Virus record (IMG/VR): IMGVR_UViG_3300044822_000198
Coordinates: 1-30,746 of that record
DNA length: 30,746 nucleotides
Strand: one strand, 5' to 3'
From: a virus
The notes beneath the pieces were generated by a model. It worked only from the letters and a program-made list of their open reading frames with translations. It did no database searches and was not told the DNA's origin. Of the stretch, positions 1-30,746 are shown piece by piece (the stretch's first letter is position 1; each line of letters opens with the position of its first letter). A program made the translations under genes and the position numbers.

Positions 1-220
1 CAGCTTGGCCGCACAAATCATCGCACAGCACATTCCACTTGCTGACGGGATTCCCGCGTTTCCCCTGGCCGCGAAAGAGTTGGTCCTTTGAGGGATGGCC
101 ATCCAGCAGAACGACCTTGTAACCAACGCGGCGAGTTATCTCTCCATCCGATGCGACCATGCAGAACTTCTCACGGGCCGCGAAGAATCGTGCTTGAACG
201 CTCTGGGATATCCCGTTCAT
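1..220 (-). CDS. partial hypothetical protein, runs off left edge
   Basis: A minus-strand frame stays open from about 300 to the window edge and is missing its C-terminus. The first ATG is at 220 (MNGISQSVQARFFAAREK...). The frame continues upstream into the end of tnpB, so the true start is unclear and could be an earlier TTG. The product is mixed in charge, with short motifs such as VGYKVVLLDGHPSKDQ, and matches no family I recognise. It lies immediately downstream of tnpB in the same direction. An overlapping plus-strand frame (95-319) is the alternative; I prefer the minus strand for its more ordinary amino-acid composition, with low confidence. Confidence 0.25.
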   Translation of the reverse strand, partial: MNGISQSVQARFFAAREKFCMVASDGEITRRVGYKVVLLDGHPSKDQLFRGQGKRGNPVSKWNVLCDDLCGQA

Positions 221-291
221 CTTCGGGTTCTTCCCGATCAACCGGCACAGTGTTACGCTGCTGTCCGTGAAGATCGTCCGTTCTCCGAAAC

Positions 292-1803
292 TTACCTGTT
301 CTTCGCAGTGTTCGGTTGACGCTTCAACCGGGCCGGTTTCGTTGTTGCTTGCGCGACAACCAGAGCCTTCCCGTCCACGTCCAGTACCCGGCGAACTGCC
401 GGGCATAAGTTCATCGCAGCATTCAGGTCACGATCAGATTCGTGACCGCAATCGCAGCGGAAGGTTCGTTCTGAAAGCGGCAGCGAATCCTTGACTTCGC
501 CGCATACCGAACAAGTCTTGCTCGACGGCAAGAAGCGGCCGTGGACCACGAGAGCGCTGCCATACCATTGACACTTGTATTCGAGTTGCCGCCGCACTTC
601 ACCAAACGCGGCATCGCTCACCGCACCGGCAAGGCAGTGATTCTTGGTCATACCGGAGACGTTCAGGTCTTCGATGCCGACCATGCCATAGGTCACAGCA
701 ATGAGCGTCGTCATCTTGTGGATGGCGTCGGAACGGATGTTAGCGATATTGAAGTGAAGATTAGCAACACGCCACTTTGCCCGCTCTCGTCGCTTGCTGC
801 CTTTCTGCCGGCGAGCAACGACCCGCTGAGCACGCTTCAGGACTTGCAATTTCCTCCTGTAGGCTTTGGGGTTCTCGAACACGCGACCATCCGAGAGCGT
901 GGCCAGCGTCTTCACACCCAGGTCAACGCCCACCGCCGGCCCTTGGTTATCGGGAACGACGATAGACGTTTCGACCTGGATACTAACAAACTTCGCGTCG
1001 GCGTTGACAGAATCCAGGTCTGTGTTACAATGAGGCAATGGAGGACCAGAACGATGAAGAGAATCGAAGTTGATACTGAAAAACTCCTTACCTTGTATCG
1101 CAGCGGGCTTGATGCCGTGGATGTTGGCTTGCAGCTTGGATGCTCGTCTCGCGTCGTCCGGGCTAGATTGCAAGAACTTGGCGAGCCGACGCACTGGATC
1201 AGACAGCCTCTGTCTGAAGAGCACAAGAATAATATCAGCAACGGCGTCAACACCGCCTTCGCCAACGGCTTTGCTGGCAGTTTTATCGGTCGAAAGCACA
1301 CCGAAAGCACCAGGGCCAAGATGCGTGGTCGCTGCCGCGAGAAAAGCCCCTGCTGGAAGGGCGGCCGAATGCGACGAAAAGCTAGGACCGGCAAAGGCTA
1401 CTACATCGACATCCTCTGCCCAGGCCACCCATCGACACTCAACAGGAAAGGGCCGCCATACGTTCCAGAGCATAGGCTTGTCATGGAGAAGCACCTTGAC
1501 CGCTACCTCGAAAAGCATGAACACATCCATCACATCAACGGCATCAAAGACGATAACCGGATCGAAAACCTCAAGATCGTCAGTCAAGACAATCACTTCG
1601 GCGAAGTGACCTGTCCGCACTGTCAGAAGGTTTTCTTCATCAAGTGAAGCCGCGCCAGCGTGCTTGAGACAAGCTGTTCGCTGCTCGTTGTTCAAGTCCA
1701 GTTCGTACTTATACGCCCGCTTGATTTCCACCTTTAGATTCCTTCTCGGCCCATCATGAGACATTTCCTTGTGGAATGCGAAGGAAATCGTCGCAAAAAC
1801 CAC
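292..1803 (-). CDS. tnpB: TnpB-like RuvC nuclease (IS200/IS605 type), N-terminal middle part replaced by an antisense HNH cassette
   Basis: Two TnpB pieces share one frame. The N-terminal piece (about 1650-1764) has the family opening [16 protein letters not shown]. The C-terminal piece (292 to about 1015) has the RuvC-like nuclease: GVDLGVKT (first Asp), [10 protein letters not shown] (Glu), a zinc finger CSVCG...CDCG, and [10 protein letters not shown] (last Asp). All acidic residues and cysteines are present. Between the pieces, where TnpB normally has its WED/REC part (roughly 120-150 residues), the frame only reads the antisense of an HNH gene. The frame stays open through it, giving a 503-aa chimera. 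The GTG at 1803 follows a TTTTAT box by 5 nt; an internal ATG at 1764 (MSHDGPRRN) also fits. RNA-guided cleavage is probably lost. No transposase TnpA is seen. Confidence 0.85.
1004..1031 (+). promoter_or_regulatory. sigma70-type promoter of the HNH gene
   Basis: TTGACA (1004-1009), a 16-nt spacer, and TACAAT (1026-1031). Transcription would begin near 1038, just before the GGAGG (1040-1044) that serves the ATG at 1054. The promoter sits at the boundary of the cassette with the tnpB C-terminal piece, so the cassette is an independent transcription unit running against tnpB. Confidence 0.75.
1054..1647 (+). CDS. HNH homing-type endonuclease with NUMOD3-like motifs
   Basis: The 197-aa protein starts at the ATG 10 nt after GGAGG. 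Residues 1-45 form a small helix-turn-helix-like module ([19 protein letters not shown]). Residues 53-93 hold NUMOD3-type DNA-binding motifs ([10 protein letters not shown] and [15 protein letters not shown]). Residues 139-181 carry the HNH core: [10 protein letters not shown], then [17 protein letters not shown] (H159, H160, N162, N168), followed by H181. The C-terminus ends in a half zinc ribbon CPHC. Such enzymes nick or cut DNA at insertion sites of introns and phage genes. The gene lies entirely inside and antisense to tnpB, and its stop codon is directly next to the resuming TnpB frame. The same frame extends upstream to 541, but that part only shadows tnpB. Confidence 0.9.
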
Positions 1804-1872
1804 GGCGGATAAAATCCTGCCATCCGTGGATTTACATGAAACGTCGGAGAATTTCAGCGAACAGACTTGCGT

Positions 1873-1996
1873 AATGACGAAATGCGATGTAAGCTATCAT
1901 CGTAGATGTTCGTCATTGACGCGGGTGATGTCCGCCGAAGCTCGCACTGAGCCAGTCAGCCAACAAGGTTGACTGGCTCAAGCAGTTTCATGGGGT
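1873..1996 (+). ncRNA. structured element A (three hairpins plus GTTTCATGGGGT)
   Basis: P1 pairs AATGACGAA (1873-1881) with TTCGTCATT (1909-1917). P2 is GCGG-7 nt-CCGC (1921-1935). P3 is a 13-bp stem with one mismatch (1949-1961 with 1967-1979), followed by GTTTCATGGGGT (1985-1996). A second copy (B, 28421-28545) aligns without gaps through P1 and P2 and has different but still complementary P1 bases. That supports a conserved structure rather than chance. Both copies lie 55-62 nt upstream of a plus-strand gene. I cannot assign it to a known RNA class. It could be a small RNA, a leader, or a DNA hairpin at a mobile-element end, since it lies 70 bp from tnpB. Confidence 0.55.
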
Positions 1997-2058
1997 CATG
2001 ATAAACCGACGACGAACCATTTTCAACGCCAAACTCCATTTTTTGCTACAATTTCAGC

Positions 2059-2250
2059 ATGAGAACGCTATCCCGATTCTGGCTTTGGTTCCTTGCTCGC
2101 TTCCATCTGTCCGATGCCGCCGTATGCGAAATGAGCAAGGGACGTGGCTTGCACGACGATTACCACGATTATCCCGATGATGTGCTCGGCGAACCATTGC
2201 ATTTCATTGAACTGGTATGCAAGCGATGCGGCAAACGTTTCTGCATCTAG
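2059..2250 (+). CDS. small protein with C-terminal CxxC zinc motif
   Basis: A 63-aa product with an acidic, Tyr/His-rich middle (LHDDYHDYPDD) and a C-terminal half zinc ribbon (LVCKRCGKRFCI). Proteins ending in CxRCGKRF are frequent in phages, but the function is unknown. The ATG at 2059 is only 6 nt after a TACAAT box (2047-2052) and has no ribosome-binding site, so the mRNA is probably leaderless. It sits downstream of structured element A. Confidence 0.6.
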   Translation: MRTLSRFWLWFLARFHLSDAAVCEMSKGRGLHDDYHDYPDDVLGEPLHFIELVCKRCGKRFCI

Positions 2251-2263
2251 CAGTTACGTCTCT

Positions 2264-2301
2264 GTTACCTCAGGGGTAACAGGAGGTAACAAGGGGTAAC
2301 A
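2264..2301 (+). repeat. three GGGTAACA repeats at exact 10-nt period, plus one inverted half-site
   Basis: GGGGTAACA, GAGGTAACA and GGGGTAACA start at 2273, 2283 and 2293, with an inverted GTTACC at 2264. The 10-nt spacing puts all copies on one DNA face. The array overlaps the ribosome-binding region of the peptidase gene at 2305, so protein binding there could control its transcription or translation. Confidence 0.6.
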
Positions 2302-2304
2302 ACC

Positions 2305-3036
2305 ATGCTTCTAGCTCGAATGGCCGACGATCAATCCGTTCTCATCCGCGTCATGCCCGAACACCCTGACTACCGGCGCTTCGCCGATCCGCTATCCCGT
2401 CAGGAAGCCAGCTACAAACTGCACAGATTCGCGAAATCCGCGTCATCTCCAGTCCAGCCGATGGAGTTGCTGCCCGTGCCGGATATCGTGCAGCCAAACG
2501 ATTTCTGGTGCGACGTGTGTTGCACCTACGCGGTCTGCCAGATGTTCGGCGTTCCACCGGAAAGCCTTGAAGCCTGCGCCAAAGACCTCGGCACGACACG
2601 AGAAGACTCCACAAAGCCAGACCGGATCGTGAGTTACTTGCGGGAACGGGGACTGGAAGCCGAACCCCGCGAACTCATGACCATCGAAGACCTTGAGGAA
2701 TCATGGCGCAAAGGCAATCCAGTCATGGTTTTGTGCCAAGCCTACGGCGTCGAAACCAAGGCGCAACCCTACGGGCATTGCGTCGTATTCAAGGGAATGG
2801 CGTTTGACCGGCTGTTTCTGATGGACCCCAGCATTGACAACGTACTACAAGGCGACGACGCCCCGAACGATCCTGGCGAGGTTGTCATCACGGCAGAAAG
2901 ATGGATGAAGCGATGGTGGGAGGAAAGGGACGGCAAGCGTTACGAGAGGTTCGGAATCGTCGTCAGCAAGCCTGTTGAGCCGCAAAGGTTCGCCAAAATC
3001 GCACACGATGGGGCAATACGCATCGAAAAAGCGTGA
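2305..3036 (+). CDS. C39-like papain-fold cysteine peptidase
   Basis: A 243-aa cytoplasmic protein. The core has the C39/papain-like arrangement: Gln63 and Cys69 in QPNDFWCDVCC, His158 in YGHCVV, and Asp174 in FLMDPS. The family hydrolyses peptide bonds (bacteriocin leader removal) or isopeptide-type links; the substrate here is unknown. There is no signal peptide and no transporter domain, so it is not a complete bacteriocin exporter. AAGGGG precedes the ATG at 2305 by 8 nt; the ATG at 2320 is an alternative. A second papain-like protein lies at 26081. Phage C39-like proteins may process proteins or act as host effectors, which is inference. Confidence 0.65.
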   Translation: MLLARMADDQSVLIRVMPEHPDYRRFADPLSRQEASYKLHRFAKSASSPVQPMELLPVPDIVQPNDFWCDVCCTYAVCQMFGVPPESLEACAKDLGTTREDSTKPDRIVSYLRERGLEAEPRELMTIEDLEESWRKGNPVMVLCQAYGVETKAQPYGHCVVFKGMAFDRLFLMDPSIDNVLQGDDAPNDPGEVVITAERWMKRWWEERDGKRYERFGIVVSKPVEPQRFAKIAHDGAIRIEKA

Positions 3037-3152
3037 ACGGGCGTTCAATTTTGAGGAAAATCGGCGAATTCTTGCGGTTTAGGGATGATCGCACGTAATC
3101 ATGAGGTATGGTTATGTGGTCACCTTAATATCACGTTTAGTATGAGGAATCC

Positions 3153-3350
3153 ATGTTTGTAATCTCAATCAACTTCCAGGAAATCGTGGACAACGAAGCC
3201 AGGGACGGCATAACGAAAAGGAATCACGAATTCGTGAAGTCTGGAGTCAAGACACGCAAAGAAGCATTCGATTTCATCGAAGAATGCAAGGGTGAATTCT
3301 TCAAGGCGACCACCAAATCTTTCAGGGGAGTCAAAGATGAAGCCGAGTGA
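3153..3350 (+). CDS. small hypothetical protein
   Basis: A 65-aa charged protein (FDFIEECKGEFFKATTKSFRG) predicted mostly helical, without membrane segments or known motifs. GAGGAA lies 4 nt before the ATG. Its last 14 nt overlap the next gene in another frame, which suggests translational coupling. No function can be assigned. Confidence 0.6.
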   Translation: MFVISINFQEIVDNEARDGITKRNHEFVKSGVKTRKEAFDFIEECKGEFFKATTKSFRGVKDEAE

Positions 3351-3636
3351 CGTTTCATCGCTCGCGCAAGCTGCCGATATTATCGCGACTTCCTTGGATA
3401 ACTTGCTGATGTCTCCCAATGGGGAACCAGCTAACGTCGTCGATGCAATTGCCGGACTGAGTATGCCGTTGCGAAGAATTGCGCGAGCGATAACCGAAGA
3501 AGGTCATCCAGGTAAGGATGAATGCGGCGGCACGGTTGGATCGTTGACAGAGGCGGTTATGGGAGTGACAGCCGGTTTGTGCCAAATTGCGTCAGCAATA
3601 AGTGATCTTGCCGATGCCGTGCGGCATAAATCTTGA
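3337..3636 (+). CDS. small hypothetical protein
   Basis: A 99-aa protein starting at the ATG preceded by AGGGGAG (6 nt); the same frame opens earlier, at 3292, without a good site. It is helical and amphipathic, with repeats of small residues (VVDAIAGLSMPLRRIARAI and LCQIASAISDLADAV) that look like a helical bundle or coiled coil. It overlaps the preceding gene and is followed by a hairpin terminator. I do not recognise the family. Confidence 0.6.
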   Translation: MKPSDVSSLAQAADIIATSLDNLLMSPNGEPANVVDAIAGLSMPLRRIARAITEEGHPGKDECGGTVGSLTEAVMGVTAGLCQIASAISDLADAVRHKS

Positions 3637-3648
3637 GGCGTAGGCTCA

Positions 3649-3710
3649 CGCCTGCCGGTGTGCGGTGCATCATCGCTGTCAGCATCGGCGGGCGTGGCCT
3701 TTTATCTTTT
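3649..3710 (+). terminator. probable intrinsic terminator
   Basis: CGCCTGCCGGTG (3649-3660) pairs, with two G-U pairs, to CATCGGCGGGCG (3683-3694), and is followed by CCTTTTATCTTTT. It lies between the 3337 and 3739 genes. The 22-nt loop is long, so strength is uncertain. A smaller hairpin (GGCGT/ACGCC, 3637-3652) overlaps it. Confidence 0.5.
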
Positions 3711-3738
3711 ATGAGCCGTCGTGAATTGAGGAACAGTC

Positions 3739-4137
3739 ATGAGCCATCACTATTCCGCCGATCTCCTTCCCCCTGATGCTCCTGAGCCGCGCCGACGACG
3801 GTGTAGGCCGGTGGAATGGACGCGGTGTTACTTCTGCGGGAAGTCGGTTCCGGTGGATGCGGCGGTGAGGACGTTGGCATTTCACGGCCTAATGATCGGC
3901 ACTATGGGAGGATGCACTACCGATACCGTTGATTCTTGCGCGGCTTGTGCTGGGAAAAGGACTGAAGTTATAAATGAGACCGTAAAGGCACTCCCACGTA
4001 TTGGAGGTTTGATCGGCGCTGCCGTAGCGGCGCTTGTGGTGGGCTTTGTCCTGTTGATAGCGTGTCTTTTCGGCGGCGCGGTTGTGTGGTCGGTGATCCA
4101 TGACGGTCCACCTGGGCGACCTTTTCTCCAGCATTAA
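3739..4137 (+). CDS. zinc-ribbon membrane protein
   Basis: A 132-aa protein with a basic N-terminal segment, a split zinc site (CYFCGK near residue 30 and SCAAC near residue 67) and a glycine/alanine-rich transmembrane helix near residues 88-121 (GLIGAAVAALVVGFVLLIACLF). A cytoplasmic metal-binding head and membrane anchor are likely. The gene ends in TTAA, shared with the stop of the convergent structural gene. Function is unknown; a role at the host membrane during infection is a guess. Confidence 0.6.
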   Translation: MSHHYSADLLPPDAPEPRRRRCRPVEWTRCYFCGKSVPVDAAVRTLAFHGLMIGTMGGCTTDTVDSCAACAGKRTEVINETVKALPRIGGLIGAAVAALVVGFVLLIACLFGGAVVWSVIHDGPPGRPFLQH

Positions 4138-5726
4138 GGCGGAACGGATGGGGATGGAACTGAATCGGCTGGCGGCACGGGGAAAGGCAATTGATTGTTC
4201 GGATCGGTATAAGTGTACGGTGCTTGGCATTGTGACTGCAACGCTCCCGTAATCAAGTATCTCAAATTGACTCGGCTTCTCGACCACGGATTAATAGCTC
4301 CAGCAAAATTGCATGGTTCCGCATTGCCGATAGAGTCTTGCGTGAATGCCGCACCATTGCCAGTGGAAGGACCAGGATAAGTGATGTTGCTTGGAGCCAC
4401 GATAGGATTGAGACCTTCATTTGTCGGGAAGAATGACCCAAAGAATGGGGCACTACTACCAAATACAAGAGCGATAGCATTTCCCAAAGGATTTATTGAA
4501 ACGACATTTATTGCCAAGATAGCTTCTTGGCTCCAACTCAGCGTAATATCAACGCGGACATATTTCTCGGAAAGCTTTTGATTGATGATTACTTCGTGCT
4601 GGGCGGTCGTGTTGATGAACGCCTGGGTTACTCCTAGTTTTGCATAGGCAATGGCAAGACACATTTGCATAAGATTGACGCGGGCCGATGTTGGCTGTCC
4701 CCACGCCTGCACGACGACATTGGCGCGATACTGAGGAACCGCTCCTAGCCCAGCTCTCGCTGCGTTAATTGGAAATTGGACCTGGTTGGATAGCAGTGCC
4801 ATTCCTGCGGAAAAAACTTGACCTGGATTCTCCGTAAGTACTCCCCATGCAGCGGACGCAGAAGCCGATACTGAGGTAGCAAACGTATTGGCTGCAACGC
4901 CACCAAGATTAACTCCTGTGTTTACAAGAGATTGCCGACTCCATCCTGCCGTTAAATCCGCGTCAATCTTGATCGCTGGGCTGTTCGGTCCCAGGTTGAA
5001 ATACTGGTACTTGTCAACCGTCGTGTAATAGGCTTCCGTGTTATCCGAAGAAACCTGAACTTCGATATGCTCGCGCCGGAAGTTCCCAGCTACGCGCCAA
5101 AAGAAGTTGTTGCGGAAGTAGTCTGGAGTCTCAAAAGCGGCGCCGAGCAAGCCCGCGTTGAATGTCACGACGCCTTCCGTAATGATCGTTGGTACATACA
5201 AATCATCTATCGTCTCTCGCATCGTGTAACGGTGCGAGAGCATTGGACCTATGTCGTTGCAGTTGTTGATCCATGTCGTGAATTTGCAATGGATGATCCA
5301 TGTCCGCACGCCGTAGGTCTCGACGATGTTCAGGACTTCGCATACGGGGCCATTATTGGCGTCACATGGCAAATCACCTTTGCCGCCGCTCACGGTATTA
5401 GGCCCAGGACTGGATACGAGCGTTTGCGCCGCGCCGTTTTGATCGTAGTAGTAAACTTTCAATTTCAATCGCGGTTGCGAGAGATAACCAGTTACGGAGG
5501 CGGTTGTGCTCCCAGGAAAAGCGCCTGGAGAAACGTTGGGGAAGTTAGTTGTAGCGTTGACCCCGCTGTACGCTGTTGCCGCCGGATTGAACACGCAAAT
5601 GAAGCTGTAGGATTGTTCGGTGTAGAGATAGGTTGTACGGTCTTCCGAGAGGATCGGACGCTGGAGCACTTCGTTGACTTTGGTCAACTGCATTCGCACT
5701 ACGCCGTAGTCCACAAAACCTATCAT
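4134..5726 (-). CDS. large virion structural protein (probable tail/baseplate component)
   Basis: A 530-aa protein, last in the structural operon and 2 nt after the ADP-ribosyltransferase gene. It is rich in Asn, Thr, Ser, Tyr and beta-strand-like stretches, has few charged residues, and ends in a Pro-rich tail (PFPVPPADSVPSPSVPP). That composition is typical of phage tail or fibre-associated proteins. No named domain is recognisable. Its position after the tail-chaperone and tape-measure-like genes supports a tail tip or baseplate role. It converges with the 3739 gene, sharing TTAA. Confidence 0.6.
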   Translation of the reverse strand: MIGFVDYGVVRMQLTKVNEVLQRPILSEDRTTYLYTEQSYSFICVFNPAATAYSGVNATTNFPNVSPGAFPGSTTASVTGYLSQPRLKLKVYYYDQNGAAQTLVSSPGPNTVSGGKGDLPCDANNGPVCEVLNIVETYGVRTWIIHCKFTTWINNCNDIGPMLSHRYTMRETIDDLYVPTIITEGVVTFNAGLLGAAFETPDYFRNNFFWRVAGNFRREHIEVQVSSDNTEAYYTTVDKYQYFNLGPNSPAIKIDADLTAGWSRQSLVNTGVNLGGVAANTFATSVSASASAAWGVLTENPGQVFSAGMALLSNQVQFPINAARAGLGAVPQYRANVVVQAWGQPTSARVNLMQMCLAIAYAKLGVTQAFINTTAQHEVIINQKLSEKYVRVDITLSWSQEAILAINVVSINPLGNAIALVFGSSAPFFGSFFPTNEGLNPIVAPSNITYPGPSTGNGAAFTQDSIGNAEPCNFAGAINPWSRSRVNLRYLITGALQSQCQAPYTYTDPNNQLPFPVPPADSVPSPSVPP

Positions 5727-5728
5727 CT

Positions 5729-7570
5729 TTAACCTCTCATCTTCGCTCGCGACAAAGCCGATTCTACTAATCCAGAAAAACCTCGATTCGGCGAAGCGGG
5801 CGTAGTAGAATGCGGCGGCTGGTGCGGTGCATGCTGTTGTTGCGGCGATTCCTTCTGCTGCCTATCCATCTTATCCGTCAATGCCTTTATCTTATCCCCC
5901 AGGTCTTCCAAGGCGTCAATCAGCCTTTCGGTGTTCCGGTCATCGAAGCCTCCCGATCCGCCTTGCTGCTGACCGAATGCCTGCCAAGAGGATATTTCGC
6001 CTTCCCGATGACGCCACAGCCTTTCTCGTTGACCAGGATGAAAGGCGTCGTACACCGAACCGGCGAAGCGGCCAACGTCGCCAAGCTGCTCAAAGAGGCC
6101 ATGTTTTTCGCGGAGTTCTTCGTAGGACTGACGGCGGGGACGCGGTTCGTCGTCGGGGTCGGTGCGCCAGCGTTTGCGGGATGGGCGAGCTTCGGGACGA
6201 ACTTCTGGAGGCTCGTTCAGGTCTGGTGTAGAAATTATGGGCGTCGTTTCGTATCCTTCGCGTTCAGGGCCTATCGGCGTCGTTTTGTAAGTTGAACCAG
6301 AAAACAAGTCGTCTTTATCAGGCATTGCCGATGACCGGCGTTTCGCCTCATGTTGATGCAGATTCTTTCTGCGAGAGACAGAAGGTGAGATGTCCAACAG
6401 GCTATCAAGGTTGTGATGTTGCTCCGAACTTATTTTTTCTTCCGTTGGCGCGGATGCCAGTTCAGGATTGTATTGCGGCCGATAGGCTTCTTCTCGCTCC
6501 CGTTGTTCTTGAGTTAGGAAAGGCTCCCGCGTCTTCCCGCCGATAGCTTTCAATTCTTCTTCACTGAACTGGGTATACCAAGGCTTTTGCGGAGCCACTT
6601 CTGGATGCCACCAGATGGGTTGGTGGCTTCGCATTTGTTCTTCTGGAGTCAATGTTGGGGTTTGCAGTTTGGTTATTTTGCCGCCATCATGATACCCCTG
6701 GATGCCTTGCGCCGTCGCATCAATCCCCGCGTTTATCTTCTCCAGTACTGCTTTGTTTTGAGGCTTCTGGGCATCTTTAGCATTGACTATGTATTCATCG
6801 GGCGCGGCGATGATGACCTTGGAGTCTTGTCCTTTTAACGGGCCTTCTACTTCCCCTCCGGAAGCATAGGCTATGCGGTCATCGGCCGAATCCCAGGTGC
6901 CGCGATTGCGGGTCGATTTGATTTGAGAAGGATTGAAGGCGACGTATTCTTGCGAAGCAGAACCATAGGATACGCTGCCAGGATTGTTGCTTCCGGCAAT
7001 GTCAGCTACAACGCCGTCGTAGCCCATATCCATTAGGACATCACGAACAGCATCAGAAAGCATCTTTTCATCAAGAGAACCTCCATTGCTCCAATCTCTT
7101 TCAGGATCGTAGACAAATCCTGTGCGACGGACTACCTCATCATGGATCGCGTCCGGCAATCGTTCTCCGCGCATTACGAGACCGCGAACTCCTTGCGTTT
7201 TCTTGCCCCAATGGAAAGGATTCCGGAGATTCAAAAATACATCGGCTACGTTGGCTCCTTCATCGCGGCCAGCATAGTAATCGGCCACTCTTGAATTGTC
7301 AGTGAAGTATGAGCCAGTTCCCATGAATCCGGAATCGATATTCGATCCTGCTTTTGACATATCGAAAGCGTCAAAAGCTGAACGTGAACCATGAAAAACC
7401 TTCTTCGGTTTGCCGCTTTCGTCTACCACTTTGCTTTCGCCAAACCATGATTGGAAGGCTATGTTGTTTGAATTTGCTGCTGAAATTGGCGATGACGGTC
7501 GATCATCACTAGACGAAGAAATATCCGGCGGTGCAATGCGATCTGTCGGCGGAGTCGGGTTGATGTCCAC
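5729..7570 (-). CDS. virion protein: polyvalent-type ADP-ribosyltransferase fused to tape-measure-like motif
   Basis: A 613-aa protein in three parts. Residues 40-220 form an ADP-ribosyltransferase of the polyvalent-protein type: FGESKVVDESGKPKKVFHGS (His60), GSYFTDNSRVADYYAG (Tyr88), QEYVAFNPSQIKS (Glu208), an H-Y-E triad. Residues 236-282 match the tape-measure C-terminal motif (ASGGEVEGP...DEYIVNAKDAQK...LEKINAG). After a Pro/charged linker, residues 483-524 hold a block (LREKHGLFEQLG...YDAFHPGQRERLWRHRE) that recurs in the 55-aa protein at 19045. Such ARTs transfer ADP-ribose from NAD+ to a target. Placement in the tail operon suggests packaging and delivery to the host. The target is unknown. 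Confidence 0.75.
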   Translation of the reverse strand: MDINPTPPTDRIAPPDISSSSDDRPSSPISAANSNNIAFQSWFGESKVVDESGKPKKVFHGSRSAFDAFDMSKAGSNIDSGFMGTGSYFTDNSRVADYYAGRDEGANVADVFLNLRNPFHWGKKTQGVRGLVMRGERLPDAIHDEVVRRTGFVYDPERDWSNGGSLDEKMLSDAVRDVLMDMGYDGVVADIAGSNNPGSVSYGSASQEYVAFNPSQIKSTRNRGTWDSADDRIAYASGGEVEGPLKGQDSKVIIAAPDEYIVNAKDAQKPQNKAVLEKINAGIDATAQGIQGYHDGGKITKLQTPTLTPEEQMRSHQPIWWHPEVAPQKPWYTQFSEEELKAIGGKTREPFLTQEQREREEAYRPQYNPELASAPTEEKISSEQHHNLDSLLDISPSVSRRKNLHQHEAKRRSSAMPDKDDLFSGSTYKTTPIGPEREGYETTPIISTPDLNEPPEVRPEARPSRKRWRTDPDDEPRPRRQSYEELREKHGLFEQLGDVGRFAGSVYDAFHPGQRERLWRHREGEISSWQAFGQQQGGSGGFDDRNTERLIDALEDLGDKIKALTDKMDRQQKESPQQQHAPHQPPHSTTPASPNRGFSGLVESALSRAKMRG

Positions 7571-7573
7571 GTT

Positions 7574-7945
7574 CTACCCCTGCGCGGAAGCTGGCGTTGC
7601 CGGAATGCGGCGCGATTTCTTGTAGGCTTTGATGGCTTCCGCTGCCTTCTGCTGGTCTTCGTCGGCCACTTCCGGCACCGCAGACGGCGGAGGGGGCAAT
7701 TCGTTCTCGATCTGCGAAACGAGGTCGATTTCTGGCACCTGAACCGCGTTCGGAACCTTGGCAACGCCGTTCGTGTGTGCGCCGCCGTTTTCCATCTTGG
7801 CAAGCTGCTGGATGCCGCGATAAACCTCTTGGACCTTATCGGCGAGTTGCCGATGGTCAGGCGACATGACGGCCATGTGCTTCAAGAAGCGGACGAATGG
7901 TTCGATGTCGGTGCGAGCGGCTTGCTGGACTAATTCTGAGAGCAT
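7574..7945 (-). CDS. hypothetical structural-operon protein
   Basis: A 123-aa protein: an N-terminal helical part (LVQQAARTDIEPFVRFLKHMAVMSPDHRQLADKVQEVYRGIQQL), then a Pro/acidic linker, and a basic helical tail. No known domain. It overlaps the upstream gene by 16 nt and sits 3 nt before the ADP-ribosyltransferase gene, so it is co-translated with tail genes and may be a tail assembly or minor virion factor. Confidence 0.6.
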   Translation of the reverse strand: MLSELVQQAARTDIEPFVRFLKHMAVMSPDHRQLADKVQEVYRGIQQLAKMENGGAHTNGVAKVPNAVQVPEIDLVSQIENELPPPPSAVPEVADEDQQKAAEAIKAYKKSRRIPATPASAQG

Positions 7946-8157
7946 GCCATCTCCCTTCTGTGTGCGTCGTTATAGGCAATCATGTCTCTTGCACTTTCCT
8001 CCGCCAAATTTCTATTTCCATACCAGCTACGCCACGGTTTGTGTGGATTGGTAGACGAAGCAATTTGAACGATCCAATCGCTGCCAGAACCATGAACAAT
8101 CACCTCAAGATTATTTGATGAGTAAATGGTAACGTTCTCGCCGCGATATGTTGTCAT
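7930..8157 (-). CDS. small hypothetical protein
   Basis: A 75-aa protein (MTTYRGENVTIYSSN...) with an N-terminal beta-rich part and a C-terminal helix. Its ATG overlaps the stop codon of the frameshifted chaperone product as ATGA (8154-8157), and its end overlaps the next gene, so it is translationally coupled on both sides. No family recognised. Confidence 0.65.
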   Translation of the reverse strand: MTTYRGENVTIYSSNNLEVIVHGSGSDWIVQIASSTNPHKPWRSWYGNRNLAEESARDMIAYNDAHRREMACSQN

Positions 8158-8908
8158 TTTTTGAAAACCTCATTCGCCACTCTGTTCATTGCCCTCGATG
8201 CGTTGGCGTCCATCGCCATCCTTTCGGCTTCCTCTACGCTCTCCGTAATCGCTTCAAACAACCCCACGGGCAGACTGCCTTGCGATCTCGCCAACGCTGT
8301 TCCCCTGTACGTCGCATACACCGTGCGCCCCAAAGGACGGGAGATATTCAGCAGTAAGCCTACGTACTGCTCGTAGGTGATGCTTGCGGCGGCAACGGTG
8401 ATTCCTGGGTAGACGGAGAGGATGTCGGCGGGATGGGCGTACTGACTGCACTTTTTTTTTGCCAGTCGCGGAAGTGGTTGTAAACTGCGATAACCATCCG
8501 CTCGGTTGCTCCTTCGCCGGTCTTGTCGTTGAATTTCTCCATCTCAAAGACTTCGTAGAAACCGTCCATGAGTTTTTGCCGTGCCACGCGACCCATCTTG
8601 ATCTCGGCGTTCTCTTCTGGGGTGAATTCGACGGTCTTGACGGGATGAGCGGCAAGGTAATCTTCCCATTGCTCTTGTTCTGGCTTTATTGCGTCAAATT
8701 CCTTTCGTCTCTCTTCGATGGCCGCGATCAACTCCCGTTTCTTGCTGTCCAGCAACATGTCGGCGCGTTCGTCTTGCTGGTGGAGTTGCTGGATGTTGGG
8801 CAGCACGAACTTGAGGGAACCTTGAATGGCAAGAGGATCGCCGTAGCGGACTTGCTTGCCGTCGTGATACTGGAAGATGGCTCGTTGTTCTGGACTGAAT
8901 TCGAACAT
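8154..8908 (-). CDS. tail assembly chaperone, long product by -1 frameshift
   Basis: Reading 8908 to 8453 in frame 0 (152 aa) and slipping back one base on the nine-A run continues into an open frame of 99 codons (starting KCSQYAHPADILSVYPG, ending MNRVANEVFKK) whose TGA forms an ATGA overlap with the next gene. The slippery sequence is A AAA AAA in the correct phase. The second frame has no start of its own and normal protein composition. This matches lambda gpG/gpGT-type chaperones, which sit between tail-tube and tape-measure genes and help load the tape measure. The 251-aa fusion would be the minor product. Confidence 0.8.
8360..8908 (-). CDS. tail assembly chaperone, short (unshifted) product
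   Basis: A 182-aa product: N-terminal FEFSPEQRAIFQYHDGKQV, long charged helical middle (ERADMLLDSKKRELIAAIEERRKEFD, EFTPEENAEIKMGRVARQK), then after the A-run a low-complexity tail rich in Ser, Thr and Pro (STPIPPTSSPSTQ) that looks like read-through of an unused frame. By analogy with gpG this is the abundant form. It lies downstream of the tail-tube gene. Confidence 0.75.
   Translation of the reverse strand: MFEFSPEQRAIFQYHDGKQVRYGDPLAIQGSLKFVLPNIQQLHQQDERADMLLDSKKRELIAAIEERRKEFDAIKPEQEQWEDYLAAHPVKTVEFTPEENAEIKMGRVARQKLMDGFYEVFEMEKFNDKTGEGATERMVIAVYNHFRDWQKKSAVSTPIPPTSSPSTQESPLPPQASPTSST
8451..8461 (-). promoter_or_regulatory. -1 ribosomal frameshift site
   Basis: On the minus strand CAA AAA AAA AGT supplies the heptamer A_AAA_AAA in frame 0. 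A -1 slip gives AAG TGC AGT CAG TAC and joins the two chaperone frames. The run of nine A residues could also let RNA polymerase slip. No strong pseudoknot was identified by eye downstream. Confidence 0.75.
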
Positions 8909-8964
8909 GCGTTTTCTCCGGTGTTGCGTTTATCCTAGCAAAAACCAACGGAGAAAATAAGGTA

Positions 8965-9669
8965 TCAATACGGGACGGGAGGTAGGCCAGTTACGTTGTT
9001 GTCGAACAGAACGTAGCCGCCTCCTCCGCCAGTAAATCCGTTTTGGCCAGAAGGATAGTATTTCGGCCATGCCTGGAAAATGAATTGTCTGGCGCGTTCT
9101 ACCGAACCATCTCGGTCTACGTCGGGACCGCGAGAGATGCATTGATAGTAGTGGTATCCGCCTTCTTGGTCTGGCATTGATGGGCGAGCATTGCTGATGC
9201 CGCCGAACTGGTAGGCATACCAAAGTTGGATTGCGAAGCCTTCTTGTCCAGCCAATGCGCCGATGGCGTTAAGAGGAATTCTGCCATTCGCAACACCAAG
9301 AGCGCCGCCCATGCTGCTGGCCATTTGCTCTAACCAGATGGCTGTTGTATTGCTGAACTTCGTGAACATGAAGCTCATCAAAGCCATTTCGCCGCCAGCG
9401 TAAACGAAGTCGAAAGGAGTCTGTGAGGCAAGGTCATTCTGGACGTTCTTCCAAGATCGGTCTGTGCGTCGTTCAGGGCGACCCTCCATAGAACCAAGCC
9501 AGAACGCGACGTTCGCTGTTGAAGCTGAAGGAGTGCCAGAAAATGGAGTATAGGCAGGGCTAGGAACTTTTGTATTGGGAGGACTTGGTGCCGTGCCGCC
9601 AGCATACGCATTTTGCGCGCCAGCAAAGCCAACGTATACCTGAATCGCCCCAGTTGCGTACACAGGCAT
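8965..9669 (-). CDS. major tail (tube) protein
   Basis: A 234-aa protein with a tail-tube-like pattern: RSWKNVQNDLASQTPFDFVYAGGEMALMSFMFTKF, then an oligomerisation-like segment (GGALGVANGRIPLNAIGALAGQEG) and a Gly-rich C-terminus ending YVLFDNNVTGLPPVPY. It lies after the connector gene and directly before the frameshifting chaperone, the usual place of the tube protein in siphophage operons. The family assignment rests on pattern and context; no hallmark catalytic residues exist for this class. Confidence 0.6.
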   Translation of the reverse strand: MPVYATGAIQVYVGFAGAQNAYAGGTAPSPPNTKVPSPAYTPFSGTPSASTANVAFWLGSMEGRPERRTDRSWKNVQNDLASQTPFDFVYAGGEMALMSFMFTKFSNTTAIWLEQMASSMGGALGVANGRIPLNAIGALAGQEGFAIQLWYAYQFGGISNARPSMPDQEGGYHYYQCISRGPDVDRDGSVERARQFIFQAWPKYYPSGQNGFTGGGGGYVLFDNNVTGLPPVPY

Positions 9670-9679
9670 GATTTAGCCC

Positions 9680-10285
9680 CTAACCACATCCGCCGCCGTA
9701 CCCATACGGCCATTGACTGATTCTGTTATTGCGCCTTCCAAACAACCGCCGAGCCGTATACGTCGCCAATGCTCGTTTATCCACGGTGCAAGGCGTCTCA
9801 TGCTGCGGATCAAGGAAACCTGCGTCAATCTGTCCCAACAGACCGAAGATCATTTCCCCATCGCGTAGGGCTTTCAAGACGCCGTCGGCTTCGGCTGCCC
9901 GCTTCACGAAGTCTGGGAACTCCATGAACCGCCGTCCCAGTATTTCAGGAGCGGCGATGTCTGCGTTGATCTGGGCCAACCATATCGTCTGGTTGCTTGG
10001 CGGGGATTGATTCGCGAGCGTTTGCAGGTCCGTCAGCGAATACTTCCCGCCCATCAAGCAAACCGCTTCAATCTTCCCAGCCGCCCCCTGTAACAGTTGA
10101 ACGAACGTTGGATTCGCTTCAACAATCGTTGGGTTAATGATCCAGTTTCCGTCCGGTCCCAAACTCGTGGCTCCGATTGGCGTTCCCGTGTCGCTCAGAG
10201 CCTCAGCAACCGTCCGAATGTCATACCAGCCTAAAAACTGGCTGGTCGTGCAATACGATGCCGATGAAGAAACTGGTGTGCTCAT
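9680..10285 (-). CDS. head-tail connector (DUF1320/gp36-like)
   Basis: About 201 aa from the ATG at 10285 (MSTPVSSSASYCTTSQFLGWYD). A TTG at 10315 preceded closely by GAAGGGG is an alternative start. The body has an acidic/helical organisation typical of DUF1320-like completion proteins: N-terminal 'site' segment DIRTVAEALSD, NPTIVEANPTFVQLLQGAAGKIEA, KYSLTDLQTLA, then helices near the C-terminus. It follows the major capsid gene and precedes the tube gene, as expected for a protein closing the head-tail junction. Confidence 0.55.
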   Translation of the reverse strand: MSTPVSSSASYCTTSQFLGWYDIRTVAEALSDTGTPIGATSLGPDGNWIINPTIVEANPTFVQLLQGAAGKIEAVCLMGGKYSLTDLQTLANQSPPSNQTIWLAQINADIAAPEILGRRFMEFPDFVKRAAEADGVLKALRDGEMIFGLLGQIDAGFLDPQHETPCTVDKRALATYTARRLFGRRNNRISQWPYGYGGGCG

Positions 10286-10327
10286 GGCGGTAAAAGTGTG
10301 CCATCCTTGGCACAACTACCCCTTCAA

Positions 10328-11413
10328 TTAGCTCAGAATGTTCGTGATGTTGAAACCAGTGATGGTTGAAGGCGTGATGAACGTCCGGTAGTCCACCACG
10401 CGGCCTTCTTCCAACTTGTCCCAGTATTCGGTTTTGGCTTCGACGGCCATGTCGTACTTGTGCCAATAGCACTGAACGGTTGAAAAGCTTCGTGCCCCGA
10501 ACGGAGCGTCAATCGCGCCGACGCGGGACAAGAGAACCGCGTAATTGTCGGCCTTCGCGTAAACGCGGGTGCCAGGGACTTGCGGATTGCCGCCGACGCT
10601 AGGATAGTTGTTCACGAAGACCGCATCCTCGACCACGAGCGGGAATCCGTAGAGGTTGTTGGGAAGCCCCCAAAGTTCATTCGGGTTGTCCCAAGCTTTC
10701 TCCAGGATGCTCGGCGAAGACGCCTGCTGCTTCACGAAATCGACGATCTCCTGCGAAGCCGCAGTTGCTATGGCCGCATTCGGATTGATGACCACCATCA
10801 TATCCTTGGGCCGAACGCAGCCGTTCGTGAGGAAGCAGATGATTCGAGCGGCCGAAAGCAGCGATTTCTTGATCGTCTGAAGGTTGCTCGTGCTGTTGGC
10901 CCACGTCGAACCAACCGCGTTCCCCGCAAGCTGAGCGGCGCTGCCGGTATTCGTCGATGGCCAGTTGGTAGGCGTGTCCAGTTGCAGCGTGCCGCCAGGG
11001 GACCAAATATCGATGGTCCGCAGCGTCATGGCCTGTTGAGCCATCGCCTTGGCTTCGTAGGTGACTGGGTCCCATCCCGCGTAAGCCTGAGCCTGCTGGA
11101 CGCCTTCCTGATCGAGCGTGAACGGAAACGCCAACCGCTCGCATTGGAAGTTGTCGATCTCGAAGTCGCCGATGTTCGCATGGCCTTGTGGGGCACGCGC
11201 CCCAGGTGCCCAAGCGAAGTTGGCCTTCGCCGGAATGCGGACGGGATGATCAGGGTCAAGCTTGTAGTAGACGCCGGTAACACTGGGCGTCTCGACAAAC
11301 TGGCAATATCGCGGCAAAGCGAATTCGCGCGGGTCTCTGATGTACCCGACTACCGTTCCCGTGGCAATGGGAAGGTGCGTGTTTGTAGGCGAAAGATACC
11401 GTTGATTGGCCAT
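10328..11413 (-). CDS. major capsid protein (HK97-fold expected)
   Basis: A 361-aa protein following the protease/scaffold and decoration genes. Sequence features fit HK97-type capsid proteins of this order: a short N-arm, an E-loop-like stretch (PVRIPAKANFAWAPGARAPQG), a long helix followed by a P-domain region (YEAKAMAQQAMTLRTIDIWSPGG), an A-domain segment with RPKDMMVVINPNAAIATAASQEIVDFVK, YGFPLVVEDAVFVNN, and a C-terminal DYRTFITPSTITGF strand. No catalytic role. Start ATG (MANQRYLSP) chosen from composition; the preceding 170 nt carries a long-range inverted repeat. Confidence 0.75.
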   Translation of the reverse strand: MANQRYLSPTNTHLPIATGTVVGYIRDPREFALPRYCQFVETPSVTGVYYKLDPDHPVRIPAKANFAWAPGARAPQGHANIGDFEIDNFQCERLAFPFTLDQEGVQQAQAYAGWDPVTYEAKAMAQQAMTLRTIDIWSPGGTLQLDTPTNWPSTNTGSAAQLAGNAVGSTWANSTSNLQTIKKSLLSAARIICFLTNGCVRPKDMMVVINPNAAIATAASQEIVDFVKQQASSPSILEKAWDNPNELWGLPNNLYGFPLVVEDAVFVNNYPSVGGNPQVPGTRVYAKADNYAVLLSRVGAIDAPFGARSFSTVQCYWHKYDMAVEAKTEYWDKLEEGRVVDYRTFITPSTITGFNITNILS

Positions 11414-11447
11414 TTGCTAGACCCCTGCAAGAATGAAAACAAAAACC

Positions 11448-11557
11448 GCGCTGGAATCGCACGGCTCTTGAACAGCCTTGCAAGGTTCAAGCTTGCCCGC
11501 CAAGGAGCTTATCCCTCAGCGTTTAAGCCGCCTTCGCCGCGCGAATCCAGCGCGGCT
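11448..11557. repeat. long-range inverted repeat upstream of capsid gene
   Basis: CCGCGCTGGAATCGC near 11448 is complementary, with one mismatch, to GCGAATCCAGCGCGG near 11540. The two arms are about 75 nt apart within the 172-nt gap between the decoration and capsid genes. In the minus-strand mRNA they would fold into the capsid leader. It could be a processing site or an attenuator; no T-run follows. Confidence 0.5.
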
Positions 11558-11585
11558 CGTTCGGACTTTTACCGATGAACAAACT

Positions 11586-12029
11586 TCACGGCGAACCAGC
11601 ACCCTGAACGACGCGGTAGGCCGCGACCTTCACCTTGACCAACTGACTCGCCGCCGTGGGTGTTTCCAGGGCAATCGCACTGATGTTGTCGCCGGCGGTA
11701 TTCGCGTAGATGCCATAACCGCTTGCCGCCGACTTGAGGCACTGTCCGCTGGAGAATGATGCTCCTGCCGTGAGCAAGCATTCGTCGCCTTCGGTGTACA
11801 CCAAAATCTGATCGGCTTGCTGCGGGTAGGCTTCAGCGGTGCCCGCGTAGCCGTCATCCAGGAGCGACCACGGCGGAAGATGGGTGCCTTCTTGCGAGAT
11901 GCCGACGCACGGATCGCCGGCGTTACCGGTGCCGGCAGTACCCAGCAAGACTTGCCCGTCAACGCCGGTATCGCACTTCACGAAAGCGGAAGGATAGATG
12001 TTGCCGGCGCAGTAAAAGCTTCTGCTCAT
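11586..12029 (-). CDS. capsid decoration/stabilisation protein (DUF2190-like)
   Basis: A 147-aa protein rich in Gly, Ala, Ser and Thr: SAFVKCDTGVDGQVLLGTAGTGNAGDPCVGISQEG, a PWSLLDDGYAGTAEAYP segment and a C-terminal VKVKVAAYRVVQG strand. This composition and the position between the scaffold/protease and capsid genes match head decoration proteins of the DUF2190 sort that trimerise on the capsid surface. The assignment is from order and composition. Confidence 0.6.
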   Translation of the reverse strand: MSRSFYCAGNIYPSAFVKCDTGVDGQVLLGTAGTGNAGDPCVGISQEGTHLPPWSLLDDGYAGTAEAYPQQADQILVYTEGDECLLTAGASFSSGQCLKSAASGYGIYANTAGDNISAIALETPTAASQLVKVKVAAYRVVQGAGSP

Positions 12030-12075
12030 GGAAGTTCACCTACACAGAAAAAGGGCAAGTAAATCTCGGCCTAAT

Positions 12076-12090
12076 GTCCTTGAACGGTCA
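12076..12090. repeat. CTTGA-N4-TCAAG palindrome, copy 1 of 3
   Basis: CTTGAACGGTCAAG lies between the protease and decoration genes. Its reverse complement matches the copy at 14316-14331 (GCTTGACCGTTCAAGC), and 14936-14951 has CTTGACCGATCAAG. The three small palindromes are all at gene ends or in intergenic DNA, consistent with a shared operator or a small hairpin. Confidence 0.45.
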
Positions 12091-12104
12091 AGCTACATGG
12101 GGCG

Positions 12105-12800
12105 TTATTTGCGTTTCTGGAACCGCAACTTGTCCCCGACTGGCAATGCCTGATACTCCTGCGCCGACTTCAAGAAGGCTTCGTCGCCCGCATAGCCCTT
12201 GGCCTTCATGTAGCGGATGATGTCGTCCGTGTTCTCGCTCATGAACTTCGTGAAATCGTCAGGCGTCGGTTCCGTTCCATTGACGGCGGGAGCGGGCAGA
12301 GTGAGGCCGGCGGGGTTCTTCTGATAGGACCGCTTGATGCGGGCCTTGTGTTTTTCAAAAGCGGTTTCGTCCATCGCGGACACTTCTTCAAGTTCCTTGT
12401 CCATGTCGATAACGAAGTTCTCCACGTCACGCAGGGCCGCGAGTTCCTTGCTGAACCGCTGGAGTTTGTTGACGTGCTGGAGTTCGATGACGCGAGCCGC
12501 AAGAGCGGTCTGTTCCTTCTTGGCGTCGTCCAGTTCCTTTTGGAACCGCATGACCTTCAAAGCGTCGTTGCTCTTTTGCATGCGTGCCAATTCCTCGCCT
12601 TCGGTATCAACGTCCGGAAGGTGTGTGTTGGTGCCGCTCATCATGGCCGCGTATTTCTTGAGCATGGGGTGATGCTTCATGCCGTGCTCGTAGCACTTGG
12701 CCCATTGCTCATAGCCTTCTGGCGGCATCTCGGCGATGTTCGGATTGACCATCGGATCGGCAGTCATCGAAGGATCGGGAACGGTCATTGTGTCCGCCAT
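12105..12800 (-). CDS. nested in-frame scaffold protein (internal start)
   Basis: Inside the protease gene an ATG at 12800 (MADTMTVPDPSM...) is preceded by AAGGGAG with an 8-nt spacer, a better ribosome-binding site than that of the full gene. It falls exactly where the protease part ends and the scaffold part begins. The product would be a 231-aa free scaffold, as with lambda Nu3 and Mu Z nested genes. No mass data, so inferred. Confidence 0.55.
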   Translation of the reverse strand: MADTMTVPDPSMTADPMVNPNIAEMPPEGYEQWAKCYEHGMKHHPMLKKYAAMMSGTNTHLPDVDTEGEELARMQKSNDALKVMRFQKELDDAKKEQTALAARVIELQHVNKLQRFSKELAALRDVENFVIDMDKELEEVSAMDETAFEKHKARIKRSYQKNPAGLTLPAPAVNGTEPTPDDFTKFMSENTDDIIRYMKAKGYAGDEAFLKSAQEYQALPVGDKLRFQKRK

Positions 12801-13379
12801 ATCGGAAACTCCCTTGGCATACCGCAGTCTTTTGCCGCCCATGCAAGATACAGCTTGACGTTGCGGTGAGTAAAAAGTCTCTTTCGAGTAGGCGAGCATT
12901 CCGAGGTTTCTTTCGGGCGCTTGCCTCAACAGGGCGATCCAGGGCAAAGTCAGGTCGTTGGCCCACAACTCAATCGACCGATGCGGGAAGGTTTTGGCGT
13001 ACTCGACCCCGTCCACTACCTTTCCGTCCGGCTTTTCGATCTTCTTTTTCACCCACAAGTCGGCATAGATCGCGTGCTTGTCGCTCTTGCCGAACTTGCT
13101 CACGAACAGGTTGCGACCGAATCCGATGGGGGTTGGCTGTTCATCTTCGGGGATGTCGTCCTGCGTGTGCCCCAGTCCGATCAAGGGGAGGGTGCCGGTC
13201 TCGCGTTCGACCGCATTCGCTTTGTTGCAGATGACTTGCAACATCCGCTTGTCGAAGCGGTATTTGAGCTTTCCTTCCTTGTCGAATTCGTCGTGCTCAT
13301 CGAAGATGGGAACCGCTGTTCGGTACAGCGTATACTCCCCGCTTTTGAGCACATGGTTAACGTCCAACGTCGCATTCAT
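12105..13379 (-). CDS. prohead protease with C-terminal scaffold domain
   Basis: A 424-aa protein, first of the structural operon. Residues 10-180 resemble Mu gpI-type prohead proteases: LIGLGHTQDD (His71) and TFPHRSIELW (Ser135 in HRSIE). From about residue 194 the sequence becomes a scaffold: Met/Pro-rich, then a long charged coiled coil (residues 265-350) and a basic C-terminus (LRFQKRK), the end that usually binds capsid protein. The protease matures the prohead by cutting scaffold and capsid. The ATG is 5 nt after TTTTAT and 10 nt after TACGAT, without a Shine-Dalgarno site, so the mRNA start is probably nearly leaderless. Confidence 0.75.
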   Translation of the reverse strand: MNATLDVNHVLKSGEYTLYRTAVPIFDEHDEFDKEGKLKYRFDKRMLQVICNKANAVERETGTLPLIGLGHTQDDIPEDEQPTPIGFGRNLFVSKFGKSDKHAIYADLWVKKKIEKPDGKVVDGVEYAKTFPHRSIELWANDLTLPWIALLRQAPERNLGMLAYSKETFYSPQRQAVSCMGGKRLRYAKGVSDMADTMTVPDPSMTADPMVNPNIAEMPPEGYEQWAKCYEHGMKHHPMLKKYAAMMSGTNTHLPDVDTEGEELARMQKSNDALKVMRFQKELDDAKKEQTALAARVIELQHVNKLQRFSKELAALRDVENFVIDMDKELEEVSAMDETAFEKHKARIKRSYQKNPAGLTLPAPAVNGTEPTPDDFTKFMSENTDDIIRYMKAKGYAGDEAFLKSAQEYQALPVGDKLRFQKRK

Positions 13380-13384
13380 CGCGG

Positions 13385-13434
13385 ATAAAATCGTAAGAAA
13401 AATGCTGGCAGTGCGTCAAAAAATGGAGTAGACT
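13385..13434. promoter_or_regulatory. divergent overlapping promoters of structural operon and 13442 gene
   Basis: Minus strand: TTGACG (13414-13419), 18-nt spacer, TACGAT (13390-13395), with TTTTAT (13385-13390) also next to the start. Plus strand: TGGCAG (13406-13411), 17-nt spacer, TAGACT (13429-13434). The two promoters occupy the same 62-bp gap between starts, so transcription of one could exclude the other, a plausible early/late switch. GATTTTATCCGC before the protease start also precedes tnpB (1805-1816). Confidence 0.5.
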
Positions 13435-13441
13435 ATCCCCT

Positions 13442-13777
13442 GTGCGTTTACGTCTTGCCAAGAAAATCCTGAAACACTTCGATGGTCGCTACTCGCAAGG
13501 TAAGCGAATTGCCGCTCTGCGCCGGATGGAGCGTTACCTCAATCTCGGCAAGATGAAGTTCCGTTATGTTCGCCTGCGATACAAGGTGGACTGGAACGAC
13601 GTTGGCGATGTTGTGAAAGCATTAGATTTTGAGAAGGTCAGGCCATTCCTAGAATCGCGAATACGAATGGCGCAAGACGAAGTTGCCAAGCAGATGGTAC
13701 AAGCGACAATCGATGCCGTTTGGCACGGCAAGAATTTTGCTGTTTACATTCGCTCAACCGACATGAGACCAACATGA
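13442..13777 (+). CDS. small basic hypothetical protein
   Basis: A 111-aa basic protein starting with GTG (MRLRLAKKILKHFDGRYSQGKRIAALRRMERYL), 7 nt after TAGACT and without a ribosome-binding site, so probably leaderless. Similar MRLRxAKKIL-type openings are common in small phage proteins of unknown function. It is coupled by ATGA to the next gene. No catalytic motif is visible; nucleic-acid binding is possible from its charge. Confidence 0.65.
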   Translation: MRLRLAKKILKHFDGRYSQGKRIAALRRMERYLNLGKMKFRYVRLRYKVDWNDVGDVVKALDFEKVRPFLESRIRMAQDEVAKQMVQATIDAVWHGKNFAVYIRSTDMRPT

Positions 13778-13983
13778 ACAGACGAGATTGGCTGAAACGA
13801 GCGGCAGCGATATTCGGTGGAATGCTGGTGCCGCTTACATGGTTAGGATGGCGTCTGAAAGAGGAAAAGCACTTCAAACGTGCATCATCTATTTTCTCAG
13901 GCGTGCCGATCATGGGCACGAAGTGGCCCGTGTTCTATAAATTCGATTTCGTCGTAGTCGATCAAGAGCAGAGGTCCGCATGA
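13774..13983 (+). CDS. small protein with twin-arginine-like/membrane N-terminus
   Basis: A 69-aa protein starting at the ATGA overlap (13774). The N-terminus NRRDWLKRAAAIFGGMLVPLTWLGWRL resembles a twin-arginine signal or a signal anchor; a basic and then aromatic C-terminal part follows. It may be inserted in or exported across the host membrane. It is coupled to genes on both sides by ATGA. Confidence 0.55.
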   Translation: MNRRDWLKRAAAIFGGMLVPLTWLGWRLKEEKHFKRASSIFSGVPIMGTKWPVFYKFDFVVVDQEQRSA

Positions 13984-14321
13984 CCAATCCCGAACTCCGC
14001 GCCTTCGCCTTATCCTTCCGTGGTAAGCCAGGCATCTCGGAACCGATGCTCGCTCTTGCCGAAGCCTACCTGCGCGATCATGCCGCCGACGAAGACGAAC
14101 CGATAGACGCGGATTATCTGCGCGGCTTGAAGATCGGCCGCATCGAAAGGGATGACCGATGCGCGTTGCACTTCGGACTATCGGGAGGCGTGCGTTTGTG
14201 CTGGGATCAACAAACGATGAGCGGATGGAAATGTTGTTTGCAGATGGGAAATGGATACATCCATGAGGCGACAACGCGCGGACGACTAAACCAATTGCTG
14301 AGAATGGTTGGCTATGCTTGA
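13980..14321 (+). CDS. small hypothetical protein
   Basis: A 113-aa protein, third of a tightly overlapping trio (ATGA at 13980). It has an acidic helical N-terminal half and a C-terminal beta-rich part (RCALHFGLSGGVRLCWDQQTMSGWKCCLQMGNGYIHEATTRGRL) like a family of short proteins seen in planctomycete genomes; function unknown. The stop codon lies inside a GCTTGA-CCGT-TCAAGC hairpin. Confidence 0.6.
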   Translation: MTNPELRAFALSFRGKPGISEPMLALAEAYLRDHAADEDEPIDADYLRGLKIGRIERDDRCALHFGLSGGVRLCWDQQTMSGWKCCLQMGNGYIHEATTRGRLNQLLRMVGYA

Positions 14322-14352
14322 CCGTTCAAGCATTGCGAATTTCACCGAATTT

Positions 14353-14468
14353 GCGGCAAGGAAGCCCCCGAATTTATTCGTGGGGAGGAATTGCCGCCCG
14401 CCTCCGTAGCGGATTGCGGACCGAATCCGAAATAAGTTCGGACGTGGCGCCTTTAGGCGTGGGGTCGA
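14353..14468 (+). ncRNA. IS605 right-end / omegaRNA-like hairpin array without tnpB
   Basis: Outer stem GCGGCAA/TTGCCGC (14353-14359 with 14391-14397) encloses CCCCCGAAT-TT-ATTCG-T-GGGG. Next come CCGAA/TTCGG (14421-14441) and CGCC-TTTA-GGCG (14448-14459), followed by TGGGGTCGA. A CTTTAG-capped hairpin followed by a G-rich GGTC sequence is characteristic of IS200/IS605 right ends and the TnpB guide-RNA scaffold. No tnpB lies upstream on this strand; the only tnpB is 12.5 kb away and damaged. A related element is at 27857-27914. I judge it a right-end remnant or a captured guide RNA. Confidence 0.45.
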
Positions 14469-14711
14469 TTACCTTTCTCTGACATTCTCCGCGAAGTATA
14501 TATGCCGCTGCTTCCACGATTCCTGCGCGTCGTCTGTGGGATGCACCGGCGACACGACTAGCCCATCATGTTCCGTGTAGCCGATGACCCACACCACGCG
14601 ACCGTCTCTCCTCACGGGGCTGCCCAGAGGGAACAGCATGGCGAGATGTTGGACGCAAGGCGGCCGAGAGGCGAGCCATTCGGCGAAAGCGGCGTTGAAG
14701 TGGGAGAGCAT
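14469..14711 (-). CDS. small hypothetical protein
   Basis: An 80-aa protein from the ATG in TAATG (14711), coupled to the preceding small gene; an upstream in-frame ATG at 14729 is possible. It contains FPLGSPVRRDGRVVWVIGYTEHDGLVVSPV, a short beta-barrel-like segment, then a charged helix. No family assigned. Its stop abuts the omegaRNA-like element. Confidence 0.55.
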   Translation of the reverse strand: MLSHFNAAFAEWLASRPPCVQHLAMLFPLGSPVRRDGRVVWVIGYTEHDGLVVSPVHPTDDAQESWKQRHIYFAENVRER

Positions 14712-14878
14712 TACTTGGGCTTCCCCCATCTGGCATTGGCCCCTTGCTTGGCAATCTCCTGCTTCCGCGATGGCGTCAACGCCTTGTCCCGTGCGGGACC
14801 GCCAGCTTCGCCGCCGAGCTTGCCGAGTTCGACGGCGTTCTTGTTTTTGTGGGTGGACTTCGCTGGTTTCTTTGGCAT
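14711..14878 (-). CDS. small basic phage protein
   Basis: A 55-aa basic protein (MPKKPAKSTHKNKNAVELGK, then LGGEAGGPARD, ending QGANARWGKPK). It belongs to a recurring type of short phage/plasmid proteins with 'ELGKLGG...KQGANARW' segments and is likely a nucleic-acid binder. It overlaps the following gene by TAATG. The upstream gap contains a strong hairpin (14889-14919). Confidence 0.55.
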   Translation of the reverse strand: MPKKPAKSTHKNKNAVELGKLGGEAGGPARDKALTPSRKQEIAKQGANARWGKPK

Positions 14879-14888
14879 GGCTGAATGC

Positions 14889-14951
14889 TCCCGTAAGAGG
14901 AATTGGTTATTACGGGAGTCAGCATATCACATTGTCCTTGACCGATCAAGC
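14889..14951. promoter_or_regulatory. 9-bp hairpin and CTTGA-CCGA-TCAAG palindrome upstream of 14878 gene
   Basis: CTCCCGTAA (14889-14897) pairs with TTACGGGAG (14911-14919) around a 13-nt loop. A third copy of the CTTGA-N4-TCAAG palindrome follows at 14936-14951. Both precede the minus-strand gene at 14878 and are likely regulatory. The rest of the gap (14952-15000) shows nothing clear. Confidence 0.4.
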
Positions 14952-15000
14952 TTTAGCGTAAAGAGTCCGTCGTTTTCTTTATCGTTAATTGCGGATTCTC

Positions 15001-15207
15001 TCATGGGTGCCCTGCCTCTCCAGGCAATTTGCCAGTTTGCAGGACGTTTCCGATATCCTCCGCCATTTCATTTGCGTTGCCGAATCTGACCCGTGAACTA
15101 ACCAGCGGCGCAGATAACGCCCATGTATCGCGTGACAAACGCCGAACGTGCCACGTTACGCCATAAGCCACGAAAGCAACATCTGTGCACGTCCCAGATA
15201 CATCCAA
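15001..15207 (-). CDS. C-terminal-type frame downstream of the GGGGCCA array
   Basis: 68 aa from a TTG at 15207, with normal protein composition (WHVRRLSRDTWALSAPLVSSRVRFGNANEMAEDIGNVL). The frame is open upstream straight into the heptamer array, which has no stop in any frame. It is either a separate gene with a poor start or one of three alternative C-termini of the 15569 gene. No function recognised. Confidence 0.45.
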   Translation of the reverse strand: MDVSGTCTDVAFVAYGVTWHVRRLSRDTWALSAPLVSSRVRFGNANEMAEDIGNVLQTGKLPGEAGHP

Positions 15208-15569
15208 TCTGGCATTGCTTCCCAGGGGCCAGGGGCCAGGGGCCAGGGGGCCAGGGGCCAGGGGGCCAGGGGGCCAGGGGCCAGGGGCCAGGGGCCAGGG
15301 GCCAGCCAGGGCCAGGGGCCAGGGGCCAGCCAGGGCCAGGGGCCAGGGGGCCAGGGGCCAGGGGCCAGGGGCCAGCCAGGGCCAGGGGCCAGGGGGCCAG
15401 GGGCCAGGGGGCCCGCAGGTCGCCTGGCCTGTCGCCGGAAAGCGGCGCTGTTGGCACGCTGACCTCCTTGCGGACCACCCGTGGCGGGGAGATCGGCACC
15501 GGCTTGGCCGGGGTTCGCAGCCTTGGCCAGCAGGTCGGTGATCTTCGCTTCGTACATGTCAAGGTCCAT
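15156..15569 (-). CDS. hypothetical protein with Pro/Ala/Gly/Trp heptamer-encoded middle
   Basis: The ATG at 15569 has GGAG 7 nt upstream and overlaps the previous gene. The N-terminal 47 residues (MDLDMYEAKITDLLAKAANP...) look normal. Then the frame reads the GGGGCCA array as P/A/G/W repeats (WPLAPGPWPL) and ends after 22 further residues. In this copy number the protein exits in one of three frames. The repeat part is unlikely to be structured. Repeat changes would alter the C-terminus. Confidence 0.5.
   Translation of the reverse strand: MDLDMYEAKITDLLAKAANPGQAGADLPATGGPQGGQRANSAAFRRQARRPAGPLAPGPLAPGPGWPLAPGPWPPGPWPWLAPGPWPWLAPGPWPLAPGPLAPWPLAPWPLAPGPWEAMPDWMYLGRAQMLLSWLMA
15222..15413. 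repeat. GGGGCCA heptanucleotide array with 8-nt variants
   Basis: About 190 nt of GGGGCCA units, some extended to GGGGGCCA or shortened to GCCAGCCAGG. All three minus-strand frames are free of stops, because the array only encodes P, A, L, G and W. A 7-nt unit is not a multiple of three, so every gain or loss of a unit switches the downstream frame. The array is not CRISPR-like: there are no spacers. Confidence 0.9.
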
Positions 15570-15804
15570 TAGTGGTCTCCATAGTTAGTGTCTCGATGTT
15601 CCGCCGGAGCAGCCTCTTCGGGCATACGATTATTCGGTCGGGCAGGTGAGTCAGGATCATCACCGGTATCCTCAGCACGCACGCCGCCGTTCGCACCATC
15701 TGGGCGATGTGCCTCTGGCTGCATTGGTAGTGCTGCCCGCAGACCAGCTCGGTCCGCGGGCGGCTGAATATCTCGTTCCAGTCGTGCTTGCGCTGGCGAC
15801 TCAC
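15559..15804 (-). CDS. small hypothetical protein
   Basis: An 81-aa basic protein from the GTG at 15804 (MSRQRKHDWNEIFSRPRTELVCGQHYQCSQRHIAQMVRT). The pattern 'L..G.(D/H)(F/Y).C....' followed by a helix and a beta-rich end resembles a class of small phage proteins that modulate binding to RNA or DNA, but I cannot name it. It is coupled to neighbours: TAGTG overlap upstream, and its end overlaps the 15569 start by 11 nt. Confidence 0.55.
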   Translation of the reverse strand: MSRQRKHDWNEIFSRPRTELVCGQHYQCSQRHIAQMVRTAACVLRIPVMILTHLPDRIIVCPKRLLRRNIETLTMETTNGP

Positions 15805-15929
15805 TAGATCAGCCCCTGCTCGATCAGCCAGCCCCGGCCGACCACGATCCGCAGCGTGCCGGGGTGGTGGACGATGGACTTCCATGCCCCCAAGACGGGC
15901 ATCCCAATCCGCAACCGCAACGCATACAT
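15804..15929 (-). CDS. very small hypothetical protein
   Basis: 41 aa (MYALRLRIGMPVLGAWKSIVH...). Its TAG stop overlaps the GTG of the next gene (TAGTG), the main reason to accept it. A basic, hydrophobic beta-rich peptide, function unknown; no clear ribosome-binding site. Confidence 0.4.
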   Translation of the reverse strand: MYALRLRIGMPVLGAWKSIVHHPGTLRIVVGRGWLIEQGLI

Positions 15930-15943
15930 GATGGTTATCGGGG

Positions 15944-16222
15944 CTAGTCTACGCGTACACTAGCACCGGCGAAGGGCACGTACTCGGTCCACTCGCAAAG
16001 CCCTCGCGTGATTTTAGAGAGAGCGAACTTGCCGGATTTTGCGGGAGTGACCGAATAATGCGAATCGAGGTTGACGGCGGCATCGTGGACGAAACCTTGG
16101 TGCGACCTGTAGCCGCAATCAACCCCCCTGATCCAGCCGTGAGATTCCAGTTCCGCAATTTGTTCTTCAGTGAAGCCAGCCATGTTTTGCTGGGCCTTCT
16201 CGATTGATTCGCTGATGTCCAT
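15944..16222 (-). CDS. small hypothetical protein
   Basis: 92 aa from the ATG at 16222, which has AAGGGGAAAG just upstream; the frame opens earlier without support. Acidic N-terminal helix (MDISESIEKAQQNMAGFTEEQIAELESHGW), then a beta-rich part (FALSKITRGLCEWTEYVPFAG). First gene of the minus-strand group, divergent from 16466. Function unknown. Confidence 0.6.
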   Translation of the reverse strand: MDISESIEKAQQNMAGFTEEQIAELESHGWIRGVDCGYRSHQGFVHDAAVNLDSHYSVTPAKSGKFALSKITRGLCEWTEYVPFAGASVRVD

Positions 16223-16228
16223 GTCTTT

Positions 16229-16335
16229 CCCCTTGCCTGGAAAAATCAACGCTCTCCGCCGGCAATCACCTGGCAAGGGAAGGATGCGCGGCGGAGAGAC
16301 GTTGAATCGTTTGTTTCGTGATTGCCCTTGCCAGG
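16229..16335. promoter_or_regulatory. operator array in the divergent 16222/16466 gap
   Basis: CCTGGCAAGGG (16269-16279) and CCCTTGCCAGG (16325-16335) are perfect inverted copies, and CCCCTTGCCTGG (16229-16240) is a third copy with one mismatch. Interleaved is another inverted repeat, TCAACGCTCTCCGCCG (16246-16261) with CGGCGGAGAGACGTTGA (16289-16305). The nesting of two dyads between divergent genes suggests binding of one or two repressors, or a leader structure for the minus-strand transcript. Confidence 0.5.
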
Positions 16336-16398
16336 ACGAGTGAACTATTGCCGCGCAAAGTTGCGGAGTCAACCGAAAAAGAAAATAAAAATTATCTT

Positions 16399-16426
16399 TT
16401 GCATTGTTCAAATAACGTGCTATGGT
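16399..16426 (+). promoter_or_regulatory. early-type promoter with TTTG-TTCAAA dyad
   Basis: TTGCAT (16399-16404), 16-nt spacer, TATGGT (16421-16426). The -35 lies in TTTGCATTGTTCAAA, an imperfect dyad that recurs before other plus-strand genes (17457, 18734, 20171, 21389, 23110). Confidence 0.65.
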
Positions 16427-16465
16427 TGTGATGTTGAGGGACACTAACGCAAAGGGGAAACGAAC

Positions 16466-17002
16466 ATGATCGCAACAGTTAATGAAAGTTTGAAAGCCGG
16501 TGAAACGTCAACGATCCATCGGTTCGAGAAAGCCGGACTTGGGAAGGCTCCCTTCCGGTTTACTGGGGGAGTGACGGAGAAGGTTTTCTGTGTCCCTGGC
16601 GGAACGCCGAAAGCGGGAAGTTCCTGCGACTATTGCTCCACGGGAATCCGGTACGAGTTCTGGGTTGAATCGGCCGATCATAAGACTTTCAAGGTCGGCT
16701 GCGACTGCATCCACAAGACTGGGGATCGGGGATTGATTCAGCAAATCTCCATTGCAGAGCGGAAACTGCGGGATGCCAAGAACGCGGCAGCTAAGGCACG
16801 CAAGGCCGCGAAGCTTGCCGAACGGATGGCATCGGCGAAAGCTATCCTGCCAACGGTTTGCGGGGCGATTGCGAGCCAGCCGCATCCCAATTCCTATCTC
16901 GCCGATCAGGGCAAAACGCTGCTGGACTATGTCAACTGGTGTTTCGAGAATCGCGCGGCTGACAAGGCATGTGTCATCATCGAAAAGGCGGTTCAATCAT
17001 GA
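16466..17002 (+). CDS. zinc-binding hypothetical protein
   Basis: 178 aa with AAAGGGGAAACGAAC before the ATG. Zinc site near residues 53-76: GSSCDYCSTGIRYEFWVES...FKVGCDCIHKTG, a pattern found in phage proteins of unknown function. Then a Lys/Ala-rich helix (residues 92-120, AERKLRDAKNAAAKARKAAKLAERM) and a helical C-terminus. It is likely to bind nucleic acid or a protein. It is the first gene of an ATGA-coupled trio under the 16399 promoter. Confidence 0.65.
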   Translation: MIATVNESLKAGETSTIHRFEKAGLGKAPFRFTGGVTEKVFCVPGGTPKAGSSCDYCSTGIRYEFWVESADHKTFKVGCDCIHKTGDRGLIQQISIAERKLRDAKNAAAKARKAAKLAERMASAKAILPTVCGAIASQPHPNSYLADQGKTLLDYVNWCFENRAADKACVIIEKAVQS

Positions 17003-17217
17003 TCGCAACGATTCAGGACATTGTGTTCGCGTGCATAACGTTCACGGGACGCACGGAAGACGATTTGCTGGCCGATTACGAGAGACGTTGCAAACGCAAG
17101 CGAATTGTTCCGCTGTACGGTCAAGTGAAGGCTTCCTTACGGTCACTCTGTGCGGCCGGAAAGATCAAGATTGTGGAGTTTCAAGGTCACAAACTTTGTT
17201 GCAAGGTGAAATCATGA
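16999..17217 (+). CDS. small winged-helix-like protein
   Basis: 72 aa (MIATIQDIVFACITFTGRTEDDLLADYERR), starting in ATGA with the previous stop. Its opening MIAT.. resembles the start of the previous gene (MIATVNES). The helix-helix-beta layout (VKASLRSLCAAGKIKIVEFQGHKLCCKV) looks like a winged helix. A regulatory role is possible; not proven. Confidence 0.55.
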   Translation: MIATIQDIVFACITFTGRTEDDLLADYERRCKRKRIVPLYGQVKASLRSLCAAGKIKIVEFQGHKLCCKVKS

Positions 17218-17441
17218 CACAATCACGGGCGCAATTAATCGGCAGTCTCCCTGCCGATCTGAGCGGAAAAGTCTGCTACTTGATCGGGAACCGCTTCGAC
17301 GTGGTTCCCGTTCTGGGATGCCATCCGAGCGACGCAACGCGGGTCAACCTCAGCGTCGAGTGCGGACCCGTGACCTACCGGCGAATCCAGGAATGGTTCG
17401 CCGGCTTCAAATATGGTCACAATCTGGGGCTGCACAAATAA
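17214..17441 (+). CDS. small hypothetical protein
   Basis: 75 aa (MTQSRAQLIGSLPADLSGKVCYLIGNRFDVVPVLG) in ATGA overlap with the gene before. Compact alpha/beta composition, two cysteines, no recognised motif. Last gene of the 16466 trio; followed by the 17457 promoter. Confidence 0.55.
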   Translation: MTQSRAQLIGSLPADLSGKVCYLIGNRFDVVPVLGCHPSDATRVNLSVECGPVTYRRIQEWFAGFKYGHNLGLHK

Positions 17442-17456
17442 TTTTCGGAATTCGAT

Positions 17457-17484
17457 TTGACGAATTCAAAATGTAGCGCATAAT
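17457..17484 (+). promoter_or_regulatory. early-type promoter with perfect TTTGA-TCAAA dyad
   Basis: TTGACG (17457-17462), 16-nt spacer, CATAAT (17479-17484), within TTTGACGAATTCAAA. About 90 nt of leader follow, with GGGG-CTGATAA-CCCC and AACC...GGTT hairpins, before the ATG at 17572. Confidence 0.6.
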
Positions 17485-17571
17485 GGATTGTCGAGAAGAT
17501 AACTCGGCATCGCGGCCAACCGGCGGAACTCAGGTTGGAGCGGGGCTGATAACCCCAGGGGAGATTGCAAG

Positions 17572-17898
17572 ATGAAAGAAATCAAGATTACCGATTATTT
17601 CCTGATGATCGAACAAGACCGGCGAGACCCTGCCAGTGATCTCCTGGCTGTTCGCCGCGAAGGCGGCCGCATGTTCGAAGGAGAAAAGCCGGCTGATGCG
17701 CTGGCAGGATCGCGGTGGTACGGGGTGAAATACACCTGTGTTGACCGAATCGCGAGGTCGGGGAACAGCAGCGGCAAAGTGGTTATGACCACTCGCTATC
17801 TTGGCTGGCTCAAATTGACCCACAAAGAGATCCGCGGCAACGCTCTCGCTCAATGGCTGGAGCCATATCCAGCACCGGCTAATTTGGCGGCCATGTGA
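17572..17898 (+). CDS. hypothetical protein
   Basis: 108 aa, ribosome-binding site AGGGGAG about 8 nt before the ATG. Alpha/beta sequence (MKEIKITDYFLMIEQD...SRWYGVKYTCVDRIARSGNSSGKVVMTTRYLGWLKLTHKEI) with a charged core, no family recognised. Monocistronic: own promoter and a following terminator. Confidence 0.6.
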   Translation: MKEIKITDYFLMIEQDRRDPASDLLAVRREGGRMFEGEKPADALAGSRWYGVKYTCVDRIARSGNSSGKVVMTTRYLGWLKLTHKEIRGNALAQWLEPYPAPANLAAM

Positions 17899-17904
17899 CG
17901 CGAT

Positions 17905-17978
17905 CCCCGCTCCGCGCTTCGCCGCTAATCAAGCGGCCCGTCGCAAGGCGGACAGAGGCGCGGGGCGCTTTTCTTTTA
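17905..17978 (+). terminator. probable terminator between convergent genes
   Basis: CCCCGC (17905-17910) can pair with GCGGGG (17960-17965) around an inner GCCGCT-AATCA-AGCGGC hairpin (17921-17937), and CTTTTCTTTT follows. It lies downstream of 17572 and before the convergent HTH gene. Confidence 0.5.
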
Positions 17979-18022
17979 GTTGAGGTACCACCAATGCGTG
18001 CCGACAACAACCCGCCAGTGGC

Positions 18023-18529
18023 TCATTCCGCAGGACTATCGCTCAACTCCTGCGGAACCCCATTAACCTCAACGGGAATCAGAGCAGGCTTGGCGGACAG
18101 GGCTTCCAGGCGTTCAGCTTGTTTTTGCAGGCCTTCAAGGACGCGGCGCGTTTCGATTTCCTCAGTGAATCTGAAGTGGGCCTGAATCACCGTCGAAGCC
18201 GCCGCGATCCAGACTTTGTACGGCGCATTATCATCGGCAAGGATTTGCGAAAGCCGCTCATAGGCTGCAAAGGTAGTAGACGGGAAACGGGCCATCATGT
18301 CTCTGATTATCGCCTCCTTGGCTCGCCTCAACGCACGTTGAAAATCTGGGTAAGACTCAGAGTGTATCCACTTGAGGACAATCGTTTTCGTTACTCCACA
18401 GGTCTTAGCCGTATCGACAATGCTCCTTCCCGCAAGCAAACTACGCAGGCCATGCAATTGCCGAACGGGAAGCCGAGCCATAACCTCAACAGTAGCCTTA
18501 CTTTGCGACATGTCCATTAAGTATCCCAT
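18023..18529 (-). CDS. helix-turn-helix protein (terminase-small-like or regulator)
   Basis: 168 aa, acidic C-terminus. Residues 25-60 are a clear helix-turn-helix (GLRSLLAGRSIVDTAKTCGVTKTIVLKWI), followed by helices (FQRALRRAKEAIIRDMMARF) and a charged coiled coil (FTEEIETRRVLEGLQKQAERLEAL). This layout, HTH then long helices, is common to small terminase subunits and to phage DNA-binding proteins. It stands alone in antisense among early genes and no large terminase is visible, so a regulator is equally likely. Confidence 0.55.
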   Translation of the reverse strand: MGYLMDMSQSKATVEVMARLPVRQLHGLRSLLAGRSIVDTAKTCGVTKTIVLKWIHSESYPDFQRALRRAKEAIIRDMMARFPSTTFAAYERLSQILADDNAPYKVWIAAASTVIQAHFRFTEEIETRRVLEGLQKQAERLEALSAKPALIPVEVNGVPQELSDSPAE

Positions 18530-18733
18530 TGTTGCCTGCTGGTATTATCGCAAGAAAAGGCGGGGAACGGCAAGGGAGACTATCCCCCTGAGAGCCGCCC
18601 CCCAAAATAATTTTGCCGATTTTCCGGTGGCGTCTTTCGGCCGACTTGAAACGTTGCAAGCGGGCGCAAAGTGATTGTACGCAAATGTTTGCGGCTTGAG
18701 GCGAAACGATTTCCACAATTCCGAAGTATTTAT

Positions 18734-18761
18734 TTGCATTATTCAAATCGCGTGCTATTAT
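18734..18761 (+). promoter_or_regulatory. early-type promoter with TTTG-TTCAAA dyad
   Basis: TTGCAT (18734-18739), 16-nt spacer, TATTAT (18756-18761), inside TTTGCATTATTCAAA. Followed by the leader TTATGTCGGCAAACGAAACA, also present after the 20171 promoter (TTATGTCGGCAGGGGAAACA). The 200 nt before it (18530-18733) show no gene. Confidence 0.7.
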
Positions 18762-18804
18762 ATTTATGTCGGCAAACGAAACACTTACACAAAGGGAGAA
18801 AAGC

Positions 18805-18975
18805 ATGTACCAGATCAAATTCCAGTGCGGCTATGAAATCCAGGTGATCGGCCGCGGCGATGCCGGTCTGTGCCGCGTGGTCAACAGCAGCAATCAGATC
18901 GTGTACTCCGGCACTTATGCGGCTTGCGAAAAATGGCTGGCTGATCGCGCTGTGCCGGCCCTGTGCGGGATGTAG
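18805..18975 (+). CDS. MYQIKxQCGYEIQV small-protein family, copy 1
   Basis: 56 aa (MYQIKFQCGYEIQVIGRG...), ribosome-binding site AAGGGAG. It shares an almost identical start and the ending (C..WLADR) with the 50-aa protein at 20239; the two have the same promoter and leader, so promoter plus gene were duplicated. Beta-rich, with a Cys and conserved Trp, function unknown. A strong hairpin follows. Confidence 0.6.
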   Translation: MYQIKFQCGYEIQVIGRGDAGLCRVVNSSNQIVYSGTYAACEKWLADRAVPALCGM

Positions 18976-18994
18976 CGGTTCTGAGGGAAATCCC

Positions 18995-19021
18995 CAACTG
19001 GGACAAAATGTCCCAGTTGGA
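18995..19021. terminator. 12-bp perfect hairpin with AAA loop
   Basis: CCAACTGGGACA-AAA-TGTCCCAGTTGG lies between the 18805 and 19045 genes. It lacks a T-run, so it may act as a processing or protein-binding hairpin rather than an intrinsic terminator, or as a DNA operator. Confidence 0.5.
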
Positions 19022-19044
19022 AGTCCCCCTGGAGAGTTAAGACA

Positions 19045-19212
19045 ATGGCCAAGAAAGCAAAGAAGCCAAAACTGACCGTGGAACAGCTCCGGCAAAAGTA
19101 TTGTCTGTTTTCGCAGCTTGGAGCGATTGGCGTGATTCTGGGGGACTTTTACGATGCCATGCACCCTGGGCGGCGGGAGCGTATCTGGCGTCAACGGGAG
19201 AAGCAGTCATGA
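19045..19212 (+). CDS. 55-aa stand-alone LFxQLG-YDAxHPGxRER domain protein
   Basis: 55 aa with a Lys-rich opening (MAKKAKKPKLTVEQLRQKYC), GGAGAG before the ATG. Residues 12-52 are 24/42 identical to residues 483-524 of the virion ADP-ribosyltransferase (shared LF-x-QLG, YDAxHPGxRER, WRxRE). It is therefore a paralogue of that C-terminal block, here expressed alone from an early operon. It may bind the same partner, for example to inhibit or guide the virion protein. It ends in ATGA with the next gene. Confidence 0.65.
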   Translation: MAKKAKKPKLTVEQLRQKYCLFSQLGAIGVILGDFYDAMHPGRRERIWRQREKQS

Positions 19213-19325
19213 CCGATTTCACTTGGGACGAGTGGACCTCACTGGGGATCGCCTGTGCCTTGACAGCGTGGGCCGGCTCGCAGATGACCTGGAATGTTGT
19301 GCTGGCGTTGCTTGGATCGATGTAA
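19209..19325 (+). CDS. very small membrane-associated peptide
   Basis: 38 aa (MTDFTWDEWTSLGIACALTA...) starting in ATGA with the 55-aa gene. Acidic/Trp-rich start then one hydrophobic helix (WNVVLALLG) that could be a transmembrane segment. The coupling to the upstream gene is the main support. Confidence 0.45.
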   Translation: MTDFTWDEWTSLGIACALTAWAGSQMTWNVVLALLGSM

Positions 19326-19349
19326 CCATTACTCTCAGAGGTATTTGCG

Positions 19350-19541
19350 ATGGACCCGAACACAGACGATTTGCCGGTGGATTGCCCTGATTGCCGAGGC
19401 CGAGGCGAGATATTCGAGCGGGTGTGGGCCGACCTGGGTTGGCATCGGTCGGTGGAGTGCCCGACGTGCGAGGGAGCCGGCCTGATCGACGCGGAAGAGG
19501 CGAGGCGGCTGCGAGGGGAAGCGATGGCGGAAAAACTGTAA
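19350..19541 (+). CDS. DnaJ-type zinc finger protein
   Basis: 63 aa with two CxxCxGxG half-sites, CPDCRGRG (residues 12-19) and CPTCEGAG (37-44), the cysteine-rich fold of DnaJ and anti-TRAP. Such small proteins bind zinc and usually a protein partner; RNA or protein regulation is possible. AGAGG precedes the ATG. Charged C-terminal helix. Confidence 0.7.
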   Translation: MDPNTDDLPVDCPDCRGRGEIFERVWADLGWHRSVECPTCEGAGLIDAEEARRLRGEAMAEKL

Positions 19542-19559
19542 TGCAATAACGTATTTGCA

Positions 19560-19588
19560 TTGCATTTACGTGATTTGTGTGTTACAAT
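19560..19588 (+). promoter_or_regulatory. promoter of a leaderless RHH gene
   Basis: TTGCAT (19560-19565), 17-nt spacer, TACAAT (19583-19588), then only 6 nt to the ATG at 19595. Repeated TTGCAT copies (19554 and 19560) precede it. The start site should coincide with the ATG. Confidence 0.7.
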
Positions 19589-19594
19589 AACTAC

Positions 19595-19846
19595 ATGGCC
19601 AGACCACGCAAAACCGTCTGTCTCTCGGAGCAAATTGTCGTTAGGGTTAACGCGGAGGAACTTGCTCGCATGGAAGCAGCGGCGGTTGCCGCTGGCCTAT
19701 CCCTGTCGGAATGGATCAGGCGGAAACTGGCGGATGGCGTCGAGCCAAGAGCCGCGCCGCAAACGATCACGCAACCAGTTAAAAAACTGTGTCGATCCTG
19801 TCGGCTAAAGATTACGAATCCTTCCGATTGCCCAGAATGCAAGTAA
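19595..19846 (+). CDS. ribbon-helix-helix regulator with C-terminal zinc knuckle
   Basis: 83 aa. Residues 5-47 form a ribbon-helix-helix: beta strand EQIVVRVN, helix EELARMEAAAVA, turn GLSLSEW, helix IRRKLA. A linker leads to a CRSC...CPEC zinc site (66-82). RHH proteins bind operators as dimers; the zinc part may add an oligomer or RNA contact. Probably leaderless (start 6 nt after -10, no ribosome-binding site). A plausible regulator of the early promoters. Confidence 0.75.
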   Translation: MARPRKTVCLSEQIVVRVNAEELARMEAAAVAAGLSLSEWIRRKLADGVEPRAAPQTITQPVKKLCRSCRLKITNPSDCPECK

Positions 19847-19867
19847 AATTATCATCATAGTAGTCAT

Positions 19868-19893
19868 CTACTGTACCCCCGGGGGTACAGTAG
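19868..19893. promoter_or_regulatory. 26-bp perfect palindrome
   Basis: A perfect palindrome with arms CTACTGTACCCCC and its complement, no loop, between the RHH gene and the next gene. It could be an operator, for instance of the RHH regulator upstream, or a cruciform or terminator; AATTTT follows. Confidence 0.6.
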
Positions 19894-19913
19894 AATTTTC
19901 AGGAGTGAATTCC

Positions 19914-20132
19914 ATGGCCAATCCAACCACAACCCGCACCGCCGCCGAAATCCGCGCCGCCCTGGCACAGCTCGCCGCCGCGATCCAGCGGCAGACGGAT
20001 GCCGCGGCCGCGCGACTCCTATCCGCGGCCATGGACGCCCTGGAGCGGACCGCAGCGGAATTGGAGGGCGCCGCGGAAGGGAATTTTCCCCTAGCGACCA
20101 AAAAGATGTTGGCGGATAAGATTGCCGAATAA
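19914..20132 (+). CDS. Ala-rich helical hypothetical protein
   Basis: 72 aa from the ATG 8 nt after AGGAG (a GTG at 19905 is alternative). Ala- and Arg-rich helices (AAEIRAALAQLAAAIQRQTDAAAARLL) look like a short coiled coil. Function unknown; located after the palindrome. Confidence 0.55.
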   Translation: MANPTTTRTAAEIRAALAQLAAAIQRQTDAAAARLLSAAMDALERTAAELEGAAEGNFPLATKKMLADKIAE

Positions 20133-20170
20133 CGACTTGCGTCAATTCCAATTTTTTTTCTGAAATTGAT

Positions 20171-20198
20171 TTGAATTATTCAAAAGGCGGTGTATACT
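20171..20198 (+). promoter_or_regulatory. early-type promoter with perfect TTTGAA-TTCAAA dyad
   Basis: TTGAAT (20171-20176), 16-nt spacer, TATACT (20193-20198), in TTTGAATTATTCAAA, the most symmetrical member of the set. Serves the 20239 gene. Confidence 0.7.
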
Positions 20199-20238
20199 TC
20201 TTATGTCGGCAGGGGAAACAACTTAACGGAGAATACCA

Positions 20239-20391
20239 ATGTACCAAATTAAGTATCAATGCGGGTACGAAATCCAAGTAGCCGGCCGCCGGTGTCGAGT
20301 GGCCGACAGCAACAATGCCATCGTACTCGACTGGACCACCTATGAAGCCTGCCTTGCCTGGCTAGCCGACCGCTCTGTGCGGCCGCTGTGA
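20239..20391 (+). CDS. MYQIKxQCGYEIQV small-protein family, copy 2
   Basis: 50 aa, paralogue of the 18805 protein: identical MYQIK(F/Y)QCGYEIQV start and C..WLADR end. GGAGAA precedes the ATG. The duplicated unit includes promoter, leader and gene. Unknown function. After it a GGGCCGG/CCGGCCC hairpin (near 20440) lies in otherwise gene-free DNA to 20520. Confidence 0.55.
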   Translation: MYQIKYQCGYEIQVAGRRCRVADSNNAIVLDWTTYEACLAWLADRSVRPL

Positions 20392-20520
20392 CGCCGACTA
20401 CGGCGGGACCGCATATGCTGGCGAGTAGGGGTCTGCGGTGTCCAGTGCGGGGCCGGTGCAAGTGGCCGGCCCTACGCTGGGAATCGACGACAAAACCATC
20501 AGTTACAAGGAGTTACGAAA

Positions 20521-20706
20521 ATGGAAAAGCTCAACGGGTTCGATGCGGTAACGGTCAAAGGCTTAAGCCATCCGGTTCCGGCGGCATTCAGGCGCACCAG
20601 TCCCTCGCGCCACACGGTGACGGCGGCCCAGGCTATCGGCAAGATGCGGCCGGCGGCGTGGACTGTCCGGTATGGTTGCAAGACGGCAAAGGTCGAGCTG
20701 GCGTAG
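20521..20706 (+). pseudogene. truncated small gene at left junction of the Big-1 fragment
   Basis: AAGGAG 8 nt before the ATG and an N-terminus of normal composition (MEKLNGFDAVTVKGL...). The frame ends (…CKTAKVELA, TAG) just at the antisense Big-1 fragment, so the original gene was probably cut by insertion. The part after residue 55 reads antisense Big-1 sequence. No family recognised. Confidence 0.4.
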
Positions 20707-21350
20707 GTGCCGTTGGCGTGGGCGGTGACGCCGCTCAGAACGCCGTTGTTCGCGCCGCTCCCAAGGAAGAAGGCGACGTTGAGGCTGGCGCCGGTTTCAT
20801 TGTTGCCGTCGGCGTCCCTGGCCTGCAGCGTGACGATTGCCGTGGTGCCCGATGGGACGGTCGGGGTGGACACCGCGACATAGGACTGCGACAGGCTGTA
20901 GGGCCCCGGCGTGACGGTGACAGTTGGCGGCGTCGCCGTGACGGCCTGGCCGTTGACCGTCGCGCCGATCGTGTTGGTTCCAGCCGTCGCGCCGGTCAGG
21001 GTGGCGGTGTAGGTCCCGTTGCGATTGTCGCTGACGGCGCTGAAGCTGCCGCTCGCCGTGCCCGCGCCGAGATTGAAGGAGACGGTCGCCCCGCCGCCCA
21101 CTTCCTGGTTGCCGCTGCTGTCGCGCAGGGTCAAAGTCACGGTCGTCGGACTGCCGGCCTGGATGCTGCTCGGGCTGACCGTCACGCTCGATTGCGCCAG
21201 ACTGACGGGGCCGGGCGTCACCGTGATGCTGGGCTCCGCGGAGGTGACGTTCATGCCGTTGATAGTGGCGAGGACGGTGTTCGTTCCCGCGGCGGTCCCG
21301 AGGAACTGGGCGGTGTAGACGCCGTTGCCAATGTAAGCGACGGAGCCGGC
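20690..21350 (-). pseudogene. fragment of a Big-1 (bacterial Ig-like) surface protein
   Basis: The minus-strand frame encodes about 2.3 Ig-like repeats of ~100 residues with SSVTVSPSSIQAGSPTTVTL, RNGTYTATLTGATAGTNTI, TVTPGPYSLSQSYV and DADGNNETGA motifs, typical of Big-1/invasin-like adhesins. It has no start: a TAG lies just upstream at 21351 and the first repeat is cut. Surrounding genes run the other way and GC is higher than in the neighbours. It is most likely a piece of a host gene inserted in the phage early region. Confidence 0.75.
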
Positions 21351-21388
21351 CTAAACCACGGAATCGCCCATCTTTTTCGCCTACAGAT

Positions 21389-21416
21389 TTGCATTGTTCA
21401 AAATGTATGGTATTCT
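21389..21416 (+). promoter_or_regulatory. early-type promoter with TTTG-TTCAAA dyad
   Basis: TTGCAT (21389-21394), 16-nt spacer, TATTCT (21411-21416), in TTTGCATTGTTCAAA. It lies just past the right end of the Big-1 fragment and serves 21455. Confidence 0.65.
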
Positions 21417-21454
21417 TGATTGTTCCGAACGAAACACTTTCAGGGGAAACGACG

Positions 21455-22240
21455 ATGAGGGCGAATCTTTGTTTGCACACGGGAGCATCGACGGTTGAAC
21501 GCGGGCAGTTGGCATTGGTCAACACGCCGCAGCGAACACCGACCTGGGTTCCGATTCCGCATGATCGGCTACTCAACGGCATCGAGGAAGCGTTGACTGC
21601 GAATCACTTGACGGTTGTGAGCGAATCGCATGGCTTGACGAAAGACGGCAATCGCTACTTCGGCCTGTTGCAAGTGGCGAACGGCTACAACCCGCAAGAC
21701 TTCGGGATGGTGCTTGGTTTGCGCAACAGCCACGATAAGAAGTTTCCGGCCGGTATCGTCGTGGGGGCTTCGGTCTTCGTCTGCGACAATCTGAGCTTCT
21801 CCGGCGAAATCAAGCTGGCTCGGAAACACACGGTCTTCGTGGAACGCGACCTACCCCAGCTCATTGCTCGTGCGATGGGACAACTCACGGAGCAACGCGG
21901 CAAACAGGATCGGCGGTTCGCGGGCTACAAGGCTACGGAGTTCACCGACGCGCAGGCACATGACCTCATCATCCGTGCGTTGGATGCTCGCGTCATCCCC
22001 GTGACTCACGTTCCCGATGTCATCCAGGAATGGCGGGAGCCACGGCATCCCGAATTCGCGGCGAATGGAAAGACGGCATGGCGGCTCTTCCAAGCGTTCA
22101 CGGAATCCCTCAAGTCGAACCTGGACTACCTTCCGCGACGGTCAGCCGCTCTTCATGGCCTGATGGACGTTGCCTGCAAGATCGATGGCGTGCCCGTGCA
22201 AGCCGTCTTGAGCGAACCACAATTGACGATGGCGGTGTAG
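21455..22240 (+). CDS. DUF932-family phage/plasmid-like protein
   Basis: 261 aa, AGGGG before the ATG. DUF932 features: PHDRLLNGIEEAL near the start, VVSESHGLTKDGNRYFGLLQV, FGMVLGLRNSHDKKFPAGIVVGASVFVCDNLSFSGE, and a C-terminal LRY-like helical part. The family is widespread in phages and plasmids, function unclear, possibly DNA-related. Monocistronic, between its promoter and a strong terminator. Confidence 0.75.
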   Translation: MRANLCLHTGASTVERGQLALVNTPQRTPTWVPIPHDRLLNGIEEALTANHLTVVSESHGLTKDGNRYFGLLQVANGYNPQDFGMVLGLRNSHDKKFPAGIVVGASVFVCDNLSFSGEIKLARKHTVFVERDLPQLIARAMGQLTEQRGKQDRRFAGYKATEFTDAQAHDLIIRALDARVIPVTHVPDVIQEWREPRHPEFAANGKTAWRLFQAFTESLKSNLDYLPRRSAALHGLMDVACKIDGVPVQAVLSEPQLTMAV

Positions 22241-22256
22241 CCGTCGTTTCCCCTGG

Positions 22257-22284
22257 CCGGCGGCAATGGTGCCGCCGGTCTTTT
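22257..22284 (+). terminator. intrinsic terminator
   Basis: CCGGCGGCA-ATGG-TGCCGCCGG: a perfect 9-bp GC stem, then TCTTTT, 17 nt after the 21455 gene. Textbook rho-independent terminator. Confidence 0.85.
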
Positions 22285-22364
22285 ACTCCACAATTTTCAA
22301 GAGAGGTGCATGACCCGCATTGTCACGGGACCGGGCGCATCAGCAACCTTGGGAGTTCAAAGTC

Positions 22365-22805
22365 ATGATCTACATCCTTCGCGGTCTCCCTGGCAGCGGC
22401 AAGAGCACGTTCGCCAAGACAATGGACAATGCCTTCGTCGTTTCAGCCGACGACTACCACGTTGGCAGCGATGGCGTGTACCGTTTCGATCCGAAGCGTG
22501 CCGGCTACGCTCACAACGAGTGCCTTTCCCTGTACATAACAGCGTTGACCAATGGAAGCAACTGGGCGACAACTCCGGTCATCGTGGACAACACGAACAC
22601 AACGCTGGTCGAACTGGCCCCCTACGTCCGCATCGCGGAGGCGTTGGACCTGGAATACGTGATCCGCTATTTCGTCTGTCCCTTGGAAGTCGCGGCCAAA
22701 CGCCAAACTCATGGCGTGCCGCTCACCACGATGCTGGCCATGCAGCGAAATTTGTTGACGGAGATTGTGCCAGCCCATTGGAAGCAAGAGGTGATTTTGC
22801 CATGA
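22365..22805 (+). CDS. P-loop kinase (polynucleotide-kinase-like AAA_33)
   Basis: 146 aa, GGGAG 9 nt before the ATG. Walker A GLPGSGKST at 7-15; then SADDYH and a helical region with NECLSLYITALTNG, IVDNTNTT and the C-terminal kinase lid AKRQTHGVPLTTML. Related proteins phosphorylate 5' ends of RNA/DNA or small molecules. In phages such kinases help repair host-cut RNA. Full length for this family; no ligase is seen nearby, so substrate is open. Confidence 0.8.
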   Translation: MIYILRGLPGSGKSTFAKTMDNAFVVSADDYHVGSDGVYRFDPKRAGYAHNECLSLYITALTNGSNWATTPVIVDNTNTTLVELAPYVRIAEALDLEYVIRYFVCPLEVAAKRQTHGVPLTTMLAMQRNLLTEIVPAHWKQEVILP

Positions 22806-23074
22806 ACGGAGATACCCCAATCAATCAAGTTACGCCAACCGAAATGGCCTTGTATCTCAACGGCTATTTCGGTTTGTGCCACAGATTACCTGTGCTGTTG
22901 TGCCACGCCCGTGGTTATACAGTCGTTTGCCTTGACGAGGAGGTCAATGAGTTTCCGCCAGGACTTCATGGCTACGCCGATGCGGTCAATTATCTTCTCA
23001 TGTGCCTTCGCAAAAACGAATATCACAATCGAGCATCGCTTGACGCCGTGTTCTCGGTGCTGAGCGAATCCTGA
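22802..23074 (+). CDS. hypothetical protein
   Basis: 90 aa, ATGA overlap with the kinase gene. Acidic and helical (MALYLNGYFGLCHRLPVLLCHARGYTVVCLDEEVNEFPPG...LRKNEYHNRASLDAVFSVL), two Cys and His; no family known. The coupling suggests a role with the kinase. Confidence 0.6.
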   Translation: MNGDTPINQVTPTEMALYLNGYFGLCHRLPVLLCHARGYTVVCLDEEVNEFPPGLHGYADAVNYLLMCLRKNEYHNRASLDAVFSVLSES

Positions 23075-23109
23075 GTCTATCCACTCCACGGCGCAATCGG
23101 GATTTTGAT

Positions 23110-23137
23110 TTGACAAATGCAAACTAGGATGCACAAT
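23110..23137 (+). promoter_or_regulatory. early-type promoter
   Basis: TTGACA (23110-23115), 16-nt spacer, CACAAT (23132-23137), in TTTGACAAATGCAAA. Leader GAATTCAAACCAACGGAG precedes the ATG at 23174. Confidence 0.6.
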
Positions 23138-23173
23138 AAGAGAGTGACGAATTCAAACCAACGGAGACCGATC

Positions 23174-23326
23174 ATGTACCAAGTGCAAATCTACGTTGAC
23201 GAGGTTGGCGAGTGGTATGGCTGGAGCCGGTGCGAACTTCAAGAGACGTTGCGGGACGCTCAGAGGGAAGCCCGGACGGCGCGGCGGTACGGGTGGAAGA
23301 CGCGATGCGTCAAGGTGAAGCCATGA
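23174..23326 (+). CDS. small basic protein (MYQV...)
   Basis: 50 aa (MYQVQIYVDEVGEWYGWSRC...) with ACGGAG before the ATG; Trp- and Arg-rich. Similar in size and MYQ start to the 18805/20239 pair but without clear further identity. Ends in an ATGA overlap with the next gene. Confidence 0.55.
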   Translation: MYQVQIYVDEVGEWYGWSRCELQETLRDAQREARTARRYGWKTRCVKVKP

Positions 23327-23526
23327 AAACTCACGATCCGAACGGCACGATCAATCCAGACTTCGTGCGAGCGTCATCGCGGGCCGATGACCTTGTTTCC
23401 GATGCCCTGATGGAGATTCGTCGCGGCAACTGGCTGATTGCACGGGAGCGATTGCGGGACGCGGCGAGGTGGTTGGATGAACTTGCCAAAGTTGAGGCGG
23501 AACAAATTCGGAAGCTATTTCCGTGA
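23323..23526 (+). CDS. small hypothetical protein
   Basis: 67 aa from the ATGA at 23323; helical (ASSRADDLVSDALMEIRRGNWLIARERLRDAARWLDELAKVE). Resembles a helical hairpin. Coupled upstream; unknown function. Confidence 0.55.
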   Translation: MKTHDPNGTINPDFVRASSRADDLVSDALMEIRRGNWLIARERLRDAARWLDELAKVEAEQIRKLFP

Positions 23527-23537
23527 AAGGAACCAAC

Positions 23538-23861
23538 ATGCCCCGCACTAAATCCACTCTCCGCAAGCTCGGCAAACGCCAGATGGTGCGGATTGAACTC
23601 CAACCTGCGGACCTCGACCGCGTCCGACGTGCCGCTGAAGCGGAATCACGCTCGGCGTCGAACCTGATTCGCCTGATCGTCTGCGAGGCCGTCGTTGCCG
23701 GTTTGCCTGAGGAGATTCCAGCCTATGACCTGCCGAAGCCGCCCCGTCAGGCGGTTTGCGTTGATTTGAGGCCCGAAACGATTGCACGGCTGGATTACGA
23801 AACACTCAGCGGGATTTGCCGGTGCCTATTGCTGGCGTGGCTCGCGAAGAAGGGGTATTGA
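23538..23861 (+). CDS. tandem ribbon-helix-helix-like DNA-binding protein
   Basis: 107 aa from the ATG 6 nt after AAGGA. Residues 14-55 are RHH-like (QMVRIELQPADLDRVRRAAEAESRSASNLIRLIV) and a second, shorter copy follows (AVCVDLRPETIARLDYETLSGICRCLLLAWLA). A single-chain pseudodimer is conceivable. Possible operator-binding regulator; three RHH genes occur in the window. Confidence 0.6.
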   Translation: MPRTKSTLRKLGKRQMVRIELQPADLDRVRRAAEAESRSASNLIRLIVCEAVVAGLPEEIPAYDLPKPPRQAVCVDLRPETIARLDYETLSGICRCLLLAWLAKKGY

Positions 23862-23863
23862 TC

Positions 23864-24130
23864 ATGAAAAAACTCATTCGCAAAAACGTCAAACTGAACG
23901 ACCTTATCGAAGCCGATTATAATCCTGCCGGCCGCACGAGTTCCGAACGATGCAAGGACTTGTACGATTCGATGGACCTGTACGGCTTGCTTAGCGATAT
24001 CCTCATTACGCCTGACAATCGCATCATTGATGGTCATCGCCGCGTTGCCACGGCGCGTCAAAGCGGTGTTCATGGTCCATTGCAATCGGGTGTGCGGCCT
24101 CTGCGATGCCATTTACAACGTCCATGCTGA
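23864..24130 (+). CDS. truncated ParB-like nuclease domain protein
   Basis: 88 aa. Residues 10-65 are a ParB/sulfiredoxin fold: LNDLIEADYNPAGRTSSERCKDLYDSMDLYGLLSDIL and the box DNRIIDGHRRVATAR. After residue 65 the sequence turns abnormal (QSGVHGPLQSGVRPLR), where the normal family continues with more of the fold and a helix-turn-helix. So the gene appears cut near 24058. It may be inactive. Confidence 0.65.
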   Translation: MKKLIRKNVKLNDLIEADYNPAGRTSSERCKDLYDSMDLYGLLSDILITPDNRIIDGHRRVATARQSGVHGPLQSGVRPLRCHLQRPC

Positions 24131-24293
24131 CCACAAAACGCGGGACAAGATGAGGAAAAAGATACCGCCACACGCCCCTGGTGATGGCGTATGGCCATTC
24201 ACCAAGGCGGGCGCCATCTACCGGCACGGTTTCCCCGATGAGGACACCGACTGGACGCTCGTCGGCAACGTTGACGTTGGCGCAGGGGTTTAG
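24072..24293 (+). CDS. hypothetical protein after the ParB break
   Basis: 73 aa (MVHCNRVCGLCDAIYNVHADHKTRDKMRKKI...) with a CxxC and HxxH-like arrangement, starting inside the broken ParB gene with no ribosome-binding site. Either an independent small gene fused by deletion to the ParB gene, or a chance frame. The same frame opens at 24027. Confidence 0.35.
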   Translation: MVHCNRVCGLCDAIYNVHADHKTRDKMRKKIPPHAPGDGVWPFTKAGAIYRHGFPDEDTDWTLVGNVDVGAGV

Positions 24294-24317
24294 GACGGGG
24301 CTTTTTCGAGGATAACC

Positions 24318-24647
24318 ATGTTGACCATTGACGAGATACGCAAGAATTCGCCCGCGCCCCAGCTAAGCGGCGATCCAGGCCGTGGCTGCTGCGTCGGAGG
24401 ATATATACACATCGCTTTGGGCGGCTGTTACAGCTTCCCGGGGCCCGTGCCACTTGGCAAGTCGCTCATGATGCTGAACCCGGCGCTGAACGACGACCAA
24501 GCTTACCGTTTCGCCCTCAGAATCATCATGTACAACGATGATTTCCATTTTGAAACCGCGTGGGAAGCTGCCAAAGAAGCCGAACAATGGAGGCCGGCAT
24601 CGATACTGGATCAAGGCCACGTTGCCGATCCCAGTGCTGCCGTATAA
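24318..24647 (+). CDS. hypothetical protein
   Basis: 109 aa, GAGGATAACC before the ATG. N-terminal MLTIDEIRKNSPAPQLSGDPGRGCCVGGYIHIALGGCYSFPG then an acidic helical C-terminus (YNDDFHFETAWEAAKEAEQWRPA). Two Cys clusters; no known family. Confidence 0.55.
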   Translation: MLTIDEIRKNSPAPQLSGDPGRGCCVGGYIHIALGGCYSFPGPVPLGKSLMMLNPALNDDQAYRFALRIIMYNDDFHFETAWEAAKEAEQWRPASILDQGHVADPSAAV

Positions 24648-24814
24648 GAAATGAAGAAGGCCAGCGCCACGTCCATCCGTTCGACGGAGGTTACGAAGAC
24701 GTCCATTGGTGCGAGGATTGTTTGCCTCTGATCAGAGAAGGCAAGATGCCGGTGATAGCGAGTAGGTTTTCGGGAGTCCGGGGGGCGTTCATTGTTCACC
24801 TCCTTGGGTTTTGA
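24590..24814 (+). CDS. small cysteine-rich hypothetical protein
   Basis: About 74 aa from an ATG at 24590 (the frame opens at 24560), overlapping the end of the 24318 gene. The pattern CRSQCC...EEGQRHVHPFDGGYEDVHWCEDCLPLI is like small Zn proteins in which a C-terminal HWCEDC pair follows an 'HPFDGG' loop. Start uncertain; last 19 nt overlap the convergent gene. Confidence 0.45.
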   Translation, partial: EAGIDTGSRPRCRSQCCRIRNEEGQRHVHPFDGGYEDVHWCEDCLPLIREGKMPVIASRFSGVRGAFIVHLLGF

Positions 24815-25023
24815 CTCGTGGGAGCCTCTGTCTTCTTCAAATCATCGTACAGCCTGCCCAGCAGGCCACGCGCCCGCCGCATCTGCTGCAACATGAACTT
24901 TCCGTCGTCGGCCCAGGCGTCCGTAGCCATCTTGTGGCGGGTCATTTCGCTTCGCGCGAACGACGCCAGTAAGAGGCCAACTACTTCGTCCAGGTACTTT
25001 TCGATGAACGCTTCACGGGTCAT
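24796..25023 (-). CDS. small helical hypothetical protein
   Basis: 75 aa, AAGGA 8 nt before the ATG at 25023 (the frame opens to 25233 but that part has odd composition). MTREAFIEKYLDEVVGLLLASFARSEMTRHKMATDAWADDGKFML...LLGRLYDDLKK: all-helical and resembling short proteins I associate with planctomycetes. Function unknown. Confidence 0.55.
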   Translation of the reverse strand: MTREAFIEKYLDEVVGLLLASFARSEMTRHKMATDAWADDGKFMLQQMRRARGLLGRLYDDLKKTEAPTSQNPRR

Positions 25024-25340
25024 GTACAGATCCTTCTGGACACGGCAGGAAAAAGACTGCAACCGATTGCCCACTCGTTCGGCAGAAGAAGACGGCACCC
25101 GATTCCCCCTCTTGGCCGGGAGGCGAGGCAGCAACCGGCAGCGACCGAGTGCTCGCTTTCGGCTGGCGTGGGGTGTTGAAAGTGGGAGAACGACCCGCTT
25201 ACGCTTCGCTTCGCGGGCACATGCGCGTACCAACCCCTTTCCCCTCCCACATAGGAGAGTGCCAAAACCAGCTAAGGAAGAGGCTTCTGAGCGTTACCGA
25301 AGGAGCGGATGCCGAAGTCTGGCGGGTGCTAAATCCCGTC
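25024..25340. other. stretch without a convincing gene
   Basis: Frames open here on both strands (25020-25265 minus, 25149-25862 plus) have skewed, unstructured composition and no good ribosome-binding sites. A GTG reading (MPKPAKEEASERYRR...) at about 25260 is weak. I see no clear promoter or terminator. Confidence 0.5.
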
Positions 25341-25493
25341 TTATGCGTCAGTCGGCAGGGCCGTTGTTACTATCCCTGGTATGGTGGCCGGTGGCCCTTG
25401 GTAACACTTTCCCTTGAGCAGCATTCTGCCGCAAGATGGCAGCGGAATGCTAGAAGGAGGTATCTTGCGGCCGCAGTAACGGCAGTTTGGCAT
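25341..25493 (-). CDS. small zinc-ribbon protein
   Basis: 50 aa (MPNCRYCGRKIPPSSIPLPS, CGRMLLKGKCYQGPP). Four cysteines in a CxxC...C...C pattern with a GKCYQGPP loop; GAGGAA precedes the ATG. Probably a structural zinc binder of unknown role. Confidence 0.55.
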   Translation of the reverse strand: MPNCRYCGRKIPPSSIPLPSCGRMLLKGKCYQGPPATIPGIVTTALPTDA

Positions 25494-25549
25494 CATAACT
25501 TCCTCACAAATACCGGCTCGCCAGGTGCCAAGCCGGTTGCTTGTAGGAG

Positions 25550-25783
25550 TTGTTCGAGGAAGAATCGTGCGGTTGTTGCAAGTCGAAACACATTCGTTGT
25601 AGCGTTCGGGAGATCGACAACAACAAATACTTCTCGCTGGTCTGCAATGCGTGCGGGGCGCAACTTTCGTTCGGACAGCACCGCGATGGGAAAGGATTGT
25701 TCGTCAAACGCTTCGACAAGGACACGAAACAGCCATTGCTTAACGCGGGATGGTACATCTACCGCCGGGAGAACACGCGATGA
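25550..25783 (+). CDS. zinc-ribbon protein (CNACGAQLSFGQ type)
   Basis: 77 aa from a TTG at 25550 (the only start in frame; a stop lies just upstream). ESCGCCKSKHIRCSVREIDNNKYF, then LVCNACGAQLSFGQ, LFVKRFDKDTKQPLLNAGWYIYRR. The two CxxC pairs and the GA(Q/K)LxFGQ motif occur in phage proteins linked with DNA metabolism. Cytoplasmic zinc binder; exact function unknown. Confidence 0.6.
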   Translation: MFEEESCGCCKSKHIRCSVREIDNNKYFSLVCNACGAQLSFGQHRDGKGLFVKRFDKDTKQPLLNAGWYIYRRENTR

Positions 25784-25858
25784 ACCCTCCAGAGCGAGAC
25801 AGCCAAAGGTAGAGGTTAGTCCGTCGTGCCCCAAGCGTGAACCGAAAGGATGGCGAGC

Positions 25859-26044
25859 ATGAGGATCGAAGTCAATGTCGGCAATCCTTATATAACGCTC
25901 ATTTCCGAGACGGAAAACGATTTGTTTCTGCTTGGGAAAATATGCGTCCTTCTCAAGACTCGGCCATGGACGGCAGCGTGCGGCAAAAAGGCCGTCGATA
26001 TCCAATTCGGCGATCTTGTCAAGGCTCTTGCGAGGGAAGAGTGA
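25859..26044 (+). CDS. small hypothetical protein
   Basis: 61 aa from the ATG at 25859 (alternative 25850); GGATGGCG precedes. MRIEVNVGNPYITLISETENDLFLLGKICVLLK: beta-strand start then a helix. Unrecognised. Followed by the peptidase gene. Confidence 0.5.
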   Translation: MRIEVNVGNPYITLISETENDLFLLGKICVLLKTRPWTAACGKKAVDIQFGDLVKALAREE

Positions 26045-26080
26045 GACCCTCATGGCCTGCCGGCAACGTGGAGTATCATC

Positions 26081-26650
26081 GTGGTTATCTATCCGTTCAC
26101 CGAAGACGACTTGGCTGTCGCCTACAACAAATGGCATTGCAACTGCGGTCCTTCCGCCTTGGCGTTCGCGCTGCAAATCAGCCTGGACAAGGTTCGTGGC
26201 GCGATTCCTGGTTTCGAGGAAAGACGATACACGTCGCCGACGATGATGAAAGGCGGCTTGCGAAATCTTGGCGCGTCCTTCGAAGAGTTCCCCGCCGACC
26301 TTGCGAACATGTTCCGCGTGGATCATACCGAGCGGATCAACCTCGTCCGTGTGCAATGGTGCGGCCCGTGGACGAAGCGTGGGGCAAATCCGAAGTGGGC
26401 CTACCGGCAGACCCATTGGATTGCGACGTGGTCAACGCACGAAACGATGCCGCCGTTTCTTGGTAAGTACAAGAAAACGCGCGTTGGCTTGTTCGTGTTC
26501 GACTGCAACGGCGGAATACGTTCCTTCGATTCCTGGAAAAAGGAAATAGTACCCACGCTGGTTGCGATGTATCCGCGTGCAGACGGAGCTTGGTTTCCAA
26601 CACATGTCTGGAGTGTGTCGCGTCCTCCCTTCCTTGCCGAGAAAGGTTGA
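26081..26650 (+). CDS. papain-like (C39-type) cysteine peptidase-like protein
   Basis: 189 aa from a GTG with GGAG 9 nt upstream. NKWHCNCGPSALAFAL (Cys22, residues 17-31), RQTHWIATWS (His112), VFDCNGGIRSFD (Asp141): a Cys-His-Asp set in family order. N-terminal Cys motif CNCGPSAL is the 'NCGPxAL' signature of papain-like phage and toxin proteases. No signal peptide. Substrate unknown; possible host-protein target, or a phage precursor. Independent of the 2305 peptidase in sequence. Confidence 0.65.
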   Translation: MVIYPFTEDDLAVAYNKWHCNCGPSALAFALQISLDKVRGAIPGFEERRYTSPTMMKGGLRNLGASFEEFPADLANMFRVDHTERINLVRVQWCGPWTKRGANPKWAYRQTHWIATWSTHETMPPFLGKYKKTRVGLFVFDCNGGIRSFDSWKKEIVPTLVAMYPRADGAWFPTHVWSVSRPPFLAEKG

Positions 26651-26655
26651 AGTTC

Positions 26656-27093
26656 ATGGACCTAACGAAACTAACGCCGTTGCCGCTGACAAAGGTGCGG
26701 TCTGAACTTGATGGCATGTTCATGATTCGGGAAATCTATGGCAAAGAGGTGGACATAGATTTTTTCATTCTCGCTCGCAACGCTTTCGGCGTGATGATGC
26801 GGCGCGGCTGGGAGGTAGTCTGCGTGAACTTCAGAAAACCTTCCCAGGGATGGGCTGTTCGTTTTCCAAGTGGAAAGACGGGTCCATGCTACGATGACCC
26901 CTTCACGGCTCTCGTGGAAGCCGCATTCCATTCCGTTGTCCTGAAGTTGCTTCTGTATTCTGGTTGCGGTGGACCCTTTCCTCTTGCGTGGCCTCTCGGT
27001 CCACTCTTTCAGGGTCGATCGCGAAACTGCTCTGCATGTCCGGCTCGCCAGGCGGATGGAAGATTGCTTTGCCCATGGCGCCCGTGCGGCTGA
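26656..27093 (+). CDS. ARNAFG(V/I)-RRGW family protein, C-terminus probably cut
   Basis: 145 aa. Residues 1-95 are paralogous to the protein at 27144 (shared ARNAFG-x-x-MRRGW, a GW.V strand and DPF.A/VV...). After VEAAFHSVV the composition changes and the frame overlaps the convergent 26903 gene by 190 nt. The family, common in planctomycetes, has unknown function. The gene appears truncated at a junction near 26940. Confidence 0.55.
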   Translation: MDLTKLTPLPLTKVRSELDGMFMIREIYGKEVDIDFFILARNAFGVMMRRGWEVVCVNFRKPSQGWAVRFPSGKTGPCYDDPFTALVEAAFHSVVLKLLLYSGCGGPFPLAWPLGPLFQGRSRNCSACPARQADGRLLCPWRPCG

Positions 27094-27157
27094 ACTCGGC
27101 GAAATCGCCGGCCTTCATGCGATAGAGGAGGCCTGGGATAAGGTCACTTTCCAGCAT
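26903..27157 (-). CDS. small hypothetical protein, convergent overlap
   Basis: 84 aa from the ATG at 27157 (overlaps the upstream gene by 14 nt). MLESDLIPGLLYRMKAGDFAEFSRTGAMGKAIFHPPGEPD: ordinary up to about residue 55, then the C-terminus (RNQNTEATSGQRNGMRLPREP) overlaps the 26656 gene and is odd. It may be truncated by the same junction. Confidence 0.5.
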   Translation of the reverse strand: MLESDLIPGLLYRMKAGDFAEFSRTGAMGKAIFHPPGEPDMQSSFAIDPERVDREATQEERVHRNQNTEATSGQRNGMRLPREP

Positions 27158-27629
27158 GGCTGTTCTCCACGTTTTTCTTGTACCAGTCCTCAACCATGAG
27201 CACGACCGAAAATGGGTCCTTGGCCCAGAGAAGGCACTTCCCCTTCGGTCCGATGATCGTGTGCTCATCGCCATCCTCGGCGTTCTCGCACACAACCCAG
27301 CCTTCGAGGTTCTTTCGGGCCTCATCGCCCCAAAGACGCAGGCGTTTGAGGCCCCAGCCACGCCGCATAAGGATTCCGAAGGCATTGCGAGCGACCACGC
27401 AAAACCTGAGATTGGCTGCCCCGACGGCATCGCGATAATGCGGACCGTCCTCGTCGCTGTCATCCTCGATCAGCATGGCCTCGCTGTTGCAGCTGTCAAA
27501 CAGTGCCTTGTTATCCGGCCCGGCAACTTGGCAGTACACCGTGTCAGCCGCTCGTTGATCCTGCTGGTCAAAATCCCAGGGGTCCGGCGTGAGATGGTGC
27601 AGATCGTGTGCTGTCAATGCTCTGCTCAT
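27144..27629 (-). CDS. ARNAFG(V/I)-RRGW family protein
   Basis: 161 aa, ribosome-binding site AAAGGAT with good spacing. N-terminal acidic part (FDQQDQRAADTVYCQVAGPDNKALFDSCNSEAMLIEDDSDEDGPHYRD), then the family core RFCVVARNAFGILMRRGWGLKRL, LEGWVVCENAEDG, and LLWAKDPFSVVLMVEDWYKKNVE. Paralogue of the 26656 gene in opposite orientation. Function unknown. Confidence 0.6.
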   Translation of the reverse strand: MSRALTAHDLHHLTPDPWDFDQQDQRAADTVYCQVAGPDNKALFDSCNSEAMLIEDDSDEDGPHYRDAVGAANLRFCVVARNAFGILMRRGWGLKRLRLWGDEARKNLEGWVVCENAEDGDEHTIIGPKGKCLLWAKDPFSVVLMVEDWYKKNVENSHAGK

Positions 27630-27783
27630 TGGTATCCTTTCGTGGGCCGATCTTGGCGGCTTTCAGTAGGTACACGTCGATGGCGCGGCGGATTTGTTCC
27701 GCGACGGGAACGCCGGTCTTGATCTTGAGTTCGGCAAGCTTCTTGAGCTGCTCGGCAGTCAAGAATATGGCGGTACGTTTCAT
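27568..27783 (-). CDS. ribbon-helix-helix regulator, probably leaderless
   Basis: 71 aa. MKRTAIFLTAEQLKKLAELKIKTGVPVAEQIRRAIDVYL is a complete RHH (strand AIFLT, two helices, turn at GVPVAEQ), then a polar tail. ATG at 27783 is 7 nt from the -10 TACAAT, with no ribosome-binding site; the frame opens further but with shadow sequence. Likely an operator-binding repressor. It overlaps the 27629 gene. Confidence 0.7.
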   Translation of the reverse strand: MKRTAIFLTAEQLKKLAELKIKTGVPVAEQIRRAIDVYLLKAAKIGPRKDTNEQSIDSTRSAPSHAGPLGF

Positions 27784-27790
27784 CCAGAGC

Positions 27791-27819
27791 ATTGTAGGCA
27801 TACTGCTGCATACAATCAA
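27791..27819 (-). promoter_or_regulatory. promoter of the RHH gene
   Basis: TTGATT (27814-27819), 17-nt spacer, TACAAT (27791-27796) on the minus strand, 7 nt before the ATG. Strong sigma70-like match with leaderless geometry. Confidence 0.7.
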
Positions 27820-27856
27820 GGACCGTTGCCTGCTTTGTTGCGGGTTTGTCCAGAAA

Positions 27857-27914
27857 AGTTGCGGGGACGGACCGCAATTCCCCCGCCGCCTGAAGGCGGC
27901 GGTCCCCCTTGCGG
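27857..27914 (-). ncRNA. hairpin element related to the 14353 array
   Basis: Outer stem CCGCAA/TTGCGG (27909-27914 with 27872-27877) encloses CCGCCGCC-TGAA-GGCGGCGG (27883-27902). Read on the minus strand, GGAATTGCGGTCCGTCCCCG aligns with GGAATTGCCGCCCGCCTCCG of the 14353 element (16 of 20). Both appear to be IS605-type right-end remnants. No T-run follows, though it could also terminate transcription. Confidence 0.4.
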
Positions 27915-27959
27915 TGAATTTATGGACAAGCGAAAGCAAACGATAAACGTCAAATGTCC

Positions 27960-28320
27960 CGAAAGTAGGCATAGCCTGTTGTTAGTTCCCTTACCCGACC
28001 TATGTTTAACGTCCCGTCACATGGAGAATCGTTTCGGCCCTCGCCGACGTTTTCTTCCCGACCGCAAATGCGGCTGCCTTTGGACGTACCTCTGGCATAG
28101 CTCCCGATCAGTCTGTACCCCCGCTCGCCGCGATGAGGCCCGGAACTGTAGATGGGAGACACTAAAAGCCGCATCAATCCATGACGCAACAAACCGCGAC
28201 TTAGCCCGCATATCTCGCCTTGTGGCGTGGATGCGGCCGGGTGTGACCCGTTCGGACTTCCATGAGGAGCGATGAACGCTTCCCGATGGTCACCTGTCGC
28301 ATGTAGCCAGGGTGCCATCC
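27960..28320 (+). ncRNA. gene-free hairpin-rich stretch, possible large RNA
   Basis: No frame has normal protein composition. Hairpins: CCCGCAT/ATGCGG with inner CGCC-TTGT-GGCG (28205-28236), CGGGT-GTG-ACCCG (28238-28250). CCCGGAACTG (28139-28148) and ACTAAAAGCC after it resemble conserved bits of HEARO/omegaRNA of IscB as I remember them; no IscB is present. A weak 40-aa reading begins at 28272. The strand is inferred from this resemblance. A decayed intron, an omegaRNA or plain junk are all possible. Confidence 0.3.
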
Positions 28321-28420
28321 CCGACGTTGTGCGCGGTTCGTGTCCATCTCGTCTTTCCGCGTGGACACTTGCGGACGAAAACGGCCGGTACTGACGATTT
28401 TTCAGCGGATGGATTTGCCA

Positions 28421-28545
28421 AACTCAGAAATGCGCGATATAATTGCATCGAGTGGTTTCTGAGTTTATGCGGGTCGTTTCCGCTGAAATTCCGTCAAGAG
28501 CCAGCCATCCCGAAAGGGTAGCTGGCTCCTGCCGTTTCATGGGGT
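28421..28545 (+). ncRNA. structured element B (copy of A)
   Basis: P1 AACTCAGAAA/TTTCTGAGTT (28421-28430 with 28456-28465), P2 GCGG-7 nt-CCGC (28469-28483), P3 GAGCCAGC/GCTGGCTC (28498-28528) with inner CCC-GAAA-GGG, then GTTTCATGGGGT (28534-28545). Same 48-nt spacing from P1 start to P2 as element A. TTGCCA (28415-28420), 17 nt, TATAAT (28438-28443) also reads as a strong promoter through P1, but it is not conserved in A. A gene starts 55 nt downstream. Confidence 0.55.
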
Positions 28546-28600
28546 TCAATTTATCCGATTCTCGTTTCCCGTCAAGTGAATTCCGTGGTATAGTTCCGAC

Positions 28601-28771
28601 ATGGAACGCACTTACGATTTCGTCGCCGCCGTTGATCGAGGCGAACGCCAGAGCAAGGAAGTAATCGCGTGCGCCTTGTGCGATGCCGCAGTGTCGCTGA
28701 CTTTCGGCAAGACGACGATCCAACCAGCTACCACCCGAAAACCGCGCCACGCTTCTTCGGCTACGCCATGA
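28601..28771 (+). CDS. small hypothetical protein (frameshifted or first part of a longer gene)
   Basis: 56 aa (MERTYDFVAAVDRGERQSKE..) starting 6 nt after TATAGT (28589-28594), probably leaderless. Residues 1-37 look normal; after about 28700 the +1 frame looks more protein-like, so the two frames may belong to one gene with a +1 frameshift. Acidic to neutral; no known domain. Confidence 0.45.
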   Translation: MERTYDFVAAVDRGERQSKEVIACALCDAAVSLTFGKTTIQPATTRKPRHASSATP

Positions 28772-29042
28772 TCTTGCCGAGTCGGGCCACGAGGAAACGC
28801 CAGATGGCCTGATTGGTGTCGTGGAATCCATATTCGGCAAAATAGCTTCCGGTTGCGACATGGACCTCATGCAAGCGGTCAATCTCGTTTTCCAGCATCA
28901 CATTCCCAAGCCACCCTACGACGGCTACTTCGGCGACGAACGTGAAGCCCATGAATTCGCCAAGCGTGCGATGGACTTGCACAAGATCGATCTTGCGGTG
29001 GTTTGTTGCGGGCCGAAGCGATGGCAGGTCATTTCCGTTTGA
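28701..29042 (+). CDS. hypothetical protein in +1 frame relative to 28601
   Basis: Open without a good start from 28701: ...RSNQLPPENRATLLRLRHD, LIGVVESIFGKIASGCDMDLMQAVNLVFQHHIPKPPYDGYFGDE, AKRAMDLHKIDLAVVCCGPKRWQVISV. A GTG at 28821 would give 73 aa. The upstream 40 residues look as real as the rest, which suggests the start was lost by a frameshift or that the true N-terminus is in the 28601 frame. Confidence 0.5.
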   Translation, partial: LSARRRSNQLPPENRATLLRLRHDLAESGHEETPDGLIGVVESIFGKIASGCDMDLMQAVNLVFQHHIPKPPYDGYFGDEREAHEFAKRAMDLHKIDLAVVCCGPKRWQVISV

Positions 29043-29058
29043 CGCCGGAGGTTCCGAC

Positions 29059-29202
29059 ATGAATTGGAATTGGAGCAAGTGCGGTAAATGCGGCCATGAA
29101 GGACTTTTTCCTTTTACTCCGCAAGGCCAGCAAACAAATGCTGGCCTTGTTCGTTTTGATCGCTTGCATTTTCGTGAAAAGATGCTAAGATTCCTCACAT
29201 GA
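29059..29202 (+). CDS. very small zinc-knuckle-like peptide
   Basis: 47 aa (MNWNWSKCGKCGHEGLFPFT...) with a strong GGAGG 7 nt before the ATG. Only the first 20 residues (CGKCG) look meaningful; the rest crosses a terminator hairpin and the next promoter. Doubtful as a full gene. Confidence 0.35.
   Translation: MNWNWSKCGKCGHEGLFPFTPQGQQTNAGLVRFDRLHFREKMLRFLT
29122..29157 (+). terminator. intrinsic terminator
   Basis: AAGGCCAGCA-AACAAA-TGCTGGCCTT: perfect 10-bp stem, then GTTCGTTTT. It ends transcription before the 29164 promoter. Confidence 0.7.
29164..29191 (+). promoter_or_regulatory. promoter of leaderless gene 29199
   Basis: TTGCAT (29164-29169), 16-nt spacer, TAAGAT (29186-29191), 7 nt before the ATG. 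Same -35 and spacer as the early set, without the TTCAAA arm. Confidence 0.65.
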
Positions 29203-29441
29203 GAAAGGTGATGATCAAGTGTGGCCATTGCGATGGGGCCGGCAAAATCGAGTTGACCGGAGTTGTCGCCGACACGCTGGCTTTGCTGCGGTCCGAGCGA
29301 TCCGAGATCAGCGGAGCGGCGTTGTCCGTGAAGGATGGTTGTGCCCCGACCGCGATGAACAACAGGCTTGCGGCGTTGGAACGCATGGGACTGGCCACGT
29401 CGCGGAGATACGGCAGAATCAGGTTTTATCGAGCGGTCTAA
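29199..29441 (+). CDS. zinc-knuckle winged-helix regulator
   Basis: 80 aa. An N-terminal CGHCDGAG (one half of a DnaJ-type CxxCxGxG) precedes a winged helix: ADTLALLRSERSEISGAALSV, then TAMNNRLAALERMGLATSRRYGRIRFYRAV (recognition helix and wing). Probably leaderless. A DNA-binding regulator of nearby promoters is likely. Confidence 0.65.
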   Translation: MRKVMIKCGHCDGAGKIELTGVVADTLALLRSERSEISGAALSVKDGCAPTAMNNRLAALERMGLATSRRYGRIRFYRAV

Positions 29442-29457
29442 ACGAAAGGAAATCGAA

Positions 29458-29736
29458 ATGTTGTGCATGCGCGAACCCATCAAAAACCGAACCATCCTGA
29501 TGCCGACGATGACCGACGGCACTCCATGCGACCAGGGTTTCCCGCACTTTTGCGCCGAGGGGGATCGCGAAGAACTTGCGGGGTTCTGGCGAGAACTGGA
29601 GGACTGGCGAGCGGCGGTGATTCTTCACAAATCGGCCAAGGGAGAGGACAAGCAGCGGTTGCGTCCTCAGCTTGAGGCGGCGTATCGGGCTTTGAAGCGA
29701 GTGTGGTTGAGGCATGGAGAGGCGGTGCGGGCATGA
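29458..29736 (+). CDS. hypothetical protein
   Basis: 92 aa, AAAGGA before the ATG. Cys-rich start (MLCMREPIKNRTILMPTMTDGTPCDQGFPHFCAEGDREELAGFWRELEDW) then helices with many Arg (EAAYRALKRVWLRHGEAVRA). Unknown; ends in ATGA. Confidence 0.55.
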   Translation: MLCMREPIKNRTILMPTMTDGTPCDQGFPHFCAEGDREELAGFWRELEDWRAAVILHKSAKGEDKQRLRPQLEAAYRALKRVWLRHGEAVRA

Positions 29737-29816
29737 TGGGGGTCAAGGAAGTGCCGGTGCATCGTGAAGAAGTGCAAGAGGAACTGGACCGCGAACGAAA
29801 GGAAAACCGCCTGTGA
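29733..29816 (+). CDS. 27-aa linking peptide gene
   Basis: MMGVKEVPVHREEVQEELDR..., starting in ATGA and ending in GTGA with the next gene. Charged helix. Position in the overlap chain is the support. Confidence 0.4.
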   Translation: MMGVKEVPVHREEVQEELDRERKENRL

Positions 29817-30042
29817 AGACAAAACAAACATCGTTCAAGGCTACTTGCGACAATTGCCAGCAAGAGAAACCTTGTCTTACCGTGGTTCTCAAGCAAGCGA
29901 CTATCTATGAGAAATGGCGTGAATTGGCGAATTATTGCGCCGTCTGCCGACGCTCAAAGCATGGCCAATTTGATTGGCCGGAAGCAACATCCTTCGACAA
30001 AAAACATGCGGCTATGGACAGGTATGATAAAGGAGATTTTTA

Positions 30043-30043
<1 letters not shown>
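29813..30043 (+). CDS. small zinc-ribbon protein
   Basis: 76 aa from GTG in GTGA. KATCDNCQQEKPCLTVVLKQA and ANYCAVCRRSKHG: two CxxC pairs form a zinc ribbon. No catalytic motif. Overlaps the next gene by TAATG. Confidence 0.6.

Positions 30044-30746
<703 letters not shown>

Follow-up and report, generated by a model that had tools for sequence, protein, structure and literature searches.

A small protein block shared by a putative virion ADP-ribosyltransferase and a free 55-residue protein of an uncharacterised phage

The window (the whole 30,746-nt stretch of DNA analysed here) encodes one 40-residue protein block twice, near the C-terminal end of a 613-aa protein with an ADP-ribosyltransferase (ART) domain and in a stand-alone 55-aa protein, P0002. 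In a BLASTP comparison, residues 484-523 of the ART protein and residues 13-52 of P0002 are identical at 24 of 40 positions without a gap (E=4e-16). The block is a new two-member domain family, lineage-restricted, in an uncharacterised phage, and the ART that carries it is of a kind already known from phages. Our preferred reading, to which we give a probability of about 0.45, is that the block anchors the ART and that the free P0002 uses the same contact. The features of the two proteins are as follows.

5729..7570, minus strand: 613-aa ADP-ribosyltransferase-containing protein, GTG start, Pfam ART-PolyVal match (1.6e-23)
6905..7423, minus strand: ART-PolyVal domain, residues 50-222, with catalytic H60, Y88 and E208 present
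6002..6121, minus strand: shared block, ART residues 484-523, a predicted helix-turn-helix after a long disordered linker
5852..5941, minus strand: C-terminal long helix past the block, residues 544-573, a possible coiled coil (local pLDDT ~80)
19045..19212, plus strand: P0002, the 55-aa stand-alone protein, a MAKKAKKPKL tail plus the block, with a GGAG ribosome-binding site upstream of the ATG
19081..19200, plus strand: shared block, P0002 residues 13-52, from BLASTP and the AF2 helices

Similarity and conservation of the two copies

The first-pass annotation had reported a small domain common to the two proteins, with 24 identities in 42 positions. The observation is real; the count becomes 24 in 40, and the coordinates given were right within two residues. 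The aligned block scores 137 with BLOSUM62, while the maximum among 3,000 shuffles was 52. When six-frame segments of the window were compared all against all, a single other paralogous pair ranked above the block pair (7.5e-14); this top-ranked duplication is the unrelated pair of 56-aa and 50-aa early genes at 18805 and 20239. A profile made from the two copies, searched against the phage's own record (which also served as a control), hits just the two block sites and no third.

Identity by codon position in the block is 26/34/16 of 40, so that second positions are largely identical (34/40) and third positions are close to random (16/40). The same codon is used at 12 of the 24 conserved residues, when about 9.5 would be expected from codon usage, and the NG86 estimates are dN=0.32 and dS=2.28, which are rough values for 40 codons. 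This codon pattern identifies the pair as an old duplication in which the protein was kept and not the DNA, and as neither chance nor a recent DNA duplication. Because silent sites are saturated while the protein is kept, both frames are coding and both copies have been under purifying selection; by the same pattern, the frames under selection are the matching protein frames and not the overlapping antisense ORFs. That the 55-aa ORF is a real gene is very probable, chiefly because the protein is constrained in both copies. What selection kept, as judged from these substitutions, is the protein surface, and with two sequences only, a fine mapping of conservation within the block is not possible.

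In the AF2 model of P0002, obtained from the two-sequence alignment (pLDDT 73, pTM 0.36), a helix at residues 12-39 is followed by an HPG turn and a second helix at 43-54. The block stretch is also helical in the ART model (483-495, 498-509 and 512-535), which has a mean pLDDT of 46 from 7 sequences and is read for secondary structure only; it is too weak to place the block against the ART domain. With the same low confidence, the ~110 residues before the block are almost without structure (397-480 mostly unstructured), and a long helix (544-573) follows the block. The prediction for the block is thus a helical hairpin that closes a long disordered linker on the C-terminal side of the ART-PolyVal domain; most simply, this modelled fold would be read as a module for docking or self-association, carried by a flexible tether. 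The best Foldseek match against BFVD (E=1.6) is meaningless.

Gene contexts of the two copies

The profile match of the ART protein to ART-PolyVal (PF18760) reaches 84.4 bits, against a gathering score of 31.2. Its H60, Y88 and E208 line up with the corresponding residues of relatives, among them those in Tunturiibacter phage Tunturi_5 and Pseudomonas phage F116. The active site of ART-PolyVal has been given as H-Y-D (PMC5512222); the window ART and its relatives carry E as the acid, and one relative has F as the middle residue. Residues 233-300 resemble tape measure proteins. The gene sits between genes for 123-aa and 530-aa proteins in a minus-strand structural cluster, and ahead of it on the same strand lies a match to a head scaffolding family (11586-12029; phrog_673), while the product of 10328-11413 is taken for the major capsid protein by position only. 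The proteins of the capsid cluster had no match among cultured phages.

The closest relatives of the ART are located inside large phage proteins; the one in Tunturi_5 adjoins a minor head protein, and the one in F116 lies just ahead of holin and lysozyme. The ARTs of such large phage proteins have been argued to be packaged and injected (PMC5512222; later NAD/ADPr survey PMC9503650). From the ART-PolyVal domain, the tape-measure-like segment, the late-gene neighbours and the relatives in large phage polyvalent proteins, we infer that the ART is likely located in the virion. The protein has one known domain only, which distinguishes it from the multi-enzyme polyvalent virion effectors.

P0002 lies in a cluster of plus-strand genes with the following elements.

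18733..18761, plus strand: nearest promoter-like site ahead of the P0002 operon, a promoter/operator in which TTTGCATTATTCAAA overlaps the -35, with a TATTAT -10; one of six such sites
18994..19020, plus strand: RNA hairpin of 12 bp, immediately ahead of the ribosome-binding site of P0002 (z=-3.0)
19209..19325, plus strand: 38-aa hydrophobic ORF, its start overlapping the stop of P0002 (ATGA); co-translation is likely
19350..19541, plus strand: 63-aa zinc-finger protein, next in the same direction, of the Anti-TRAP / DnaJ CxxCxGxG type, with a weak match to a Q-like antiterminator

The near-palindrome TTTGnATTrTTCAAA precedes plus-strand genes at 16398, 17456, 18733, 20170, 21388 and 23109, and each of these six sites overlaps the -35 of a sigma-70-like promoter and is followed by a TATnnT-like -10. 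On both strands together the window holds nine matches to it, where 0.37 would be expected. A phage or host repressor is likely to use the repeated element as a common operator. The six sites support the view that the plus-strand units are co-regulated and probably early, and it is from this gene context that we infer P0002 to be an early protein. Among the units, the small genes at 18805-18975 and 20239-20391 are paralogous (MYQIKxQCGYEIQV..., 59% identical), with promoter and leader duplicated too.

Several other features were recorded in the window. The middle of a TnpB gene (292-1803, minus) runs antisense to a plus-strand gene for an HNH endonuclease (1054-1647), and the antisense frame stays open; the N-terminal HTH and C-terminal RuvC/TNB of TnpB match Pfam, and the HNH gene occupies the part between them. 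Two inverted paralogues (26590-27093, plus; 27144-27629, minus) have ARNAFGxxMRRGW in common. A hairpin element, GAGCCAG...CTGGCTC followed by GTTTCATGGGGT, occurs in two copies (1949-1996 and 28498-28545) that are 77% identical and 26.5 kb apart, and a dense irregular CCAGGGG array of ~230 bp, G-rich on one strand, is found at 15211-15441. A CTG/CTGATG triplet repeat runs from 30605 to the contig end at 30746, possibly an assembly break in a repeat-coding gene. A weak match to a terminase small subunit (18023-18529, minus; phrog_3218, 6e-4) lies among plus-strand genes. No large terminase or portal was recognised in the window, so the contig is probably incomplete.

A possible common contact and its alternatives

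Under the preferred reading, the block would be a small, phage-lineage-specific helical-hairpin module for docking or self-association, duplicated long ago within the phage. Because the block ends a disordered linker of ~110 residues, ahead of the C-terminal long helix, it would most likely tether the catalytic domain of the ART to a partner, which might be part of the virion, a host complex or a second block. P0002 would be the module alone with a basic tail, made from the plus-strand and probably early operon, and it might engage the partner of the ART before any new ART has been made, or pair with the ART block. A shared partner for the two proteins is plausible, as polar, charged or amphipathic-aromatic residues make up 14 of the 24 invariant positions; together with an invariant G-x2-G-x3-G in helix 1, these 14 positions exceed what folding of a hairpin alone needs. 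The stronger proposal, that an injected ART and a free early micro-protein reach one partner through the same new module and that the phage thus controls where or when its virion enzyme acts, by competition or pairing, is doubtful at present.

The two copies could also have diverged to different partners. On this view there was only domain shuffling, by fusion of an early gene into the ART or in the opposite direction, and the copies now have separate roles with no partner in common. This is possible but rather unlikely: the phage contains other internal duplications, and the copies differ at helix-1 positions (R18V, D15A and E11S) and in charge (13 K/R to 5 D/E in P0002; 7 to 9 in the ART block), but many polar positions have stayed identical despite the saturated silent sites.

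The first-pass annotation had gone from the shared domain, which stands, to a shared partner and perhaps an inhibitor or antitoxin role for the free copy; for the latter role we found no positive evidence. P0002 would in that case be a cognate inhibitor, antitoxin or chaperone that pairs with the ART block in the producing cell and keeps the enzyme inactive or packaging-ready. The conserved glycine-rich helix could allow homotypic pairing, and with the catalytic residues intact, the cell that makes the enzyme may have to be protected from it. However, the copied piece is the C-terminal tether and not the ART domain, which is ~260 residues away in sequence across the disordered linker, and no model of defence or toxin-antitoxin systems was matched. 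Most toxin-antitoxin pairs have adjacent or co-transcribed genes, whereas the two genes here are ~11.5 kb apart on opposite strands. We consider this role improbable.

Even less credit can be given to the idea that P0002 competes for the docking site used by the ART of an arriving virion, and thereby weakens a second infection or shuts it out. It is a free copy of a candidate virion module, the repeated palindromic operators of its gene cluster could be sites for a repressor, and it adjoins the 38-aa hydrophobic ORF; but there is no evidence for a temperate phage or for P0002 being made in lysogens, and the family searches gave no known exclusion protein.

Relatives of the block and comparison with known systems

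P0002 matched no family in Pfam, PHROGs or PADLOC, and gave sub-threshold noise only in NCBIfam. For the block, there was no significant tblastn match in cultured phages or plasmids, no relative in IMG/VR (scanned with short exact patterns, by which diverged relatives can be missed), and no match in ~1,180 whole genomes of three bacterial phyla, to which the phage's host need not belong (the own-record control worked). IMG/VR scans with the ART or neighbouring proteins, as a route to sister phages, gave no block relative either. Some candidate loci were rejected: the match at one (L015) is out of frame with its siphovirus gene, and four others (L016, L036-L038) are chance matches. HMM E-values for L015-L036 are inflated, the loci having been chosen by the motif itself. 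In the PDB, the profile matched photosystem D1 at E=0.13, which is noise. In the literature, we found no precedent for an ART together with a free copy of this kind.

The pattern scan of GTDB contigs returned GH31 enzymes and chance matches, and no homologue. YDAxHPGxRE recurs in GH31 glycosidases as YDATHPGARExxW; beyond these, it gives just scattered chance matches. In GH31 alpha-glycosidases (YDATHPGAREFVW) the likeness is a local one, covering the turn and the start of the second helix with scores of 54-74, compared with 137 for the block pair, while the first helix has no similarity and the proteins are cellular enzymes. This is convergence. Across phages, plasmids, the PDB and the sampled genomes there was no significant full-block profile match, with GH31 partial, and hence the block was not found as a generic common helix in unrelated proteins. 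That the pair reflects a generic helix, convergence or chance, for which the GH31 motif would speak, is practically untenable, being refuted by E=4e-16 over 40 ungapped residues, the ranking in the window and the codon-position pattern.

For most ARTs of the polyvalent class no target is known. If the partner is shared, P0002 would be a ready bait for the target, or for the virion anchor, of one of them, and the case would show that a phage is able to regulate an injected enzyme by a free copy of its own tether. The closest known system is the ART-PolyVal / Tox-ART-HYD2 domain of phage polyvalent proteins (PF18760; Iyer et al. 2017, PMC5512222), with which the window protein shares the ART domain, the catalytic H, Y and acid, and the structural-gene neighbourhood. 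Compared with these proteins, the window ART is short (613 aa) and single-enzyme and has its ART at the N-terminus, and its private C-terminal block is absent from the related proteins examined. Phage T4 offers a second comparison in Alt, an injected ART, and its paralogues ModA/ModB (PMC5512222). In both phages a probable virion ART shares sequence with another gene of the same phage; in T4, however, the catalytic domain is common to the proteins, whereas in the window phage it is the 40-residue non-catalytic module only.
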